Position numbers and translations under genes: made by a program
In this document: piece after piece, positions 1-64,000 of the stretch
How the letters are laid out: each line of letters opens with the position of its first letter
Position numbering within the stretch: the stretch's first letter is position 1
Notes under the pieces: generated by a model
What the model saw: only the letters and a program-made list of their open reading frames with translations
Database searches by the model: none
What the model was told of the DNA's origin: nothing
DNA from: Theionarchaea archaeon
GTDB taxonomy: Archaea > Methanobacteriota_B > Thermococci > Methanofastidiosales > SZ-28-30
Direction of reading: 5' to 3'
Assembly (NCBI GenBank): GCA_018992685.1
Contig: JACVGT010000031.1
Coordinates: forward strand, 1-64,000
DNA: 64,000 nucleotides

Positions 1-71
1 GCTTCTGTCACTGTGAGGTGTTCTTCCTCTGGCAGTTGGAGTAATTTCCATCGTTCTGTTACCACGTCCAA
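1..71 (-). CDS. Transposase, 5' end only (cut by window edge)
   Basis: The leftward frame starts at a TTG at 71 with a GGTGAT ribosome-binding site a few bases upstream; a GTG at 65 is the alternative start. The 23 visible residues begin MDVVTERWKLLQLPEEE and continue HLTVTE. This resembles the N-terminus of IS481-type transposases, where a short lead is followed by the first helix of a helix-turn-helix domain. The catalytic DDE region is not in the window, so activity cannot be judged. Confidence 0.5.
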   Translation of the reverse strand, partial: MDVVTERWKLLQLPEEEHLTVTE

Positions 72-141
72 TGGGATCACCTTCTGCCAAAGTGTTACCC
101 ATGTCTCTACTTACTTTTGTTACCCATGTCCCTACTTATTA
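1..141 (-). mobile_element. End of an IS481/IS21-like insertion sequence
   Basis: Two direct repeats, at 93-114 and 119-141, share the core GTTACCCATGTC followed by (T/C)CTACTTA. Tandem subterminal repeats of this kind are typical of the ends of IS481 and IS21 family elements. The 5' end of a transposase-like reading frame points leftwards out of the window immediately inside the repeats, as expected. The rest of the element lies outside the window, so the family assignment is by end pattern and a 23-residue N-terminus only. Confidence 0.6.
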
Positions 142-203
142 CAGATTGGTCTTGAGGAAAAGATTTATATAAGTCAAGGGTATCCTCAGTAAGAGGTGAT
201 TCC

Positions 204-454
204 GTGAAGGCAAGAGAATCCGTAATGACGGAAGCGATGGAAGAAGCATTCATGTTCTTGAGTGACCCTGTCCGTCAGTATATGGATTGCTTCGTACCCT
301 ACTGAGACCAGAATGGTGACGATTTAGGCAGTTCATCGCAAATTCGTGGCTTACTGATGCACGTGCTTCTGATTTCAAGGTTGAAGAATCTCTCGTTCGC
401 AAGCTGGAGGAGGTCTTGACACCTGCAGGCCTCCCCCTTGCTATTTCTGACTGA
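204..454 (+). pseudogene. Broken gene remnant next to the IS end
   Basis: A TATA box (tttatata, 164-171) and a GAGGTGAT ribosome-binding site precede a GTG at 204, but the frame stops at 305 after 33 codons. A second coding-like frame opens after 319 and runs to a TGA at 454 (contains the segment SWLTDARASDFKVEESLV). The two parts are in different frames, so this looks like one gene split by a frameshift and truncated. No family is recognised. Its position beside the insertion sequence suggests element-associated decay, which is inference. Confidence 0.4.
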
Positions 455-505
455 GATTTTGTGGTTATCAAGGATTGCTCTGGGAGGATAGAAGACACAG
501 GTAGA

Positions 506-1930
506 TCAGGACCATCGTCCTGAATCAGGTTGCTGAAGGAGTCTCAGACACAGGAGGCGTCCTTGTGCCAAAGAGACTGCGAAGCCAGCAGGATTGGAAT
601 TTCTGGACAAAACTAGAATGTAGAGGACAACCCAGCTATCATGAGGACGTCCTGTGGCACTGACGAGCCCTCTGTCTGCCAAAGGCTCTGTGAAAGTCAG
701 CTCATGGACATTTGTCGATGTAGGTGGTATGCCTGTGAATGTTCTTTTCATCAGTCTACCAGAAGGATAACTGTCTCGTAGCACATTGCTCGCAGCGTTC
801 TCAAGGTCAAACTCAATCAAGACCGTTTTCTCGTGACCCCGCCCCATGCGCATCTTAGCCACTATGGTCTTTCCATCAGGGCCCACATCGAAATCCCCCA
901 GTCCAATTCCTCCTTCAATGGCAGTGTACTCAGGCGTGCCGGGGCGATTGAATCCGGAGAGCTGGCGCTTTCCCGAACCATCAGAATTCATAATCCAGTA
1001 CTCGAACTTAGGTGGATTCTCCATTATATCCTGAAGGTTCCCTCCTTTTACTTGGGGAATTCCCTGGGAAGATACCCACATGATTCTTCCATCTGGTGTG
1101 AAATGAGCGTGCTCATCCCATTCATCATTGTCTGTTAGCTTGTGGGTGATCCCTGTCTCCACATTCATGACGTATATCTCAAAATCATAGTAGTATTTCC
1201 CTTCCTCAATTCCAGAAAAGAGTATGTTCTTGCCATCAGGTGAGAATCCGTGTACCTCGTACAACTGAAGATCAAGGGGCCTCATGGTTTCCACATTCGT
1301 TATGTGCGGTTCTCCGCTCTCGGTAACAAGATCTGCCAGGCGAATTTCCCAGGTGCCGATATCCGATACCGGGCTGATCACTTCACTCCACAGCAGCTTC
1401 TTCCCGGTTGGTGAAATCTGAGGATGCAGTGTTCCGAACCTGTCTCCAACATGCGTGAGCTGCCAGAAGGCAGTACCATCACTAGTCATGATCCACAGGT
1501 TATTGTTAATGCCCACCCCTGGACTGGCAATGTATGATCCAACAGCTGTTGGAGGAAGCCCCTGGAGTTCAGGGTCTTGAGCCTGGAAGACAATGTACTC
1601 ACCCGAAGGGTGCCATACGGGGTTTCCATTATGAAGCTCAGGTATGTTCCCACCACAGGTCAGACACTCAGCGTGAGACCCATCAAGGTTCATGACGTAG
1701 ACATCAAAAAGACTGTCAGTCCCCGACCTGTCAAATGCAATGCGATCTTCACCGTGCAGCCAGCTTACCCGGCCTCCCCATTCCTGAAGGACAGTGACAG
1801 TTTTTACCGCAGTCCCGGGCTCAGATGAAGATCCTTCTGATTTTCTAGCTTGCTGAAGACAGCCTGTACCACATACGATGACAATCACTAAGATACACAA
1901 TCTTCTTCCCGATTTTGAATTGTGAACCAT
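506..1930 (-). CDS. TolB-like beta-propeller lipoprotein (PD40 repeats)
   Basis: A 474-residue exported protein. The N-terminus has a basic stretch, a hydrophobic segment and a lipobox-like GTGC with Cys24, so it is probably lipid-anchored outside the membrane. The body carries repeated WD40-like PD40 motifs of the form SPDGK followed by hydrophobic residues (ISPTGKKLLW, FSPDGKNILF, FTPDGRIMWV, GPDGKTIVA), predicting a beta-propeller. Such proteins bind peptides, proteins or glycans; the ligand is unknown. The last 70 or so residues lose the repeat pattern and may be a read-through tail after an altered stop. It is transcribed away from the ZIP gene's end and is followed by the IS remnant region. 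Confidence 0.8.
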   Translation of the reverse strand: MVHNSKSGRRLCILVIVIVCGTGCLQQARKSEGSSSEPGTAVKTVTVLQEWGGRVSWLHGEDRIAFDRSGTDSLFDVYVMNLDGSHAECLTCGGNIPELHNGNPVWHPSGEYIVFQAQDPELQGLPPTAVGSYIASPGVGINNNLWIMTSDGTAFWQLTHVGDRFGTLHPQISPTGKKLLWSEVISPVSDIGTWEIRLADLVTESGEPHITNVETMRPLDLQLYEVHGFSPDGKNILFSGIEEGKYYYDFEIYVMNVETGITHKLTDNDEWDEHAHFTPDGRIMWVSSQGIPQVKGGNLQDIMENPPKFEYWIMNSDGSGKRQLSGFNRPGTPEYTAIEGGIGLGDFDVGPDGKTIVAKMRMGRGHEKTVLIEFDLENAASNVLRDSYPSGRLMKRTFTGIPPTSTNVHELTFTEPLADRGLVSATGRPHDSWVVLYILVLSRNSNPAGFAVSLAQGRLLCLRLLQQPDSGRWS

Positions 1931-2044
1931 GGTCGTTTCATATCTTGAATACTTAAAATGGTGTCGCCACCTGAGTGCACCAACTCAAGAGAGAACACAC
2001 TGCTCTTCTGCCATCTGTTGGACTGTGAATTCTCAGAATGCAGT

Positions 2045-2830
2045 CTATAAGAGAAGCAGACTTACAGCCATGATGCCCATTCCCAGTACAATCCCCTGGA
2101 TTACTAGGTGACCGTGACCATACTGGTGGGCCAGAGGAAGCAGCTCATCTACTGAGATGTACACCATGATCCCTCCCACGAGAGCCAGCAGGCTGGCCAG
2201 CAATCCGGGTGACAGGAAGGGGAGCAAGACCACAAGCCCAACAGCAGCTCCCACAGGTTCTGCTAATCCAGAGAAGAAGGAATACAATGCTGCTTTTTGT
2301 CTGCTCTGCGTGGCATAGAAGATGGGAACAGACACTGAAATCCCCTCGGGAATATTGTGAATGGCAACAGCCACTGCAACAATGACGCCCACATTCGTGT
2401 TACTGAGAGCCATGCCGAATGTGGCGAGTCCTTCCGGGAAATTATGAATCCCGATTGCCAGGGCAGTGAGAACACCTGTTCTCATTAGCTGGTTGGATAC
2501 ATGACCCTCTCCTAACCCAGGTATTTCTGCTGGCCCCTTATACTCATGCGGGTTCTCGGCTTCAGGAATGGCCCGATCAATCACCCCGATTAAGGCAATT
2601 CCCCCAAAAAAGGTGAGAACAGCCCAGGGCTCACCTATTTCATGCACTGCGCTGGGTAGTAACTCCATAAAAGAAACATAGATCATCACACCTGCTGAGA
2701 GTCCCAGGGAAAAGGAAAGAAAGATTGTCCGGGGATTCCGTATGAAGTAGGCAATGGCACTCCCTATACCTGTGGAAAGGCCTGCTGCAGTGGTGAGAAG
2801 CAAGGCAATCATGATGTTCTGTTGATACAT
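2045..2830 (-). CDS. ZIP family divalent metal transporter (ZupT/GufA-like)
   Basis: A 261-residue integral membrane protein with eight predicted hydrophobic segments. The two signature metal-site motifs of the ZIP family are present, HNFPEG in the fourth helix and HNIPEG in the fifth. These transporters import Zn, Fe or Mn down a gradient. The frame is open for more than 400 codons, but homologues begin close to the first helix, so the ATG at 2830 with a GGTG site is preferred. An upstream ATG at 2926 has a better GAGGT site and would add 32 atypical residues. The promoter region is shared with the divergent JAMM gene; a TATA-like ttataaag lies at 2961-2969 on this strand. Confidence 0.88.
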   Translation of the reverse strand: MYQQNIMIALLLTTAAGLSTGIGSAIAYFIRNPRTIFLSFSLGLSAGVMIYVSFMELLPSAVHEIGEPWAVLTFFGGIALIGVIDRAIPEAENPHEYKGPAEIPGLGEGHVSNQLMRTGVLTALAIGIHNFPEGLATFGMALSNTNVGVIVAVAVAIHNIPEGISVSVPIFYATQSRQKAALYSFFSGLAEPVGAAVGLVVLLPFLSPGLLASLLALVGGIMVYISVDELLPLAHQYGHGHLVIQGIVLGMGIMAVSLLLL

Positions 2831-2989
2831 TGCTACACCATAGAGGCATCTATCCATAAGTAGTTTTCTGTGAATCACAGAATTCTGGTGTCCCCTGCTC
2901 GTGATATCTGTACGAACCCAGGCCATCGGTACCTCTACAGTCTTTCTTTGCAGGGCAACCTTTATAATTTTCAATAGTCCACAACGTAC

Positions 2990-3361
2990 ATGGAAGTCCA
3001 GATTGAGGATGAAACGCTGGAATTTCTCCTCCATGCGTGTAAGAGTACACATCCTGATGAATTTGCCGGGTTCTTGAGGGAACGAAAAGGAGTGATTACT
3101 GAAATCCTGCTGGTTCCTGGAACTATTTTCGGCAAGACAGGCTCTGTGGTCAACTACTGGAACCTTCCTATTGATCCCTCTGTGAGTGGGACTGCCCATT
3201 CCCATCCTTCTGCAAATGTTACTCCCTCTCCCAGTGATTTGCGGTTCTTCTCCATCTTTGGAAAATATCATGCCATCGTGGGGTTTCCCTATGCAGAACA
3301 GAGTATCCAGTTCTATGCCAGAGATGGTAGCAGACTCGCCCACAAGGTGGTCACGTGGTGA
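2990..3361 (+). CDS. JAMM/MPN+ metalloprotease, archaeal Mov34 family
   Basis: A compact 123-residue MPN+ domain. The JAMM zinc site is complete: Glu24, His70-x-His72-Pro, then Ser80-x-x-Asp83. Family members are isopeptidases that remove ubiquitin-like (SAMP) modifiers or activate sulfur-carrier proteins in archaea; which role applies here cannot be told from sequence. A TATA box (tttataa, 2961-2967) lies about 27 nt before the ATG, so the mRNA is probably leaderless. The stop codon overlaps the start of priL, so both are translated from one message. Confidence 0.88.
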   Translation: MEVQIEDETLEFLLHACKSTHPDEFAGFLRERKGVITEILLVPGTIFGKTGSVVNYWNLPIDPSVSGTAHSHPSANVTPSPSDLRFFSIFGKYHAIVGFPYAEQSIQFYARDGSRLAHKVVTW

Positions 3362-4767
3362 AGTATGCAGAGACAGAGTGGGTCAGAAAACAATTTCTTC
3401 CTCCTGAAGAGAGAATCATGATCAATCCATTGGATCCTGTTTACAAGTCCATGCTTGAACGTGCCACCTATGAAGAAAAGGACATTATTCCAGAAATCAA
3501 GAAGAGGCTTTCTGAGATGCTCTCAGAGTCTGACGACACCAGAAGAAGCACTGTTGAACCTGAGCCTTCAAAGGAGGTCATGTACCAGCTCTTTCCCCTG
3601 GTTTCGGTGGCCAGAAAAGGTTCTCATTCCAGGGAGGCGGGATTGGCAATACGAATGGTAGTAGAACCCATAAGAGAGAGATTATGGCATGCTCTCGACA
3701 ACCAGAGGATCAGGCGTGACGTCCTCGATACTATGAAAGGTGTTTCCTCAGTGTGTACCCTCTCAGAAACAGGAGTAACCATTCCACGGGAGGACAGGTT
3801 CCGCCTGGGGTCTGAAGAAGACCATCTGCAGTATGCAATACGTTGGGTCGATGTGGCCGATACTGACCTCACCCAGCACTACCTTGTGGAAGGGTGGATT
3901 CCTTTCACCAGGTCACAGCTCATCGACGTGTATTCAGAGCTGCTCACCAAGGCCTTGAAGCGATATATAGATGAGAAAAGGGAGGAATACAGAACCCAGA
4001 ATATCAAACTCCCTTCAGTCTTCACCCGTATTCTTAACCTTATTTCTTCCGAAGTCCCTGCTGTGTCAGTGGCTCCCGTGGGGGCCGCAGATTTTGATGA
4101 GAATGCGTTTCCCCCCTGCGTGAGGGAAGCTCTCCAGGGTACCTCCTCCGGTCTGAGAAACTATGCCATCACTGTGCTTTTGACTGCCTTTCTTTCCTAT
4201 GCCAGGGTCTATCCCTCTCTGACTGCGTTTGACCAGGAAAAGAAACCTGAGCTCTCTTCCGAACAGATTGAGATTATTCTGGAGGACGTGGCTCCCCTGA
4301 TCATTGAAGCGGGGAACAAGTGCGATCCCCCTCTGTTTCAAGACCAACCCATCGAACAGGCGAATGTCTTCTACCACCTGGGATTTGGCCTGAGTGAATC
4401 GCCTTCTCCCAGAGATTTTGGCACATCGAAGTGGTACCTCCCTCCCAGTTGCGCCAAGGTTAAGCAGAATGCACCCTCCCTGTGTAAACCAGATGAGTTG
4501 TGCCTTCAGGGGATATATGCGGTGGCAGACCGCACGAGGCTGGACCAGCTCATCAGCAGCAATACAGGAGATGCGCAAAGGGTCCTGCTGGCCCTCAGAA
4601 AGACCAGGAATCCTCAGAGGATTGCGGAGGCTTCAGGTGTTGATATTGGAGAAGTGAACAGGATTTTGCACAACCTGCACAAGGATGATGTTCTTGTCCT
4701 GTTACGGGTCAAGAATCCCCTGGTCTACTACGTGAGAAAGATCAGAAGGAGAAAGAGGACGAAATGA
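3355..4767 (+). CDS. priL: DNA primase large subunit PriL with C-terminal winged helix
   Basis: A 470-residue regulatory subunit of the archaeal primase, partner of PriS, needed to start RNA/DNA primers at replication forks. The iron-sulfur C-terminal domain is clear: Cys255 in FPPC, Cys323 in NKCDPP, Cys366 in PPSC and Cys377 (Cys383 is nearby) can hold the 4Fe-4S cluster, and the segment SSGLRNYAITVLLTAFLS is characteristic. After about residue 390 an extra helix-turn-helix-like region follows (ASGVDIGEVNRILHNLHKDD), which is not part of the basic PriL fold. The start is a GTG overlapping the JAMM stop, indicating coupling. priS is not in the window. Confidence 0.9.
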   Translation: MVKYAETEWVRKQFLPPEERIMINPLDPVYKSMLERATYEEKDIIPEIKKRLSEMLSESDDTRRSTVEPEPSKEVMYQLFPLVSVARKGSHSREAGLAIRMVVEPIRERLWHALDNQRIRRDVLDTMKGVSSVCTLSETGVTIPREDRFRLGSEEDHLQYAIRWVDVADTDLTQHYLVEGWIPFTRSQLIDVYSELLTKALKRYIDEKREEYRTQNIKLPSVFTRILNLISSEVPAVSVAPVGAADFDENAFPPCVREALQGTSSGLRNYAITVLLTAFLSYARVYPSLTAFDQEKKPELSSEQIEIILEDVAPLIIEAGNKCDPPLFQDQPIEQANVFYHLGFGLSESPSPRDFGTSKWYLPPSCAKVKQNAPSLCKPDELCLQGIYAVADRTRLDQLISSNTGDAQRVLLALRKTRNPQRIAEASGVDIGEVNRILHNLHKDDVLVLLRVKNPLVYYVRKIRRRKRTK

Positions 4768-4893
4768 TGGTCACGGTTACCTCAGGATAGGTGTGCATTG
4801 ACTGTTGATTGGTGCTGGCATGGAGAGTTCGGGAAACCTTTTTAAAGCTGGAAATGACGGCCACAATCATAACACAAGAGGAGATGAAAAGCG

Positions 4894-5073
4894 TTGAAAT
4901 CGAAATATAGGGTTCACCGATTCAAGATTAGTATGGCAGAGGATCAGAGCAGGTTGGAGCAATTCCTGAACAATCTGGAAGGCGAGGTAGCAGCAATAAT
5001 TCCTAATATTGCTTTGGATATCATGTGGAAACATCGTGTGAATTTTCTGTTCATTGTGGAGAAGCTGGAATGA
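4894..5073 (+). CDS. Small conserved protein of 59 residues
   Basis: Starts at a TTG in the frame KSKYRVHRFKISMAEDQ and continues with RLEQFLNNLEGEV, ending FLFIVEKLE. This pattern (KYRVHRF, LEQFLN.LEGEV..IIPN, VNFL.IVEKL) matches a small protein I recognise as recurring in archaea and bacteria without known function. A TATA box (ttttaaa, 4839-4846) sits about 50 nt upstream and a GAGGAG sequence lies 12 nt before the start. It stands alone between priL and the next transcription unit. Confidence 0.7.
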   Translation: MKSKYRVHRFKISMAEDQSRLEQFLNNLEGEVAAIIPNIALDIMWKHRVNFLFIVEKLE

Positions 5074-5380
5074 AAGACGAAGAATAGGAGCTCCATCCCA
5101 GAAGGATCTTTCAACAGTTAATCTTTCTTGCATACCTGATACTGAAGTTCCTTTTCTGCTTTCCTGGCCTGAGATCAACCCGTCAGAAGCTCACAATGTG
5201 TCATGGCGGGAGCACGCTCGCTGATTCCTTGAGAATCTCAGCCCTGCCAACCTCCGCTCAAAGCCGTCCGAGAACTGAGTATTGAAATATTCCGAAGGTA
5301 CAAAGGCTTAAATAGAGATATTTCCACTATATCATAGAACTGCAAAGAGAATTGCGTGGCAATTAGCAGGAGGTTCCCAT
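5074..5380. other. Intergenic region with promoter
   Basis: No reading frame with coding character was found here. A TATA box (gcttaaata, 5306-5314) near the right end and an AGGAGG site at 5368-5373 serve the short frame at 5381 and the genes behind it. Confidence 0.5.
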
Positions 5381-5512
5381 ATGGAATTTGCTGGATTCGT
5401 ACTGCATACGTTTTATGGTGCAGGCGTACTTCTCGGTCTTGATAGCTGGAATCGTAGTCGTAGCGAGTCTGATTGGGCTTACACTACTTTGGTATCACTG
5501 CAAAGGAGGTGA
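5381..5512 (+). CDS. Possible 43-residue leader peptide or frameshifted N-terminus
   Basis: ATG at 5381 has a good AGGAGG site seven bases upstream and a TATA box at 5306-5314, so it is the natural first start of this transcript. The first 20 residues are hydrophobic (MEFAGFVLHTFYGAGVLLGL); the rest is not protein-like. The stop overlaps the ribosome-binding site of the ATG at 5517. In the +1-shifted frame the same DNA encodes an excellent membrane helix (VLIAGIVVVASLIGLTLLW) in frame with the next gene, so this may be the 5' part of a single gene broken by a frameshift. Confidence 0.35.
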   Translation: MEFAGFVLHTFYGAGVLLGLDSWNRSRSESDWAYTTLVSLQRR

Positions 5513-5516
5513 AAAA

Positions 5517-5909
5517 ATGACAGAAGATGAAATAGAAGCCAAAGAGGCCAATAGACGGCTCCTTGACGGCGCAGAAACCAAGGTCAGATTGGATACTGAG
5601 GCAGTACTGGTTAAACTGGATAATACGATGCGCAGGATCACTGACATACTGTTCATGGTAATTCTTGGAAGTCAGACTGAGGAAGGAAGTTCTGGCAGAG
5701 ATTTCTTAAAAGAGGAAATGGTAACCCGCGTTTCAGAAATAGGAACAGAAGAACGCAGTCTTGTACAGTCCGTTGAGGATTTGGCGAAAGCCATTCTTGG
5801 ACTGGCACGGAGTGTGTATGAGGAATCAAGTCCTTTGCAATCAGGAACCGAATACTATGCCGATTCTGGGAGACAGTCTAGAGGGCCGTATCAGGGAGAA
5901 TGCTCATGA
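5517..5909 (+). CDS. Small alpha-helical protein, possibly membrane-anchored
   Basis: The ATG at 5517 is preceded by a perfect AAGGAGGTG site. The 130-residue product is rich in Glu, Arg and Leu and looks like a long helical or coiled-coil protein (RLDTEAVLVKLDNTMRRITD). The frame stays open upstream to 5388 and there encodes a transmembrane helix followed by WYHCKGGEK, so a longer membrane-anchored form starting at ATG 5415 or by frameshift from 5381 is possible. No family is recognised. Its stop overlaps the ATG at 5906 in an ATGA arrangement. Confidence 0.55.
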   Translation: MTEDEIEAKEANRRLLDGAETKVRLDTEAVLVKLDNTMRRITDILFMVILGSQTEEGSSGRDFLKEEMVTRVSEIGTEERSLVQSVEDLAKAILGLARSVYEESSPLQSGTEYYADSGRQSRGPYQGECS

Positions 5910-6067
5910 ACACAGAAACCTGCACCATGGATTGCGTCAAGCTGTTTGCACATGAGTTCATGAAAAGACACTATCCTTCACGGGTGAATCTCAAAATCTG
6001 CAAATCGACAAAAGCCATATTAGATAATACTTACAGAGACGTTTATGACTCCACCCAGCAGCCATGA
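5906..6067 (+). CDS. Small 53-residue ORF, translationally coupled
   Basis: Begins with an ATGA overlap to the preceding gene and ends inside the following one, which starts at 6045. It contains three Cys and is basic (MNTETCTMDCVKLFAHEFMK at the start). The ATGA overlap is the main support, because that junction is used repeatedly for real gene pairs in this window. No family is recognised; it may be non-coding. Confidence 0.4.
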   Translation: MNTETCTMDCVKLFAHEFMKRHYPSRVNLKICKSTKAILDNTYRDVYDSTQQP

Positions 6068-7430
6068 AGAACGAGATGCTGAACTCATGGTTGACATTCT
6101 GGACTTTGCACGGTGTCACGGAAGGAAGATTCTGAAAGACCAGATGAAGGTCGTGGGAGGCGAGAGAATCCAGACAGTGCTGCAACGACTTCTTATTGGC
6201 GAATATCTTGAAAGAATTGAGAAAAAGGACATTCCTGTCTTTTACACACTGACCTCAAAGGGACTAAACCTGTTCGAAGAGCGTCTGACCTCCCAGCTTT
6301 CAAAAGACTCACGACAACACGTTGCTGAAACTCTTGCCAACGCAATGGCTGAACTTGAAGCAAAGCCCTGGGAAGTGATGTTTCACATCATTCACGTCAT
6401 CGGAAAAAGCAGGGGGGCCACTACTGGGGACATCGAAGAGTACTTCCATACGTATTTGCCTGAGATAAAAGGGACATCCAGGGCAAATATCTACCGGAAC
6501 ATAAAGCACCTGAGGATGAAGGGGTACATTCAATATAAGAAACGGAGTCATCTTGATCAAAATCAATACAGACTGTCAAAGAAGGGGGAGGAGATCTTTT
6601 ACATGACAAAAATTGATGCGACTCGGAACCTGCGCACAGCAGAAGAGTGGGACAGTACACTCAAGGAAGTGTTCAAAAGCGTGGCTGACCAGCAGAAGGA
6701 GGATGACAGCGCTCTTTTCTATGTTATGGAGCACAGCATCCCAGAAGGGTTGGACGTGTCCCAGATCGTCTGGGTACTCTACAACCAGGGTGCCCTCTAC
6801 GAACTGAAAAACAACCTGGATAAGGCTGAAGAGTCTTACGTGCGCATGGAAGGGATCTGTGAAGAACTTGAAGACACACGCGGAAGAATCTATGCACTGA
6901 AGGGACTGGGAAATGTATCGTTCAAGAAGGAAAAATACACAGTGGCTGAACAGTATTACAAGAGGTGCCAGAGAATTCTTCAGACTTTTCAGGATACATT
7001 GCTGCTGTCTGACGTTCTGAATAACCTGGGTTCCTGCCTCTACATGAAGGATGACGTTGACGAAGCGCTGGCCCTATTCTGTGAGGCCCTCACCTTGGCT
7101 GGGAGTGACATGTCCAGGAGAGCCTCCACGCTCTACAATGAAGGGCTATGTTTTGCCCGAAAGGAAGATCTTGATGGAGCGAGAACTGCCTGGGAGGAAA
7201 GTTTAGCCCTCTACAAAGAAATGCAGGAACCTGTAGACATGAAGAAAGTGGAATATAATATCAGGCAGATAGATAGAAAACAGAAGGGAGACTACTTGGA
7301 AAAGGCCTACAGAAGAGCCCTGGAGATGGGGACTTCGCAGGACATTGAAAGGAGCTACAGAGAACTATCCGAATTCCAGATGAATGATCTCGTGGCATTA
7401 ACTGATTCCTTACCAGAGAGTTCAACGTGA
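6045..7430 (+). CDS. Winged-helix regulator with C-terminal TPR repeats
   Basis: A 461-residue protein. Residues 10-90 and about 105-190 form two winged-helix-like regions; the second is PadR/MarR-like (GTSRANIYRNIKHLRMKGYI then LSKKGEEIF). From about 215 to 440 there are tetratricopeptide repeats, for example LYNQGALYELKNNLDKAEES, AEQYYKRCQRI and DVDEALALFCEALTLAG. Proteins with this layout couple DNA binding to protein-protein interaction and are common among archaeal regulators. It is the last gene of the short operon starting near 5381. Targets and signal are unknown. Confidence 0.8.
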   Translation: MTPPSSHEERDAELMVDILDFARCHGRKILKDQMKVVGGERIQTVLQRLLIGEYLERIEKKDIPVFYTLTSKGLNLFEERLTSQLSKDSRQHVAETLANAMAELEAKPWEVMFHIIHVIGKSRGATTGDIEEYFHTYLPEIKGTSRANIYRNIKHLRMKGYIQYKKRSHLDQNQYRLSKKGEEIFYMTKIDATRNLRTAEEWDSTLKEVFKSVADQQKEDDSALFYVMEHSIPEGLDVSQIVWVLYNQGALYELKNNLDKAEESYVRMEGICEELEDTRGRIYALKGLGNVSFKKEKYTVAEQYYKRCQRILQTFQDTLLLSDVLNNLGSCLYMKDDVDEALALFCEALTLAGSDMSRRASTLYNEGLCFARKEDLDGARTAWEESLALYKEMQEPVDMKKVEYNIRQIDRKQKGDYLEKAYRRALEMGTSQDIERSYRELSEFQMNDLVALTDSLPESST

Positions 7431-7630
7431 CATTTTTGACAGAACGACACAGAAGCCCGGTCTTCTCCGCACTGAGGGAACTCAACTGGGTTTGTAGAAT
7501 CCTAAGAAATGAGACATTTGTCAAAAATCAGGACTAATCCAAATTTAAAATACAATATATAGACTATTTCTTGATAAATTGAGAACTAATTATATCTATG
7601 CATTTAGATCCAAGTGTGAGGTGACTGAAA

Positions 7631-7726
7631 ATGTACACTATGGGCGTATTTGGTTTGCCACTTGTCCTTGGGGGAGTGACCCCTTCTGGGGGAAAACCGG
7701 GAGATGACCCTGGCAGTCCTTGCTAA
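7631..7726 (+). CDS. Possible 31-residue peptide
   Basis: ATG at 7631 follows a GAGGTG site by seven bases, and TATA-like sequences (attatatc) lie at about 7590. The product starts with a hydrophobic stretch and ends Gly/Pro-rich with a terminal Cys (PSGGKPGDDPGSPC). A run of T residues follows at 7758. A complete small transcription unit is plausible, but no homologue is known to me. Confidence 0.35.
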   Translation: MYTMGVFGLPLVLGGVTPSGGKPGDDPGSPC

Positions 7727-7754
7727 GGCAGGCACAAAGCAGAGTTACTACTTT

Positions 7755-8831
7755 CTATTTTTCTTTTTTTTCAATGAGTGTCTTGATCTGTTCCTTATAG
7801 TGTGCAAAGGGGAATATCCACCGCTGCGTCTCAATGTCGAAATGTTCATCGTTAAAAGATTTCTTCATGGGATCGTGGACAGATTTCAACTGGAGACATC
7901 GAACCTGTACTTGTGGAGACAGACCTCCAAGCGTGTTCATCAATTCAGGCCCCACCTGGGGGCTTGTCACGCACCACACAAAGCCCATGTCCCTGCACAT
8001 GGTATATGCCTTATACAGCCGACAATCCTGGCCAAAGTTCACCAGGAATTTAACAACATCTTCTGGATCACCCTCAACCAGTAGCAAGAACCCATAACTC
8101 TCTATCCAGGGAAATGGAGAGATATTAAAGTGTTTCCTCTCGGCAATTCCAGCACTGCAGATCTTCTCAATACTGTACTTGATCTGGCTGCGCCTCCAGA
8201 ACCGTCCGTACACTCTCTTTTCTATTCGCTGGATTTCGCTGATATTGCATGTTTTCACCTGCAAGTACTGCATCACCTGCAGGTCAATGAACCTCCACCA
8301 CGTATCAGACGTTCTTTCGGGGTATGCCAGGTCAATGGCCACCTCATCGAAGACATGTGAAACTGGTGGGATTATTTCACCAAAGAAGTCGGGATTCTGG
8401 ACAAACCACCTGTTCTGGGAAGAATGTACCTCATATGTTATGAACCCTGCGTGTTGTATGATGGAAAGAAGCCTTGTGAGGTAGGCATAGTAATTCGACC
8501 TGAACACAACAAAGAAGGTATCCCCCTGCATGGTGGGAAAGATCCACTCCCAGCAATCAATCGATGTGATCAGTTCAAAGGCTGAATCATACTCTCTGGG
8601 ATCGAACCGGATCTCAGTCAGTATATTGTGGACGCGATTCTCACCTACCGCATTTAGGTTGATGTGGTAGAATGGTCCTCTGATATACCCTGCCTTTCTC
8701 AGGCTGGCTATCTTACTGCTCACTGTGCTGATCCGCCTGTAGTGCAGGGAGTGCTGCAGTCTCGACTTAGAAAGTGAACAATCCTTTCCAAGTAATGTGA
8801 GGAGGTTCTTTTCAGGGTCATTCAAGGTCAC
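7755..8831 (-). CDS. Duplicated Lrp/AsnC-like HTH regulator
   Basis: A 358-residue protein built as two similar halves. Each half starts with a helix-turn-helix (about residues 5-50 and 185-235, the latter ISEIQRIEKRVYGRFWRRS) and continues with an alpha/beta segment resembling the Lrp effector domain (GDTFFVVFRSNYYAYLTRL; YGFLLLVEGDPEDVVKFL). No metabolic partner is adjacent. Start is GTG 8831 with GGAGGG four bases upstream. A TATA box lies at 8893-8901 with a perfect palindrome just downstream of it, suggesting autoregulation. The family is not one I can name; the sensor role is inference. Confidence 0.65.
   Translation of the reverse strand: MTLNDPEKNLLTLLGKDCSLSKSRLQHSLHYRRISTVSSKIASLRKAGYIRGPFYHINLNAVGENRVHNILTEIRFDPREYDSAFELITSIDCWEWIFPTMQGDTFFVVFRSNYYAYLTRLLSIIQHAGFITYEVHSSQNRWFVQNPDFFGEIIPPVSHVFDEVAIDLAYPERTSDTWWRFIDLQVMQYLQVKTCNISEIQRIEKRVYGRFWRRSQIKYSIEKICSAGIAERKHFNISPFPWIESYGFLLLVEGDPEDVVKFLVNFGQDCRLYKAYTMCRDMGFVWCVTSPQVGPELMNTLGGLSPQVQVRCLQLKSVHDPMKKSFNDEHFDIETQRWIFPFAHYKEQIKTLIEKKEK
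7758..7771 (+). terminator. Poly-T transcription terminator
   Basis: The stretch tttttctttttttt on the plus strand is a typical archaeal oligo-T terminator for rightward transcripts such as the 7631 peptide. On the minus strand it encodes the Lys-rich tail of the convergent regulator. Confidence 0.5.
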
Positions 8832-8878
8832 ACGAGACCCTCCATGGGGAGTCTTCTTTTGCTACCTTTCCAAGACAT

Positions 8879-8901
8879 ATAACCGGTTATTAGATATAAA
8901 G
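8879..8901 (-). promoter_or_regulatory. TATA box with adjoining 12-bp perfect palindrome
   Basis: On the minus strand a TATA element (ctttatatc, 8893-8901) is followed directly by ATAACCGGTTAT (8879-8890), a perfect palindrome. It lies about 50 nt before the GTG of the Lrp-like regulator, where a bound dimer would block RNA polymerase. Probable operator, most simply of the regulator itself. Confidence 0.55.
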
Positions 8902-9324
8902 GTATTCGGTCCACATTGCATGGCTCTTCACTGAGGCCGGAACACGGATATGATCTGAGAGGAGCATTCCGGAAATGCAGACCTGACAGGTGATACTACA
9001 CGGGATTCGTGGATTCATACCGTGCAAGAGGAATCTGTGAGATTTATGAGAGTTAGTTTTTACCTAGATGTGAGGAGTGTAGGCCTGCATGTGTGGGATC
9101 GTTGATGTACCCACATTGGCAAATCCTGTCACCTCGGAACCTAGATACAGCTTCCTTGGAAAAAAAATGGAAAGGGGAGTAAGGAGGAAAAACATCTCAC
9201 CTTTCCTGTTCCTCTATGGTGTTAGTTATATATAAACTTTTCGCTGTAAAAACTTAGGAAAGTCGAATTCCCAATAATCCGCACGTGTTGTGTGGGCAGC
9301 AGATCTATCTTTCTGCAGTCCACA
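8902..9324. other. Intergenic region without a supported gene
   Basis: A strong, nearly symmetric TATA-like element (gttatatataaac, about 9223-9235) could drive a short transcript in either direction. Only very short frames are present on either side, one of about 50 codons at 9089 and one of 43 codons on the opposite strand. Neither has family support. Confidence 0.4.
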
Positions 9325-9356
9325 AGGCTTTTTAAGGTCACCTCAGAGGTGGGTTC

Positions 9357-10553
9357 ATGAATCATAAGTCGGTCCTGGTATTCACATCACTCGCTCACTC
9401 ACTTGATCATTCGTATGTGATCGTGTTTTCCATATTAATGCCATTGATAATGGCGGAATTTGACATGAGTTTCGCGGAAATCGGGGTCATTGCTTCTGTC
9501 CTTGGGTTTCTGTTCGGACTCAATGCCATTCCTGCGGGATTTCTTTCAGATCGAATTGGTTCGAGGAAGGTGGCGGCTCTGTCCATGGTACTGTGTGCTG
9601 CAGCTGCAGTCCTGGTAGGGCTTGCCTGGAATAAGACTGTTCTTGCTCTGTTCTTTGTGGTTATGGGTGTTGGCGCGGGACTGTATCACCCTTCGGGGAT
9701 ATCACTGGTTTCTAAAGCATTTGAGACACACCGCTCCAAAGCCATGGGTATCCATGGAATCGGAGGAAATATCGGACAGGCCATAACCCCAATCCTTACA
9801 GGATTTCTGGCCTCTCCAGAGATGGTGGCTGTCCTGGGTATTTCTCTGGTTGGTCTGGGGATAGGATGGAGGACCACCTACATGTTGTGGGCTATCCCGG
9901 GGGTTCTGGTGGCTGCAAGTATTATCTTCTTTGTGAAGTTTAAGGAAGAACCTGTCCGGAAGGATTCCATTGGCAACATGTTGAAAGATATGGCAAAGAT
10001 ACCCTTTGAAAACAGGAATATTGGTGTACTCCTGGTGCTGACATCATTTCAGGGATTATATTTTAATGGGTTGATGTACTTTTTGCCCACGATAATAAAC
10101 GAGGTCAAGTTTGCCCCCCTGATTGTGGCAGCATCCTTGATTACATTGAAAGAGGCCACAGGTATCTTGGGACAGGCAGCAGGGGGATGGGCAGGAGACA
10201 AGTACAACAAGAGACCCCTCCTTATTGTGTTTAATATGGTTTCAGCAGGTGCTTTGCTGTGGTTCTTTTTCGCTAGGAGTCCACTGCTCCTTGCGGGCTC
10301 TATTGCCCTTCTGGGGATTTCTGTGTATGCATTCCAGCCAGTCCAGAATTCATTGATTGCAGAGAGTATACCGATGGAGTTGAGAGGGAGGGCTTATGGG
10401 TTGAGCTTCTTTACCAGTTATGGTATTGGTGGGCTGGCTCCTTTGTTCTCGGGTGCTGTTGCAGAAAGCTTTTCTCTGTCTGCTGTGATCCCCTTGATGA
10501 TCGTATTTGCAGTCCTCGCTACGGTGGTGGCTACCCAGATTCGGAAATCGTGA
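9357..10553 (+). CDS. MFS transporter, fosmidomycin-resistance (Fsr) type
   Basis: A 398-residue major facilitator with twelve predicted helices. The loop between helices 2 and 3 carries the MFS motif in GFLSDRIGSRKV, and the segment GAGLYHPSGISLVSKAF matches the conserved region of Fsr-like drug exporters. The second half has a further motif (GGWAGDKYNKRP). It probably exports a small organic compound; the substrate is unknown. ATG 9357 has a GAGGTG site five bases before it, and a TATA box (tttttaag) lies at about 9329-9336. It is monocistronic. Confidence 0.85.
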   Translation: MNHKSVLVFTSLAHSLDHSYVIVFSILMPLIMAEFDMSFAEIGVIASVLGFLFGLNAIPAGFLSDRIGSRKVAALSMVLCAAAAVLVGLAWNKTVLALFFVVMGVGAGLYHPSGISLVSKAFETHRSKAMGIHGIGGNIGQAITPILTGFLASPEMVAVLGISLVGLGIGWRTTYMLWAIPGVLVAASIIFFVKFKEEPVRKDSIGNMLKDMAKIPFENRNIGVLLVLTSFQGLYFNGLMYFLPTIINEVKFAPLIVAASLITLKEATGILGQAAGGWAGDKYNKRPLLIVFNMVSAGALLWFFFARSPLLLAGSIALLGISVYAFQPVQNSLIAESIPMELRGRAYGLSFFTSYGIGGLAPLFSGAVAESFSLSAVIPLMIVFAVLATVVATQIRKS

Positions 10554-10649
10554 TAGGGACTCTTGCATTCTCGGGACTCAGGTACTGGAGATGATGAATC
10601 CTCATCTGATTTTCTGGATATGGTCTCTGACGATTGTCTGAGCACTTCA

Positions 10650-11090
10650 TCATTTCCCTGCATGCTTTTGCAGCTCTGAAAAGGCTATCTCGCACGCTTT
10701 CTCAAACCATTGTCTTGCCTCTTCCCATTCAGGTGTGTTTTTCCATCCTGTGTGTATCAAGTGAACCTCAGTTCCCTTTTCACAGGGAATAAAGGACACC
10801 ATAACATGAGTGAGAGGTATTACCTCGTTCATAAACTGGTGTTGAGGAGGCCCTTTCCACTCGAATGATATTAGTTTCCCTGGGTTCAATGCTAGCACTT
10901 TACACCCTATCGTACTGTTGTGTTCTCTGTCCTCTGGGACCCAGAACAGTTCATATTTTCCGCCCACTCTTGGTTCTACGTCTGCCACATTTGTGAGCCA
11001 CTTCTCTAGGTGCTCATTTTCTGTGAACATTTTGAATGCGTTCTCGGGAGTATCTCCCAGTTCCACTGACTGATATATTATCTTATCCAT
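10650..11090 (-). CDS. AHSA1-like SRPBCC domain protein
   Basis: A 146-residue START-like domain of the Aha1/activator-of-Hsp90 C-terminal family. Typical features are PENAFKMFTENEHLEKWLT near the N-terminus, the VGGKYELFW strand and the amphipathic C-terminal helix (ARQWFEKACEIAFSELQKH). Such domains bind hydrophobic ligands in a helix-grip fold. The ATG at 11090 with a GGAGGG site is preferred over the longer frame, and a TATA box (gttatatag) at 11122-11129 sets the transcript start just in front of it. Ligand and partner are unknown. Confidence 0.8.
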   Translation of the reverse strand: MDKIIYQSVELGDTPENAFKMFTENEHLEKWLTNVADVEPRVGGKYELFWVPEDREHNSTIGCKVLALNPGKLISFEWKGPPQHQFMNEVIPLTHVMVSFIPCEKGTEVHLIHTGWKNTPEWEEARQWFEKACEIAFSELQKHAGK

Positions 11091-11129
11091 AATGTTCCCT
11101 CCACTCCTGCATGGATAGGGGCTATATAA

Positions 11130-11597
11130 CGTTTGCGGAAGGAAATTCAACAGAACTTTCAAGGGTTTTTATTCTATTTCAATTTTCAATCATTTCTTTA
11201 CAAAAGGTGACTTCCTATTCGTTTCACACATCATGAAAACCCCTCCAGGAGTTTAGAACCCTCTCAATACAAAATATAGATTTCTCCATAAAGGATCAAA
11301 CCGAATAACAGGAAGTCTGCCTTTCTGCATGGCCCATTCATTGGGAATACCAATCTCAGGAGGATATCTGTATTCAATGCAGGAACTACGCACGAAAATC
11401 ACGATCTTGGCTGTAAAAAGGTGGAAGAAAATGGGGCATAGAAGCAAAAACACGGATACACCAGATGAAGGGGAGACTTCCATCCATCCAATGGATCCTT
11501 TCTAATTGTGTTCACTGCTTTGTAGTTATCTAATCACTCGCCAGTTATGATGGTCTGCCTAGTTTCAGCAAAGGATGAGGAGTAGCCGAAAGAGATT
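11130..11597. other. Intergenic region
   Basis: No convincing gene. A 76-codon minus-strand frame (11253-11483) lacks a ribosome-binding site, promoter and family resemblance and is left uncalled. T-rich DNA at 11160-11200 may end transcription. Confidence 0.4.
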
Positions 11598-12185
11598 CTA
11601 GGGGTTCTTTTTCATTTCATAGAGTAGCCACACAGTGCCTCCTATTGCCAAAGGTATTCCGAATATGATTATAACCCAACCTAATACTTTGACACAAGAG
11701 TACACAAGATAGTCAAATGTCCAAGCTGCAAAAGGGACATTCCAGTTTCCATCAAGGTAGATCTTGATGATGAACGCAATAAAGATCAAAAACGATATTC
11801 CTCCTCCTTCGTTTCTGCTGCGTGAGCGAGTACCGGAGAAAAGATGTTCGCGCTTATATTCCTCCTTCTCCTCATGAGGGAATCTTTCCCACCATAGCCG
11901 CCAAACTGCTAGTGCCACTACCAGTACCGGGACTCCGATGAAGAGAACTTCCCAGAAAATCACGCGTAATACAAACGCTACGAGATGTCCCATAGTCCAA
12001 AGGTCTAAAGTCGCTGGCACCAGACCAGTCACCTGAGCTTTTTCCACGAACCACAAATAGACAAGAATTGCACCTATAAATGCCAGAATAACTCCTACGA
12101 CAAGGAAGACAATCGCTTTCCAATGCTTTTTCAAGAACTTCTTCCAGATCTTCTCACTATTGTCTGACCCAGTTTCTATTGTCAT
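11598..12185 (-). CDS. Conserved archaeal membrane protein of unknown function
   Basis: A 195-residue protein with four predicted membrane helices: one at about 23-50, one at about 70-95, one in the ISFLIFIAFIIKIYL region and one near the C-terminus. Between helices 2 and 3 is a charged loop (RFPHEEKEEYKREH then an Arg/Ser/Gly stretch). The Trp-rich pattern (LVPATLDLWTMG, LDGNWNVPFAAWT) matches a conserved family found in archaea and some bacteria; I know no function. A TATA box (cttttatag) lies about 25 nt before the ATG, so the transcript is probably nearly leaderless. Confidence 0.75.
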   Translation of the reverse strand: MTIETGSDNSEKIWKKFLKKHWKAIVFLVVGVILAFIGAILVYLWFVEKAQVTGLVPATLDLWTMGHLVAFVLRVIFWEVLFIGVPVLVVALAVWRLWWERFPHEEKEEYKREHLFSGTRSRSRNEGGGISFLIFIAFIIKIYLDGNWNVPFAAWTFDYLVYSCVKVLGWVIIIFGIPLAIGGTVWLLYEMKKNP

Positions 12186-12527
12186 ACATTTCTTCTTCCT
12201 TCTTTCTATAAAAGTCTTTCGGGTATTACATTATTTTTTGTACTGCATCGACAATACAGATAGAGATAAGAAGAGAGATAGACAAGGAGAGGGATAGATC
12301 CGTAGAGACGTGACAGGAACCTCAGCATACCTGGTGAGCGATTCTGGACTACCCCAAGAGAGCTCATCCTGGATAGAGAAGTTCTTGGTCATGGGGTCCC
12401 TTCCAACACTCATCAAGTAACGCTTATATAGGAAGTCGTACAGTAAGCCATGAGGAATGATCATGAGTAGCCAAATGATGTGGATACATGACAGACAGGA
12501 AGCAGCAGGCAATCAGGTGGTGTAGCT
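12186..12527. other. Intergenic region with divergent promoters
   Basis: Contains the TATA box of the leftward membrane protein near 12205-12215 and a rightward TATA box (cttatata, 12423-12430) about 95 nt before the hydrolase start, implying a leader of roughly 70 nt. A 93-codon minus-strand frame (12231-12512) has no coding support. Confidence 0.45.
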
Positions 12528-13457
12528 GTGTCTCCATTTCTGATTCTCGGGCTGCTGATTCTTCTAGTAGGGGTTGCGTATGGTGGAGTGTGTTTTCTCT
12601 TTTCCAGTCTCATCCTATACTCGCATCGTCAACCAATTGTTACCACACCACATGCATATGGAATGGACTACGAAGATGTTGCATTCAAGAGTACGGATGG
12701 TCTCACTTTGAAAGGATGGTTCATACCAGGAGAGTCTGGCAAAGCTATCATCATAACCCACCCGTTCCCCTTTAATCGCCATGGGTTTTTGACGAAAAAC
12801 CAAGGGGTTTTAACCCGATTTAAGACAGATGTTGATCTTTTGAAGACCGCCAAGGCGATGCATCAGGCGGGTTTCTCTGTTCTGATGTTTGATTTCAGAA
12901 ATCACGGCGAAAGTGACAAGGGAATAACTGGAGTGGGATTGAATGAATACCAGGATGTAGTGGGTGCAGTTACATATGTTACAGGCAGACAGGACGTATC
13001 ACCCAACATTGGATTTGTCAGCTTTTGCATGGGAGCCGATTCCACCATCATTGCACTGAGTAAAGAAAAGGAGCAGTTGAAAAATGTAAAGTGCCTTGTC
13101 GCTGTACAGCCAATATCAGTGGCTGTATTTGTACGGAACTACATCAGGAGCGTGTTTACTCCCCTTGGGCTGATCCTGATCCCCATGGTTGACAGACTGT
13201 GTCAGTGGCGTGGTGGTTATGCTTTTGAGAAGATGTCCCCCCTGCCGTACTGCAAAGATATCTTTGCTCCCACCCTGTACATTCAGGCCAGGACAGATCC
13301 CTGGACTGAATTATCAGACATACAGGGGTTCTATGAAGCTACTCCAGAACCCAAAGAATTCTGGATGATAGAAGGTGCCATGAAAAGATTTGACACGTAC
13401 AATTACGTGGGCGAACACCCGGAGAAGATACTTGATTTTATCAGCCGCTACCTGTAG
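12528..13457 (+). CDS. Membrane-anchored alpha/beta hydrolase with Cys at the nucleophile position
   Basis: A 309-residue protein with one N-terminal membrane helix (about residues 3-31) followed by an alpha/beta-hydrolase domain. The oxyanion region is near THPFPFNRHG. The nucleophile elbow reads SFCMG with Cys167 where most esterases have Ser; dienelactone hydrolases also use a Cys there. A possible acid and base are Asp in ARTDPW and His in GEHPE. The only usable start is GTG 12528 with GGTGG upstream. Substrate is unknown. It stands alone, and a stem-loop follows 120 nt downstream. Confidence 0.75.
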   Translation: MSPFLILGLLILLVGVAYGGVCFLFSSLILYSHRQPIVTTPHAYGMDYEDVAFKSTDGLTLKGWFIPGESGKAIIITHPFPFNRHGFLTKNQGVLTRFKTDVDLLKTAKAMHQAGFSVLMFDFRNHGESDKGITGVGLNEYQDVVGAVTYVTGRQDVSPNIGFVSFCMGADSTIIALSKEKEQLKNVKCLVAVQPISVAVFVRNYIRSVFTPLGLILIPMVDRLCQWRGGYAFEKMSPLPYCKDIFAPTLYIQARTDPWTELSDIQGFYEATPEPKEFWMIEGAMKRFDTYNYVGEHPEKILDFISRYL

Positions 13458-13576
13458 TATCTGGAGGGGAGGCAGAAGTGTGTATGCTTCAATTCACCTG
13501 AGCTAGTCCAGTCTTTGACGATTCTCATAATACCGGGTATACTCAAGAATGTCTCAGAGAAAAGTGGGGAAAATAT

Positions 13577-13598
13577 CATCTCCTCCTGAAAGGAGATG
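13577..13598. terminator. Stem-loop between hydrolase and thiolase genes
   Basis: CATCTCCT and AGGAGATG form an 8-bp stem with a 6-nt loop. It is not followed by a T-run, so it may be an RNA-processing or bidirectional transcription-end element. The rest of 13458-13886 holds no supported gene; the thiolase TATA region (cctataacc and cttttaaat) is at about 13850-13866. Confidence 0.35.
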
Positions 13599-13886
13599 AG
13601 TGAGAATTTGACCCAGAAGATGAGATGAAAGGAGCCATCATCAGAAGAACCATTATACCAGAGCAACATAATCGAAAGTTCATGCAGTACTTACCGAGAA
13701 ATACTGCAGTGAAGCCAAGAAACCGGGGAGGCCTGTTGCTGAAACCAGGATTTGACCCTTCTTTTCGTCCTGTGCTCTCAAGACGGGAGACTACTGAATG
13801 TCAAAAGTCAACCCCAGAGCACTTTCTCGTGCCTTTACATATGTTAATACCTATAACCTTTTAAATGGAATGTGAAACTGAATATC

Positions 13887-15056
13887 ATGACAGAGGTTGT
13901 TATTGTATCAGGCGTGAGGACTCCTATTGGACGCTTTCGGGGTGGATTAAGCACCCTTTCTGCATGTCAGCTGGGCTCTATTGCTTTGAAAGAAGCTCTA
14001 AGAAGGGCAAGTATAGACACCGTTGACGAAGTGATTATGGGAAACGTAGTATCTGCTGGACTGGGACAGAACCCTGCCAGGCAGGCAGCCATCGGGGCAG
14101 GAATTCCAGTAGATGTCAGTTCATTTACTGTAAATAAGGTGTGTGGATCAGGGTTGAAGGCCGTGATGCTGGCAGCCCAGGCGATTAGGGCAGGGGATGC
14201 TGACATTATTGCAGCAGGCGGAATGGAGAGCATGACAAGGGCCCCATACATGCTTTTCAGTGCACGAGATGGCTATCGTCTGGGAGACGGGAAACTAGTT
14301 GACAGCATGGTCCATGATGGTCTCTGGGACATATATAACGATTTTCACATGGGAATAACAGGAGAGATTATTGCAGAGAAATTTGGCATAACAAGAGAAG
14401 ATGCGGATAAATTATCCGCTGAAAGCCACCAGAAATCCATAAAGGCCCAGGAAGAAGGCAAATTCAAAGATGAAATTGTTCCCGTTACCTATGAGACCAA
14501 GAAAGGCACAGTGACTGTGGATACTGATGAAGGCCCCAGGAAAGATAGCTCTCTTGAAGCTCTCGCCAGGTTAAGACCCGTGTTCAAGACGGATGGCGTA
14601 GTGACAGCGGGGAATGCATCTCAGATCAGTGACGGAGCATCAGCCGTTGTGGTCATGTCAGAAGAGAAGGCCAAAGAACTGGGATTGGACCCCCTGGCGC
14701 GAATTGTGGATTCCTGTGCTGCAGGATTGGTCCCAGAACTGGTGATGGAAGCTCCCATTCCTTGTATACGGAAGCTGTTCCAGAAGACCGGGACATCCAT
14801 GAAAGACATCGACCTCTTCGAGCATAATGAAGCCTTTGCCACTGCTTCCTGTGCTGTGATAAAGGAATTGCAGGTCCCACATGACATTTTCAACGTGCAT
14901 GGAGGGGCAGTAGCTCTGGGCCACCCCATCGGGTGCAGCGGTACAAGGATTCTGGTAACCCTGATGTACGCCATGAAGGACAGGGGCGCACGCAGAGGCA
15001 TTGCCACCTTGTGTCTTGGAGGAGGAAATGCTGTCGGCATGATGATCGAAACTTAG
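13887..15056 (+). CDS. Acetyl-CoA C-acetyltransferase (thiolase II)
   Basis: A 389-residue biosynthetic-type thiolase, condensing two acetyl-CoA to acetoacetyl-CoA or the reverse. Catalytic residues are visible: Cys86 in NKVCGSGLKAV, the NEAFA segment, His in GGAVALGHPIGCSG and a C-terminal Cys in CLGGG. It differs from the archaeal SCP2-like thiolase of mevalonate synthesis in being a full-length bacterial-type enzyme, so acetoacetate, fatty-acid or hydroxybutyrate metabolism is possible. ATG 13887 fits homologues and sits about 30 nt after the TATA region. It is monocistronic with a T7 terminator. Confidence 0.92.
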   Translation: MTEVVIVSGVRTPIGRFRGGLSTLSACQLGSIALKEALRRASIDTVDEVIMGNVVSAGLGQNPARQAAIGAGIPVDVSSFTVNKVCGSGLKAVMLAAQAIRAGDADIIAAGGMESMTRAPYMLFSARDGYRLGDGKLVDSMVHDGLWDIYNDFHMGITGEIIAEKFGITREDADKLSAESHQKSIKAQEEGKFKDEIVPVTYETKKGTVTVDTDEGPRKDSSLEALARLRPVFKTDGVVTAGNASQISDGASAVVVMSEEKAKELGLDPLARIVDSCAAGLVPELVMEAPIPCIRKLFQKTGTSMKDIDLFEHNEAFATASCAVIKELQVPHDIFNVHGGAVALGHPIGCSGTRILVTLMYAMKDRGARRGIATLCLGGGNAVGMMIET

Positions 15057-15060
15057 TCCC

Positions 15061-15067
15061 TTTTTTT
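15061..15067 (+). terminator. T7 terminator after thiolase; gap to ABC genes
   Basis: Seven T residues directly after the thiolase stop. The region from here to 15479 contains no supported gene. Near its right end a TATA box (tatttaagg, about 15433-15441) lies 40 nt before the ABC ATPase start. Confidence 0.5.
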
Positions 15068-15479
15068 CTCATTTTCTATGTTTCAAGTTATTCTGAACTG
15101 CATAATTGACCATGGTTGACACGGAAGAAACTTCCTCGAGTCACTGCTTCCTGGTTGGCCACAGGGCCAAAGCGAGGGTTCCCGGATTCTTCACGTGTCA
15201 TTCTTGATCTCTGGTTCTCTATCTGGATTTCTGCCCTCTAAGGAAGACTTTTCGCTTCCTCATGTCTTCCTGTGCCCCAGTCTCAGGTGTTATCCCCCCT
15301 TCACTCATTGAAGAGGAATAACAGGCATGAGTGGCCCTATGCTATCGCCGGGATCAACGCAGGCTTGAACTCTTGTCAGCGTCTTGAAAAGATCCTTGAG
15401 CTTCATAGGGCTGACCCATGAGTGCCATGAAAAGTATTTAAGGAAGGAATAATCACCATGGTAATAGAAAGGGATAATA

Positions 15480-16202
15480 ATGACTGCTATTGAAGTAGTA
15501 GACTTGGTAAAGAATTACGCGAACATTGAAGCACTGCGAGGAATATCATTCATGGTCAATAAAGGCGAGATATTTGGCCTTATCGGACCCAATGGGGCAG
15601 GGAAAACCACAACCCTGAGAATTGTAGCTACCCTCTTAGAGATCTCATCTGGCATTGTGAGAGTGTTTGGGAACGATGTGAAGAAGGACCCCGAACGGGT
15701 GAGGGAAAAAATCAGCTACCTTCCAGAAGAAGCAGGAGCTTATAAGAACCTGTCTGGAATCGAATACCTAAATTTTATGGCTCAATTCTACACGAATGGG
15801 AGAGACATTGAAGAAATGGTAGCGACTGGGACTTCTATTTCCGGTCTCGAGGACAGGATCAATGATAAGGTCAGCACCTACAGCAAGGGGATGACCCGGA
15901 AATTACTGGTGGCCAGGTCATTGATGATGAATCCCCCTCTGGCCATTCTTGATGAACCCACTAGCGGGCTTGATGTTATTAACTCCCAGGAAGTGCGGGG
16001 CCTCATCAAGGATCATGCCAGGAAAGGATGTACGGTATTGCTATCCTCTCATAACATGCTGGAAATAGAATTTCTCTCCAGCAGAGTGGCCCTCATTGGT
16101 GAAGGCAGAATACTGGATTCAGGAACTCCTGGTGAGCTCAAGAACCGGTATAGTGCTCAGAATCTGGAGGAAGTATTCCTGGAGGCGGTCTCCCATGAGT
16201 AA
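15480..16202 (+). CDS. ABC-2 type exporter ATPase (NatA-like)
   Basis: A 240-residue ATP-binding subunit. Walker A is GPNGAGKTT (residues 36-44), Walker B is LAILDEPTSGLD, and the switch His is in SSHNMLE. The signature is the less common YSKGMTRK rather than LSGGQ, as often seen in NatA and drug-exporter ATPases. The last 8 nt overlap the permease gene, so the two form one complex. Substrates of this subfamily include sodium and hydrophobic drugs; none can be assigned here. Confidence 0.9.
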   Translation: MTAIEVVDLVKNYANIEALRGISFMVNKGEIFGLIGPNGAGKTTTLRIVATLLEISSGIVRVFGNDVKKDPERVREKISYLPEEAGAYKNLSGIEYLNFMAQFYTNGRDIEEMVATGTSISGLEDRINDKVSTYSKGMTRKLLVARSLMMNPPLAILDEPTSGLDVINSQEVRGLIKDHARKGCTVLLSSHNMLEIEFLSSRVALIGEGRILDSGTPGELKNRYSAQNLEEVFLEAVSHE

Positions 16203-17484
16203 ATTCACAGCGATCCTGATTAAAGAGATGAAAGACTTGCTGAGAGATCCCAAAATCGTCGTGGGGATGATCGTGGTACCCCTGGTGCTGTTTCCAGCCA
16301 TGGGAGCCATGTTCCGCACAGGGATGAAATCAGTAGAAAGTGAAATCCAGATTGGCGTCATGAACCAGGACACCGGCCACTTTTCACAGGAGTTGATCAG
16401 GATACTGGAAGACAATCCGGGTGTCAAGCTGTACCAGCCGCAATCGTCTTCACTGGAGGGAGCAATTCAGGAGGCCCAGACCAACGATGTCAAGGTGCTT
16501 CTGGTGATACCACCAGGGTTTTCTGCTGATGTTGAGGACACCACAGGGGCAGAAATTGACATGTATGCTGTAGTTGAAGGGCTGGGAATGAGTGAAGTTA
16601 TCTCCTCATCTCGAGTGGACATGATTATCCAGGGGATCAACACACAGCTCTCAAGGACCATTATTTCAGAGAAGGTGCCAGATACAGATCCAGGTAATAT
16701 TCTTCAGCCCATAACTACCAGAGGATATACTGTAGTACGAGGAAAGACAGTGAACGTTCCACCTGCAGTTATTGCTGGTCTCGTTTCTTCTCAGTCTTTC
16801 ATTGTGCCTGTGGTGCTCATGGTGATGATAATGTTTGTAGCCCAGATGGCAGCAACCTCCATGGCCACAGAAAAAGAGAACAAGACCCTGGAGACGTTGT
16901 TGACCCTGCCGGTGAGCCGTCTCTCTATCCTGGCAGGCAAAATGGGAGGAACCGCGGTGGTTTCTCTTATTTCTGCTGTGGCATACATCATCGGGTTCAG
17001 CACCTACATGTCTGCCTTTCAATTCGGAGAGGTGGAAAGTGCCCTGTCCCTGAAAGATGTTGGGTTAGCCATAACTCCCGTGGGATTCTTGATGCTTGGG
17101 ATCAGCATATTCATGGCCGTTCTGGCAGCGCTGTCACTGTCCATGGTTCTGGCGGTGTTTACTCAGGATGTACGAAGCGCTCAGAGCCTGGTGTCTTTCA
17201 CCATCATGCCGCTGGTGTTTCCTTCCATGATCTTCATATTCGCCGACATGAATTCGCTACCAGTGGCATTGAGATATGTGCTGCTTGCACTGCCCTTTTC
17301 TCATCCCACCATTGCTGCCAGTGCTCTAGCCCTGAAGAATTATGCCATTGTTCTTGGCGGGATTGTCTACCTGGGTGTCTTCACCCTGGTGGTACTGCTC
17401 ATAGCTGCTCACATGTTCAACACGGAGAGAGTTGTCACAGCAAAGATTACACTCGGGCGTAAGAAGAGCAAGAGCAAAGGATGA
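16195..17484 (+). CDS. ABC-2 type permease (NatB-like)
   Basis: A 429-residue membrane subunit. One N-terminal helix (about residues 22-42) is followed by a large extracytoplasmic domain (45-200) and then five to six helices, including the conserved QMAATSMATEKENKTLETLL segment with the ABC-2 E-x-E-x-x-T pattern. The ATG overlaps the ATPase gene; the longer frame opening at 16096 is not used. Together with the ATPase it should export an unknown substrate. A T-rich terminator follows. Confidence 0.88.
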   Translation: MSKFTAILIKEMKDLLRDPKIVVGMIVVPLVLFPAMGAMFRTGMKSVESEIQIGVMNQDTGHFSQELIRILEDNPGVKLYQPQSSSLEGAIQEAQTNDVKVLLVIPPGFSADVEDTTGAEIDMYAVVEGLGMSEVISSSRVDMIIQGINTQLSRTIISEKVPDTDPGNILQPITTRGYTVVRGKTVNVPPAVIAGLVSSQSFIVPVVLMVMIMFVAQMAATSMATEKENKTLETLLTLPVSRLSILAGKMGGTAVVSLISAVAYIIGFSTYMSAFQFGEVESALSLKDVGLAITPVGFLMLGISIFMAVLAALSLSMVLAVFTQDVRSAQSLVSFTIMPLVFPSMIFIFADMNSLPVALRYVLLALPFSHPTIAASALALKNYAIVLGGIVYLGVFTLVVLLIAAHMFNTERVVTAKITLGRKKSKSKG

Positions 17485-17492
17485 ATGGCTGG

Positions 17493-17535
17493 TCTTTTTC
17501 CATCCAATTTTTCCTTCTTCTCCTTTTTTCCTTTC
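17493..17535. terminator. T-rich terminator between ABC operon and phosphatase gene
   Basis: Three runs of five to six T residues within pyrimidine-rich DNA on the plus strand, directly after the permease stop. Confidence 0.5.
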
Positions 17536-17568
17536 AGTGCCTTTCTTCAATGAGAAGGAGTGGTCCAT

Positions 17569-18336
17569 TCACCAGGAATTCAAAGCTTCTATTATCTTTC
17601 TGTGCAGCACAGGATCAGCACACACCACACATTCTCCTCTGAAGTGTCCACGTTCATCGAAGAACCCATTTGCGAATAGGTGCTTCCCATGCTCATTAGT
17701 AAGTATTACGCCCCCTGCCCTGGCAATTATGGCTGCTGCTGCAATATCAACAATCCGGGCTTTTTTCCGCAGATCTACCACAGCCTGCAATGTTCCTTCC
17801 ACCACGTATGAGATTTCCAGAGCCAGAGACCCAAGGCATCTCCATGCTTCAACCAGAGGAAGTACCTTCTCAAATTGTGTTCCAATGTACATTGAAGCAA
17901 TGGATTCGGAGCGGCTCTGAGTGATGATCTTGCCATTTTTCAAAGGGGTACTGCCTGCAAAAGCTTCGTATATCTCGTGGGTGCACAAGTTCTTCACCAG
18001 GCCGTACTGCACGGTTCCAGACAGAGCTACAGATACCGAATAGAACGGTATCCCCGTGAGTGCATTCATGGTTCCATCCAGTGGGTCCAGAATAATGACC
18101 ACATCTCCTTCCCCCCGTATTCCAGATTCTTCTGTGATGAGGGTATACTCCAGGGATCCCCTCTCGAGATACTCAATGGCTGCATCCTCAGCTATTCTGT
18201 CAATCCTTCGGGTGAGCCCCCCTCCCGCACTCTCTCCTGCCGGTTCCTGTGCTTCCCGAGTTCCCAGGAGAGGGGCGATTGCCTTTTCGATGAGGGTGGC
18301 AATATCCCGTGCAATCCCAGAATAATCATATTCCAT
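17569..18336 (-). CDS. Inositol monophosphatase family enzyme
   Basis: A 255-residue Mg-dependent sugar phosphatase of the IMPase/FBPase superfamily. The metal site is visible: Glu69/Glu70 in ITEESG, Asp84 and Asp87 in DPLDGT, and Asp in ARIVDIAAAA, the counterpart of the usual WD-x-AA motif but without Trp. Archaeal members act on inositol phosphate, fructose-1,6-bisphosphate or NADP. Because a separate FBP aldolase/phosphatase is present at 38.6 kb, inositol phosphate is a reasonable guess. It has its own TATA region (gtatatatgg, 18356-18365) and follows the MinD operon by 70 nt. Confidence 0.82.
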   Translation of the reverse strand: MEYDYSGIARDIATLIEKAIAPLLGTREAQEPAGESAGGGLTRRIDRIAEDAAIEYLERGSLEYTLITEESGIRGEGDVVIILDPLDGTMNALTGIPFYSVSVALSGTVQYGLVKNLCTHEIYEAFAGSTPLKNGKIITQSRSESIASMYIGTQFEKVLPLVEAWRCLGSLALEISYVVEGTLQAVVDLRKKARIVDIAAAAIIARAGGVILTNEHGKHLFANGFFDERGHFRGECVVCADPVLHRKIIEALNSW

Positions 18337-18405
18337 GGAGGTTGTTGATCTTCAACCCATATATACATTAACATTTGATGAAAGAGGAAAGAGGGATGCC
18401 ACAGA

Positions 18406-19263
18406 TCATTTCTGATCCAGATTCCGTATTCTCGTCCAGATGGTCTTGAGGATTTCCGCAAATTCACTGTCCAGTTCAGTCAAGGTCAATCCTTTGTCCA
18501 TGGCCTGTGGTATCCTGGTATCGTAAGGTAGCCTGCCCACAATTGGGATTCTCTTCTGGTGACACCAGGTTTCAATTTCCTGCGCTAGTTCTGTACACAG
18601 GTCACACTTGTTAATGAGGACACAACAGGCAATTGAAAAATGCTTGAGGACCCCATAGATTCTCTCAAGATCATACATTCCGGATCGAGTGGGTTCACTG
18701 ACAAGCACCGCCAGAGAGGTCCCCACAAGAGATGCAATGACAGGGCACCCGATCCCGGGAGAACCATCCACCAATATGAGGTCTTTCCCAGCCTCCTCAG
18801 CAACAGAAAAAGCCACCTCTCGAACCCTGGTTACCAGTTTGCCAGAGGCCTCCTCCCCTGTGAAGAGTTCAGCATGCACCAGAGGCCCGAATCGAGTGGT
18901 GGATACAAAGACCTCCCCAGTCATTCTCTCTTCCAGAGTGAGAGCGTTGACAGGGCACACCAGCGTGCAGGCTCCACACCCTTCACATTTCTCCTTGATA
19001 ACTGCCATTGACCCGTCTATACTGTTAAACCTGCAGACTTTCTGACATTCTCCACAGAATGTGCACAATTCCTCATGTTTTACGGCTAGTTTTGAACCAA
19101 TGAATGATTCTTTCCTTTCCACGGTAGGATCCAGCAAGAGGGGCAAATCAGAGGCGTCTACATCACAGTCTGCGAGCGCGGCATTACACAGGCTGGCAAA
19201 GGCAACTGTAAGTGTCGTCTTTCCTGTTCCCCCTTTCCCGGATATGACTGTTATCTCCTTCAT
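18406..19263 (-). CDS. MinD-family ATPase with inserted 2[4Fe-4S] ferredoxin domain (second copy)
   Basis: A 285-residue P-loop ATPase. The deviant Walker A is GKGGTGKTT at residues 10-18. Inserted at about 60-110 is a bacterial-type ferredoxin with two CxxCxxCxxxC motifs (CTFCGECQKVC and CEGCGACTLVCP). The switch region LVDGSPGIGCPV is typical of this family. Related pairs occur beside NifX-like proteins in anaerobes, including the ORP complex of Desulfovibrio. The ATG overlaps the stop of the upstream paralogue (ATGA), so both are made together and may form a heterodimer. Last gene of the operon. Confidence 0.9.
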   Translation of the reverse strand: MKEITVISGKGGTGKTTLTVAFASLCNAALADCDVDASDLPLLLDPTVERKESFIGSKLAVKHEELCTFCGECQKVCRFNSIDGSMAVIKEKCEGCGACTLVCPVNALTLEERMTGEVFVSTTRFGPLVHAELFTGEEASGKLVTRVREVAFSVAEEAGKDLILVDGSPGIGCPVIASLVGTSLAVLVSEPTRSGMYDLERIYGVLKHFSIACCVLINKCDLCTELAQEIETWCHQKRIPIVGRLPYDTRIPQAMDKGLTLTELDSEFAEILKTIWTRIRNLDQK

Positions 19264-20090
19264 ATAGCATCACCGATTTTCTGGTAGAGAGTCTGAAACT
19301 CCCTTTTCCAGGACGGTATTTCCTTGATGAAGGGTATGCCCTGAGCACACAGTTCTGCTATGGCTCTTTCATGGGGGATTTTCATGAGGACGGGGACGTG
19401 TTCCCGTGAACAGTATTCCTCAATAGGGGCACACCCCATGCCCCACTTGTTGATAAGCACACCACAGGGAACATCCAGTACCCGTGTCAGGGTCACTGCC
19501 ATCTTGAGATCATGCAGTCCAAAGGGAGTAGGCTCTGTCACCAGGAGGCAGAAATCACAGTCAGACACTGTTTCTATGACAGGACATCCGGTTCCAGGAG
19601 GAGCATCCAGGATTACTTTTCTGGAGGTGTCAATAATCTCGGTTACGGCCCGTATCACAGGTGTCGCCAGGGGTTCTCCTACGTTGAGGACACCTCTGAC
19701 AAACTCCATGGAGGCAAAGGACCCCCGCTCTAGAGTTCCAATAGCCCTTTTCCGCTCTGAGATAGCATCTTTGGGGCAGACGAGAGTGCAGCCGCCACAT
19801 CCGTGACAGAGCTGAGAAAACACTGCGCTCTTCTGAGGAAAGATAGCCAGAGCATTGAACTGGCAAAAGTCAGCGCACGCCCCACACAAAGTGCACTTCT
19901 CTATGGCTATATACGGTACAGGAATTGTCACATCTCCCACGTGTTCAAGAGGGAGTCGCAGGTATACGTTGCAGTCAGGTTCCTCCACATCGCAGTCTAC
20001 GAGCTGTACGTTCTCCAGGGACAGGGCCAGATTCACAGACACAGTGGTTTTTCCCGTTCCTCCCTTCCCGGATGCCACGGCGATCTTCAT
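19260..20090 (-). CDS. MinD-family ATPase with inserted 2[4Fe-4S] ferredoxin domain (first copy)
   Basis: A 276-residue paralogue of the next gene. Walker A is GKGGTGKTT (residues 8-16); the ferredoxin insert has CTLCGACADFC and CHGCGGCTLVCP; the ATPase switch is DAPPGTGCPV. ATP-driven iron-sulfur cluster or protein-positioning functions are proposed for the family. The ATG at 20090 has a GGTGAT site and lies inside the 3' end of a small interrupted frame (20087-20296), again by an ATGA overlap. Confidence 0.9.
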   Translation of the reverse strand: MKIAVASGKGGTGKTTVSVNLALSLENVQLVDCDVEEPDCNVYLRLPLEHVGDVTIPVPYIAIEKCTLCGACADFCQFNALAIFPQKSAVFSQLCHGCGGCTLVCPKDAISERKRAIGTLERGSFASMEFVRGVLNVGEPLATPVIRAVTEIIDTSRKVILDAPPGTGCPVIETVSDCDFCLLVTEPTPFGLHDLKMAVTLTRVLDVPCGVLINKWGMGCAPIEEYCSREHVPVLMKIPHERAIAELCAQGIPFIKEIPSWKREFQTLYQKIGDAI

Positions 20091-20296
20091 GAGGTATCAC
20101 CTGTTACTGTGCCTCCTTGCAGCACAAATGTTGGTTTGCTTCCTGTGTGGAGTGCGTGCTCTCTGATGGACGATCCCGCATTCCCTGTAGGAATAATGGA
20201 TGGAGCAATCTCTGCGATATCGAGACTCTTACTGGCGCAGCTATGGCTGGAATTATCAGGGTCATAGTATCACACATAAGAGGAAAAAGTGGCCAT
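20087..20296 (-). CDS. Small ORF with an in-frame TGA between DUF5320 and MinD genes
   Basis: The frame begins with ATG at 20296 inside the stop of the DUF5320 gene (TGATG overlap) and ends in a TGA overlapping the MinD start (ATGA overlap). It spans exactly 70 codons. Codon 9 is TGA (20272-20270), so as written only MATFSSYV would be made. After it the frame is open and protein-like (SLDIAEIAPSIIPTGNAGSS, then PTFVLQGGTVTGDTS). Both junctions are the kind used by genuine genes in this operon. It may be a gene with a nonsense mutation, a read-through case, or chance. Confidence 0.35.
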
Positions 20297-20637
20297 CACG
20301 GTTCTTGCTTGAGCTCTCTCATGCGAGCCTCGACTGCTTCCAGCTCTTTCTTGATGTTGGCAGCTACCTGTTCCAGATAGGCGATCTCTTCTGTTGGGTC
20401 AATCTGGGAAGATGCGTACATGGAAGCAGGATAACTGGGAATATGGTAGGGAGGTACAACGTGGCGTGGCATGAAATCAGCTCTCCAAACCCTGCGACAT
20501 CCTCTTCCTCCTCCCCAGAATCCGTGCCCAGGCCAGGCATTGGCAAATCCGGGGACACGATATCCGGCACAGTAACCTGCAGCTCTTCCTGTTCTGGGAC
20601 CCTCTCCTGAGGGTCCAATTCCGTCTCCTCTTGGCAT
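20296..20637 (-). CDS. DUF5320-like small protein
   Basis: A 113-residue protein with a Gly/Arg/aromatic-rich N-terminal half (MPRGDGIGPSGEGPRTGRAA, then GFWGGGRGCRR) and a C-terminal coiled-coil helix (DPTEEIAYLEQVAANIKKEL). This layout, beginning MPxGDGTGPxGxGPxTGR, is characteristic of DUF5320 proteins, which regularly accompany NifX-like and Mrp/MinD genes. Function is unknown. The ATG has an AGGAGGTGAT site, better than the upstream starts of the longer frame. Confidence 0.82.
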   Translation of the reverse strand: MPRGDGIGPSGEGPRTGRAAGYCAGYRVPGFANAWPGHGFWGGGRGCRRVWRADFMPRHVVPPYHIPSYPASMYASSQIDPTEEIAYLEQVAANIKKELEAVEARMRELKQEP

Positions 20638-20641
20638 GACA

Positions 20642-21010
20642 TCACCTCCTTTCGTGTCTGTGCATTTTGCAGGCAGTCTCTTCTGTTGCTTCCTGGAGGA
20701 TTCCTTCATTGAATAGATCAATGGCATCATGGACTGTGCCTGTAGCCCCCGCAAAGACTCTGATCCCGTAGGACTCGAACATGCGAACTGCTCTGGGCCC
20801 CAGTCCGGAGCACAGCATGACGTCCACGTGATTTCGAGCCAGTTCTTCGGGAGGCTTTCCAGACCCCCCCATGTGTTCACTGGTATTCTCTAAAACCTGC
20901 ACGAGTTTTGTGGCTGTGTCATACACGGTGAAAGTGGGAGCTCTTCCGAAATGTGGGCTCACCTCTTCTGCCAGTCCCTTCTTTCCCATGGTAGGTACTC
21001 CAATTCTCAT
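20642..21010 (-). CDS. NifX/NifB-type dinitrogenase iron-molybdenum cofactor domain protein (copy 2)
   Basis: A 122-residue protein of the NifX/NafY/MTH1175 family (MRIGVPTMGKKGLAEEVSPH, FGRAPTF, DVMLCSGLGPRAV). In nitrogen fixers such domains carry metal-cofactor precursors; orphan versions in anaerobes include the Mo/Cu orange protein ORP. No nitrogenase genes are visible here, so a general metal or Fe-S cluster carrier is more likely. It starts at ATG 21010 after a GGTGAT site. It is the same length as its upstream paralogue. Confidence 0.85.
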   Translation of the reverse strand: MRIGVPTMGKKGLAEEVSPHFGRAPTFTVYDTATKLVQVLENTSEHMGGSGKPPEELARNHVDVMLCSGLGPRAVRMFESYGIRVFAGATGTVHDAIDLFNEGILQEATEETACKMHRHERR

Positions 21011-21014
21011 GGTA

Positions 21015-21383
21015 TCACCCACTGGACTGCCCGCTGCCCTTGGGCACATTAGATTCAGACAATTCCGGCAGTTCTGCGTTCTTGAATTGAGTTATGACAT
21101 CTGAAATGACCCCGCTCCCGTTGTAGATTTTCATTCCAGCGTATTTCAGAGCACTAAATGCATTGGGGCCAAAGTTGTTCCCGATTACAGCATCCACTTC
21201 TTCATTGCTCACAATTTGAGAAGCCTGCACACCTGCACCTTTTCCAGCCCGTTCTCCCAGGTTGGGAACTGTATGAAAGTCCATGGTGTCAGTATCTACA
21301 ATCAAGAAGTATCTGCATCGTCCAAAACGGGGATCAACTGCAGCTTCCAGAGTTTGATCAGTAGCGGAAATAGCTATTTTAAT
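21015..21383 (-). CDS. NifX-type cofactor-binding protein (copy 1) with apparent ATT start
   Basis: The family N-terminus K-I-A-I-S-A-T is encoded directly after the Mrp stop, and the only codon available in front of it is ATT at 21383-21381, preceded by the in-frame TAG of mrp. A GGTGAT site sits two bases before the stop, correctly spaced for ATT. From there 122 residues run through DPRFGRCRYFLIVDTDTMDF, GAGVQASQIVSN and NFGPNAFSALKYAGMKIY, all typical of the family. Starting at the internal ATG would remove the first strand and the FGR motif. Confidence 0.8.
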   Translation of the reverse strand: MKIAISATDQTLEAAVDPRFGRCRYFLIVDTDTMDFHTVPNLGERAGKGAGVQASQIVSNEEVDAVIGNNFGPNAFSALKYAGMKIYNGSGVISDVITQFKNAELPELSESNVPKGSGQSSG

Positions 21384-22214
21384 CTAATCACCTTCTTTTC
21401 TGGTGTTTTCTTCCACCTGTTTCTCAATGGTGCTCACAACATCACCAAAAGCCTGAGACAGAGAGGTGTTACAGAGCACGAAAGGTGTCCCTTCATCACC
21501 ACTCTCTGCTATCGCGGTGTCAAGAGGTATCTTTCCCAGGAAGGAGACATTCATGTCTGATGCAGCTCTTTCTCCTCCTCCTGATCCAAAGACGTCCACA
21601 TCCTTTCCACAGTGCGGGCATTGGAAGCCGCTCATGTTTTCAACAATACCCAAGACAGGCATGTTCAGAATTCTGGCAAAGGTAATGGACTTTCTCACAG
21701 AGAGCAAAGCCACGTCCTGGGGAGTGGTAACGATTATGACTCCATCAACGTCTGGAATCAACTGGGCAATACTCAGGGGCTCGTCCCCTGTTCCCGGGGG
21801 GAGGTCAATAATCAAGTAATCCAGTTCTCCCCACTGCACCTGCCCCAGAAAATCCTTTACTGCTTTCATCTTTGCAGGGCCCCTCCATATGACAGGCGAG
21901 TCTGTGCTGGGCAGCAAGAAGGCCATGGACATGACTTTTACCCGCGGAGGAACAAGAATGGGAATGATTCCTTCCTTGGATAGTTCAGGTGCAGCAGCTG
22001 TAATGCCCAGCAGTTTGGGGATGGAAGGCCCGTGAATGTCACAATCCAGCAATCCTACTGCCTTCCCTCTCACAGAAAGACACAATGCCAGATTGGCTGC
22101 TACTGTACTCTTCCCGACTCCGCCCTTTCCACTCATTACCAGTATGACAAGCTGGACAGCTTTCAAGTTGTCCTCTATCTCTCTGTCAACAGGGAGGATC
22201 TTGCCTGTATTCAT
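21384..22214 (-). CDS. Mrp/NBP35 family iron-sulfur carrier ATPase
   Basis: A 276-residue P-loop ATPase of the ApbC/Nbp35 group. Walker A is GKGGVGKS (residues 29-36), the switch is DLPPGTGDEPLS and a CxxC (QCPHCGKD) near residue 207 holds a bridging 4Fe-4S cluster in dimers. Known role: transfer of Fe-S clusters to target proteins. The ATG lies in an ATGA overlap with the UPF0251 gene and its stop abuts the NifX gene, so it is within a tightly packed operon. Confidence 0.92.
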   Translation of the reverse strand: MNTGKILPVDREIEDNLKAVQLVILVMSGKGGVGKSTVAANLALCLSVRGKAVGLLDCDIHGPSIPKLLGITAAAPELSKEGIIPILVPPRVKVMSMAFLLPSTDSPVIWRGPAKMKAVKDFLGQVQWGELDYLIIDLPPGTGDEPLSIAQLIPDVDGVIIVTTPQDVALLSVRKSITFARILNMPVLGIVENMSGFQCPHCGKDVDVFGSGGGERAASDMNVSFLGKIPLDTAIAESGDEGTPFVLCNTSLSQAFGDVVSTIEKQVEENTRKEGD

Positions 22215-22696
22215 GGGGTATCACCTCCCTGGTGAGGCCCCCTCTGATTTCTGCATTTGGGACCTCCCGGCCCTCGTCTGCATCCTCTGTCTTCTGGAGC
22301 TCTGTGAAAATTCTCAGAGCCGCATTCAGGGCAGGCAGGTGGTCTTCCTGTTCCGTACGGGAGTTCCCATTCTTGACCGCAATCATAACATCTGAATTTT
22401 CTTTGTCTCAAAACATAATCACCTCCTCCTATGCGGAGGGCTTTACCCAGGACCACGGCTTCTGCGATTTTCTTGTGTGCCTCTTTCAGCATTCTGTGGA
22501 GTGTAGGCTGCGAAATGCCCATGACTGCAGCAGCCTCTGTCTGCTCTTTCCCCTCCAGGTCCACCAGCCGAATGGCTTCCAGCTCATCTACCTGAAGTGC
22601 TATCTCTTCCAGAACCGTCAGTCCTACTCCTCGAGGTTTGAAGTAGGCACAGTGTGGGCCTGATTGGACTCTTCTACATCGCCGTGGTCTTGGCAT
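22211..22696 (-). CDS. UPF0251 (DUF134) HTH regulator with zinc ribbon
   Basis: A 161-residue protein. Residues 1-95 form the DUF134 domain (MPRPRRCRRV start, VDELEAIRLVDLEGKEQTEA, then the helix-turn-helix MGISQPTLHRMLKEAHKKIA). A C-terminal zinc ribbon follows, with CYDC and CPEC pairs, then a Gly/Pro/Arg-rich tail. The family is usually encoded beside Mrp and NifX-like genes and is presumed to control them. It is the first gene of the operon, and a perfect palindrome lies four bases before its ATG. Confidence 0.88.
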   Translation of the reverse strand: MPRPRRCRRVQSGPHCAYFKPRGVGLTVLEEIALQVDELEAIRLVDLEGKEQTEAAAVMGISQPTLHRMLKEAHKKIAEAVVLGKALRIGGGDYVLRQRKFRCYDCGQEWELPYGTGRPPACPECGSENFHRAPEDRGCRRGPGGPKCRNQRGPHQGGDTP

Positions 22697-22699
22697 GTT

Positions 22700-22726
22700 A
22701 TGAATATATATTCATTACTTATAAAG
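22700..22726 (-). promoter_or_regulatory. Promoter and 16-bp palindromic operator of the UPF0251-Mrp-NifX-MinD operon
   Basis: ATGAATATATATTCAT (22700-22715) is a perfect palindrome. On the minus strand it follows the TATA box (ctttataag, 22718-22726) and ends four bases before the ATG. A dimeric HTH protein bound here would cover the transcription start. The first gene encodes such a protein, so autoregulation is likely. Confidence 0.65.
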
Positions 22727-22879
22727 GTGTCTGTCATCATCCACTCCATTTCATGAAGAGTCTACTGGAATATCTGGATGTGGCACCTTTACCCCCCTGA
22801 CACATGGGTTCTCCCCATATTTGGGTAAGACTCTGGGACGCTACGCAAACCATTATAAGCAGAGTGACTATTCTACACC

Positions 22880-23323
22880 ATGAATGTCGTGTGGGAACTT
22901 ATCTTTATCTCAATGCTTCCCTGGATAGAGCTCAGGGGTGGCATTCCTGTTGGAATCAGCAAGGGTCTTGATCCTCTGGCTGTCTTTGCTGTCTGCACGG
23001 TGACAGATATTCTTATCATTCCGCTCATCCTGGTCTTCTTACGATATGCAGTCCCATTGGTCCTCAGGATAGAAAGGATAAATCGATTGTACCAATGGAA
23101 CGTGGTGAGAACCTTGAAAAGATATGAGAAATACAGGAAATGGGAGGAATTGGGATTGGCTTTATTTGTTGCCATACCGTTACCTTTTACAGGGGTATAC
23201 TCAGGTACGTTAGTATCGTACATTCTGGACTTCAAAAAGAGAGAAGCGGTTCTTTCCATATCGTGTGGCGCAATTTTGGCGGGAATTTTGGTAACCGCTT
23301 TGAGTGTTGGCATCCTAGGATAA
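22880..23323 (+). CDS. COG2426 small multidrug-export-like membrane protein
   Basis: A 147-residue protein with about four helices. The starting segment SMLPWIELRGGIPVGI and the later FVAIPLPFTGVYSGTL are signatures of COG2426, annotated as putative small multidrug export proteins and distantly related to SNARE-associated/DedA proteins by their charge-proline motifs. Real substrate unknown. TATA box (attataagc, about 22851-22859) lies some 25 nt before ATG 22880, giving a leaderless message. Confidence 0.85.
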   Translation: MNVVWELIFISMLPWIELRGGIPVGISKGLDPLAVFAVCTVTDILIIPLILVFLRYAVPLVLRIERINRLYQWNVVRTLKRYEKYRKWEELGLALFVAIPLPFTGVYSGTLVSYILDFKKREAVLSISCGAILAGILVTALSVGILG

Positions 23324-23352
23324 CTATATAAACTGGAAAAGGAGGTGGGTTT

Positions 23353-23895
23353 ATGCAAGCCCAAGTACACAAAGAAGATGATTCTAGTTATAGATCGGGA
23401 AAAGGATATTCCTTATCCGAAGTTGAAAAGAGCGGGATACGTGTCTCTCAAGTGAGAAAACTGGGGATATATGTAGACCCTCGCAGGCGGACTCTTCATG
23501 AATTCAATGTTCAGCAACTAATAGCATTAGTAGAAGAAAGGCAGAACCAGCTGAGAGAGGAAGCTGAGAAAGCACGCAGAGAAGAAGTAGAAATGAAAGA
23601 AGAAAAGGAATCCAGGAAGAAGGCCAAGAAAGAAGGAGAGAAAAAGAAGGAGAAAAGGGCAGAGAAGAAGAAGATCGAAAAGAAGGTAGAAGTCAAGAAA
23701 GAGAAAGCTCCTGAAGGTCCTCTTGATCTCACTGAAATAAAAGGTGTCGGGAAAAAGAGGGCAGAAACATTTCTCAAAGCAGGAATTCAGACTGTAGAAG
23801 ACCTGATTGCTGCTGACACTGGAGAACTGGCGGAAAAGACCCAGTTCACAGAGGATTACATCGAAACACTCAAAGAGAGGGCCAAGGAACTATGA
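23353..23895 (+). CDS. rpl13e: Ribosomal protein eL13-like with C-terminal helix-hairpin-helix domain
   Basis: A 180-residue protein. The N-terminal part (GKGYSLSEVEKSGI, RKLGIYVDPRRRT, HEFNVQQLIALVEE) matches archaeal eL13 of the large ribosomal subunit. A very charged Lys/Glu segment (about 70-118) links it to a helix-hairpin-helix domain (DLTEIKGVGKKRAETFLKAG). Such a fused domain is not part of standard eL13 and could add RNA or DNA binding. TATA (ctatataaa, about 23323-23332) and AGGAGGTG sites precede ATG 23353. The stop overlaps the HD gene (ATGA). Confidence 0.82.
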   Translation: MQAQVHKEDDSSYRSGKGYSLSEVEKSGIRVSQVRKLGIYVDPRRRTLHEFNVQQLIALVEERQNQLREEAEKARREEVEMKEEKESRKKAKKEGEKKKEKRAEKKKIEKKVEVKKEKAPEGPLDLTEIKGVGKKRAETFLKAGIQTVEDLIAADTGELAEKTQFTEDYIETLKERAKEL

Positions 23896-24395
23896 GCCCA
23901 GAGGAAGCTCTCCTCCTCCTCAGAGATGTAGCGTGCCAGGATAACGTTGTGGAGCACTGTGTGGCTGTGGCTGCAACTGGGGTGGCTCTTGCCGAGAATG
24001 TGCAGCGTGACCACCCTGTTGACATCTCTCTGGTACAGACGGGAGGCCTCATCCACGATATTGGAAGAGCGCTCACCCATGGAATTGATCATGGCGTGGT
24101 GGGTGCCCAGCTCCTGAGAGAACGTGGCATCAGTGGTCCACTCCAGCTGATCTGTGAGCGTCATGTATGCGCAGGAATTCCCAGTGAGGTGGCTGTGGAA
24201 ATTGGGCTGCCTCCCAGAGACTTCATTCCTCGCACTCTGGAGGAAAAGATCGTGTGCCACGCAGATAACCTGACGAACCACACATTCGAAGATCTTCAAC
24301 AGAGCTGGCGGAATTTCTTCGGAGAGAAACATGGCGAAGTCATAGTACGCTATCTGAACAATCTCCACAGTGAGCTCACCCCGTACCTTGTCTGA
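23892..24395 (+). CDS. HD domain phosphohydrolase (TIGR00295-like)
   Basis: A 167-residue HD-domain protein. The metal site shows His in VVEHCVAVA, the HD doublet in GGLIHDIGRA, the His of HGIDHGVVGA and Asp in HADNLTNHTFE. This order and length fit the small archaeal HD family TIGR00295. A nucleotide or phosphoester hydrolase activity is expected; the substrate is unknown. It is translationally coupled to eL13. Confidence 0.85.
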   Translation: MSPEEALLLLRDVACQDNVVEHCVAVAATGVALAENVQRDHPVDISLVQTGGLIHDIGRALTHGIDHGVVGAQLLRERGISGPLQLICERHVCAGIPSEVAVEIGLPPRDFIPRTLEEKIVCHADNLTNHTFEDLQQSWRNFFGEKHGEVIVRYLNNLHSELTPYLV

Positions 24396-24476
24396 GACCT
24401 GAACTCGAATGCCAGGATATGTTGCAGCACTGTAGTTTTACAAACCCTTAAATAGATTCTTTCCCTCTTGGGGAGT

Positions 24477-24698
24477 ATGGTCACTGCTTTTGTATTGTGT
24501 GGGGTCTCTCCAGGAACAGAACGTGCAGTCTTACAGAAACTGCAGAGAATCTCTCAAGAGGCCCACATCATCTACGGCCAGTACGACCTGATTGCCAAAA
24601 TCTCTGTGGATCGATGCGAAGATCTAGAAGCTTTTATAAGCAAGCTGCGAGACATTAAAGAAATCCAGAATACCCATACCTGGATTACGATGGACTAG
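24477..24698 (+). CDS. Stand-alone Lrp/AsnC ligand-binding (RAM) domain
   Basis: A 73-residue protein consisting only of the Lrp effector-binding fold (VTAFVLCGVSPGTERAVLQK, YGQYDLIAKISVD, IKEIQNTHTWITMD), without a DNA-binding domain. Stand-alone RAM domains bind amino acids and may modulate full-length Lrp proteins. TATA box (cttaaatag, about 24446-24454) is 25 nt before ATG 24477. TFS follows after 17 nt, so the two may be cotranscribed. Confidence 0.87.
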   Translation: MVTAFVLCGVSPGTERAVLQKLQRISQEAHIIYGQYDLIAKISVDRCEDLEAFISKLRDIKEIQNTHTWITMD

Positions 24699-24715
24699 AT
24701 AGACTAGGTGATATT

Positions 24716-25030
24716 GTGGAGTTTTGTCCTGAATGCGGCGGCCTTCTCTTGCCCAGAGAGGGGTTGCTTCAATGTCGCTGCGGATACAGCAAAGAGATAG
24801 GAAAAGAGGAGAAGGAACGGTATGCTCTCAATGAAGAGCCGAAAGAAGCCCGAGAAATACCGGTTATAGAAGAGGAATTTCAGCAGATGCCTATAGCACG
24901 GGCGCAGTGCAGAAAGTGCGGCAATACGGAGGCATACTACTGGATGCTTCAAACAAGATCGGCTGATGAGCCTGCAACCAAGTTTTATCGGTGCACAAAG
25001 TGCAAGTACACGTGGAGAGAGTACGACTAG
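24716..25030 (+). CDS. tfs: Transcription factor S (TFS), RNA polymerase transcript-cleavage factor
   Basis: A 104-residue TFIIS-like protein with two zinc ribbons. The N-terminal ribbon has CPEC and a CRC pair (Cys20, Cys22) in place of CxxC. The C-terminal ribbon has CRKC and CTKC and the loop TRSADEPATKFYRC, whose Asp-Glu pair is the catalytic acidic tip that reactivates stalled RNA polymerase. Start is GTG 24716. The stop is directly adjacent to the convergent DUF835 stop. Confidence 0.9.
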   Translation: MEFCPECGGLLLPREGLLQCRCGYSKEIGKEEKERYALNEEPKEAREIPVIEEEFQQMPIARAQCRKCGNTEAYYWMLQTRSADEPATKFYRCTKCKYTWREYD

Positions 25031-25633
25031 CTACTCACCAAACAGGCGCAGTATACTCATGGAAAGCCGGTGAACTTCCATTTCTTTCTCCAGGAGGCTC
25101 AGCTGTTTCACGGAGAGAGATGAGGGATCAAGAGGGATGATGAGGGTTGCATTGTTCAAGATGATCAGATCGTTAAGAGCCTGGAGAAATCGCAGTGTTG
25201 TCTCAAATCCATTGTGCATGATCAGGTATTCCAGTCCGTCCAGAAAAACAACAGCACATTCTCTATCCCTGATGAAATCTCTGATGAGATGCGTTAGTTT
25301 GGCCAGGCTGTTGGGATCGATACTGTAGGGACTTTCTTCTCTGGATAGCCACAGAATGTCTACATCCTCAGGCATCTCGTTCTTCTGCATTTTATCAGGA
25401 AATGTGCGCGTGATAACCATCCCGCAGCCTTTTCTGCCTTCGCTCAGCTTGTGGAACAAGGATAATCCTCTAACGTATCCTTTTTCCTTGACAAGATATG
25501 AAATTCCCAGTTCCCATTCGGTGGCTTTAAGGCTCTTTGAGTACCTGAAGACATTGTAGAGGAGGATTACTACCGTGATCGCTGTCCCTACTGCAAGAAT
25601 AGCCAAAACTGTAACCGCACCTGTACTTACCAT
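25031..25633 (-). CDS. DUF835 protein with N-terminal membrane anchor
   Basis: A 200-residue protein with one membrane helix (about residues 7-27) and a DUF835 domain: YLVKEKGYVRGLSLFHKL, ILWLSREE, and the Walker B-like VVFLDGLEYLIMHNGF. DUF835 is common in Thermococci and Thermoplasmata, often near signalling proteins, and resembles a RecA-like fold without a clear P-loop. Function is unknown. It is convergent with tfs with no intervening base. Confidence 0.82.
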   Translation of the reverse strand: MVSTGAVTVLAILAVGTAITVVILLYNVFRYSKSLKATEWELGISYLVKEKGYVRGLSLFHKLSEGRKGCGMVITRTFPDKMQKNEMPEDVDILWLSREESPYSIDPNSLAKLTHLIRDFIRDRECAVVFLDGLEYLIMHNGFETTLRFLQALNDLIILNNATLIIPLDPSSLSVKQLSLLEKEMEVHRLSMSILRLFGE

Positions 25634-25819
25634 GGTTCCTACCCTTCATCGGGTTTTACTCTCCCGCTTAAAAAGCTTTTGTAGAGATTGGGTAATCATC
25701 TAGATGATTTGTAGATTTTCCAATCGTGACATGCCCTTGGTTAGGGGGGAGCTGCCCAGCGGGACAGACAATGCCAAAATTTATATGGTCTTTCAGGTTA
25801 ATCCTTGAAAGGTGAGTTC

Positions 25820-27214
25820 ATGTCCCTGAAACTATATAACACACTGACTAACCAGAAAGAGGAATTCAACCCCATTGAGAAGAATAAGGTGAGGATGTAT
25901 GTATGTGGCCCCACGGTGTATGACAAGTGTCACATAGGTCATGCTAGGTGTTATATTGCGTTTGACGTCATTCGAAGGTACCTGGAGTACTGTGGGCATG
26001 ATGTCACCTTCGTGGAAAATTTTACAGATGTTGATGACAAGTTAATTAGGAAATCCAATGAGACAGGGGAAGACCCTTTTGAGATTGCAGAGAGAAATAT
26101 TGGGGATTACTTTCGGGACATGGATGCCCTGAATGTGAAGCGGGCAGACATGTACCCCAGGGCAACCCAGCATATACCTGACATGATCGCCTTCATTGAG
26201 CGGTTGCTGGAAAAGGGCGATGCGTATGTGGCTGATGGGGATGTCTACTTTTCTGTGGAGAAGGTGGCAGACTACGGGAGGCTTTCGGGGGTCAATGTCG
26301 AACAGATGAAGGCGGGAGCCAGAATTGCCGTTGATGAGAAAAAGAGGGACCCCTTGGACTTTGCACTGTGGAAAAAGGCCAAGGAAGGCGAACCCAAGTG
26401 GGAAAGCCCCTGGGGAGAAGGAAGACCGGGGTGGCACATTGAGTGTTCTGCCATGTCTCTGAAGCACCTGGGAGAGACACTGGACATTCATGGAGGAGGT
26501 CAGGACCTCATTTTTCCCCATCACGAGAATGAGATGGCTCAGTCTGAGGCGTGTTCAGGTAAACAGTTCGTGCGTTACTGGCTGCACAACGGATTTGTCA
26601 CCATTCGAGAAGAGAAAATGTCCAAATCTCTGGGAAATATTGTTTCTGTGGAGGACCTGCTTCAGGAGTATTCTCCTGAAACGCTGAGATATTTCCTGGT
26701 GGCATCTTACTACAGGAAACCCATTGATTTTGATGAAGATGCTCTTGAAGAAGCGAAGAAGGCAGTTGCAAGGCTGTTGAATACGGTGGACCTGGTGAAG
26801 GAAGCTAGGCAGGGGGACTTCACCGGTGAATCCTTGTCAACAGACCACTACCGGCAGCAATTCCAGGAAGCAATGAACGATGATTTTAACACACCTGCTG
26901 CCCTGGCAGTGCTATTCGAACTGGCGAGAGATGTTAACAGGCGGATTGAAGAGAAGAATGTTGACAAAGAGTCACTTGAGAATGTACTGAATACGTTCAT
27001 GGAACTGGGTGGTGACGTTTTAGGCCTGTTTTTCGAGGTCAAACATGAGGAATTTTCAGAGGAACTGCTTGAGATACTCATTTCCGTCAGGGAACAGGTT
27101 AGAAAAAAGAACCTGTGGGACATTTCGGATACCATAAGGGATCGTCTGAGAGAGATCGGAATTGCCTTGGAAGATACCCCTGAAGGCACCCGGTGGAAAT
27201 TCGTTCGAGACTAG
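25820..27214 (+). CDS. cysS: Cysteinyl-tRNA synthetase
   Basis: A 464-residue class I synthetase. The zinc Cys in YVCGPTVYDKCH, the HIGH motif (HIGHAR), FTDVDDK, the second zinc site in WHIECSAMS, HHENE, and KMSKS are all present. It charges tRNA-Cys directly, so Cys-tRNA formation does not require the SepRS/SepCysS route of many methanogens. ATG 25820 follows an AGGTGAG site; a TATA box (atttatatgg, about 25776-25785) lies upstream. The tRNA-Cys gene begins 84 nt after the stop. Confidence 0.96.
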   Translation: MSLKLYNTLTNQKEEFNPIEKNKVRMYVCGPTVYDKCHIGHARCYIAFDVIRRYLEYCGHDVTFVENFTDVDDKLIRKSNETGEDPFEIAERNIGDYFRDMDALNVKRADMYPRATQHIPDMIAFIERLLEKGDAYVADGDVYFSVEKVADYGRLSGVNVEQMKAGARIAVDEKKRDPLDFALWKKAKEGEPKWESPWGEGRPGWHIECSAMSLKHLGETLDIHGGGQDLIFPHHENEMAQSEACSGKQFVRYWLHNGFVTIREEKMSKSLGNIVSVEDLLQEYSPETLRYFLVASYYRKPIDFDEDALEEAKKAVARLLNTVDLVKEARQGDFTGESLSTDHYRQQFQEAMNDDFNTPAALAVLFELARDVNRRIEEKNVDKESLENVLNTFMELGGDVLGLFFEVKHEEFSEELLEILISVREQVRKKNLWDISDTIRDRLREIGIALEDTPEGTRWKFVRD

Positions 27215-27266
27215 TTGGAAGGGCGTTCTCTTAAGGAGAGGAGCCACTGAGTGTACCGTGAGAAAG

Positions 27267-27275
27267 GCTTATAAC
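27267..27275 (+). promoter_or_regulatory. TATA box of tRNA-Cys
   Basis: gcttataac, preceded by a purine-rich BRE-like gaaag, ends 23 nt before the tRNA 5' end. The tRNA thus has its own promoter downstream of cysS. Confidence 0.6.
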
Positions 27276-27298
27276 GCAATTAGTCATAGAAGACAGAG

Positions 27299-27370
27299 GC
27301 CGGGGTCGCCTAGAGGCTATGGCCGCGGACTGCAGATCCGCTCACGTGAGTTCAAGTCTCACCCCCGGCT
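27299..27370 (+). tRNA. tRNA-Cys (GCA anticodon)
   Basis: A 72-nt cloverleaf. The acceptor stem GCCGGGG pairs with CCCCGGC, the discriminator is T (U73, the cysteine identity base), the anticodon stem is GCGGA/TCCGC with loop CTGCAGA, and the T arm is GTGAG/CTCAC with loop TTCAAGT. CCA is not encoded. It follows cysS directly. Confidence 0.95.
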
Positions 27371-27378
27371 CTCATACG

Positions 27379-27621
27379 ATGGCTTTTAAGCTCTCTTCAC
27401 TTCTTAAGGATTTTAATGCAGTGGAGCTTTTGCAGGAAGCTTTGATCGTCTATAGAAAGCTTCACATGCCAGAAAATACTGTAATATATGACGTTATCAA
27501 TTGGTTCTTGTGGGGACTTAGAGGATGGTGCGTTGACTACTCTTTGCCCGGACTCCTCATGTTATCTGTGAAGAAAATCGCCTGGTCCTCGATCAACTCT
27601 CTTTCCCAGCAGGAGGACTAG
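27379..27621 (+). CDS. Possible 80-residue protein after tRNA-Cys
   Basis: ATG 27379 opens a frame with a globular, helical look (MAFKLSSLLKDFNAVELLQE; DVINWFLWGLRGW). It has no ribosome-binding site, could be read only through the tRNA transcript, and its last 60 nt overlap the 3' end of the opposite metalloprotease gene. No family recognised. Confidence 0.25.
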   Translation: MAFKLSSLLKDFNAVELLQEALIVYRKLHMPENTVIYDVINWFLWGLRGWCVDYSLPGLLMLSVKKIAWSSINSLSQQED

Positions 27622-29289
27622 AGGCAGCAAAGATGGGACAAACATGAGAAATCCTATGGATTGATTTCGTTTCTCCTCTGCAATCTCTTGAAGTTTCCTA
27701 TCAAGTTCCTTCGAACAAGTGGTGCAATAGTCCCAGTGATTTGAAGACATGATACATTTTCCTTCATGGTCATCAAGCCCAAGGATATGGCCTATTTCGT
27801 GCGCTACAGTGAAAGACTTTCCAGTACTGCAGTATGCAACATTTGAACGTGGAAGCCGGAAGCCCAAACCATTGCCGCAGCACTCTTTCTCGTTGATTAG
27901 GACCACATACACATCTCCTTCGGGCACCTGCTCTCTGGACCTAAACCTAAGAAATTTCAGATGGTACCAGGTCTCCCAAATGAACGGCGGGCAGCCAAGT
28001 GGACCCATGTCTGCTTCATCCCAGAATACTACATCTGGGTTCAGGAAGTTTTCAATATGGGAATACTCAAAAAAATGATCATATTGAGTTCTTGCCTCAT
28101 TCTCGTAGCTTTCATGATTCCCATCCCAGCCACCAGGAACAAATACGATCCTGAATCTAGTTCTCTCGCTTACTCTACATCGCATATTGAGATAGATGGT
28201 TGTGTCTTCTTCACAACTGAGAAAGACAGTTTCTTCGACAGTTTCACAGCCATATTTCTTTAATTGGATTGTATGCTTTCCAGCGGGTAATGGAACTCCA
28301 CAAATTCCATCAGAAGTAGTCGAACTTGCTCGATCTGCAGGTCCTCCACTTTCTGTAAGTCTATATTCGCCGTCAACATACAAGTCATATTCATATATAT
28401 TGCAATGAATCCACAGAAGCGTGTTTTCGCATTCTTTTTTGCTACAGTCACAATCTGAATCATCACAATCAATCTTGCCATCACCATCATCATCTCTTCC
28501 ATTGTTGCAGTCCTCGTTTGGAACGACATCAGGACATCCATCACCATCTTGATAACCATCGTAATTTTCCTTTTCATGAGGGCAGTCGTCGTAGCAATCT
28601 TTTATTCCATCGGAGTCAGAGTCTCTCCTGCAAGGATCGCAATCTGAGTGCTGCCTACAATCTGAATCATCACAATCAATCTTGCCATCACCATCATCAT
28701 CTCTTCCATTGTTGCAGTCTTCATAACAATCCATTGTCACATGAATCGTTGTTGAATGTCCACATTCTATTCTAGCAGTCTTTGTTATGGTATCGCACCC
28801 GTCCTTCTTCAGTTTCACCGAATATGTTCCTGCCTCCAGTTTTATCCCACATTCTCCGTCACCATCTTCAGTGAGTTCATAGTTGCCATCTATGTAGAGT
28901 TCATAACCTGCGATATTGCATTTGACAATGAGCCACTCTTCGCATTCTTCTGGAGAACCACACTCAGCGCATGAGCTGATATAATATGCTTCTTTGGCAT
29001 CCCACATAACTCGTACTTCACCTCCAGATTCGCATCGTACAGACATCCACTTTGGATTTATGAATTTCATGTAATAACCCAGGTAGCTCTCCGGGGGATC
29101 ATCCAGGTAGACAATCCCTCCCTCACATAACTCCATGGGAACGAATTGGCAACCCTCTACATTGTCCCAATAACTATATACAAAACCACAGAGAGTTTCT
29201 TCTCCGAGCGAAACATTACTTGTCATTCCAGAAAGAAGACTAAGGGCAAAGATGCCCATCACTACCACATATCTTTTCATCATAACCAT
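27562..29289 (-). CDS. Large secreted Cys-rich zinc metalloprotease with PEGA-like and Ca-binding repeats
   Basis: A 575-residue exported protein. A signal peptide (about 1-30) is followed by a Cys-rich region and two PEGA-like beta domains (YELYIDGNYELTEDG then AGTYSVKLKKDGCDTI; YDLYVDGEYRLTESG then AGKHTIQLKKYGCETV). Between them are Asp-rich repeats (CNNGRDDDGDGKIDCDDSDC, twice) resembling thrombospondin type 3 calcium sites. The catalytic part has HEIGHILGLDD with His497, Glu498, His501 and Asp507, plus Met514 as Met-turn, a matrixin-like metzincin site. A hydrophobic helix near the end and basic residues suggest C-terminal membrane anchoring. Substrate unknown; probably a surface protease. 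It has its own TATA-like element at about 29312-29321. Confidence 0.85.
   Translation of the reverse strand: MVMMKRYVVVMGIFALSLLSGMTSNVSLGEETLCGFVYSYWDNVEGCQFVPMELCEGGIVYLDDPPESYLGYYMKFINPKWMSVRCESGGEVRVMWDAKEAYYISSCAECGSPEECEEWLIVKCNIAGYELYIDGNYELTEDGDGECGIKLEAGTYSVKLKKDGCDTITKTARIECGHSTTIHVTMDCYEDCNNGRDDDGDGKIDCDDSDCRQHSDCDPCRRDSDSDGIKDCYDDCPHEKENYDGYQDGDGCPDVVPNEDCNNGRDDDGDGKIDCDDSDCDCSKKECENTLLWIHCNIYEYDLYVDGEYRLTESGGPADRASSTTSDGICGVPLPAGKHTIQLKKYGCETVEETVFLSCEEDTTIYLNMRCRVSERTRFRIVFVPGGWDGNHESYENEARTQYDHFFEYSHIENFLNPDVVFWDEADMGPLGCPPFIWETWYHLKFLRFRSREQVPEGDVYVVLINEKECCGNGLGFRLPRSNVAYCSTGKSFTVAHEIGHILGLDDHEGKCIMSSNHWDYCTTCSKELDRKLQEIAEEKRNQSIGFLMFVPSLLPLVLLLGKRVDRGPGDFLHR
28450..28719 (-). 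repeat. 63-bp exact direct repeat inside the metalloprotease gene
   Basis: Positions 28450-28512 and 28657-28719 are identical over 63 bp, including all synonymous positions. They encode the two Asp-rich calcium-binding repeats. Perfect identity points to recent duplication or gene conversion. Confidence 0.9.
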
Positions 29290-29769
29290 CTCATTCAGGT
29301 CTCCTTATCATCCTTAATAAGTTTTTCGTGGATTCAGAGCAGCAAATCAAGACAACATTCTCCATTTGCTCACTGTCAATTCTTGAGTCAATCCCCATCA
29401 TGGGTCATTGCGGACTCAGATACTGACTGAAATAGACGAAAAGCTCAATCATTCAATTGGAAAAGAGAAGATCACTGATACCTGTGTAATATCAAGGAAG
29501 AAGAAGTGATTCAACACAGAAAACTTCCTTATGAAGACAGAGTCTTCTTGGATTCTCTTTGTTTCCATGGTTTTTTGATCTTCGTATCTACTCTCTCTCA
29601 GAAAGTGCAGGAACCTTGGTCCTTGAGCTGCTTCTACCGTTTATTGTTCATTTAATGATTGAAATCCAGTCGGCAAGCGTTTCAATGAGTGGGAAAAGAA
29701 CCCTACCAGGAAAGAGTGGCCTGGATAAGAAGAGTTACTTTTTTATTGTTACGTGTATTTACTCGGTCG
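29290..29769. other. Intergenic region
   Basis: No supported gene in 480 bp. Near the right end a T/A-rich element (ttttttatt, about 29738-29746) is the likely TATA box of the DUF2099 gene. Confidence 0.4.
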
Positions 29770-30681
29770 ATGAAACTCCGTATCGAAGACGTGGTGGAAC
29801 GGTGTAATCGCACATTTGTCCACATCGGTGGAGACTTCGTGCTCATAGAGGATTCTCCCATTCAGTGTCCATTCCTGCGAATTGGGTCCTGGCAGGGGGC
29901 ATGGGTTGCTCTCTATTTGAGGAAATTACAGTTTGGACAGTTCACTGATGACAGACAGGTCAGAGACAGACAAAAGTACGTTCCATTCGGAGCCACTGAA
30001 ATTATAACGGAGGCCCTGAGAGCAGGAATCCTGGATGCTTGTGTGCTGGTGTGTGATGGAGCAGGAACTGTCATTACTACAGACCCTGAGATCGTACAGG
30101 GAATAGGGGGCCGGATGAGCGGCCTCGTGTATACCACCCCTCGGCAGAGCGTGATCCGAAGACTCCATGATGAAGGTGCCATTGTGGTGGATCCGGTGAA
30201 AGCCAGCATAAATCCAGTGCAGGGAGCAAAAAGGGCATCCGAGATCTACAGGAGAATCGCAGTGACCACCACTGCAAACTCTTCTATCGAAGAACTGGAA
30301 AACCTCCCAGGCGTTGTGACCTTTGTGGTTCACACCACAGGCATCACCCCGGAACAGGCTTCATATGCAAAAAAATCGGACATCGTCTGGGGATGTGCCT
30401 CCAAGTATGTCCGCAAAGTGGTGGGAAGGAATGCTGTGCTCCAGCTGGGGGTAGGAATACCCGTTTTCGTGCTTTCTGAGAAAGGGTTATCCGTGATCCA
30501 GCCTCAAATAACTACTTTATCCCATGAAACAGGTACACTATTAGATCAGAACAGGGAAGCCATTCTCTTGGGCTCCCCTCATGTTATTTACCACAGAAGG
30601 ACGTTCCAAGGGACATCACTGACAATAGAAAAGGCAGTATTGCCTGTTTTGCGCCATGCAGGTCCTCATCCCCTGCTCTAG
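29770..30681 (+). CDS. DUF2099 protein (methanogenesis marker 8-like)
   Basis: A 303-residue protein. The central region with GATEIITEALRAGILDACV, VCDGAGTVIT, EIVQGIGGRMSGLVYTTP and VVDPVKASINPVQG matches my recollection of DUF2099, known as putative methanogenesis marker protein 8. The biochemical role is unknown. The ATG at 29770 gives a family-like N-terminus (MKLRIEDVVERC); the frame is open further upstream without support. No methyl-coenzyme M reductase gene is in the window, so its presence does not by itself show methanogenesis. Confidence 0.7.
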   Translation: MKLRIEDVVERCNRTFVHIGGDFVLIEDSPIQCPFLRIGSWQGAWVALYLRKLQFGQFTDDRQVRDRQKYVPFGATEIITEALRAGILDACVLVCDGAGTVITTDPEIVQGIGGRMSGLVYTTPRQSVIRRLHDEGAIVVDPVKASINPVQGAKRASEIYRRIAVTTTANSSIEELENLPGVVTFVVHTTGITPEQASYAKKSDIVWGCASKYVRKVVGRNAVLQLGVGIPVFVLSEKGLSVIQPQITTLSHETGTLLDQNREAILLGSPHVIYHRRTFQGTSLTIEKAVLPVLRHAGPHPLL

Positions 30682-30769
30682 GGTAACCACATCACAATAA
30701 TATCCATGGAGGATGAAGGTGGGGCTGTGATTGAGCAATCTTTTTATACACAGGCCCCTTCACCATAAT

Positions 30770-31648
30770 ATGGAACCTGAAAAAAAGAAACGAATTATTG
30801 ACACAGGAGGAATTCTCTTTGCATTGTTTATCCTGCTCCTGGGAGTCTTCTCAATGTTGCTTGATGTATCACCTTTTGCTGGGATTTTCTATCTGCTGAA
30901 GTTTTGGCCGGTGTTGTTGATAGGTCTCGGGATATGGCTTGTCTTCAAACATGCACAACATGAGGGCATAGGTGCTGTGGTTCTGGCAGTGCTCCTTGTG
31001 GTGGCAGTGTACAGTGCTTTCTCTCAGGTGGAGGTGCAGTCATTCCATAGCGAGGAGAAAGAGCTTTCCTCTGGCTTGACAGACCTTGAAGCATCGCTGG
31101 ATTTGCTGTTCGGTGTGTTCTCTGTGGACGCCGCCTCAGATAACCTCTACATCCTTAAGGGATATGAATCCATGGACTCCAGTTTCTACACTGCTGGAAG
31201 CACGGGCTACCTTGATCTTTCGTTGACAGCTGAATCATTTATCCCTCTGGCTGGATCACACGAGGCGGAAATTCTCCTCACAGACACCCTGCCCCTAGTA
31301 GTTCATGCAGATGCAGCCTTTTCGACGGTGAAATTCGATGCCTCCCGTCTCAACATACAGGAACTTGTTATTACTGGGGGACTGTCCAGCTTTGAGCTGG
31401 TGTTGGGGGAAACGAATACTGACATCTCTCTTTCCATGGGCATGTCATCAGTCACGATTTATGTTCCCCAGACTGTGGGGGTTAGGATCGTTTCCACTGG
31501 GCTGACATCTTTGTCTGTGCCTACTGGCTGGATAAAAATCGATGATGGATACATGAGTCCCAACTATGATACAGCACTCTACAGGATTGAAGTAGACTCA
31601 AGCACAGGATTGGGAACAATCGTTGTAAAGTACGTGGACTTGTTCTGA
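30770..31648 (+). CDS. LiaF-like membrane protein (DUF5668 helices plus beta-helix domain)
   Basis: A 292-residue protein. The N-terminal 90 residues have three or four membrane helices with the typical LLKFWPVLLIGLGIWLVFKH motif. The rest is a beta-rich extracytoplasmic domain with repeated strands (FSTVKFDASRLNIQELVI, GGLSSFELVLGETN, GMSSVTIYVP), as in LiaF and cell-wall stress response proteins. Probably an envelope stress sensor or modulator. TATA (tttttatac, 30741-30749) is about 22 nt before ATG 30770, so translation is probably leaderless and the TTG at 30731 is not used. Confidence 0.75.
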   Translation: MEPEKKKRIIDTGGILFALFILLLGVFSMLLDVSPFAGIFYLLKFWPVLLIGLGIWLVFKHAQHEGIGAVVLAVLLVVAVYSAFSQVEVQSFHSEEKELSSGLTDLEASLDLLFGVFSVDAASDNLYILKGYESMDSSFYTAGSTGYLDLSLTAESFIPLAGSHEAEILLTDTLPLVVHADAAFSTVKFDASRLNIQELVITGGLSSFELVLGETNTDISLSMGMSSVTIYVPQTVGVRIVSTGLTSLSVPTGWIKIDDGYMSPNYDTALYRIEVDSSTGLGTIVVKYVDLF

Positions 31649-32059
31649 GCCAGAGCCTGTGTCTTCACAAGCTCCAACACTCATGACCTGTTGGATTCAC
31701 GGACCATGTCAGAAGACCTGAAGAATTCGTCCACATGAAGGGAGCTCCTCAATCAGAACAGTCTTTTCCTGTTGAAAGGAAATATACCCGTTGTACTACC
31801 GCCTTACCTGAAGGTACTATCACAGTCCTTCCCAAATTAGAGAGTAGTGGCATGATGGAATGGATGGGAGAGAGTATCCAGTGCCAACACGAGAACAGGT
31901 TGCAGGCCTATTTCCTCACAAGAGCAAGCGTGTAGCACAAGAGTCCCACAGGGGATTGACCATTTAGAATTAGCACTCAAGTATCATAAAATACACAAAA
32001 CCATTCTGAACCAGAGTGCATCAGCTCTCATAAGCTCTATCACCGGTCAATTATTGGAT
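31649..32059. other. Intergenic region
   Basis: No supported gene in about 410 bp between the LiaF-like gene and the minus-strand zinc-ribbon gene; frames are short and lack start signals. Confidence 0.4.
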
Positions 32060-32179
32060 TCATTCATCATCTGCACTACGTGTATCTCTTTCCTTTTTGA
32101 ATTCTTCATATTCAGTGGGATTCACTACGCACAGGGGAATCTTCCGCGCTGTCTCTCGAGATCCAATCCACGCATGTAC

Positions 32180-32311
32180 TCAGTCTTGGGCCAGACTCTC
32201 CACAAGGTTTAACCGCTCTCCTTCCTCGAGGATCATCAGATTGCCACAGTGTGAGCACCTGAGGGCTTTCCTCTTCTTTCCGTCTATCATTACTTCTTCT
32301 ACTTTCGCCAT
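32180..32311 (-). CDS. Small zinc-finger protein, interrupted by in-frame TGA
   Basis: A 43-residue frame with a strong AGGAGG site before ATG 32311 and a TATA element (aaatatatatatag) at about 32363-32376. It contains one CxxC pair (RCSHCGNLMILEEGE). After the TGA at 32182-32180 the same frame continues for 39 coding-like codons (VHAWIGSRETARKIPLCVVN, TEYEEFKKERD) to a TGA at 32060, adding another Cys. The full 82-residue form looks more like a complete protein, so the gene may carry a nonsense mutation or a recoded codon. Confidence 0.6.
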   Translation of the reverse strand: MAKVEEVMIDGKKRKALRCSHCGNLMILEEGERLNLVESLAQD

Positions 32312-32522
32312 TAAATACCTCCTGGAAACTTGAACTCTGAACGTTCTTATCTTTCAGTTGGCTATATATATATTTCGGTCTACTTGGAATATTTCCAAAC
32401 AAGAAGTGGTAGATTTGCTTACATGAGGGAGAAAGGGGAAGATTAGCCTCCATTTCTCCAGAGGTTCTCTCTCTTCTTCAGGTGAGGGGAACGTATTTAT
32501 GGCAACCCTGTAAGAGATACCC

Positions 32523-33074
32523 ATGAAAACAGTTCGACCTCCCGAAATTGTGTTGTACCCCAGCAGCGTTGTTCTCGTTACCTCATCTTACCAGGGTAAA
32601 GACAATATTATCACACTTGCATGGATTTCTACAGCGTGTTTTGACCCTCCTCTGGTGGCCTGTGCCATCAGAGACACCCGATATTCTCACGGACTGATCA
32701 AGAACAGCAAGGAATTCGTTCTCAATATACCGTCTGAGAACCTGGTTCGAGAAACGGATTACTGCGGACAAGTATCAGGAAGAACGGTGGACAAATTTGC
32801 CGCGTGCAAGTTCACCCGGCTTCCAGGATCCAAGGTCAAAGCCCCGCTCATACAGGAATGCCCTGTCAACATTGAGTGCACGGTGACTCAAATTGTTCAT
32901 CTAGGCACGCATGACCTGTTCATTGGGGAAGTGGTAGCTGTGGATGCTGACGAAGATGTGGTAGAAGAGAATAGCATATCCTTTGAGAAGCTGAGGCCCC
33001 TTGCTTACACTAGTGGTGACTACTGGACCCTGGGGAATTCTGTGGGGAAGTACGGGTTCTCAAAGAAGTCCTGA
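32523..33074 (+). CDS. Flavin reductase-like FMN-binding protein
   Basis: A 183-residue protein of the DIM6/NTAB flavin-reductase-like family. Characteristic are the start PSSVVLVTSSYQGKDNIITL, ACFDPPLVACAIRDTRYSHG, EFVLNIPSENLV and HDLFIGEVVAVDAD. These domains bind FMN and serve in electron transfer or as oxygen/NADH-linked reductases in anaerobic archaea. TATA (tatttatgg, about 32493-32501) is 23 nt before the ATG, giving a leaderless mRNA. The 3' end overlaps the convergent isomerase-like gene by 65 nt. Confidence 0.87.
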   Translation: MKTVRPPEIVLYPSSVVLVTSSYQGKDNIITLAWISTACFDPPLVACAIRDTRYSHGLIKNSKEFVLNIPSENLVRETDYCGQVSGRTVDKFAACKFTRLPGSKVKAPLIQECPVNIECTVTQIVHLGTHDLFIGEVVAVDADEDVVEENSISFEKLRPLAYTSGDYWTLGNSVGKYGFSKKS

Positions 33075-33798
33075 GCCATTGCAGGGAAGCATTGATCTCC
33101 TCTGGCGTGTCGTGGGGAGCTTCCAGGGTGTAAGCACCTTCATATCCGGATTTGGAAATGGTAGAGAAAATGGGTGGGAAATCGAGGGTTCCGTCCAGGG
33201 GCTTGAGGTACCTCCTCTTCCCGTCAAGAATCCACTGACCATCATAATCTCTCACATGAACATTGTTGATACGGGATGAAAAGGTCAAGACCTCGTCCAG
33301 ACAGTTGTACTTGCTGGTGTATTCCAGGTCAATGGTGAAGAAAGGACTTTCCAGATTTCTGTGAAGAAAAGAGGCCGCATAGGGAATTTCAATTGCTATG
33401 TGAGGGATCAGTTCAATGCTGAGTGTGAGAGAGCACCCTTCAGCGTAATACTCAAGAGAATTCAGAAGGGACACCAGGCGTCTCAGGTCTAAAGACTCAT
33501 TCAAGGAGTTATATGCATGAAGGACGAGTGTAGTAGCTCCCACCCTGTGAGCTATGTCAATATCCTGAATGACCAGATCCTTTCCTTTGTCGGGGTCCTC
33601 TTCCAGGATGATACATGAGTGCTTTGATCCATGTACAGAAAAAAAAGGGTAGCCATTGAATATGGTTGAAACCTCCTTCTTATTCCATGCATTGAAGAGG
33701 AATAACTCGAAATGGTCAGTATCCAGGTGAGATAGAAAAGGCTCTACTGTTTCAGGCTCGCGCCGTGGTATGCAGCAGGTGGAACAGCTAACTATCAT
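33010..33798 (-). CDS. Sugar isomerase/AP-endonuclease-like TIM barrel protein
   Basis: A 262-residue protein of the xylose isomerase-like TIM barrel superfamily (VLHAYNSLNE, LTLSIELIP, FTIDLEYTSKYN, NNVHVRDYDG, YEGAYTLEAPH). Glu in SIELIP, Asp in TIDLEY, His in HVRD and Glu in TLEAPH are the likely metal ligands. Substrate unknown. The start carries four Cys/Ser residues (SCSTCC). The C-terminal Ser/Thr-rich tail lies over the end of the flavin-reductase-like gene and may be dispensable. Confidence 0.78.
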   Translation of the reverse strand: MIVSCSTCCIPRREPETVEPFLSHLDTDHFELFLFNAWNKKEVSTIFNGYPFFSVHGSKHSCIILEEDPDKGKDLVIQDIDIAHRVGATTLVLHAYNSLNESLDLRRLVSLLNSLEYYAEGCSLTLSIELIPHIAIEIPYAASFLHRNLESPFFTIDLEYTSKYNCLDEVLTFSSRINNVHVRDYDGQWILDGKRRYLKPLDGTLDFPPIFSTISKSGYEGAYTLEAPHDTPEEINASLQWLRTSLRTRTSPQNSPGSSSHH

Positions 33799-33962
33799 GC
33801 TGCCAGAAAGACATAGAGATATAAGAACCTTTCACGAAATGTGAGATCTGCTGCTGCAGGGGATGGACGGTACACCGTGGTACAGTTCACTTGATCGCTC
33901 TGTGTCCTCAACATCCGTTCTGTAACCAAGGCTTTTTTAACCAGTATACCATTAGGTCATCC

Positions 33963-36218
33963 ATGAAAGGGCTGATAATTCATCCAACATACAGAACTCA
34001 CGGTGGAAAATCCTTTGTCCATTTGTATGGCAGATTGGAAAATGGGGAATCGTTCCTGGCTATCAATGAATTTCGCCCTTATTTCTACATTAAGAGATCA
34101 GATTTGAATACAGCCCTCAATGTAGAGCCACTTGAATTCAAGGAGACGGATATGAAGACATTTTCAGGAGACCCTGTGGTAAAAATCTTCACACAGTACC
34201 CCAAAGAGGTTGCTGATCTCAGGAGAATCCTGGAGAAGAGAGATATTGAATGTTATGAGGCTGATATCCGCTTTGCATACAGATTTCTCATTGATTGTGA
34301 CATTAGAGGGTTCTGTGAAGTTGAAGGAGAATACCGGCCAGGAGAGCGAGTGGATCGCATTTATGAGAACCCGCAGGTTTCTCCCGTTGAGCCCTGCGAT
34401 ATCCCGGTCACCACCCTTTCTCTTGACATTGAGGTAGATGAATCGACGGGGGAAATCGTTTGCGCCACACTGTATGATGGTGAATACTCCACGTTCTTGT
34501 TGAAACAGCACTGCGAACACGCAGTGACCTGCACCTCTGAAATAGAACTCCTGGGAAAGGTGAAAGAAGCATTACTGGCACGTGATCCTGATGTTATCAC
34601 CGGGTGGAATGTGGTGGACTTTGACCTGAGGTACATACAGGACCGTTTCAGGCATTACAAGCTCACCTTTGATGCAGGAAGATCAGAAGCCTCCACCAGG
34701 TTCAGGGTTGAATCGTCATTTATCAGGGCATCGAGGGCCACGATTGATGGAAGGATGGTCCTGGACGCCATGCATCTATTGAGGGATTTCTTCATAAAAC
34801 TGGAAGACTACAAATTGGATACTGCAGGAAAGGCGATCCTGGGTGAGGGAAAAGTGGATATTGAAAAGGATATAGCCAAGGTGTGGAGAGAAACGCCTTC
34901 CCTTCTTGTGGAATACAACCAAAAGGACACCAGACTTGTATATGACATTATTACTGAGAAACATCTCATTGAATTGACCACGAGAATGACAGGCATTACC
35001 GGGTTGCAGTTGGACAGGGTGAAAGCTGCCATTGCTTCCCTGGACTCATTATACCTGAGAGAGTCTCAGAAGAGGGGAATCGTGTGCCCTTCAGTATCAG
35101 GAGGGAGCAGGAAGCGAGTAACTGGTGGGCTGGTACAGGAACCCAGGTATGGCATATACGAGTATGTGCTCCTCTTTGATTTCAAGAGTCTGTACCCCTC
35201 TATCATGGCCACCTTCAACATCGATCCCCTGACTTATACGGAAAAGGAAACGGCCATCAAAGCGCCCAATGGGGCATTCTTCCTGGAAGAGCCAGGCATT
35301 CTCCCGGAGATCATTTTAACTCTGCTAAGAAGGAGAGGCCAGGCCGTAATCTATGAGGAACAGTACGCTATCAAAATCATCATGAATTCTCTGTTCGGTG
35401 TCCTGGGGAACCCCAATTGCAGGTTTTACAATTCCAGAATTGCCAACGCTATCACATCTTTCGGGCGGTATTTTCTGGAAGAAACCACAGAAAAAGTCGA
35501 AGCCATGAATTATGAGGTCATTTACGGGGATACTGATTCTGTATTTGTTGTCTCCAGGGCAGAATCCATGGAGGAGGCAACAACAATGGGACAGACCATT
35601 GAAAGGACTATCAATGAATTCTACGATGGATACGTCGAGGAGAACTACGGCAGGACGAACTATCTCGAACTGGAGCTGGAGCAGGCCTATCAGAAATTCT
35701 TGCTGCCCAGACAGCGTCACGTCAAGAAAGGGGCAAAAAAACGGTATGCAGGGTATCACAATGGGGACATTGACATTGTGGGATTGGAGTACGTGAGGAG
35801 GGACTGGACAGAACTGGCAAAAGAGTTCCAGTATGCTCTGTTGAGAAAAGTGTTTACGGGTGAGAATTTCGAAGAATACATCAGAAAAACAGTTAAAGAC
35901 CTGAAAGCTGGAAGGTTGGACCATCTTCTCATCTACAAGAAAGGTGTGAGGAAGGGTCTGGGTGAATATACCAAGACCACGCCTCCCCACGTTAAGGCAG
36001 CCCGCAAGATGGATGGGTTCTCAGAAAGGATCATCTCATACGTGATGACCAAACGAGGTCCTGAACCAGTGGAGAATAATCCTAGCCGTATTGACTATGA
36101 TCATTATGTGGAAAAACAGCTCAAACCCATAGCTAACAGCATTCTGCACTTTTATGATAGGAGTTTTTCCGATGTGGTCACGGGGCAACGGCAAACAAGT
36201 CTTGAACACTTCATGTGA
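33963..36218 (+). CDS. polB: Family B DNA polymerase, bacterial Pol II-like
   Basis: A 751-residue DNA polymerase with intact proofreading and polymerase sites. Exo I has Asp155 and Glu157 (SLDIEV), Exo II Asn216 and Asp221 (NVVDFD), Exo III Tyr318 and Asp322. Polymerase motif A is DFKSLYPSI (Asp406), motif B KIIMNSLFG (Lys471), motif C YGDTDS (Asp523, Asp525). Motif B has Phe at the usual Tyr position. The C-terminal half (KKGVRKGLGEYTKTTPPHVKAAR; NPSRIDYDHYVEKQLKPIA) is closest to E. coli Pol II by eye. TATA (cttttttaa) at 33932-33940 supports ATG 33963. It may be the replicative or a repair polymerase; a PolD is not in the window. Confidence 0.93.
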   Translation: MKGLIIHPTYRTHGGKSFVHLYGRLENGESFLAINEFRPYFYIKRSDLNTALNVEPLEFKETDMKTFSGDPVVKIFTQYPKEVADLRRILEKRDIECYEADIRFAYRFLIDCDIRGFCEVEGEYRPGERVDRIYENPQVSPVEPCDIPVTTLSLDIEVDESTGEIVCATLYDGEYSTFLLKQHCEHAVTCTSEIELLGKVKEALLARDPDVITGWNVVDFDLRYIQDRFRHYKLTFDAGRSEASTRFRVESSFIRASRATIDGRMVLDAMHLLRDFFIKLEDYKLDTAGKAILGEGKVDIEKDIAKVWRETPSLLVEYNQKDTRLVYDIITEKHLIELTTRMTGITGLQLDRVKAAIASLDSLYLRESQKRGIVCPSVSGGSRKRVTGGLVQEPRYGIYEYVLLFDFKSLYPSIMATFNIDPLTYTEKETAIKAPNGAFFLEEPGILPEIILTLLRRRGQAVIYEEQYAIKIIMNSLFGVLGNPNCRFYNSRIANAITSFGRYFLEETTEKVEAMNYEVIYGDTDSVFVVSRAESMEEATTMGQTIERTINEFYDGYVEENYGRTNYLELELEQAYQKFLLPRQRHVKKGAKKRYAGYHNGDIDIVGLEYVRRDWTELAKEFQYALLRKVFTGENFEEYIRKTVKDLKAGRLDHLLIYKKGVRKGLGEYTKTTPPHVKAARKMDGFSERIISYVMTKRGPEPVENNPSRIDYDHYVEKQLKPIANSILHFYDRSFSDVVTGQRQTSLEHFM

Positions 36219-36395
36219 TGATAAGAGGATGTCCTCCTTGCAGACGCTGTGCTTCCTGCACCTGCCTGTAGGTTGCTGGAGCAAATGCACATTATGGGCT
36301 CATTTCTCATCAACAGCATTGAAAAGCACCTGATTTCCGTTTTGGACAAGTGTCCCCGGAAACCTTTATAAGTCATAGACTCCGCCTTCTCACTT

Positions 36396-38276
36396 ATGAA
36401 ACGAACCTACATTGTGTGTTTCATCCTACTATTCTCTTTATGGACGCCACTGCATGCTGAGGACCAGCATCAGGCCACCATTACGGCGCCTGCTGTGGAA
36501 CGGACAGCTGATGGGTTGCGGGGAGTCCTCTCTTACATGACTGTGGTCACCCAGCAAGGATCAGGACACATCTATATCGATACCTGGCCCTTGGCTGAAG
36601 TGGATATTCAAGGCTCAGCGCGGCTGGCGGTGCAGGTCGCCTGTGATGTTGTCCACAAGAACTGGGAGCATTATGACTTCTTCATCACGGTACGCAGTGA
36701 TTCACCCATCATTGGAGGCCCTTCAGCAGGAGGAGCCATGACAGTCGCAATCATTGCTTCCTTACAAGGATGGGAACTCAGCAGTGACGTTGTGATGTCT
36801 GGCACTATTAACCCTGATGAAACAGTCGGGCCTGTAGGGGGATTGTACCAGAAAGCTCAGGCCGCCTCTGAGATCGCTCATACCTTCCTGGTCCCTGATG
36901 GTCAAACCACTATTGTGGTGGAAGAACAGACAACAAGAACGCAGGGTCCATTCACCTATATTACCACCAGTCAGAAGCAACTGGATCTCGTGGAGGAAGG
37001 AAAGGCCATGGGGCTCCAGGTGAAAGAGGTGTATGATATCAGAGAAGCAGTCTACTATTTCACGGGGCAAGAGATTGAAACTTCCCAGGTGGAAGCTGAA
37101 CCCATTAAAGCTGATTTTATGAAACCCTATGCACAGCAACAGGTGGATGGAATAGAAAATGAGTATGAATCAGTAACCGACAGTGTTCAGGAATACACTG
37201 GGCCTTATAAGAGTGACCTCCAGCGGGTGCTGGAGTCTGCACAGGAACAGATTACGTATGCACACACAGCCTACGACTCTGGTAGCTATTACACCTCCGT
37301 GAGTGCCTGTTATGTGGCAGGACTGTACATCACGTACGCACAGAATCTGTTGCTGTACTTTGAAAATCAATCAGTGGAGGAAATTTTCTCAGACCTCACC
37401 CGTGAGATCGATATTGTGTACACCAAGACGACTGAAGCACGTCCGCGCGGGATGACTGCTCTCCAGTGTATTGCCACTGCACAGAACCGCATCTTCGAAG
37501 CACGAGAGTATGTGAAAAGAGCCCAGGCGCAACAATCAACCTCTGGCCAGATTGAATATGCTTCATACGCCGAAAGACGAAAGGAAAGTGCTGAATTCTG
37601 GCTCGAACTTGCCAGTGAATACCAGGAAGGGAGCGAGATAAGCCAGGATGCGTTGCGTAATGCTGCGTCTTCCATGTTGAATACGGCAGAGCTTTCTCTG
37701 GTGTATGCCTCATCAATCCTATCAGCAGGTGACCTTCTGAGTGAGGCCCAGTCCAGGCTGCAGACTTCGCAGGAGCAGTTCGTGGAAGAAGTGTATGCCG
37801 CTTCCCTGTTTTCGGCTGTGGAAAGCAGAGTCTACTGTGAAGTAGCTTTGATCTCATATTCTGCTCAGAAGGAAGCTCTCGTCCAGAAAGTGGAGAGAGC
37901 TCGAGAACGTGCCACTAAGGCCATTGAAACGTCCCGACAGCAGGGTACTGAACCTGTACTAGCAGTGAGTTACTATGAACTTACACAATCCCTTGATGAA
38001 GCGACGCAGTCTTTGATCTATCTCGGGTATGCTGAGGAGGTTGCCTCAATGGCTGAGTACATTGACACACAGCCCTCCGTTCCAATGGTCACAGGAGAAC
38101 CTGCACGAGAACCCCTCACTCCAGGGTCTGGTACAGAATCATCAACTCCAGAACCGTCAGAACATGAGGCTGCACAGCAGAATGGCGGTCTTGTGGAAGC
38201 TCTTGGGATCCTGGGAGCAGGAATAGTAATTGGAATACTTGGTTCCTGGCTGGTGACAAAGTCAGTTCACAGGTAA
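36396..38276 (+). CDS. Secreted membrane-anchored Lon-type (S16) protease
   Basis: A 626-residue protein with a signal peptide (cleavage probably near residue 21) and a Lon protease domain at about 40-210 without an AAA+ domain. The Ser-Lys dyad is Ser110 in GGPSAGGAM and Lys153 in GGLYQKAQA, 43 residues apart as in Lon. The long helical region 240-560 is rich in Ala, Glu and Gln. The C-terminus has an acidic Pro/Ser linker and a membrane helix (LGILGAGIVIGILGSWLV). It probably works outside the membrane on surface or misfolded proteins. TATA (ctttataag, 36364-36372) precedes a leaderless ATG. Confidence 0.88.
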   Translation: MKRTYIVCFILLFSLWTPLHAEDQHQATITAPAVERTADGLRGVLSYMTVVTQQGSGHIYIDTWPLAEVDIQGSARLAVQVACDVVHKNWEHYDFFITVRSDSPIIGGPSAGGAMTVAIIASLQGWELSSDVVMSGTINPDETVGPVGGLYQKAQAASEIAHTFLVPDGQTTIVVEEQTTRTQGPFTYITTSQKQLDLVEEGKAMGLQVKEVYDIREAVYYFTGQEIETSQVEAEPIKADFMKPYAQQQVDGIENEYESVTDSVQEYTGPYKSDLQRVLESAQEQITYAHTAYDSGSYYTSVSACYVAGLYITYAQNLLLYFENQSVEEIFSDLTREIDIVYTKTTEARPRGMTALQCIATAQNRIFEAREYVKRAQAQQSTSGQIEYASYAERRKESAEFWLELASEYQEGSEISQDALRNAASSMLNTAELSLVYASSILSAGDLLSEAQSRLQTSQEQFVEEVYAASLFSAVESRVYCEVALISYSAQKEALVQKVERARERATKAIETSRQQGTEPVLAVSYYELTQSLDEATQSLIYLGYAEEVASMAEYIDTQPSVPMVTGEPAREPLTPGSGTESSTPEPSEHEAAQQNGGLVEALGILGAGIVIGILGSWLVTKSVHR

Positions 38277-38314
38277 TGGTTGCCGTGCACTGTGAATTAC
38301 CACTTCAGATTCTC

Positions 38315-38321
38315 CTTTTTT
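38315..38321 (+). terminator. T7 run after Lon-like gene
   Basis: A 6-bp inverted repeat (GGTAAT at the stop codon, ATTACC 24 nt later) is followed by seven T residues, a plausible terminator. The remaining bases to 38575 contain no supported gene. Confidence 0.45.
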
Positions 38322-38575
38322 CTGTTTTGTTTCAGCACTAGGATTTCAGGGGTTGACGTTTTCCTCACGAGAGTGGGGGTTGGGTTTACACTAAATGCTG
38401 CACACCAAATGATTAAATCATAGAATGTTCCAAGAGAGACGGAAGTGAGATTGAAGCCCGATCTCGAGGTTGAACGGGGGCAATAGTTCGAGTTCTTGGG
38501 GATGGCTCTCCCTCACTTCCCTCGACCAAAAATCTGGCGTGTGGCTCAATGAACTGATCAAAGAAATGGAGAGGA

Positions 38576-39679
38576 TTACTCCATAGATTCAAACCTGTTC
38601 TTGAGTTTCTCCAGCACTTTGGGGAGAGTAGTATACTCCATATCTTCCTGCGGCAGCCTGTGTGGCTCAAACGGACCGTGCCTGCGCATGTACTCTGCAA
38701 TCTTCTGGGCTTTTTTCCTTGTCATGTCAAAGGCAGGATCGTCAAATAGGTCAACTGGCCCGATGAGGTTGCCGTTAGAACACTGGAATCCCAGGGCAAC
38801 TACCCGAGGAGGTCCATCGAACCGGGTGCAGCGAGCATCTTTCTGCGCAACAGGCATGATGGGTCCATTGTGGCTTCCCCGCATCCATCCGGACACCAAG
38901 TGGGGGAAGGCAAAGGGTTCCAAGACTTCACCCAATGCAGGCAATCCAGACTGAGACCTCACAATGGCTACAGGATCGTCCTTGCCCACGTACTCCCCTG
39001 CTATGAATGACAGCTTTTCTGTACTGATACAGGCAACTGGTTCATCAGCAGGAAGTTTTCCCCCCTCTTTCGGGTACACTTTCTTTATCACGTATCGGGA
39101 CTTTGCTCCGACCAAAGCCAGCATGTCGTACAGTTCCTCAGGACAGGACATCATGACCTTCTTATGTTCTTTGATATCCCATATTTCAAATCTGAACCCC
39201 TGATGGAAAGAAGGATCAATGATCAACCCCGCAGTGTTAAAGGGATCTGCGAACATTCGAAATATGGGAAGGTTGAATGCTCCCGGTTCGGTTTTGTCCA
39301 TCATGAACGTTACCACCGGTTCTGCTTTTCTTTCTGTAAACTCTATCTCTGCAATTCCAGGACCCATTCCCCGGATATTGCCTGAGAACGCATCTTTCAA
39401 CAGATCCTGTCCTGCTCCATATAATTTAAGTTCTTTCGCCTTGTTGGCAGCTCTTTCAAACGTGTCCCAAGCCAGCTGATGAATCTTGTCCGAGTCCACC
39501 CCATGGTTGTGAGTCATGATCAACTCCAGGTCGTCGCCACAGTTGGTGACCACATAGTCTATGAGAAGGCTGGTTTCTTTCAATGCCTTTTCAGCTGTCT
39601 CAATCAGATCTGGATGAACAACAGCGTGTCCTGGACACGAGCCAACATCAGCCTTAATGAGAGATATGGTCGTTTTCAT
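38576..39679 (-). CDS. fbp: Bifunctional fructose-1,6-bisphosphate aldolase/phosphatase (archaeal class V)
   Basis: A 367-residue enzyme of the unidirectional gluconeogenic FBPA/P family. It begins MKTTISLIKADVGSCPGH and has the conserved segments DDLELIMTH, GAGQDLLKDAFSGN, GPGIAEIEF, DKTEPGAFN and FDDPAFD, many of them metal ligands. It makes fructose-6-phosphate from triose phosphates in one active site and marks a gluconeogenic metabolism. ATG 39679 matches the family start; the longer frame adds 23 unsupported residues. TATA (gtttatatt, about 39700-39708) precedes it. Confidence 0.95.
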   Translation of the reverse strand: MKTTISLIKADVGSCPGHAVVHPDLIETAEKALKETSLLIDYVVTNCGDDLELIMTHNHGVDSDKIHQLAWDTFERAANKAKELKLYGAGQDLLKDAFSGNIRGMGPGIAEIEFTERKAEPVVTFMMDKTEPGAFNLPIFRMFADPFNTAGLIIDPSFHQGFRFEIWDIKEHKKVMMSCPEELYDMLALVGAKSRYVIKKVYPKEGGKLPADEPVACISTEKLSFIAGEYVGKDDPVAIVRSQSGLPALGEVLEPFAFPHLVSGWMRGSHNGPIMPVAQKDARCTRFDGPPRVVALGFQCSNGNLIGPVDLFDDPAFDMTRKKAQKIAEYMRRHGPFEPHRLPQEDMEYTTLPKVLEKLKNRFESME

Positions 39680-39991
39680 ATGTGCCTTACCTAGACTGGT
39701 AATATAAACCTTATGCATTGACATTGACATAGGCATTGAGGACAGCAAGGTCAGTGGGATTATGGGAAGGCCTTCAGCTGCTCACGGGTGGCGTCATTGA
39801 CGTTTGCAGTGGCGGACAGATTGTGCCCCTGAGTACTTGTGTATGTACCATGCTCTGATTTCACGTGCCTCGAGCATACTCTGCATTGAGAAACAGAATT
39901 GATACCGGTTCTTTCATCACGGTTCCATCTTTTACTCTGGAGAGAATGACCTGGAACGAGGCAGAAGCGGAGGAAGGGAAAAGAAGATAGA
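39680..39991. other. Intergenic region
   Basis: Apart from the FBPA/P promoter at its left edge, nothing recognisable was seen. Confidence 0.4.
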
Positions 39992-40450
39992 CTATCCCTG
40001 CATGATCTCAAGAATCTCAGAGATATCGGGGAGCTGAGACAGAGGATAGACCTTTACCGTGAGTACCTTCTGATCCTCGTCAAGTACTACATTTGCCCGT
40101 TCAGAAACCCCATCTTTCTCCCTGAATAGCCCATACTTTGCTGAGACTCCACCGTGGGGCCAGAAATCAGATAGAATCTGTATGTTCTTGATCCCAAGAT
40201 GATCTGCCCAGGCCTTCTTACAGGGAACACTATCCACACTGAGCCCACATGCCACTGCATGTATTCTCTCAAATTCTTGTGAGTTCTCTTCCAGAGACTT
40301 CATCTGTTCTGCACACACTTTTGTCCAGGCCAGAGGATGGAAGGACAAGAGAACCTTCTTCCCTCTGTAATCAGACAATCGTATCTCTTTCCCGTTCTGG
40401 TCATTCAACACAAAATCAGGCGCTTGATCGCCTGGGTTAACTAATGTCAT
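39992..40450 (-). CDS. Peroxiredoxin (AhpC/TSA-Prx family)
   Basis: A 152-residue thiol peroxidase. The peroxidatic Cys46 lies in the PxxxTxxC motif (HPLAWTKVC); the more usual form is PFTFTPVC, so the surrounding residues vary. Cys69 and Cys78 are candidate resolving residues. It should reduce hydrogen peroxide and protect the oxygen-sensitive enzymes encoded upstream. ATG has an AGGTGAT site and lies 5 nt after the KorB stop, so it is the last gene of the redox operon. Confidence 0.85.
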   Translation of the reverse strand: MTLVNPGDQAPDFVLNDQNGKEIRLSDYRGKKVLLSFHPLAWTKVCAEQMKSLEENSQEFERIHAVACGLSVDSVPCKKAWADHLGIKNIQILSDFWPHGGVSAKYGLFREKDGVSERANVVLDEDQKVLTVKVYPLSQLPDISEILEIMQG

Positions 40451-40454
40451 GACA

Positions 40455-41294
40455 TCACCTCACAGACAGCAAATTGCGTATTCTCCTCACCCTCTCCTCC
40501 CTGCTGAGAGAATCTTTTGCTGGATTCCTCTCTCCATACAATTCTCTGTGGTATACTGGCTTTTTCACTTCATAGAACACTCCGATGTACAAGGGGTCCT
40601 GGATCCGGGCTGTATCAATGGCCTCTCCCAGTTTGTCTGGTGTCTCCTCCAGCAGTTTCACCTTTTCATTATACAGCCTGTATGTATCATTATACGTCAC
40701 ACATGGCTGAAGCACCTCTACCAGGGAGAATCCTTCATGTTCCACTGCCCTGACCAGCGTATCTGCCACATGGGGAATCTTTCCCGAATAGGTCCGCGCG
40801 ACAAAGGTGCCCCCTGCCTCCAGGAGGAGAGCCAGAGGATTCAAGGGGTCTTCGACACTTCCTTCAGGTGTGGACCCTCCTTTGAATCCCTTTGTGCTGG
40901 TGGGCGTAAACTGGCCCGTTGTTAACCCGTATACCTTGTTGTCATGAACGACCACAGTGATGTCTGCATTCCGCTTGGCAGCAAAGAGCACATGGGCCAA
41001 GCCTTCACCATATGCATCTCCATCACCTACAAAGGTAATAACCTTTAGATCAGGATTGGCGAACTTCATGCCCTCCACAGTGGCCATGGATCTCCCGTGG
41101 ATAGAATATAACCCACTGATCCTTAGGTAGTCAAAGATCTTCCCATGACATCCAATCCCAGCAGACATCATCAGTCTCTCTGTTCCAATCCCTTTCTCAG
41201 AGAGCATTTCCGCTGCCCTCTTCACTCCATTTAATATTCCGAAGTTACCACACCCCGGGCACCAGGTGTTCTCCGCATATGTTCTGAGTTCCAC
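40455..41294 (-). CDS. korB: 2-oxoacid:ferredoxin oxidoreductase, beta subunit
   Basis: A 279-residue thiamine-diphosphate subunit. Cys12 and Cys15 (CPGCGNFG) with the further Cys in GIGCHGK and QPCVTYND bind one 4Fe-4S cluster, and GDGDAYGEGLAH followed by VVHDNKVYGLTTGQ binds TPP-Mg. Together with KorA it oxidises a 2-oxoacid with CoA and reduces ferredoxin. Start is GTG 41294, overlapping the KorA stop by one base. The substrate (pyruvate, 2-oxoglutarate or branched 2-oxoacids) cannot be fixed from sequence. Confidence 0.93.
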   Translation of the reverse strand: MELRTYAENTWCPGCGNFGILNGVKRAAEMLSEKGIGTERLMMSAGIGCHGKIFDYLRISGLYSIHGRSMATVEGMKFANPDLKVITFVGDGDAYGEGLAHVLFAAKRNADITVVVHDNKVYGLTTGQFTPTSTKGFKGGSTPEGSVEDPLNPLALLLEAGGTFVARTYSGKIPHVADTLVRAVEHEGFSLVEVLQPCVTYNDTYRLYNEKVKLLEETPDKLGEAIDTARIQDPLYIGVFYEVKKPVYHRELYGERNPAKDSLSREERVRRIRNLLSVR

Positions 41295-42949
41295 TATACC
41301 GCCTCCTTGATGGCCAGTGCCAGGTTCTGTGGATCGAAGGGTCTCCCATCATACTTCGCAATAACCAGGGAATCAACCTGGGCTTTCTCTTTCAGTAGCG
41401 TGGCAAACTGCCCTGTTGAACTCTGTTCCACCACCACGGCCCTATCATATCCTGTGAATTCCCACACAGGAAACGGTCTCAAGTACACGGGCTGCACCAC
41501 GGTTGCATCAATGTCCCCTGCCCTGAGCGCTTCCAGGACACTCATGGTAGTACTCCCATAGGTCATGATAACAGGATGTCCTGGATTATACACATTGACC
41601 GTCTTAATAGTCTTCAAATACTCGTGTAACTTTGAAAGCTTCTTCTTTCTCTTGTCGTGCATGGCCACAATCTTCTCTGCTTTGTCCGAGGTTATGCCGA
41701 ATTCGTCATGTTCATAGCTGTTCCATTTTATCAGTTCAGATGACGGTGGGAACAACAACGGAGAGATCCCCGTTTCCGTAACTTCGTACCTCCTGTACTC
41801 ACCCGAGTCGTGGGAGATAAAATCTGCCCACACTGCCTTTTCTGGGTCAATATTGACAGTATGGCTGCTCTCTGAAAGGTGTCTGTCCAGAACCAGCGTC
41901 CCAGGAGTCTGAAATCTCCAGACCAACAGTAGGAGTTCTGCTGCTTTGTAGTAAGCTTCTTCAACACTCCCCGGTGCTACCACGATCCTGGGAAATTCCC
42001 CATGACCCTGGTTCACGGCAAACTCTAAGTCTCCCTGGTCAGTATAGGTAGGAACTCCTGTGGAAGGGCCGCTCCTGGAGGAGAGAACGAATACCACAGG
42101 TGCTTCAACCATTCCAGCCAAGGAGTACGTCTCTTCCATGAGGGCAAGCCCTCCTCCACTTGATCCCACCATGGTTTTTGCTCCAGCGAATGCAGCTCCC
42201 ACTGCCATGTTGGCCACAGCTATCTCATTTTCGGGATGAATGGCCACAACCTGCAAATCACTCATGTGGGCTGCCAGAAAGTGAAGGATAGATGTGGAAG
42301 GAGTCATGGGATAGGCAAAGTACATGTCCAGTCCTGCACTGTATGCACCCAGTGCTGCTGCCTGATTGCCTGTCAGGGCGGATGACTGGTGTGTTCCTTT
42401 TTCCAGATGAAATTTCCCCAGAACCTCTGAGGGAATCAACTCGTAGATCGCCCTGGCATAGTCAGCATTCTTCTCTCTATCTCGAGGATACTCTTTCTTG
42501 ATGATTTCTTCCGCCTGGTTCACAGGCATGCCAATGGCAGCGGCCAGCACTGTCACAGAACCCACACCCATTCTCAGTTCTGGATTGGGGGGATATTTTT
42601 TGGCTTCTGATTTCATAGGGATCCCTATCCCTCTGGCACCTTCTCCCACCTCGTCAGAATTATACACCACGACCCCTGTTGGCTTCACATGGGATTGATG
42701 TTCCAGATAACTCCTCTCGTCGTGAAGCACCATGAGATCTGCTTCCATGTAGTGGCTGGTGATTGTATCTGCAGCTGTGCTCACCACTGAAAAATTGTGA
42801 CCTCCCCTGATGAGACTCGGGTAATCATCCATCTCAAAAGAAGCTCTGCCCATCCTAGTAAATATGCTCATGGCCACAGTTCCCGCTTTCTTGACACCTT
42901 CGCCTGCTCTACCGCCCACTAGATAGGTAAATACTTCATTCTTCTTCAT
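41294..42949 (-). CDS. korA: 2-oxoacid:ferredoxin oxidoreductase, fused gamma-alpha subunit
   Basis: A 551-residue fusion. Residues 1-190 are the gamma domain (GGRAGEGVKKAG at the start); residues 200-551 are the alpha domain with YPMTPSTSILH, HPENEIAVANMAVGAAFAG and GPSTGVPTYTDQGDL. The fused gamma-alpha plus separate beta form is the two-subunit type common in archaea. The ATG at 42949 has a GGTGAT site four bases before it. It lies 45 nt downstream of the b561-like gene on the same strand. Confidence 0.93.
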   Translation of the reverse strand: MKKNEVFTYLVGGRAGEGVKKAGTVAMSIFTRMGRASFEMDDYPSLIRGGHNFSVVSTAADTITSHYMEADLMVLHDERSYLEHQSHVKPTGVVVYNSDEVGEGARGIGIPMKSEAKKYPPNPELRMGVGSVTVLAAAIGMPVNQAEEIIKKEYPRDREKNADYARAIYELIPSEVLGKFHLEKGTHQSSALTGNQAAALGAYSAGLDMYFAYPMTPSTSILHFLAAHMSDLQVVAIHPENEIAVANMAVGAAFAGAKTMVGSSGGGLALMEETYSLAGMVEAPVVFVLSSRSGPSTGVPTYTDQGDLEFAVNQGHGEFPRIVVAPGSVEEAYYKAAELLLLVWRFQTPGTLVLDRHLSESSHTVNIDPEKAVWADFISHDSGEYRRYEVTETGISPLLFPPSSELIKWNSYEHDEFGITSDKAEKIVAMHDKRKKKLSKLHEYLKTIKTVNVYNPGHPVIMTYGSTTMSVLEALRAGDIDATVVQPVYLRPFPVWEFTGYDRAVVVEQSSTGQFATLLKEKAQVDSLVIAKYDGRPFDPQNLALAIKEAV

Positions 42950-42994
42950 GGTATCACCATTCAAAAGGAAAGAAGTGTAGATGGAAGTTTTATG

Positions 42995-43831
42995 CTATAT
43001 CAAGCCGGCCTGAAATGCTCCTGATGCCAGGGTAATGATGAGCAGTACAATTGCTGTTCTACTGAGCCAAATGTGCGCCCTGCGAATACCGGGGCTGGGA
43101 GGTTTCCGCCCTAGTGAGACAATTCCCACTGCGGGTGTCAGCAACGTGACGACAAGAGTTGCTATCCCCACGTATGCATGGGACACTCTGAAATGAGGTC
43201 CTCCGCTTGCAGATACCATGTGTAATGCCAGAGAGAGACCCAGTATTACGAGAATGACTCCCAGGGTTCCTACGATCTTGTGTACTTGCAGCCAGGAGGT
43301 CTTGGGAGTTCTGTTCACTGCATTGGTTGCCGCCACAAGTGCCAGTATGAGCCCAGAAACCATCAACCCTGCATGGAATGGCCATAATTCAGGGACAGTA
43401 GTTGGAGTAATCGGCCCTCCAACAGTCAGTGACCCAGAAATAGATCCTCCTCGATTGCAGTCAGCGGTCACATCTACAGTACCTCCAGAGTCTGCAGGCA
43501 GAACAAACTGGTAGGTAAATCGGGAATCTGTGGGCTGGCTCTCGTATTCATACGTTGTCACTTCACCATTCAGGCTGATTTGGATTCGATTTACAAAGTG
43601 GGCTGCAGGATCAGAGACCGAATGGACAAGAGTGACCTGAAGCGTTTGAGAATCCACGTCGTAATCAAGCAGAATGTCAGAAGGGGGGTGAGCGCACACA
43701 GGCTGGAGCACAGCCAGAGAGCCGAGGAACAGAACGCCCAGCATGAGCACGAGACCACGAGAATGCCTCCAAGAGCTGCCCTGCTTTTGAGTTGCAGGTG
43801 ATTTCCTGAGAGATAAAGGATTTCGATTCAT
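42995..43831 (-). CDS. Exported membrane protein with cytochrome b561-like helices
   Basis: A 278-residue protein. A signal/anchor helix at about 27-47 leads to a small beta-sandwich (DILLDYDVDSQTLQVTLVHS then TVDVTADCNRGGSISG), resembling desulfoferrodoxin-like or archaeal surface domains. The C-terminal half has five helices with His residues in FHAGLMVSG, WLQVHKIVG, LALHMVS, RVSHAYVG and RRAHIWLS, the spacing expected of a diheme b561-type core. It would move electrons across the membrane. Start ATG 43831 has a GAGGTTG site; it lies 13 nt after the ferritin-like gene. Confidence 0.68.
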   Translation of the reverse strand: MNRNPLSLRKSPATQKQGSSWRHSRGLVLMLGVLFLGSLAVLQPVCAHPPSDILLDYDVDSQTLQVTLVHSVSDPAAHFVNRIQISLNGEVTTYEYESQPTDSRFTYQFVLPADSGGTVDVTADCNRGGSISGSLTVGGPITPTTVPELWPFHAGLMVSGLILALVAATNAVNRTPKTSWLQVHKIVGTLGVILVILGLSLALHMVSASGGPHFRVSHAYVGIATLVVTLLTPAVGIVSLGRKPPSPGIRRAHIWLSRTAIVLLIITLASGAFQAGLI

Positions 43832-43844
43832 GTCAACCTCCTCG

Positions 43845-44132
43845 TCACTTTTTTTCAGTGAGTTCTTCCACTTCTTGCCTGCCTTCTTCCAGCTCTCGCA
43901 CCTGTTCTTCATCTATTCTCAACAGCATGGTCTGAAACTCCCCAACGTGAGTCTTCTCTTCGCCTGCAATGTCCAGAAGAACCTTCTTGATGTCTTCATC
44001 CCTGGCCACGGCTGCCATTTGCTCGTACAGGTTAATTGCGTCCAGTTCTGCAATCACTGCTGCCCTCAGAATTTCTTTATCCAGATCTTCCTTTTTTACT
44101 TTGTCCAAATTTATTGGTATTGTGGATAACAT
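43845..44132 (-). CDS. Short ferritin-like/rubrerythrin-type protein
   Basis: A 95-residue two-helix ferritin-like protein (AAVIAELDAINLYEQMAAVA then LLDIAGEEKTHVGEFQTMLL). The Glu and His of these helices form a dimeric diiron site. Its short length and the acidic tail resemble encapsulin-cargo ferritin-like proteins, though no encapsulin gene is present in the window. Likely role: iron oxidation or peroxide defence. TATA (ctttaaaac, about 44167-44175) and AGGAGG sites precede the ATG. First gene of a probable five-gene redox operon. Confidence 0.85.
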   Translation of the reverse strand: MLSTIPINLDKVKKEDLDKEILRAAVIAELDAINLYEQMAAVARDEDIKKVLLDIAGEEKTHVGEFQTMLLRIDEEQVRELEEGRQEVEELTEKK

Positions 44133-44310
44133 GTTTCTTCCTCCTTACACCTATGGTCAGCCATTGTTTTAAAGTTTCTCATAATTTCCACCGAGAAAGC
44201 GACCTTTCTGGAACCGGTGGCTCCATTTCAACGTGTCCACAGGAGATTGAGCAGGACTAGAAACTCTCTGACCGGGTTCATTTCAGCGCCTCCCGCTGCC
44301 ACCGGCTTCC

Positions 44311-45138
44311 CTACTTGAGGCCCTTCCTGATAGATGCCATGGCTGCTACCAGATCTCTCCACTCCCCAGACGAGAGTCCCCCCTCAGGTTCAAGAGTTAC
44401 CAGTCCAGAGTATCCCCAGCTCTTGATAGTTCTCACTGCTTCCCAAAATCCAAATGGCGAATTATTTAATACCCAGGTAGCATTTTCCAGCGTTCCCCGA
44501 AGGTGTACATTAATAATGCGGTCTTTCACTGATTCGAACCGTTCGAGCTCGTTGTACAGAGCTGCCCATCTGATATCCAGTGTTATCCACTCAACCTGTT
44601 CCATCAACATAAAAGGAGTAGTACGCTCCGTGTGGGTGGGAACATTCTCTACACTCGCTTTGACAGTATAGGAGGGCGTGATGTCGCCTAGCCATCCACC
44701 CAGAGCGGTCACATCAACGTGTTGCTTCCATGTATCCCATAGGTGGAAAACGCAGACACCCGCTTGAAGGGACTCTGCCAGGAAGAGGGATTGTCCAATC
44801 ATGTCTTTCCCTTTCTCTATATCCTGGCTGCTGCCACACAGGTAAATTCCCACATCTCTGTTGGCATGAACAGACAAGACAGGTAGCTCCCTAAAATGAG
44901 TTATCAGGTCCTCTGTAGTGTATTTGGAGCTCTTCTCCCAGGCATTGTGTCTGTCTCCTGTGACATCGTCTCTCGGTGTGTGCTCACTGTTCCACTCTGC
45001 CAGATACTGCACTTCGAATCCATCCACTGCTGATTCCTTCAAGAGACTTTTCATCACAGTGATGGTGCCTGAGAGATCGTAATACGGCTTTCTCAGGATC
45101 GCAGTAGCAGGAGCTGAGGAAATCGCCAGGTCATGCAT
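44311..45138 (-). CDS. Xylose isomerase-like TIM barrel protein
   Basis: A 275-residue protein of the sugar phosphate isomerase/AP-endonuclease 2 superfamily (DGFEVQYLAEWN, VLSVHANRDVGIYL, AGVCVFHLWD, WITLDIRWAALY, NVHLRGT, GLVTLEPEGG). Metal ligands are likely among these Glu, His and Asp residues. It is a distant relative of the protein at 33010-33798. No pathway partner is adjacent. ATG follows GGGGATACC, and a TATA element (gtataataac) is at about 45154-45163. Confidence 0.75.
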   Translation of the reverse strand: MHDLAISSAPATAILRKPYYDLSGTITVMKSLLKESAVDGFEVQYLAEWNSEHTPRDDVTGDRHNAWEKSSKYTTEDLITHFRELPVLSVHANRDVGIYLCGSSQDIEKGKDMIGQSLFLAESLQAGVCVFHLWDTWKQHVDVTALGGWLGDITPSYTVKASVENVPTHTERTTPFMLMEQVEWITLDIRWAALYNELERFESVKDRIINVHLRGTLENATWVLNNSPFGFWEAVRTIKSWGYSGLVTLEPEGGLSSGEWRDLVAAMASIRKGLK

Positions 45139-45218
45139 GGTATCCCCATGGTACCAGTTATTATACCCTTTCCCTGCAGCTAGCTAAAGGATCGGCATCT
45201 TCCTTCCTCTTCCACTAC

Positions 45219-45310
45219 ATTTATATACCCCATATACATACGTAATGCTGACCGGGAGGGTATATCCCCGAGAGGCTCGACAAACTATTGCCCCCATAAA
45301 TCTTTTTTTC
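45219..45310 (+). other. Possible short transcript: TATA box, 29-codon frame and T-run
   Basis: A clear TATA box (tttatatac, 45220-45228) lies 17 nt before an ATG at 45245 that opens a 29-codon frame; a T7 run follows at about 45302-45308. GGGAGGG and ATATCCCC could fold locally. The unit may be a small RNA or a leaderless peptide; nothing further supports either. The rest of 45139-45470 shows no gene. Confidence 0.35.
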
Positions 45311-45470
45311 AAACACAATAGCCTCTAGAGGAGAGCCCATATCCCGGTTTTTCACCCGCGTTTGACAGTATGGAATGAAGAGGAAAACCAGAATAAGGGA
45401 TACTCTCCAGTAATTATTCTCCGAATCTCAAACAGTCCATCAAGATCTCACGTAGCACTATTTCCCGCGA

Positions 45471-45869
45471 TTATTCTTCTTTCTCTAAGGATTCATATAC
45501 ATATCTTCCTTTTTTGTTCCTGCTTTCTCGTTTTGTCAGTTTGCCCTTTCGTATCAGCCCTTCCAGGATTCTCTCCACACGCTCTTTGTCATTGACCTTG
45601 TACTTGTTGTTGAGAGCTGCAATAGAGAGTGATTCCTTCTTCAATCTGCTGAGGAAGTAACTAGCCAACTGTTCATCATCACGTTCATCTTCCTCGGCCT
45701 TCGGTGCCTTTTCAGGTTCAGAACCCGGTTTTGGAGGCTGAGGCTCGCTTATGGTACGTTCTCTTTCGATAATTGAAAAAATCACATCCCTGGGAGTCAT
45801 CTCCAACAGTTCTGATACTTCATCCAGTGTCTTATTTCCATGATTAAGAATATCCTTTGTCTTCGGCAT
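45471..45869 (-). CDS. Small two-HTH-like protein
   Basis: A 132-residue protein. An N-terminal segment (NHGNKTLDEVSELLEMTPRD) looks like a helix-turn-helix, an acidic Pro/Glu linker (40-70) follows, and a second winged-helix-like unit ends it (SIAALNNKYKVNDKERVERI, LIRKGKLTKRES). Probably DNA- or RNA-binding; no family is recognised. The ATG at 45869 with AGGTGG is preferred over the longer frame. A TATA-like gcttttaaa lies at about 45980-45988. Confidence 0.6.
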   Translation of the reverse strand: MPKTKDILNHGNKTLDEVSELLEMTPRDVIFSIIERERTISEPQPPKPGSEPEKAPKAEEDERDDEQLASYFLSRLKKESLSIAALNNKYKVNDKERVERILEGLIRKGKLTKRESRNKKGRYVYESLEKEE

Positions 45870-46062
45870 GATACCACCTATTTTTCTTCTGAAACGTGTC
45901 CCCATGACGGGGGGCAGTGATGCATCCGAGCTGTATCAGGTAAAGATCAGGCATAGCTGCACTCTTCTCTTCTCCTAGGTTTAAAAGCATTATGGATCAT
46001 TTGATTTTCCTCCTCCAGGAGTGAACGCCAACATTTATAAATCACAGAACAAAAAACCCGCA

Positions 46063-46482
46063 ATGAATAAACTGGTATATCTCTTTGTAATCATCATTGC
46101 ACTGGGAGCTGTCTATTTGCTGTTTCCGCAGGAACAATCGTTGTCTACACAGGCCACTACTCTGGAAGAGGCCGTTCTGATGGCCAGAGAACAGGACAAA
46201 CTTGTATTCCTCTACATCAATTCCCAGAACTGTCCCTACTGTCGTATTCTGGAAGAGGAGTTTGCAGAATCCGAGGAATTTCAAACAGTGGTTCATGAAG
46301 ATTACATCTGGATAACCCTGGATTTCACCCAGAACCTCAACCTGGCCAGACGGTTCGGTCTGCAGGGCCCACCTGCTATGATAATTCTGGATCAGAATGG
46401 TACTGCCATCACAGGCATACCAGGGTATCCTCCAGAGGGTGTCCGGGATGTTATTTCCATGTTGAAAGAGGTCGCGAAATGA
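46063..46482 (+). CDS. Membrane-anchored thioredoxin-fold protein
   Basis: A 139-residue protein with one N-terminal helix (about 4-22) and a thioredoxin fold outside the membrane. The active site is NCPYC (Cys57, Cys60), preceded by VFLYIN, and the cis-Pro region is GLQGPPAMII. It resembles SoxW/DsbD-gamma-like thioredoxins and probably acts as a disulfide reductase or oxidase on exported proteins. TATA (tttataaat, about 46034-46042) fits a leaderless ATG at 46063. The stop overlaps the rqcH start (ATGA). Confidence 0.82.
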   Translation: MNKLVYLFVIIIALGAVYLLFPQEQSLSTQATTLEEAVLMAREQDKLVFLYINSQNCPYCRILEEEFAESEEFQTVVHEDYIWITLDFTQNLNLARRFGLQGPPAMIILDQNGTAITGIPGYPPEGVRDVISMLKEVAK

Positions 46483-48254
46483 GTTTTTCGAGTTTTGATG
46501 TGCGAGAAATGTCACAAGAACTCCAAGAAATCGTGGGCATGCGGTGTAATACTGTCTACCAGATTGACCATCTGGTGAGGATCAAGCTCTTCGGAAGGGG
46601 GAGAAAAGACCTGGTCATCTCAAAAGAGGCGTTCTATGTTACGAGGTATCCACGTCGAGCTCCTCAGAAAGCCACCAACTTTGCCATGTTGCTGAGAAAA
46701 TACCTGAAGGGTTGCTGGCTGTACGGGATTACCCAAGTGAATTTTGACAGGATTGTGGAATTTCATTTTGGCTATGACCAGGAACCTCGCTTTGTTCTGG
46801 TGGCAGAGCTCTTCGGGAAAGGAAATATCATCCTGCATTCAGAGGATGAGATCATTGGAGTACTGCGCAAGGAAAAATGGAAGGATCGCATACTCTATCC
46901 TCATAAAAAGTATTCATATCCTCCCACCAGGCTATCAATTGACATTCCTTTTGCAGACTTTGAAAAACTGAAAATCCAGACAGAAAAAGATCTGGCAGTG
47001 AGCTTCAATTTTGGGAACCTGTATGCCAGAGAAATCTTTCTCAGAGCAGAGAGTTCATCTGCAGAGGACCTGTATGAAGCAATGCACTCTTTTGAAAGGA
47101 AGCCAAATATCCCTGGGGAAAACGATGTAGTCCCCTTTGAACTCTTGGTGTACCAGGATTCTGAAAAGGAATTCTTTCCAAGCTTCACTGAAGCAGTGGA
47201 TGAATTCTACAGAAGAAAAGAAGATGTCCTTGCAGGAGAGGAATTCGAATCAGAAGAAGAGAAAATCTTAAGATCACAGGAGGATGCTGTCAAAGACTTT
47301 GAGGCAAAAAGGGATTTCTACAAGACGTGTGGAGATCTCATTTACCAGAACTATGCCCTGGTGGAAGATGTGTTGAAAACTCTCATGGAAGTCAGAAAGA
47401 CCCATTCCTGGGAGGAAATCATTTCCATAATACAGGAAAGTGACAACGAAACTGCATCAAAAATCACGGATGTTGACTACCGTAACGGAAAAGTCACTGT
47501 TGCCCTGGAAGAACCCGTCACGCTTGATCTAACCTTGAATATTAATGAAAATGCGGCAGACTTCTACGAGAAGGCCAAGAAGATGGAAAGAAAAATCGTG
47601 GGTGCCAGGAAAGCCATGAAGAAACCAAGGAAGCAGAAGAAGCCATCCCTCCCAAAACGGACAATCCTGCGAAAGAGAGAATGGTACGAGACATTTCACT
47701 GGTGCCTCTCTTCTGAAGGCCATCTCATGCTCGGAGGGAGGGACACCAGGACCAATGAGCTCCTGGTTAAAAAATACATGGAGCCCAGTGATGTGTACGT
47801 TCATGCTGACATACAGGGTGCTCCTTCAGTCGTTGTGAAGAATGGGCAAAACGCATCTTCCGACACCATACTGGAGGCTGCCCAATTTGCAGCTTCCTAC
47901 TCCAGAGCGTGGAATCACTTTGGGTCTCTGGAGTGCTACTGGGTATATCCTGAGCAAGTGACCAAGAGTCCCCCTTCAGGCGAGTATTTGACTCCGGGGG
48001 CGTTCTTCATTGCAGGGTCCAAGAATTTCCTCAATGTGGACCTGGGCATTGCCCTGGGGCTGCATAAAGAGAAGATCATGGGCGGCCCTGAATCCGCAGT
48101 GAAGACTCATGCTTCAGCCTATGTAGTGGTGGGATTTGGGGACGAAAAGAAGGAAAAACTGGCCAAGCAGATTGGGAAGATACTGGACTACCCGGATATT
48201 GATGAGATCATACGGGCCCTCCCTGGAAAAGGCAGGGTTCTCAGCAGGAAGTAG
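46479..48254 (+). CDS. rqcH: NFACT family ribosome quality-control protein RqcH/Rqc2 homologue
   Basis: A 591-residue protein with the full NFACT layout: NFACT-N (1-190; SSFDVREMSQELQ, FVLVAELFGKGNIIL), helix-hairpin-helix and long coiled coil (about 220-440) and the NFACT-R domain (FHWCLSSEGHLMLGGRDTRT, MEPSDVYVHADIQGAPSVVV). Homologues bind stalled 50S subunits and add C-terminal alanine-type tails that mark the nascent chain for degradation. It is coupled to the thioredoxin-like gene by ATGA, an unusual pairing. A short hairpin and T-rich stretch follow. Confidence 0.93.
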   Translation: MSFSSFDVREMSQELQEIVGMRCNTVYQIDHLVRIKLFGRGRKDLVISKEAFYVTRYPRRAPQKATNFAMLLRKYLKGCWLYGITQVNFDRIVEFHFGYDQEPRFVLVAELFGKGNIILHSEDEIIGVLRKEKWKDRILYPHKKYSYPPTRLSIDIPFADFEKLKIQTEKDLAVSFNFGNLYAREIFLRAESSSAEDLYEAMHSFERKPNIPGENDVVPFELLVYQDSEKEFFPSFTEAVDEFYRRKEDVLAGEEFESEEEKILRSQEDAVKDFEAKRDFYKTCGDLIYQNYALVEDVLKTLMEVRKTHSWEEIISIIQESDNETASKITDVDYRNGKVTVALEEPVTLDLTLNINENAADFYEKAKKMERKIVGARKAMKKPRKQKKPSLPKRTILRKREWYETFHWCLSSEGHLMLGGRDTRTNELLVKKYMEPSDVYVHADIQGAPSVVVKNGQNASSDTILEAAQFAASYSRAWNHFGSLECYWVYPEQVTKSPPSGEYLTPGAFFIAGSKNFLNVDLGIALGLHKEKIMGGPESAVKTHASAYVVVGFGDEKKEKLAKQIGKILDYPDIDEIIRALPGKGRVLSRK

Positions 48255-48262
48255 CGGCTTTT

Positions 48263-48280
48263 GCTCGACGAGCTTATTTT
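48263..48280 (+). terminator. Hairpin terminator after rqcH
   Basis: GCTCG-A-CGAGC (48263-48273) forms a tight hairpin followed by ttatttt. Confidence 0.5.
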
Positions 48281-48414
48281 CTTCATTTGAAACTCGGTGG
48301 ATAATTAGAGATCGAGGTCATGACTGCACCTGGGTTGAGGGGTTGCGATCTGGGTTCTGAGAGAATAGCACCCATCATATCTGGGGTTCGAGGTAGCTAC
48401 CAAGGCGGGGTACC

Positions 48415-48549
48415 ATGAGGTCTGTGTCATCAGACAGAGTGATGAATGTTGTCTATGAGTCTTTCCTGGCACGAATCCGTGACCTCAAAAATCCTGGAGA
48501 AAAGGGTGAGACATTGGGTGTCTATTACATGAGATCCACCAATCAGTAG
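48415..48549 (+). CDS. Possible 44-residue protein upstream of hdrC
   Basis: ATG 48415 with a weak GGGG site opens a 44-codon frame (DRVMNVVYESFLARIRDLKN then PGEKGETLGVYYMRSTNQ) that looks protein-like. No promoter or family is apparent. The rest of 48281-48593 shows nothing else. Confidence 0.3.
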   Translation: MRSVSSDRVMNVVYESFLARIRDLKNPGEKGETLGVYYMRSTNQ

Positions 48550-48593
48550 CCTGAAAGAAAGCCACAGAGGTTACCGGCGATTTCTGCTATTAC

Positions 48594-48626
48594 ATTTATA
48601 TCAACTCACACGAATAGAAGTGAGTT
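48594..48626 (+). promoter_or_regulatory. hdr operon promoter with inverted repeat
   Basis: A TATA box (tttatatc, 48595-48602) is followed at once by AACTCAC (48603-48609) and, after 10 nt, GTGAGTT (48620-48626). The inverted repeat covers the expected transcription start and ends 9 nt before the hdrC ATG, so it is a candidate operator. Confidence 0.55.
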
Positions 48627-48635
48627 TGTGATACC

Positions 48636-49100
48636 ATGAGAGAGATCAACTTTCGTGATGCAGACAACGCCCTGAGAGATACTGTAAAGGAATTCGATGA
48701 TACTATTACATACTGTTTTCAATGTGGCACCTGTACAGCCTCATGTCCAGTTTTTGAGGTCTATCCGGATTATAATCCACGAAAGATTATTCGAATGCTT
48801 TTACTGGGAATGAAAGAGGTCCTATCAGAAGACTTTGTGTGGTTATGCAGTTCCTGTTATGCCTGTCAGGAGAGATGTCCCCAGGGTGTTCTCATACCTC
48901 ACCTGATGAGGGCACTGACAAACATGGCTTTTTCTGAGGGGTATGTGCCCCGAGGTGTCTTGGACCAATATCAGAAAGTCAGGAAAGAAGGAGTTTTGTA
49001 CAGGGCGTCTTCGTATGACAACAGAAAGAGAAAGAACCTCGGTCTGGAAAAACGTACTGAAGAATATGATGTCTCAAAGATTTTCGAGGGACAACCATGA
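48636..49100 (+). CDS. hdrC: Heterodisulfide reductase-like subunit C (HdrC)
   Basis: A 154-residue iron-sulfur protein with two 4Fe-4S motifs: Cys27, 30, 33, 37 (CFQCGTCTASCP) and Cys71, 74, 77, 81 (CSSCYACQERCP). It passes electrons between the HdrA flavin and the HdrB catalytic site. It is the first gene of a tightly coupled hdrCBA-mvhD operon; its stop overlaps hdrB. The start is preceded by GTGATACC. Confidence 0.93.
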   Translation: MREINFRDADNALRDTVKEFDDTITYCFQCGTCTASCPVFEVYPDYNPRKIIRMLLLGMKEVLSEDFVWLCSSCYACQERCPQGVLIPHLMRALTNMAFSEGYVPRGVLDQYQKVRKEGVLYRASSYDNRKRKNLGLEKRTEEYDVSKIFEGQP

Positions 49101-49927
49101 CATATGCTCTCTATACTGGTTGTACAACCCCTGTCGTTGCCCCAAATTATGAAGTATCTGCCAGAAGAGTGTGTGAATCCCTCGATATTGACCTTGAACT
49201 ATTGCATGCACCCTGTTGTGGCAACCCCATAAAGCCGATACGTGAGACGGAAGCAGTGGCCATGGCCCTCCACGTCCTGGGCCTGGCAGGTGACACCAAC
49301 TTGATGACCCTGTGCAGCGCGTGCAGGTCTTCTCTGCTGGAAGCCAGGGAAAAGGCCTCTCCGGAATTTCTGGATAGATTACATCTTGATGAAGAAACCA
49401 TTCAGATGCTGCAGATCAACCATTTCATACAGGTTCTGTACGAGGATATTGGACTGAATCGTCTGAGAAAAAAAATAGAAAGACCATTGGACGTCAGAGT
49501 GGCTGTGCATTATGGGTGCCACTTGTACCGTCCTGCTTCTCTCTACAGAGAGGACCCTGAATACCCTCATTCACTGGATGATCTGGTGGAAATCTGTGGA
49601 GCACATTCAGTTTCGTACAGGAGGAAATCCATGTGCTGTGGCTCTCCTGTCATGGGAGTGAATTTTGATGTATCAATGGAAATGACTGCCAGGAAACTGC
49701 AGGATATTAAGGAGAAGGCAGATATCATGATTATCACCTGTTCTGGATGCGGATTCATGTTTGATAGGAAGCAGAAAAGTGCAGAGTCCTTTGCAGGAGA
49801 GTTGAATATTCCTGTCCTGTACTATTCTCAGTTTCTTGGGTTGGCCCTGGGGATTCCTCCCGAGACCCTGGGATTTGAAATTAACAGAGTGCCAGTGAAA
49901 TCATTCCTGGAGAAGGTGCTGCCGTGA
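49097..49927 (+). CDS. hdrB: Heterodisulfide reductase-like subunit B (HdrB)
   Basis: A 276-residue catalytic subunit with two CCG domains. The first has Cys9, Cys40-Cys41-Gly, Cys73 and Cys76; the second has Cys in HYGCHLY, CCGSP and CSGCGF. In methanogens each CCG domain holds a non-cubane 4Fe-4S cluster that cleaves the CoM-S-S-CoB disulfide. In organisms without those cofactors HdrB acts on other disulfides or unknown acceptors. It overlaps both neighbours by 4 nt. Confidence 0.93.
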   Translation: MTYALYTGCTTPVVAPNYEVSARRVCESLDIDLELLHAPCCGNPIKPIRETEAVAMALHVLGLAGDTNLMTLCSACRSSLLEAREKASPEFLDRLHLDEETIQMLQINHFIQVLYEDIGLNRLRKKIERPLDVRVAVHYGCHLYRPASLYREDPEYPHSLDDLVEICGAHSVSYRRKSMCCGSPVMGVNFDVSMEMTARKLQDIKEKADIMIITCSGCGFMFDRKQKSAESFAGELNIPVLYYSQFLGLALGIPPETLGFEINRVPVKSFLEKVLP

Positions 49928-52614
49928 GATCAGCTATCATTGGAGCGGGTACTGCGGGTGTCAGGGCTGCTGTGGAACTGGACAACAGGAATTCCAGCGT
50001 TCTGCTCATTGAGAAGAATTTCTATATTGGTGGGAAGCTGACAGAATTGTCCAGGCTCTATCCTGTGTGCGAATTGTATTATGCTCATCGGTTTTTCTCT
50101 CAATTGAATGACTCTGTCAATGTTGACATCATGACAGGTTCAGATGTTGTGAATATTGAAAAATCTGAGGGAAATACATACGCCCTGACAATTCGGAAAA
50201 CCCCCCGGTACGTCACGGGGAACTGCACTCTCTGTCTAGAATGTGTGGAGGTCTGCACACCTCAGGCTGTTCGCAAGCCTCCGTTCCAGTCCATTCCTCA
50301 GACAGTCTACATTGATAGAGAAACCTGTGGAGCATGCAGAAAATGTGAGAAGATCTGCCCGGAAAATGCCATCACCCTTGATGAAAAGGAAGAGCTGGTG
50401 AAGAGAGAGGTAGAGGACGTCATATTCTGCACAGGGTCGGAGTTAGTTGATCCAGAAAAGTATAGCGAGTTTGGATATGGACGATTCCCTGATGTTATAA
50501 CCTCCATGGAACTGGAGAAAATGCTTCACCCTTCTTTTGAGTCGAAATTTGTCAGGCTTTCGGATGGAAAAAGACCAGAGAGAATTGCATTTCTGCAGTG
50601 TGTGGGTTCAAGAGATGCTGTCAGAGGAGAACCGTATTGTTCCAGGGTCTGTTGCATGCAGGCATTGAATGAAGCCAGGGTTATCAAGGAGAGATATCCA
50701 GATACTGAACCGTACATATTCTTTACCGACCTGCAGTGTTCAGGAAAGAGGTGGGAGCACTTCTGTGAGACTGCCAGGGGCATGGGTGTTACCTGCATCA
50801 GGTGTCGAATTCCAGCAGTCTATGAAGAGCAGGGAAGTGTCTCAATAACCTACGCAGAGGATGAATTAGTGACCATGACTGTGGACATGATAGTACTGTC
50901 CACGGGCATCGTGCCCCCTGCAAATAAGTACGGCCTGCCTGAGAACGAGTATGGATTCCCTAGAGAGAAGTCATGTGGACTGTTCTTCCACCCTGCAGAT
51001 ATCACTGAGTCTGTTCAGGAGGCTCTGGCAGCTCTTTCCAGTGTTCCCGGGAGCTACTCCAGTGGATCTGCATGGACAGGTGAGCCCGGTCTTGACATTG
51101 TCCTATGCAGGTGCGGAACCGAGTCACACCTTGCTGATTTGATGAGGAACAGGGGGTATAGAGTTCGCGAGTTAGATGACGTGTGTAGAACCGCACAACA
51201 TTCTCTCCTGAAACAGGAAAAAACCGTTGTGGGCGCCTGTGCTCTCCACGAACAGCTGTTCCTGAGGCTGGCCCAGGAACGTAATTCTTTTGTAGAAGTC
51301 GTTCCTTTGCGAGAAATGAGCTGGATTTCTGAAGATGGTGACTCAAGAGAGAGGTCATTGCAGATGGCAGTGGCCAAACTGGAGCGCCTGGACACATCCA
51401 GAATCACGTGGTCACAGACAGAGGTGTTCCCTGCAGTTGTGATCGTTGGAGGCGGGGTGGCAGGGCTGGCAGCGGCTCTTGATCTCGCAGATACGTACAA
51501 AGTGGTTATCATAGAGAAGAGCCCCCACCTGGGAGGAAGAGCCCTCAACATCCAGTATTCTCTGGACTACAGTCCCCGGGAGGTTGCACAGGACCTGATA
51601 CAGAGGGCTGAAATCCATTCGAATATTGAAATCCTGACTGGAACGGAGATCACCACCTTGACAGGAGACCCTGGAAATTTCACTGTGGGGACCACCAGGC
51701 AAGACATTACCTGTGGGGCTATCATAGTAGCAGCAGGAGCAGATGAATTCCAGCACCAGTATGACCACCCCTTGGTTATTACACAGACGCAGCTCGAAGA
51801 CAGAATACGGAACAACGATATTCCCCATGTGGTGGTCATGGTCCAGTGCATGGGTTCCAGAAATCAGGAACATCACTGGTGTTCTGCTGTATGCTGTTCA
51901 AAAGCCATTTCCAACAGCCTCACGATCCTGGAGAAGACCAATGCTCAGGTTCTCATCCTGTACAGGGATATGCGGACTTACGGATTTCAGGACAGTTACT
52001 ACAGGAAGGCTCGTGAAGCAGGCGTCATTTTTCTTCAAAATGATGAAATGCCCGAAATTCGAGTGGACGAATCTGTTTCTGTGGTGTATGAAGACCCCAT
52101 CCTGCATGCAAGAATACTGATCGAGCCCGATTTGCTTGTTTTGAGTACTGGCATTATCCCGAAGAAAGAATCGAGAGAACTGGCAAAGATTCTGGGAATT
52201 TCTCTTGATCAGGATGGATTTTTCAGGGAATCACATCCAGAATTCTATCCCACAGATTCTACAAAGGATGGCATCTTCATATGTGGGCTCTGTCACTCTC
52301 CTCAGAATGTCAAGGAGAGTGTGATACAGGCACGGGCTGCTGCTTCCAGGGCGAGAACATTCCTTTCTTCCGCCTATAAGACGTGTACTGCCATCACAGT
52401 TAAGCAGGAGCTGTGTACTGGTTGCTCAATTTGTGTGGACGTGTGCCCGTTCAAAGCCATTTCTCTTGAATCAGACGAGCTGACCGTTGACATGAGCCTC
52501 TGCAAGGACTGCGGACTCTGCGTGGGAAGCTGCCCCACGAGTGCTTTGACCCAGACTACCCTCTCTGATGACCAAATCCGTGGCATGGTGAGGGTCATGG
52601 AGGGAATCGAATGA
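49924..52614 (+). CDS. hdrA: Fused double HdrA, FAD-containing electron-bifurcating subunit
   Basis: An 896-residue protein made of two HdrA units. Unit 1 (1-387) has the FAD fold GAGTAG, two ferredoxin motifs at 101-111 and 135-145, and the HdrA motif CVGSRD with CSRVCC at about 226-244. Unit 2 (388-896) has the HdrA N-terminal domain (VLCRCGTES, VVGACALHEQ), a second FAD fold GGGVAG at 509-514, CMGSRN with CSAVCC and a C-terminal double ferredoxin (CTGCSICVDVCP, CKDCGLCVGSCP). Two FADs in one chain imply an internal HdrA pair. GTG start overlaps hdrB. Confidence 0.92.
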   Translation: MRSAIIGAGTAGVRAAVELDNRNSSVLLIEKNFYIGGKLTELSRLYPVCELYYAHRFFSQLNDSVNVDIMTGSDVVNIEKSEGNTYALTIRKTPRYVTGNCTLCLECVEVCTPQAVRKPPFQSIPQTVYIDRETCGACRKCEKICPENAITLDEKEELVKREVEDVIFCTGSELVDPEKYSEFGYGRFPDVITSMELEKMLHPSFESKFVRLSDGKRPERIAFLQCVGSRDAVRGEPYCSRVCCMQALNEARVIKERYPDTEPYIFFTDLQCSGKRWEHFCETARGMGVTCIRCRIPAVYEEQGSVSITYAEDELVTMTVDMIVLSTGIVPPANKYGLPENEYGFPREKSCGLFFHPADITESVQEALAALSSVPGSYSSGSAWTGEPGLDIVLCRCGTESHLADLMRNRGYRVRELDDVCRTAQHSLLKQEKTVVGACALHEQLFLRLAQERNSFVEVVPLREMSWISEDGDSRERSLQMAVAKLERLDTSRITWSQTEVFPAVVIVGGGVAGLAAALDLADTYKVVIIEKSPHLGGRALNIQYSLDYSPREVAQDLIQRAEIHSNIEILTGTEITTLTGDPGNFTVGTTRQDITCGAIIVAAGADEFQHQYDHPLVITQTQLEDRIRNNDIPHVVVMVQCMGSRNQEHHWCSAVCCSKAISNSLTILEKTNAQVLILYRDMRTYGFQDSYYRKAREAGVIFLQNDEMPEIRVDESVSVVYEDPILHARILIEPDLLVLSTGIIPKKESRELAKILGISLDQDGFFRESHPEFYPTDSTKDGIFICGLCHSPQNVKESVIQARAAASRARTFLSSAYKTCTAITVKQELCTGCSICVDVCPFKAISLESDELTVDMSLCKDCGLCVGSCPTSALTQTTLSDDQIRGMVRVMEGIE

Positions 52615-52985
52615 GAATCGTAGCATTTGTCTGCAACTGGTGTGCCAGGGCTGGCGTGGAATTGGCAGCTTATGAACGCATTGGGTATCCCGACGTGGGA
52701 CTCATCTATGTCAATTGTACAGGGAGAATTGATGTTCAGTTGATTCTGCAAACGCTAGAGAAGGTAGACGGCGTGGTGATCTGCGCGTGTCATCTGGGAG
52801 ATGATCACTACGGGTCAGGCAACTACAAGACATTGAAGAAAGTGTTGTTGACCAAAAAGATACTGGCACAACTGGGCATCAACCCTGAAAGGGTCTGCCT
52901 GGAATGGATCTCCTCTACAGAGGCAGAGAAACTTGGTGAAGCAGTCAAGAAAATGAAAGAGACTCTTGAAGAAATGACCTCTTGA
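52611..52985 (+). CDS. mvhD: MvhD/FlpD-like electron-transfer subunit
   Basis: A 124-residue protein of the MvhD family, which brings electrons into HdrA through a 2Fe-2S cluster. Cys8 and Cys11 (CNWC), Cys36 (NCTGR) and Cys60 (CHLGDDHY) are conserved, but the second Cys of the usual CHPGDCHY motif is Asp65. Cys58 is an extra residue that might compensate. No hydrogenase or formate dehydrogenase gene is adjacent, so the electron donor is unknown. Last gene of the hdr operon. Confidence 0.9.
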   Translation: MRIVAFVCNWCARAGVELAAYERIGYPDVGLIYVNCTGRIDVQLILQTLEKVDGVVICACHLGDDHYGSGNYKTLKKVLLTKKILAQLGINPERVCLEWISSTEAEKLGEAVKKMKETLEEMTS

Positions 52986-53102
52986 ACCAGTAAGAATACC
53001 CTGATTCTTCAGGGCTCTACTTTTCGTTGACTGCCAGAAGACATAGAGGGCTGTATTGAGGGAAATATGTTCTGATACGTTCCCCGTGCCTGGAGGTCAA
53101 AG

Positions 53103-53534
53103 TCAGCTTTCGCTTCGGTCTCTCTTACTCAGATATACAATATCTTCGCCTATGAGATATCCCATCCTCTGGAACAGGTTGATAGAAGGCACATTGTCAT
53201 CGTATATCAGGATTCCGATAACTTCAGCACCCCTCTTTTTGAGAGCATCCTCAGCACCCGTAATAAGCACCTGGGCAATACCCTGCCTTCGATACCCGGG
53301 GAGAACGGCCAACCTGTTGATCCAGCCCTTTCTCCCATCAAAGGTGGCAATAATACAGCCCACCAATTCACCTTCCAGGAAGGCCCCCAGGAAGAAATCA
53401 GGATTCTCTTCCATTTGTCTGCTGATTTCTTCTCTACTGTCCCTCCCTCCAGGTCTGTAGGGCAGCCCTGCCTTTTCCCACAGGGACACGAGGTGATCAT
53501 AATACTCCGGAGAGAGCACTCTTATCTCAATCAT
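53103..53534 (-). CDS. GNAT family N-acetyltransferase
   Basis: A 143-residue acetyltransferase. The acetyl-CoA pocket is GYRRQGIAQVLITGAE, and IGILIYDDNVPSINLFQRMGY is the conserved C-terminal strand and helix. The substrate (protein N-terminus, amine or metabolite) is unknown. ATG 53534 is taken because the TATA box (tttttaaagg) is about 25 nt upstream; a GTG at 53543 is the alternative. It shares a promoter region with the divergent NIF3 gene. Confidence 0.85.
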   Translation of the reverse strand: MIEIRVLSPEYYDHLVSLWEKAGLPYRPGGRDSREEISRQMEENPDFFLGAFLEGELVGCIIATFDGRKGWINRLAVLPGYRRQGIAQVLITGAEDALKKRGAEVIGILIYDDNVPSINLFQRMGYLIGEDIVYLSKRDRSES

Positions 53535-53551
53535 CCTGTCCACTGTCAGGT

Positions 53552-53566
53552 ATACCTTTAAAAATA
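53552..53566. promoter_or_regulatory. Overlapping divergent TATA boxes for GNAT and NIF3 genes
   Basis: The A/T-rich sequence cctttaaaaatat reads as ctttaaaaa on the plus strand and tttttaaagg on the minus strand. It can position TBP in either orientation for the genes starting at 53610 and 53534. Confidence 0.55.
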
Positions 53567-53609
53567 TTCACATGCATGATGAGAAAACGAGCTCCTAGCA
53601 GGTGATCTC

Positions 53610-54353
53610 ATGGATGTTGAGAGGATTGTTGGATTTCTGGATGAGTATTTGAAGACAAAGGAAATCGAAGACGACTGCAACAATGGACTGCAGGTAGAAT
53701 GTGATGCTGAAATCAAAAAGGTTGGATTCTCTGTAGACGCTTCAATGGAATTATTCAAGCGGGGGAAGAAAGAAGGTTGTCAATTGCTCATTGTCCACCA
53801 CGGGTTGATATGGGGAGGGATATCCTATATAAGGGGGGTTCAGTACAGGAGAATTAGAGAATTGATTGAGAATACCATGGGACTCTATGCAGCTCATCTC
53901 CCCCTGGATGTACACCCAGAAGTGGGCAATACTGCTGTCCTTGCACGGTTACTGGGATTGGAGATCGTGGGGGACTTTTTCAGGTATAAGAACGTGAACC
54001 TTGGATTGCTCTGTAAGACCTGCATCAGCAGAGAAGAACTGACCATGAAGATTAACCAGGAGGTAGGAGACTGTCAGGTGCTGGAATTCGGGCCTGACCT
54101 GGTTGAGCATGTGGGTATGGTGACTGGATCTGGAACTCAAGCTCTTGATTCAGCAGTTCAAGCAGGATGTGACACGTTCATAACGGGTGAGCCAAAGCAC
54201 GTGTCGTACCATCAGGCAAAGGAATCAAAGATCAATGTCATGTATGCAGGCCACTACCAGACAGAGACGTCGGGAGTCAAAGCGCTCATGGACAAAGTGA
54301 GTGCATCATGTGAAGTGGAAACAGTATTCTGTGATATTCCCACAGGGTTCTAG
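53610..54353 (+). CDS. NIF3-like dinuclear metal protein
   Basis: A 247-residue NIF3/DUF34 protein. The paired metal site shows His residues in LIVHHGLIWGG, Asp/His in HLPLDVHPEVGN and the C-terminal AGHYQTE. The family was long annotated as GTP cyclohydrolase I type 2; its true role in metal homeostasis or nucleotide repair is unsettled. ATG follows an AGGTGAT site. Confidence 0.92.
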   Translation: MDVERIVGFLDEYLKTKEIEDDCNNGLQVECDAEIKKVGFSVDASMELFKRGKKEGCQLLIVHHGLIWGGISYIRGVQYRRIRELIENTMGLYAAHLPLDVHPEVGNTAVLARLLGLEIVGDFFRYKNVNLGLLCKTCISREELTMKINQEVGDCQVLEFGPDLVEHVGMVTGSGTQALDSAVQAGCDTFITGEPKHVSYHQAKESKINVMYAGHYQTETSGVKALMDKVSASCEVETVFCDIPTGF

Positions 54354-54413
54354 AGGACTGCTTTCAGGGGAAAAAGGGAAAAACAGATATTAAGAAACTC
54401 TTTTCACAAATGT

Positions 54414-54866
54414 CTATGGGCGGTATTTTTCCTTCAAGATCTGTAACCATCGTGCTATGCCCTCTTTTTCTATCTGTTTGTTAGTGTCTATGATGGACTT
54501 TCTGGCTTCAGGCAGAGTTCCTTTCTGGAGGTTCCTGCAGGGAAACTGATCACATTCAAAGCAAAAGTCCACTCCTTTTCGTATGCAGCAATTCCGGGCC
54601 GGGCAGTCTGGCCACCAGGACCATCCTCCCCCGAAGCGGCATCCCTTACACGGTTCAGTTTTCGAAGCAAGCCACTCTAGCCCTTTCGTAAATTCTTCAT
54701 AGTCACATGCCTCTTGTGCTTCAGCTATGAGTTTCAGTGATCCAATTCTCTCAACAAATGTCAGGAGCCTTTTTGCTGCCTCCACCACCGTCCCTTTATG
54801 ATACTGACAAAGGGCACAATAGTATCTTCCACAGTATGACACATACTGTTGTTCACCTTCCACCAT
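54414..54866 (-). CDS. DUF3795 Cys-rich protein
   Basis: A 150-residue protein with many Cys in the DUF3795 pattern: YCGRYYCALCQYH near the start, CKGCRFGG, CPARNCCIRKG and CFECDQFPC. Probably binds zinc or an Fe-S cluster; function unknown. The ATG at 54866 lies behind AGGTG and is preferred to GTG 54875. Confidence 0.87.
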   Translation of the reverse strand: MVEGEQQYVSYCGRYYCALCQYHKGTVVEAAKRLLTFVERIGSLKLIAEAQEACDYEEFTKGLEWLASKTEPCKGCRFGGGWSWWPDCPARNCCIRKGVDFCFECDQFPCRNLQKGTLPEARKSIIDTNKQIEKEGIARWLQILKEKYRP

Positions 54867-54922
54867 TTTTTTCACCTGTCCTCACTGCAAGACAGTGCTT
54901 AAGAATGTATCCAGTTGCAGAC

Positions 54923-55525
54923 TCACCTGATGAACCGAGCGAAGAGGCTCACCAGGAAAGGAACCAGCAGTGTAATAATAACCCCACTAATGACAGCTAA
55001 CACACCCACCGTCTTAGAGGTGCACTGAATGATGACCGGCAATGTCGTATCCATGGAAGTCGCCCCACCAGATGCCACAGGTGCCAACCGACTGATCCTG
55101 GCCAAGCCGGGACTGGTGACAACAGTCAGAATCTCCCTGAAGATGTTGGACAGGAACGCAAGTGTCCCCAGAGCAGTGCCCACTGCCTGAGTCAGTATAA
55201 TACTCGAGAGAGTGTAGTAGCCCATTCCAGAAGCAACAGCCAGTGACTCATAGATGGACATTCCCAACAGAACACTGAGTACCACCCCCCCCAGTAAACT
55301 CCCCGCAGTGATCGCCAGAGGTAATGCAAGGATTCTAACTCCCATTCTCTTCAGGTCTATCAATACTTCTTTGTTTGCTCCCACATCTATTCCCACCAGA
55401 AACAGCAAGGCAATCAACAGTAATTGCGAGACAGAGGTCACACCTCCCAGAGCAGTCTCAGGGACGATGTTGAAGAACCCGACAAGAACTCCTATCACCA
55501 GGGCACTCACAATCATGGCTATCAT
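54923..55525 (-). CDS. lysO: LysO-type lysine exporter, C-terminal half (DUF340)
   Basis: A 200-residue membrane protein with about five or six helices. LFLVGIDVGANKEVL, ASGMGYYTLSSIILT, LAFLSNIFREILTVV and PVASGGATSMDTTLPVI are signatures of YbjE/LysO, which exports lysine and its toxic analogue thialysine in E. coli. In bacteria the two halves are one protein; here they are two genes overlapping by 4 nt. They should assemble into one transporter. Confidence 0.88.
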   Translation of the reverse strand: MIAMIVSALVIGVLVGFFNIVPETALGGVTSVSQLLLIALLFLVGIDVGANKEVLIDLKRMGVRILALPLAITAGSLLGGVVLSVLLGMSIYESLAVASGMGYYTLSSIILTQAVGTALGTLAFLSNIFREILTVVTSPGLARISRLAPVASGGATSMDTTLPVIIQCTSKTVGVLAVISGVIITLLVPFLVSLFARFIR

Positions 55526-55791
55526 GACATCACCCGTGCTCTCTCAATGGCCATCACCGCCAGAACACTTCCTGAAATTGTGACTACTGCAAAAAGAGCT
55601 GCATGAACGCCAATTGTGGACAGATTCTCAATAATTGATTTGTTCATCCCAATTTGCAGTCCCATAAACAGGATCAACAGGAAGATCACTGCGGTATATC
55701 CCTTTTGAATGAGAGTCTTGTGGGATTCCTTGAGAGGGAGGATTCTCCCGATAATGATACCGCAGACTAATGAAAGAATAATGTCTATCAT
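55522..55791 (-). CDS. LysO-type lysine exporter, N-terminal half
   Basis: An 89-residue protein with three helices (SLVCGIIIGRILP, TAVIFLLILFMGLQIGMN, LFAVVTISGSVLAVMAIE) corresponding to the N-terminal part of LysO. TATA (cttaaaaat, about 55813-55822) lies about 25 nt before the ATG. The promoter is divergent from the aminotransferase gene. Confidence 0.85.
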   Translation of the reverse strand: MIDIILSLVCGIIIGRILPLKESHKTLIQKGYTAVIFLLILFMGLQIGMNKSIIENLSTIGVHAALFAVVTISGSVLAVMAIERARVMS

Positions 55792-55889
55792 AGTTATTTC
55801 TCCCTACCAGTATTTTTAAGGGTTCATATGACGTGGTAAGGAGTGAAGCCCCTGCAAAGGTTTATCTTCTCAGTGGAAACAGTGCCCCC

Positions 55890-57091
55890 ATGATAGGTCA
55901 CTTCAGAAAGACCCATTCCAGATCTGAGAAATTCCATCGCAGGGCAGCCAGGGTCATGCCTGGTGGAGATACTAGGTCAGTCACCTACTTCGACCCCTAC
56001 CCGTGTTTCATGGAGAGTGGCTCCGGATGTCGAATGTATGATGTGGATGGAAAAGAGTACCTGGATTTTCTCAATAATTATACGTCCCTCATATTGGGTC
56101 ACGCTCACCCCAGAGTCGTTGCCCGAGTGTGTCATCAGATCGAGAAAGGGGCCGTCTACCCGGCGCCCACTGAGGCCCAGACGGTGCTGGCAGAGGTCCT
56201 CATCAGGAGAATTCCGTCCCTGAAGAAGATCAGGTTTTGTAATTCAGGCACTGAAGCCAATATTCAGGCTATCAGAGCTGCAAGAGCATTTACTAAAAGG
56301 AAAAGAGTGATAAAGGTGTACCGGGGATACCATGGCAGTTTTGACTTTGATAATTCTATTGATATTACTTTTAACGATCTGGAGAAGGCGGAGAACCTCA
56401 TTAGAGAAAACAGAGATGAAGCTGCCTGCGTCATCATTGAACCTGTTTTGGGGAAGGGGATGATACCTGCCTCAAAGGATTTTCTTTCGGGGCTGAGAGA
56501 GATCACAGCTCGCTATGACATCGTGTTTATCTTGGATGAGGTAGTGACTTTCAGACTGGCCCCTGGGGGCGTTCAGAGCCTGTACAAGATTGAACCAGAT
56601 ATCACTGTACTGGGGAAAATAATTGGAGGAGGGTTTCCGGTTGGAGCCTTTGGAGAAGAGAGGACCTGATGATGCAGTTCTCTCCTCAGATGGAGGCATT
56701 CGTCCCCCACTCAGGAACCTTCAATGGAAACCCCGTCACCATGGTGGCGGGAATGGAGACAATGAAGATGCTGGATGGCCAGGCAATCAAGAAACTGAAC
56801 GACATGGGAGATAGCCTGAAACGGGCTCTCACTGATCTGCTGGACGGAAAGGCGTGCATATCCGGAATGGGGTCTCTCCTGCACTTCCAGGCTGCTGAGA
56901 CACCTGCTTCGAATGCAGAGGAATTTGAAACCCAGGACAAGGACTTTTTCAGAAGGCTGCACATTCTCATGCTGCTAAATGGGATATACATGGCGCCCAG
57001 GGGGTTATTCAACTTGTCGTTGCCCATGGGAGATGAGGAACTGGATCAATTTGTCAGATGCACCGAAAAAATCATTGATGATACTCTCTGA
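55890..57091 (+). pseudogene. Class III PLP aminotransferase (GSA aminomutase-like) with one-base frameshift
   Basis: Two frames, 55890-56669 and 56669-57091, together encode a full class III aminotransferase of about 400 residues. The PLP Lys is in VLGKIIGGGFPVGAFG; IILDEV-like FILDEVVTFR, the NSGTEAN motif and HSGTFNGNPVT are intact. The frame is lost in the segment ggagaagagaggac near 56650-56658: restoring one G gives the usual GGRED and joins the halves exactly. The span is one base short of a multiple of three. It may be a recent pseudogene or a sequencing error. TATA (ggtttatctt) at about 55858-55867. Confidence 0.88.
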
Positions 57092-57366
57092 GCGGAATTT
57101 AGATCTGGAATGCATATGGCTAGAGAACGAATCAGACGTCTCACAGAACATCATGCTGCAAGCAAGAACCATATTTGCTGCGGGAATACTGATGAGATCT
57201 GGGATTTTTCTTAAACAATGTCGAAATTCAACCTGTTACTGAGATGATTCTTTCTAAATGTGATTAAAAAGGCAGATAGTTATGATTCTGGTATTTTGAA
57301 AAAAAATTGACTATTCTTTCTGGCAAATTATATAAGTCAAAAGCATCATCAATAATCAGGATACTC
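57092..57366. other. Intergenic region with promoter
   Basis: No gene seen. A clear TATA box (attatataag, about 57327-57336) near its end drives the following genes. Confidence 0.45.
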
Positions 57367-57651
57367 GTGATCGCATTTCTAGTCCATGAACACATAGAGG
57401 ATTGTTGGAGAACTGGGTCCCGTGTGGCAAATGAAGGAGCTTTCAACGTGTCTTTCTATAATAAGGAGATGGCTCATGATCTCCTTAACATGGACGAGGT
57501 CCTTTCAGCTCATTCCTCTGGACATATTGAGCATGGTTATGGACTTGAGCTCCCATCTATCATGTGTATTGACTTGAAATGGATGTTCATTCAAGGGAAC
57601 GAGACGAGTACCATTTTTCCCACGAAAAGGAGGAATAAAAAGGAGGAATAA
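57367..57651 (+). CDS. Possible 94-residue protein upstream of aldo/keto reductase
   Basis: GTG 57367 lies about 35 nt after the TATA box. The product is acidic to neutral and globular-looking (VIAFLVHEHIEDCWRTGSRV; LLNMDEVLSAHSSGH; GLELPSIMCIDLKWMF). Its stop lies within the ribosome-binding site of the aldo/keto reductase gene, so the two would be coupled. No family recognised. Confidence 0.4.
   Translation: MIAFLVHEHIEDCWRTGSRVANEGAFNVSFYNKEMAHDLLNMDEVLSAHSSGHIEHGYGLELPSIMCIDLKWMFIQGNETSTIFPTKRRNKKEE
57625..57650 (+). repeat. Tandem 13-bp repeat duplicating a ribosome-binding site
   Basis: aaaaggaggaata occurs twice in direct succession (57625-57637, 57638-57650), each with a GGAGG core. 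The second copy is well placed for ATG 57654; the first encodes the Lys/Arg-rich tail of the upstream frame. Confidence 0.85.
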
Positions 57652-57653
57652 AT

Positions 57654-58643
57654 ATGGAGTATTCAATACTTGGAAAAACGGGAATAAGAGTGTCACGGAT
57701 CTGTTTAGGAGCAATGTCTTTTGGCTGGCTGCTTACTGAAGAAGAATCCAGACCAATCATTGAAAAGGCACTGGATCTGGGAATAACCTTCTTTGACACG
57801 GCCAATGTTTACGGCAGAGGACGATCAGAGGAGATTCTTGGCTCTGTCCTGAAAGACCATCGAGAGGATGTGATCATTGCCACCAAAGTGTTCTGGTCAT
57901 TCCGTCAGCCAACGGCTGCTGGACTGTCTCGACCATTCGTATTCAAGGAAGTAGCAGACTCCCTCCATAGATTACAGACAGACTACATAGATGTGTTATA
58001 TGCACATAGATTCGATCCGAATACTTCTTGCGATGATATCCTCAGAACACTGAATATCTTGATAACCAAGGGAATTGTGCAGCACATTGGAGTTTCGACT
58101 TTGTTCGCATGGGAACTCGCAAAATCGTTGTGGAAAGCTGACACATTGGGACTCGAACCCTTCCAGGTGGTTCAGCCCCACTACAACCTTCTGTACCGGG
58201 AAGAGGAACGGGAGATACTCCCTCTGTGCAGAGACCAGAAGATAGCTGTCACAACCTGGGGATCTTTGGCCCGAGGCGTGCTGGCAGGTGGGTATTCACG
58301 AGCGGGGAAGCCAGCCACAGTCAGAGCACACAAGGATGCTGAATTGATAGACCACTGGTTTACCAGGGACCAGGATTTTCAAATTGTGGATCGAGTCAAG
58401 GAATTGGCCAAAGAAAAAGACTGTTCTCCAGCCCAGATTGCTCTGGCTTGGATTCTTTCTAAACGCGAGATAACTGCCCCCATTGTTGGGATCACCAAGG
58501 TAGAGCATCTTGAAGAGGCAGTTTCCTCTCTAGATATTAGACTGTCACCGGAGAATATGGCGTATCTTGAGGAATTGTACAGGCCGCGAGAATTGACAGG
58601 ACATTATAGTGGTGCTGCGATGCCCGGAGATCCTCGGGAATAG
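57654..58643 (+). CDS. Aldo/keto reductase
   Basis: A 329-residue TIM-barrel NADPH-dependent oxidoreductase. The catalytic tetrad is visible: Asp in FFDTANVYGRG, Tyr in VYGRG, Lys in VIIATKVF and His in VLYAHRFD. It begins like the voltage-gated K-channel beta/YghZ-type group (MEYSILGKTGIRVSRICLGA). Substrate: aldehydes or sugars, not specific. The GGAGG site is duplicated upstream. Confidence 0.92.
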   Translation: MEYSILGKTGIRVSRICLGAMSFGWLLTEEESRPIIEKALDLGITFFDTANVYGRGRSEEILGSVLKDHREDVIIATKVFWSFRQPTAAGLSRPFVFKEVADSLHRLQTDYIDVLYAHRFDPNTSCDDILRTLNILITKGIVQHIGVSTLFAWELAKSLWKADTLGLEPFQVVQPHYNLLYREEEREILPLCRDQKIAVTTWGSLARGVLAGGYSRAGKPATVRAHKDAELIDHWFTRDQDFQIVDRVKELAKEKDCSPAQIALAWILSKREITAPIVGITKVEHLEEAVSSLDIRLSPENMAYLEELYRPRELTGHYSGAAMPGDPRE

Positions 58644-59562
58644 GGAATTGGTCTTGGGAATGTTGTGAGGCAGGCGATCGATGTAGACCCACGACTCTCA
58701 AAAAGGAAGCAAAGACGAGTATTCCTGCGCTCGCTTAAGAAACCCTAATGATGCAGCGGAGACGAGAGTCTTTGGTCTGGCAGACCACATTTCTCCTGGA
58801 GGTGTCACGAAATCGAATCTTAAAAAAAAGTGCTCTCTTTATCTGAGAAACACATATGAACACTTGCAACTAATATCAAAGGAGACTTTGACCCTCTTTT
58901 GAGGAGTCGGAAACCTGTCTGCATCTTGAGATGAACAATCCTCTCCCACATTTCGACTCCTCACTCGTTTTTTGGCCCTGCTCGAAGGGCGAATCAGGTT
59001 TGCAACATAGAGTGAGAAATAGGCATTCTATGGGCCACAGAGAGAATTTTTCGAAAAAAAGAAAAAGGATGGATCCCCTGGTTCTCTTACTCTGACAGCC
59101 GTCGTGTGGACACTGGAGTCCTTCGAGCTGAGGCTGTCTGAAGACTTCCCTGCTGTCCATTGTTTTTGGCTGGAGAGGAGAGTGCGGTTAATGCCCGTGA
59201 AGATTCGCCACCAAAGGTACCAGTGACGACAACGCCTCATTTGCCACCAGTTAAGGTCTCCTTTTCCTCCAGGGCCTGTGAGTTCTTACCATTTGAAGAC
59301 GATTTCCTGATCCTACTCCAGACTCAGCCAGTTGTCTCTTTGGATCCAAGAAAGAAACAACTATCTTCAGGCGGCCCCGAGTATTCTTAAGACTTTCTGA
59401 TCTTCAGCTTGTAGATTTTTTTAAGTTTTATAATTAATAGCAGAGAAAGGGTTTCCCAAGATATTATGGCTCAAAATTTTACATTCATTCAGGATTTTCC
59501 TCTCTTAGGGGGATTGCGGGCCGATATATCTTTGCCCTAAAGTCAGTGTAGTCTCATCCGAA
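58644..59562. other. Long intergenic region, possible decayed DNA
   Basis: About 900 bp without a supported gene. Short frames exist on both strands; one on the minus strand (58876-59160) includes CPHDGC and basic residues like a damaged zinc-ribbon segment. T-runs at about 58966-58971 and 59416-59422 and an inverted repeat at 58900-58963 are the only structured parts seen. Confidence 0.4.
58900..58963. repeat. 10-bp inverted repeat
   Basis: TGAGGAGTCG (58900-58909) and CGACTCCTCA (58954-58963) are exact inverted copies 44 nt apart, followed by a T-rich stretch (cgtttttt). Could be a structured RNA or mobile-element end. Confidence 0.55.
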
Positions 59563-59615
59563 AGATTTATAAGGAGTTGATAAGAATATTACTAATATGT
59601 GAGAATGATCTCACA
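59563..59615 (+). promoter_or_regulatory. Promoter and inverted-repeat operator of the 59649 regulator
   Basis: TATA box gatttataagg (about 59563-59573) is followed by TGTGAGA-ATGA-TCTCACA (59598-59615), a 7-bp exact inverted repeat with 4-nt spacer, just where transcription should start. Confidence 0.55.
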
Positions 59616-59648
59616 AAATGGAACAATATGAAAAGGGAGTGAGTATTG

Positions 59649-60614
59649 ATGTCCATAACTGAGAGAGACAGGAGGAGACATTACCGCGCGATCTACGAGC
59701 TTTTCTGGTCAGAGAATTCTCGAATCCACTTGAAAGACATTGCAACAAGGATCAGAGTCAATCCCCGCACTGCGCGTCGAAGAATGGAGGAGGCTCTTGG
59801 CCAAGGATATGTTGCAAGGCCCCAGCTTAGAAAGCGTTCATACAAGAATATGAAAGAATATGTTTGCTTCTTCAATTGTGAAAATCCCACAGAGGCATTC
59901 CTGGATCTTGATCAAGACGGAGCTATTATTTACCGTGCACGAATGGCAGGATTTGCAAGTTTGTGGATCAATTCAACACGGAGTATTACTGTTGATGGCA
60001 CTCCTGTGATTAAGGGGTTCCGTTCGGATTATCACGTATCATATGCACCAAACAGATCTTGGGAGAAGGCAGTAGAAATCATCCGGAAAAAGATTGAGTC
60101 TTTTCAGCCAGAACTTTACGAACCTGCCTCGTACATTAGTACCCGCTGGGACAGGGCTATCCGGTGGGACAAGGAAGATGAGCAGCTATTCAGGTATTTC
60201 GAGAATGACCTGAGGAAAATCTTTCTGCCTGTCATGAAGAAACACCTAATCAGTACAGGGAAAATATATCAATTCCTGGGGAGACTTCCTCAAAGCTGCA
60301 CTGTGGTGAACAGTTACTTTCCAGAGGGAATCTCAGCATACGATCCCTACCTTTTCGTTTTTGGGACTGAATACGAAGATTTCGTTGTTGACCTGTTTTC
60401 TCAGCTCCCTACCTCAGTCTTCTTTTTCAAGGTCTCAGATATGCTGTTTTTCCTTGCACGCGTACGAAAGAATATGATGAGAGGCGAAGACCTTGGTACT
60501 TCCAGCACGCGTCAGTTGCCCATCCCGAGATTGATCAGTGAACTTCTCAGGAAGGGGATTATCGAAAGTGAGGAACATGCTGTGGTTGAGTATCACTGGA
60601 CAAAGGATCTATAG
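59649..60614 (+). CDS. HTH transcriptional regulator, large archaeal type
   Basis: A 321-residue protein with an N-terminal helix-turn-helix (HLKDIATRIRVNPRTARRRM) and a long alpha/beta remainder with no recognised domain (YVCFFNCENPTEAFLDLD; SVFFFKVSDMLFFLARV). It resembles in layout the regulator at 7755-8831, as HTH followed by unnamed sensor region. ATG 59649 is preferred to TTG 59646. An inverted repeat lies in its promoter. Confidence 0.62.
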   Translation: MSITERDRRRHYRAIYELFWSENSRIHLKDIATRIRVNPRTARRRMEEALGQGYVARPQLRKRSYKNMKEYVCFFNCENPTEAFLDLDQDGAIIYRARMAGFASLWINSTRSITVDGTPVIKGFRSDYHVSYAPNRSWEKAVEIIRKKIESFQPELYEPASYISTRWDRAIRWDKEDEQLFRYFENDLRKIFLPVMKKHLISTGKIYQFLGRLPQSCTVVNSYFPEGISAYDPYLFVFGTEYEDFVVDLFSQLPTSVFFFKVSDMLFFLARVRKNMMRGEDLGTSSTRQLPIPRLISELLRKGIIESEEHAVVEYHWTKDL

Positions 60615-60709
60615 AGGTCGGAATTCACTAGTCGTCGTGGCACGTGTACTACAGACTAGTTCAGGCACATGGATGTGGGCTGCAGCTGAACAGGGGATAG
60701 CATCATTAT

Positions 60710-60730
60710 GTGAATATTTATAAATATCAC
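60710..60730 (+). promoter_or_regulatory. Palindromic TATA/operator of the 60738 regulator
   Basis: GTGA-ATATTTATAAATAT-CAC: the central 14 bp (60714-60727) are a perfect palindrome that contains the TATA box (tatttataa), and the flanks GTGA/CAC add partial symmetry. It ends 7 nt before ATG 60738. A repressor bound here would directly block TBP. Confidence 0.55.
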
Positions 60731-60737
60731 TCATGAA

Positions 60738-61370
60738 ATGCTGAAAACCGCAGGATTGGTGGAAAAACCCATGACAGAACAGACGATAGTAAGAGTTCTA
60801 GAGGATCCGAGGCAAATAGAACTGTTTGACGATCCTCCCTATGCCCGTATTCTGGTCATCTTACGGAATGGAGAACTCAATATAAAGGAGATACACAGAC
60901 GCTTCAACAGGAATTATGAGGACAAGAAGGCCCTCTCTTCTATCTATAGATATATCGAAAAGCTGACTGAACTAGACCTGGTCTATGTGAGCAAAGAGGT
61001 GAGAAAAAGGAGACATCTCACCGAGAGTTACTACTCGAGAACTGGAAAATTCTTCGTCTTTAGCGACAAGGATATTCTCAAGGCAACGGCTGGTCTGTTC
61101 TCACAGGTGTATGATCTGGACGAAGAGAAGGAGCAGGAGCTTGAAAAACTCCTTCTTGAATATGACAAGAAGAGGTTACGGCTTGATGGGGACTTTTACA
61201 GGGACTATTCGCAGATGTTGCTTGAGACGGAGAAGGAATATGGATTCAAAATACTTGCAGAGGCAATCTGTATCATGCGTCAGATCCTCTATCCCAGAAA
61301 ATATCCCGAATTAGGAAAGAATATATTTGAATTCCTTGAGAATGCAAAGGGTCCCTCAGTGGTGAAGTAG
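60738..61370 (+). CDS. Winged-helix transcriptional regulator
   Basis: A 210-residue protein. Residues 35-100 form a winged helix of ArsR/PadR type (ARILVILRNGELNIKEIHRR, SSIYRYIEKLTELDLVYVS, YYSRTGKFFVF). The rest is helical (VYDLDEEKEQELEKLLLEYD), possibly for dimerisation. It follows the 59649 regulator on the same strand but has its own promoter. Effector unknown. Confidence 0.7.
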   Translation: MLKTAGLVEKPMTEQTIVRVLEDPRQIELFDDPPYARILVILRNGELNIKEIHRRFNRNYEDKKALSSIYRYIEKLTELDLVYVSKEVRKRRHLTESYYSRTGKFFVFSDKDILKATAGLFSQVYDLDEEKEQELEKLLLEYDKKRLRLDGDFYRDYSQMLLETEKEYGFKILAEAICIMRQILYPRKYPELGKNIFEFLENAKGPSVVK

Positions 61371-61620
61371 TCTCATCTCTGAGTGGTAGTCCGGATTGCT
61401 CGTGTGGCTCAGGTTTGTGAGGGCTGCTAGCCCCCTCAGTCAAAGGCTTTCATTCTCTTCTCTAATCGAATTCACAGTGGGACTCTTATGCACTCTACCT
61501 TCGTCAGTTCAGAGGAATTCGAGCTGTACACCAAGGACTATACTGGAATTGCGTCCATCAGATGACACAGTCTGATATCCTGGTTTTAGTATTTTGAAAC
61601 CAAGGAATTGCCGCTGAAAT

Positions 61621-62499
61621 TCACGAAATCCAGCTCATGATCTCGCCCTGAATTGACCACTCACCGTCTTTCTTGACCAGGAGAACATAGAACCCTGCAC
61701 CGAATAACCAATCACATTGGCCCCCCAAGTACACGAGAGCTTTGCTCATATCTGCATTGAACCCAACACGAGATAAGGTGAGAATGCCCTGCGCATCAGG
61801 ATATCGTGAATAGAACTCACTCCAGCCACTGGAGTCCTTGAAAATCTCTCTGGATTCGTCTGGTTCTAGGAGGAGAACCTTCTTGCGGATATCGAAGCTA
61901 TCTTCAAGGGGGTAAGATTTCCCATTCTTGTCAATGAAGTCATCGATCATTTCCTGTGTCACAGAAGGCATTTCGTCTCTCACCCATTCGAGAGCCTCTG
62001 ACAAGTCACCGTAACCGAACACGCCTGTGGAGGTGTACTTTTCGATGACGATCACTTCTATTTGGTCATAGTCCCGGAAACAGGAGACAATCAGATCGAA
62101 TCCTTTCTCGATCAGTGCACTGTTTACTCTGTACTCTTCAGCCAATACTTTGTCAGAGGGAGGAGGCGTAGAGGAAGGAGGAGGGCTATACCCACACGAT
62201 TCAGAATTCTCCTCAATGAGATGATCAGATACACACTCCCCATTGAGGCAGGTCATTTTCCACAGTTCAGTTGAAATGCACGCATTGTCACATACTACGT
62301 CCCGACAGGGGTCATATCCACACATGGGTGAATTCTCTTCTACAACCCGGGCGTCAACACACTCTCCATTGATGCAAGTCTGTTTCCAAAGCGCTTCTCC
62401 CCTGCACACGTTACCGCAGGTGACATCCTCACAGGGATTCTGCCCAATGCATGAGAGCATCAACACGATCGAGATGATGAGCCCATAGACGATTCTCAT
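61621..62499 (-). CDS. Cys-rich repeat lipoprotein with NTF2-like C-terminal region
   Basis: A 292-residue exported protein. A signal helix ends in a lipobox-like MLSC (Cys17). Two 44-residue Cys-rich repeats follow (NPCEDVTCGNVCRGEALWKQ and DPCRDVVCDNACISTELWKM, each ending CGY), then a Pro/Ser linker, then a 170-residue domain ending YVLLVKKDGEWSIQGEIMSW, a typical strand pair of NTF2-like or membrane lipoprotein domains. Likely surface-anchored; function unknown. ATG 62499 is about 25 nt after a TATA element (cttatatga). Confidence 0.72.
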   Translation of the reverse strand: MRIVYGLIISIVLMLSCIGQNPCEDVTCGNVCRGEALWKQTCINGECVDARVVEENSPMCGYDPCRDVVCDNACISTELWKMTCLNGECVSDHLIEENSESCGYSPPPSSTPPPSDKVLAEEYRVNSALIEKGFDLIVSCFRDYDQIEVIVIEKYTSTGVFGYGDLSEALEWVRDEMPSVTQEMIDDFIDKNGKSYPLEDSFDIRKKVLLLEPDESREIFKDSSGWSEFYSRYPDAQGILTLSRVGFNADMSKALVYLGGQCDWLFGAGFYVLLVKKDGEWSIQGEIMSWIS

Positions 62500-62553
62500 G
62501 GTAACAATTTGACTCGAAATCATATAAGAGTTATGGCAAAGAGAGAAGGAAGT

Positions 62554-63306
62554 TTATCTTGCTCCCCAGACACAGTATACGCTGCTGTATTCAGATTTAC
62601 CATACAGTCTTGCGTCTTTTTCCAGCTGCAATATCTTTTTCTTGAAAGCATTTCTCAATCCATCATCTTTGATGTTGGAAATGTACATCAACATGTTTTC
62701 GATGTACTCTCCAAAGGATTCTGACAATTTCCTCTCAGAGATTTTCTCATGGGATATATCCTTAAATCCAATGTCGTGCAATGTCTCACAGATCCATTCT
62801 GGAGGCAGCTCTTCATGATGATGATCTCCAACCAGTTCAGCCACCGCTTTGTAGACCCTCCAGGCATCCTGGGCAATTTCATCAGCTTTATTCTTCACAG
62901 CAGCTGATTCCAGAGGGTAGTAATCAATGATCAGAAGAATGCCATCTGGTTTTAGAACTCTGAAAAACTCCTTGAAAACCTGCAGTACTTTGAATGGAGT
63001 CTCTGCGGGTATGGAGCTCACGGTAGAGTGGGAGACAATAGCATCTATTGAGGCGTCCTGCAGGAAATCCATCCTGGCAAGGTTCCCTTTAACAAACTCC
63101 ACCTTTGACGACAGGTTGGCATCTTCAATTCTCTCAACTGCACTGTCAGCTGTATCCATGTCAACACTGATGACCTTCCCCTTGATTCGCTGTGCAAGTT
63201 CCAGAGTAGTATTCCCTGCGCCCGTTGCAGCATCAAGGATGTTCAAATCCTCGTTTTCAAGTTTTTGAAAGAGCTGCTCCAGCACACTGACTACTTTTTC
63301 TTTCAT
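62554..63306 (-). CDS. SAM-dependent methyltransferase (class I)
   Basis: A 250-residue Rossmann methyltransferase. Motif I is ILDAATGAGNTTLEL, motif II acidic VISVDMD, and motif IV/V DASIDAIVSHSTVS with FFRVLKPDGILLIID. The C-terminal part (DIGFKDISHEKISER) is typical of UbiE-like small-molecule enzymes. Substrate unknown. ATG follows an AGGTGGTGAG site. Confidence 0.86.
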   Translation of the reverse strand: MKEKVVSVLEQLFQKLENEDLNILDAATGAGNTTLELAQRIKGKVISVDMDTADSAVERIEDANLSSKVEFVKGNLARMDFLQDASIDAIVSHSTVSSIPAETPFKVLQVFKEFFRVLKPDGILLIIDYYPLESAAVKNKADEIAQDAWRVYKAVAELVGDHHHEELPPEWICETLHDIGFKDISHEKISERKLSESFGEYIENMLMYISNIKDDGLRNAFKKKILQLEKDARLYGKSEYSSVYCVWGAR

Positions 63307-63417
63307 CTTCTCACCACCTGTATTCCGGTTTCACATGAGGAGTGTTTCCTTGTGAGAACGCTCCACAGACTCCACTGGAACAGTTCTGGATTCACTTCTA
63401 TACGGCTACATTCATGT

Positions 63418-63834
63418 TCATTCAAGTAACTCTTTCATTCTTTTGAGACTGGTTTCCATATTCTTTTCCATTTCCTTGGAGATTTTGATCTTGTCGAAAA
63501 TCTTTCCCAGGACACCAGGGATGTCGTAGTCCATTACCATCTCAACTTCGGTTCCCTGGACAGAAGGGACGAGGTTCCAGGAGCCTGAAGCAACGAAGTC
63601 TCCCATTGATTTCCATACGATTTTCTCGTTTTCGATGTTTTCAACCATTTCTGTGTCAAACTCCATGGCTCTCCCTGCCATTTCCAATGTCCAATGAGCT
63701 GTTGTGTCCCCCGTCATCTTGATGTTTTTGGCACCTTCCATGAACTTCGTGTAGCCTTCAATGTCAGAGCAAAGAGCATAGACTTTCTCAATTGACGCCC
63801 TGATTTCTGATTTTTTCTCAATTCTGGCCAACAT
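63418..63834 (-). CDS. SRPBCC/polyketide-cyclase-like protein
   Basis: A 138-residue START-like domain (EIRASIEKVYALCSDIEGYT, SGSWNLVPSVQGTEVEMVMD, and the C-terminal helix MEKNMETSLKRMKELLE). Related to coenzyme Q-binding/CoxG-like lipid-binding proteins; ligand unknown. ATG 63834 with an AGGAGGTGG site is preferred to the upstream start. TATA-like ctttttttaac is at about 63869-63879. Beyond it, to the window end, no gene is visible. Confidence 0.82.
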   Translation of the reverse strand: MLARIEKKSEIRASIEKVYALCSDIEGYTKFMEGAKNIKMTGDTTAHWTLEMAGRAMEFDTEMVENIENEKIVWKSMGDFVASGSWNLVPSVQGTEVEMVMDYDIPGVLGKIFDKIKISKEMEKNMETSLKRMKELLE

Positions 63835-64000
63835 ACCACCTCCTCTTCTGTAGATTCTCACCTTCTGTTAAAAAAAGGTTACTGCGAGCTTCTCCATCTG
63901 TCTCGCAGGGACACGGGATTCAACAGAATGTCACTTTTCAATTGACTAGAGATGTCACAATCATGCCACATAATAACATACTCATGAGATTGTAGCAGGG

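Follow-up and report, generated by a model that had tools for sequence, protein, structure and literature searches.

A split-gene ORP-like operon of a Theionarchaea archaeon with a predicted role in iron-sulfur trafficking and a candidate UPF0251 operator

Analysis of a 64,000-nucleotide stretch of DNA from a Theionarchaea archaeon (the window) showed that seven intact genes on the minus strand, running from 22696 to 18406, encode UPF0251, Mrp, NifX1, NifX2, DUF5320, MinDA and MinDB in this order. Judged from sequence, the operon is probably an archaeal split-gene form of the ORP-like module of anaerobes, working in iron-sulfur trafficking and autoregulated by UPF0251, and that it handles iron-sulfur clusters is very probable. 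This gene cluster occurs widely among anaerobic archaea and bacteria, and most work on it has been done in Desulfovibrio.

Profile comparison showed that all seven products exceeded the Pfam cut-off of their own family. The genes were all found where an earlier note on this DNA had placed them; its description of tight packing with overlapping starts and stops holds in part, but 4-bp overlaps (ATGA) were present only at the UPF0251/Mrp and MinDA/MinDB joints. The remaining joints measured 0–5 bp, except for a 205-bp gap between DUF5320 and MinDA. A non-coding RNA in this gap was rejected, since an Rfam search of it gave no match and its RNA fold was not unusual (z = -0.7). Sigma70-type promoters from the promoter scan were set aside, because they are not applicable to archaea.

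The Mrp gene (21384–22214, minus strand; PF10609, 330.7 bits) encodes an Mrp/NBP35 Fe-S carrier ATPase with the P-loop and a CXXC motif (CPHC, in the local sequence FQCPHCGKD). It is without the NifX domain of MrpORP, and against the MrpORP model NF041136 it scored 365 bits with a cut-off of 450, aligning with positions 2–257 of 365. The two NifX-family proteins, NifX1 (21015–21383, minus strand; PF02579, 75.6 bits) and NifX2 (20642–21010, minus strand; PF02579, 77.1 bits), are 122 aa long with pI values of 4.8 and 6.3, and both matched the D. gigas ORP protein 2WFB (E 4e-13 for NifX1 and 4e-8 for the other copy). The relatives of solved structure found for NifX2 were 1RDU, 1T3V and 2WFB. There was no ATG, GTG or TTG at the conserved N-terminus of NifX1; its start is probably the ATT at 21383, right behind the Mrp TAG, and this ATT is preceded by GGTGAT at a 3-nt spacing, the same arrangement as at NifX2 and DUF5320.

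The DUF5320 gene (20296–20640, minus strand; PF17253, 87.0 bits), which had been taken for a small interrupted gene, proved to be a single intact frame of 114 aa. Its N-terminal half (residues 1–62) was Gly/Arg-rich and basic (pI 11.2), and its C-terminal part was acidic and likely helical. Literature searches on the function of DUF134 or DUF5320 found no paper. IssA, a thioferrate-storage protein of Pyrococcus furiosus (PMC5524996), has the NifX-domain fold of the window NifX proteins. However, IssA carries a cationic Gly-rich C-terminal tail, which is absent from NifX1 and NifX2, whereas in the window a basic Gly/Arg-rich segment lies on the separate DUF5320 instead. Thermococcaceae-like genomes had IssA-like NifX proteins with Gly/Arg tails no more than about 7 kb away from the MinD pair, and a GRGMG tail was seen on NifX1 of the f2 relatives.

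MinDA (19260–20090, minus strand; family match and structural model) and MinDB (18406–19263, minus strand) belong to the CbiA/ParA P-loop proteins, and a double [4Fe-4S] ferredoxin is inserted in each of them. At D+7 of their Walker B/switch II segment both have a Cys, as do 103 of the 116 MinDA and 98 of the 115 MinDB sequences; this is the spacing of the NifH cluster ligand Cys132. The pair shares the deviant Walker A P-loop fold with the Mrp/NBP35/ApbC carriers and the NifH/BchL-type ATPases, but differs from the NifH/BchL and Mrp types in the ferredoxin insertion, in consisting of two diverged paralogues and in having no nitrogenase-like partner in the genome. In the phylogenetic tree, the A and B genes fell in two ancient clades (support 0.99 and 0.97) that include MrpORP-linked pairs; by this phylogeny, the MinD-ferredoxin pair is orthologous to the pairs adjoining true MrpORP genes in Desulfobacterota.

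Gene order was compared across archaea and bacteria; the earlier note had proposed this for anaerobic archaea. Of the 79 independent loci, which span many archaeal and bacterial phyla, 73 had NifX at most 6 kb from the MinD pair, so the combination of genes is not due to chance. Also near the pair were DUF5320 (38 loci), Mrp (33), UPF0251 (29) and NifU (26), and the fusions NifU-Mrp-NifX, Mrp-NifX and UPF0251-NifX were found among the module genes, linking these components to each other. Genes for Fur, DtxR and the DUF364 heavy-metal-chelation family were recurrent neighbours, which, like the fusions with Mrp, speaks for an Fe-S role. Neither the MinD pair nor UPF0251 was found in the same-genus genome G001 (88% complete), so that the module may be dispensable or may have been missed there.

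The proposed likeness to the ORP system of Desulfovibrio holds at the level of the module. ORP, like the window operon, has paired MinD-type ATPases that each carry two [4Fe-4S] ferredoxin motifs (Orp3 and Orp4), a single-domain NifX/ORP protein (Orp8, of which the window has two copies) and an Mrp carrier in the same cluster. MrpORP loads Fe-S clusters into Orp3/Orp4 in vitro (PMC6345978). Two defining features of ORP are missing from the operon, namely an MrpORP fusion and regulation through sigma54. ORP has a two-domain MrpORP and two divergent operons, whereas Mrp and NifX are separate genes in the single operon of the window, which includes DUF5320, unlike ORP. ORP has a sigma54 promoter with a cognate activator, whereas the window operon has UPF0251 as its first gene, with a TATA box and a palindrome upstream; none of the genes tested in and beside the operon encodes a sigma54 activator. 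The earlier note was thus right to name UPF0251 as the regulator here, but this is not a peculiarity of archaea, as a UPF0251 fused to NifX replaces the sigma54 activator in three MrpORP-bearing loci of Desulfobacterota. Some bacterial MrpORP loci also hold DUF5320 and UPF0251.

The UPF0251/DUF134 DNA-binding protein (22211–22696, minus strand; PF02001, 95.5 bits) has a sigma-region-4-like HTH and a C-terminal zinc ribbon. The HTH helices of its model comprised residues 36–47, 52–59 and 63–83, with Q63 opening the recognition helix (SQPTLHR), and the HTH was matched by sigmaE region 4 and DeoR DNA-binding domains. The predicted UPF0251 operator is a perfect 16-bp palindrome, ATGAATATATATTCAT (22700–22715; positions -19 to -4 relative to the start codon of UPF0251), placed between the start codon and the TATA box of the operon promoter, TTTATAAG (22718–22725, minus strand), which lies directly upstream of it. 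The sequence TGARYATATRYTCA occurred just once as an exact match in the genome of 3.03 Mb, namely at the operon, and gave 16 exact sites in 1.63 Mb of loci against none expected, nearly all of them upstream of module genes. Both archaea and bacteria had related palindromes ahead of UPF0251 or of further module genes, most of them at UPF0251's own promoter.

Comparison of sites and proteins showed that the half-site tracked the first residue of the recognition helix: Gln went with TGAAT or TGCAT, and Arg with TGAGC. SQxT proteins had TGAAT-N4-ATTCA, SRxT proteins TGAGC-N4-GCTCA and HQST proteins TGCAT-N4-ATGCA. This code held at all 43 confident sites, 27 of which came from a later test set, with p = 3e-6 for the test set alone and p = 5e-4 for Desulfobacterota alone; the UPF0251 tree showed three residue switches and three site switches. 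In the loci where UPF0251 was unlinked (L045, L047 and L049), near-matching sites still stood ahead of the NifX-MinD operon, and locus L213 had an exact site ahead of an unlinked Mrp, between DtxR and Mrp. UPF0251/DUF134 therefore appears, so far as sequences can tell, to be the repressor of the module that reads a palindrome common to archaea and bacteria.

Because only 24 of the 59 class-typical UPF0251 genes of the test set had an upstream site at their own start (at most one mismatch), self-regulation may not be universal, or the sites may drift. When up to two mismatches were allowed, A- or C-type sites occurred at 7 of the 42 R-class genes of this set. The genome G006 had an exact A-type site at Mrp, adjoining a divergent DtxR gene, and an SQxT-type UPF0251 was looked for there and not found. 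In Thermococcaceae, UPF0251 was present (SRGTVWR type) and the operator was not found. Eight other exact palindromes in relatives were regarded as background: six lay inside open frames, another ran into the beginning of a pilin-like frame, and the last preceded a gene for a secreted-protein-like product.

Four other explanations were weighed. The published ORP hypothesis would make the MinD-like pair a true cell-division or positioning system, with NifX and Mrp serving only to mature it; the Orp proteins have been described as "putatively involved in cell division" and MrpORP has a polar location in Desulfovibrio (PMC6345978). The MinD fold agrees with this, as do the high C-terminal hydrophobic moments of MinDA (rank 3 of 266 windows) and MinDB (rank 2 of 275), as reported for Orp3/Orp4. 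However, the Mrp control ranked similarly, which makes the moment a weak test, and the amphipathic C-terminal helices, though present, were rejected as evidence. Both proteins missed the cut-off of the MinD models TIGR01969/TIGR01968 by far (best scores 60.8 and 40.1 bits vs 201.75), and the recurrent neighbours were Fe-S scaffold, metal-regulator and metal-chelation genes. Structure comparison of the MinDA model (pLDDT 83.6) gave the Fe-S carrier ApbC as the best match (Z 23.0), followed by BchL (21.6) and MinD (about 21), values that do not separate the options. The link to cell division drawn in the earlier note thus gained no support, and a division system is quite unlikely. Assembly of nitrogenase or of another FeMo-co-like cofactor, for which NifX-family genes are annotated, is extremely improbable and already largely refuted, because no PF00148 (NifDKEN-like) gene and no PF02579 gene besides the two in the operon were found in the 91%-complete genome.

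A role of the operon in maturing a single metalloenzyme, for example CO dehydrogenase (with CooC-like ATPases) or a hydrogenase, instead of in general Fe-S traffic, is also unlikely. MinDA/MinDB differ from CooC in the ferredoxin insertion, which CooC is not known to have. CooC is a MinD-type metallochaperone, as the MinD pair would be; this ATPase inserts Ni (PMC9164220). In L044 and L048, two loci of the same taxonomic order, the gene right after MinDB is of the CO dehydrogenase family, and L077 also has such a gene. However, of 79 named loci just one had CooS close to the pair, the adjoining enzymes vary by lineage while NifX, DUF5320, Mrp and NifU recur, and the window operon neither contains nor adjoins a CO dehydrogenase or hydrogenase gene, unlike the CooC system. 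As to the palindrome, it could belong to another factor, for example DtxR or Fur, and merely stand ahead of UPF0251; genes for both recur in the module, and the L213 site adjoins DtxR. This is very improbable, as the half-site varies with the UPF0251 recognition-helix residue in all 43 confident cases, the numbers of switches match on the tree and UPF0251's own promoter holds most sites.

In the favoured reading of an Fe-S trafficking module, the products would serve to hold clusters of iron-sulfur (or a related metal sulfide), to carry them and to load them. Mrp would be the ATP-dependent cluster carrier and NifX1 and NifX2 small cluster binders. DUF5320, basic and rich in Gly/Arg, would be a partner similar to a detached IssA tail, and a MinDA–MinDB heterodimer with four ferredoxin clusters would use ATP to drive either reduction or delivery. 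UPF0251 would bind ATGAATATATATTCAT between the TATA box and the start codon and so repress the operon to which it belongs. The signal is probably the status of clusters or metal, and NifX may relay it, given the UPF0251-NifX fusions of some relatives. More tentatively, UPF0251/DUF134 may be a hitherto uncharacterised family that regulates Fe-S metabolism in anaerobes and uses one operator design in both domains, archaea and bacteria. NifX would then be its cluster sensor, and the state of the Fe-S or metal-sulfide cluster bound to NifX would directly set the expression of the whole module.

The module's sensing and role are thereby reduced to a question of binding and reporter assays. For DUF134, a domain of unknown function, the finding offers a first testable function, with an operator and a code readable from sequence, and it favours iron-sulfur traffic over cell division as the core role of the module.

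Between 22696 and 18406 of the window (minus strand), seven open frames were present, and Pfam confirmed their families as UPF0251/DUF134, Mrp, two NifX-family proteins (NifX1 and NifX2), DUF5320 and two P-loop ATPases (MinDA and MinDB), each with an inserted double [4Fe-4S] ferredoxin, as the earlier note had proposed. The overlapping starts and stops it described were seen at the UPF0251/Mrp and MinDA/MinDB joints (4 bp each); the other joints measured 0–5 bp, except that 205 bp separated DUF5320 from MinDA. DUF5320 was an intact frame, so that its description as interrupted was a misreading. No ATG, GTG or TTG was found at the conserved N-terminus of NifX1; the candidate start, ATT at 21383 (window 21381-21386, minus strand), lay directly after the Mrp TAG stop with the ribosome-site spacing normal for the neighbouring operon genes, and seems to be either a rarely used start codon or an erroneous base. 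The stretch 23353-23895, 660 bp off the operon start, encoded a protein resembling ribosomal protein L13e, in which a lysine/glutamate-rich linker is combined with a helix-hairpin-helix domain.

MinDA matches were found in 13 genomes of the window genome's order (41-59% identity) and in a Thermococcaceae-like family (about 30-36% identity), and none was found in the same-genus genome G001. That family, small closed genomes from the window genome's class, was taken as Thermococcaceae because of its IssA-like proteins. With the MinDA alignment as query, 80 named loci were retrieved, of which 79 were scorable; the archaeal ones included Methanosarcina, Methanohalophilus, Altiarchaeota, Bathyarchaeota, Heimdallarchaeota and Thorarchaeota, and further loci came from Dehalococcoidia, Bipolaricaulota, Omnitrophota, Desulfobacterota, Clostridia and others. 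Up to 6 kb from MinDA, the 79 loci contained MinDB (75), NifX (73), DUF5320 (38), Mrp (33), UPF0251 (29), NifU (26), MBL fold (21), radical SAM (18), DUF364 (11), Fur (9), sigma54 activator (7) and DtxR (6), counts that are lower bounds because many contigs were short. Since the loci were picked on MinDA similarity alone, the partner genes are an independent observation. In two loci of the window genome's order, a CO dehydrogenase (Prismane/CODH) family gene followed the MinD pair (L044 5134-7143; L048 4511-6565).

The resemblance to the Desulfovibrio ORP module was examined with Desulfobacterota bearing MrpORP (Mrp fused to a NifX domain), no named Desulfovibrio locus being among them. MrpORP exceeded the NCBIfam cut-off in 50 of 297 Desulfobacterota genomes; MinD pair, NifX, DUF5320 and NifU were recurrent neighbours around 20 of these genes, most of these loci having a sigma54 activator and three a UPF0251-NifX fusion (L198, L201, L208). 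The tree of 222 MinD-ferredoxin sequences showed two clades, A (support 0.99) and B (0.97), each holding archaeal, bacterial and MrpORP-linked members, and the window MinDB clustered with those of L198, L201, L204 and L208 (0.865). Since both clades are shared with MrpORP-linked pairs, the window operon is, on this sequence comparison, a relative of the ORP clusters with Mrp and NifX as separate genes. The likeness claimed earlier therefore held for the gene module; the two defining features, fused MrpORP and sigma54 control, were absent, UPF0251 standing in place of the latter as claimed, and the operon was rejected as an ORP operon proper.

The predicted operator was a perfect 16-bp palindrome, ATGAATATATATTCAT (22700-22715), flanked by the TATA box (22718-22725) on one side and the start codon of UPF0251 on the other. 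Its core, written TGARYATATRYTCA, had 16 exact occurrences in the 1.63 Mb covered by the module loci, against none expected under a Markov model, nearly always preceding UPF0251, Mrp, NifX1 or another module-neighbourhood gene; the window genome had a single match. In Desulfobacterota with UPF0251-NifX fusions the palindrome overlapped the -10 element predicted there, the placement expected of a repressor site. In Thorarchaeota a tandem pair of TGAAT-N4-ATTCA sites, spaced by 23-24 bp, stood at the NifX-MinD operon start (L102 7062 and 7085; L144 3387 and 3410; L100 2723 and 2747). The literature searched, with most subscription journals outside its scope, yielded no description of a DUF134 binding site.

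The UPF0251 recognition helix corresponded to the palindrome: SQxT to TGAAT-N4-ATTCA (A-type), HQST to TGCAT-N4-ATGCA (C-type) and SRxT to TGAGC-N4-GCTCA (G-type). This code, first seen in one set, was tested on 104 further non-redundant UPF0251 genes from 247 Desulfobacterota genomes, 36 genomes of the named loci, and relatives. At up to two mismatches, A/C-type sites accompanied 8 of 8 Q-class genes (Gln opening the helix) and G-type sites 35 of 42 R-class genes (Arg; p = 1.2e-5); at up to one mismatch agreement was full (6 Q-class and 21 R-class, p = 3e-6), also within Desulfobacterota only (3 and 21, p = 5e-4). Both sets together agreed in 43/43 cases, behind which lie few independent events because the UPF0251 tree, helix columns left out, had three residue switches and three site switches. 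Class-matched sites almost never arose in shuffled upstream regions. A site of their own was recognisable for just some of the genes (24 of 59 class-typical test genes, ≤1 mismatch). HQST-type genes of Methanohalophilus and Methanosarcina (L281, L282) had exact TGCAT-N4-ATGCA sites and were followed by DUF5320-like genes, away from the MinD operon. An exception was genome G006, with an exact A-type palindrome (L213 1501) between DtxR and Mrp, off the main operon, although that genome yielded no UPF0251 of the SQxT type. Q63 opened the third HTH helix in the AlphaFold model, and structure comparison matched this HTH to DNA-bound sigmaE region 4 and DeoR at low overall significance; Gln-A and Arg-G are usual residue-base contacts. 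UPF0251 proteins with a helix ending in TFCR (L293, L328, L340) had a different upstream palindrome (TGAAATATATTTCA, TGAAATTATTTTCA) and are perhaps a fourth specificity class.

Gene fusions (Mrp-NifX, 16; UPF0251-NifX, 4; NifX-DUF5320, 4; NifU-Mrp-NifX, 2), with examples confirmed by Pfam, tied Mrp, NifX, NifU, UPF0251 and DUF5320 together. The UPF0251-NifX fusions, in bacteria and one archaeal relative (L198 12722-13480; L201 12746-13501; L208 12629-13423; L051 4072-4758), are candidates for a one-protein metal-cluster-responsive regulator. NifU is an Fe-S scaffold and Mrp an Fe-S carrier, and the triple fusion joined both with NifX in a single protein of about 566 aa (L199 8629-10326; L200 8574-10277). 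In vitro, the MinD-type ATPases Orp3 and Orp4 receive clusters from MrpORP (PMC6345978). IssA of Pyrococcus serves thioferrate storage and the rebuilding of ferredoxin clusters (PMC5524996). In Thermococcaceae-like genomes, NifX proteins near the MinD pair had the IssA-typical Gly/Arg tail; DUF5320, whose first half is basic and Gly-rich (pI 11.2), may be a detached version of it.

In 103 of 116 MinDA and 98 of 115 MinDB sequences, position D+7 of the switch II segment was occupied by Cys. NifH Cys132 has this spacing, so the residue may hold an intersubunit cluster. That the operon serves nitrogenase is a weaker reading: the window genome, 91% complete at 3.03 Mb, yielded no NifDKEN-like gene and no further NifX-domain gene, so the nitrogenase genes elsewhere that the earlier note regarded as a competing explanation were not found. 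A role of the MinD pair in cell division is likewise weaker, since the ATPases scored 60.8 and 40.1 bits against the NCBIfam MinD cut-off of 201.75 and are thus not MinD proper; so is service to a single enzyme client. Given the fusions, the MrpORP and IssA parallels and the lack of nitrogenase-like genes, general Fe-S or metal-sulfide traffic is the best reading of the operon's predicted function.
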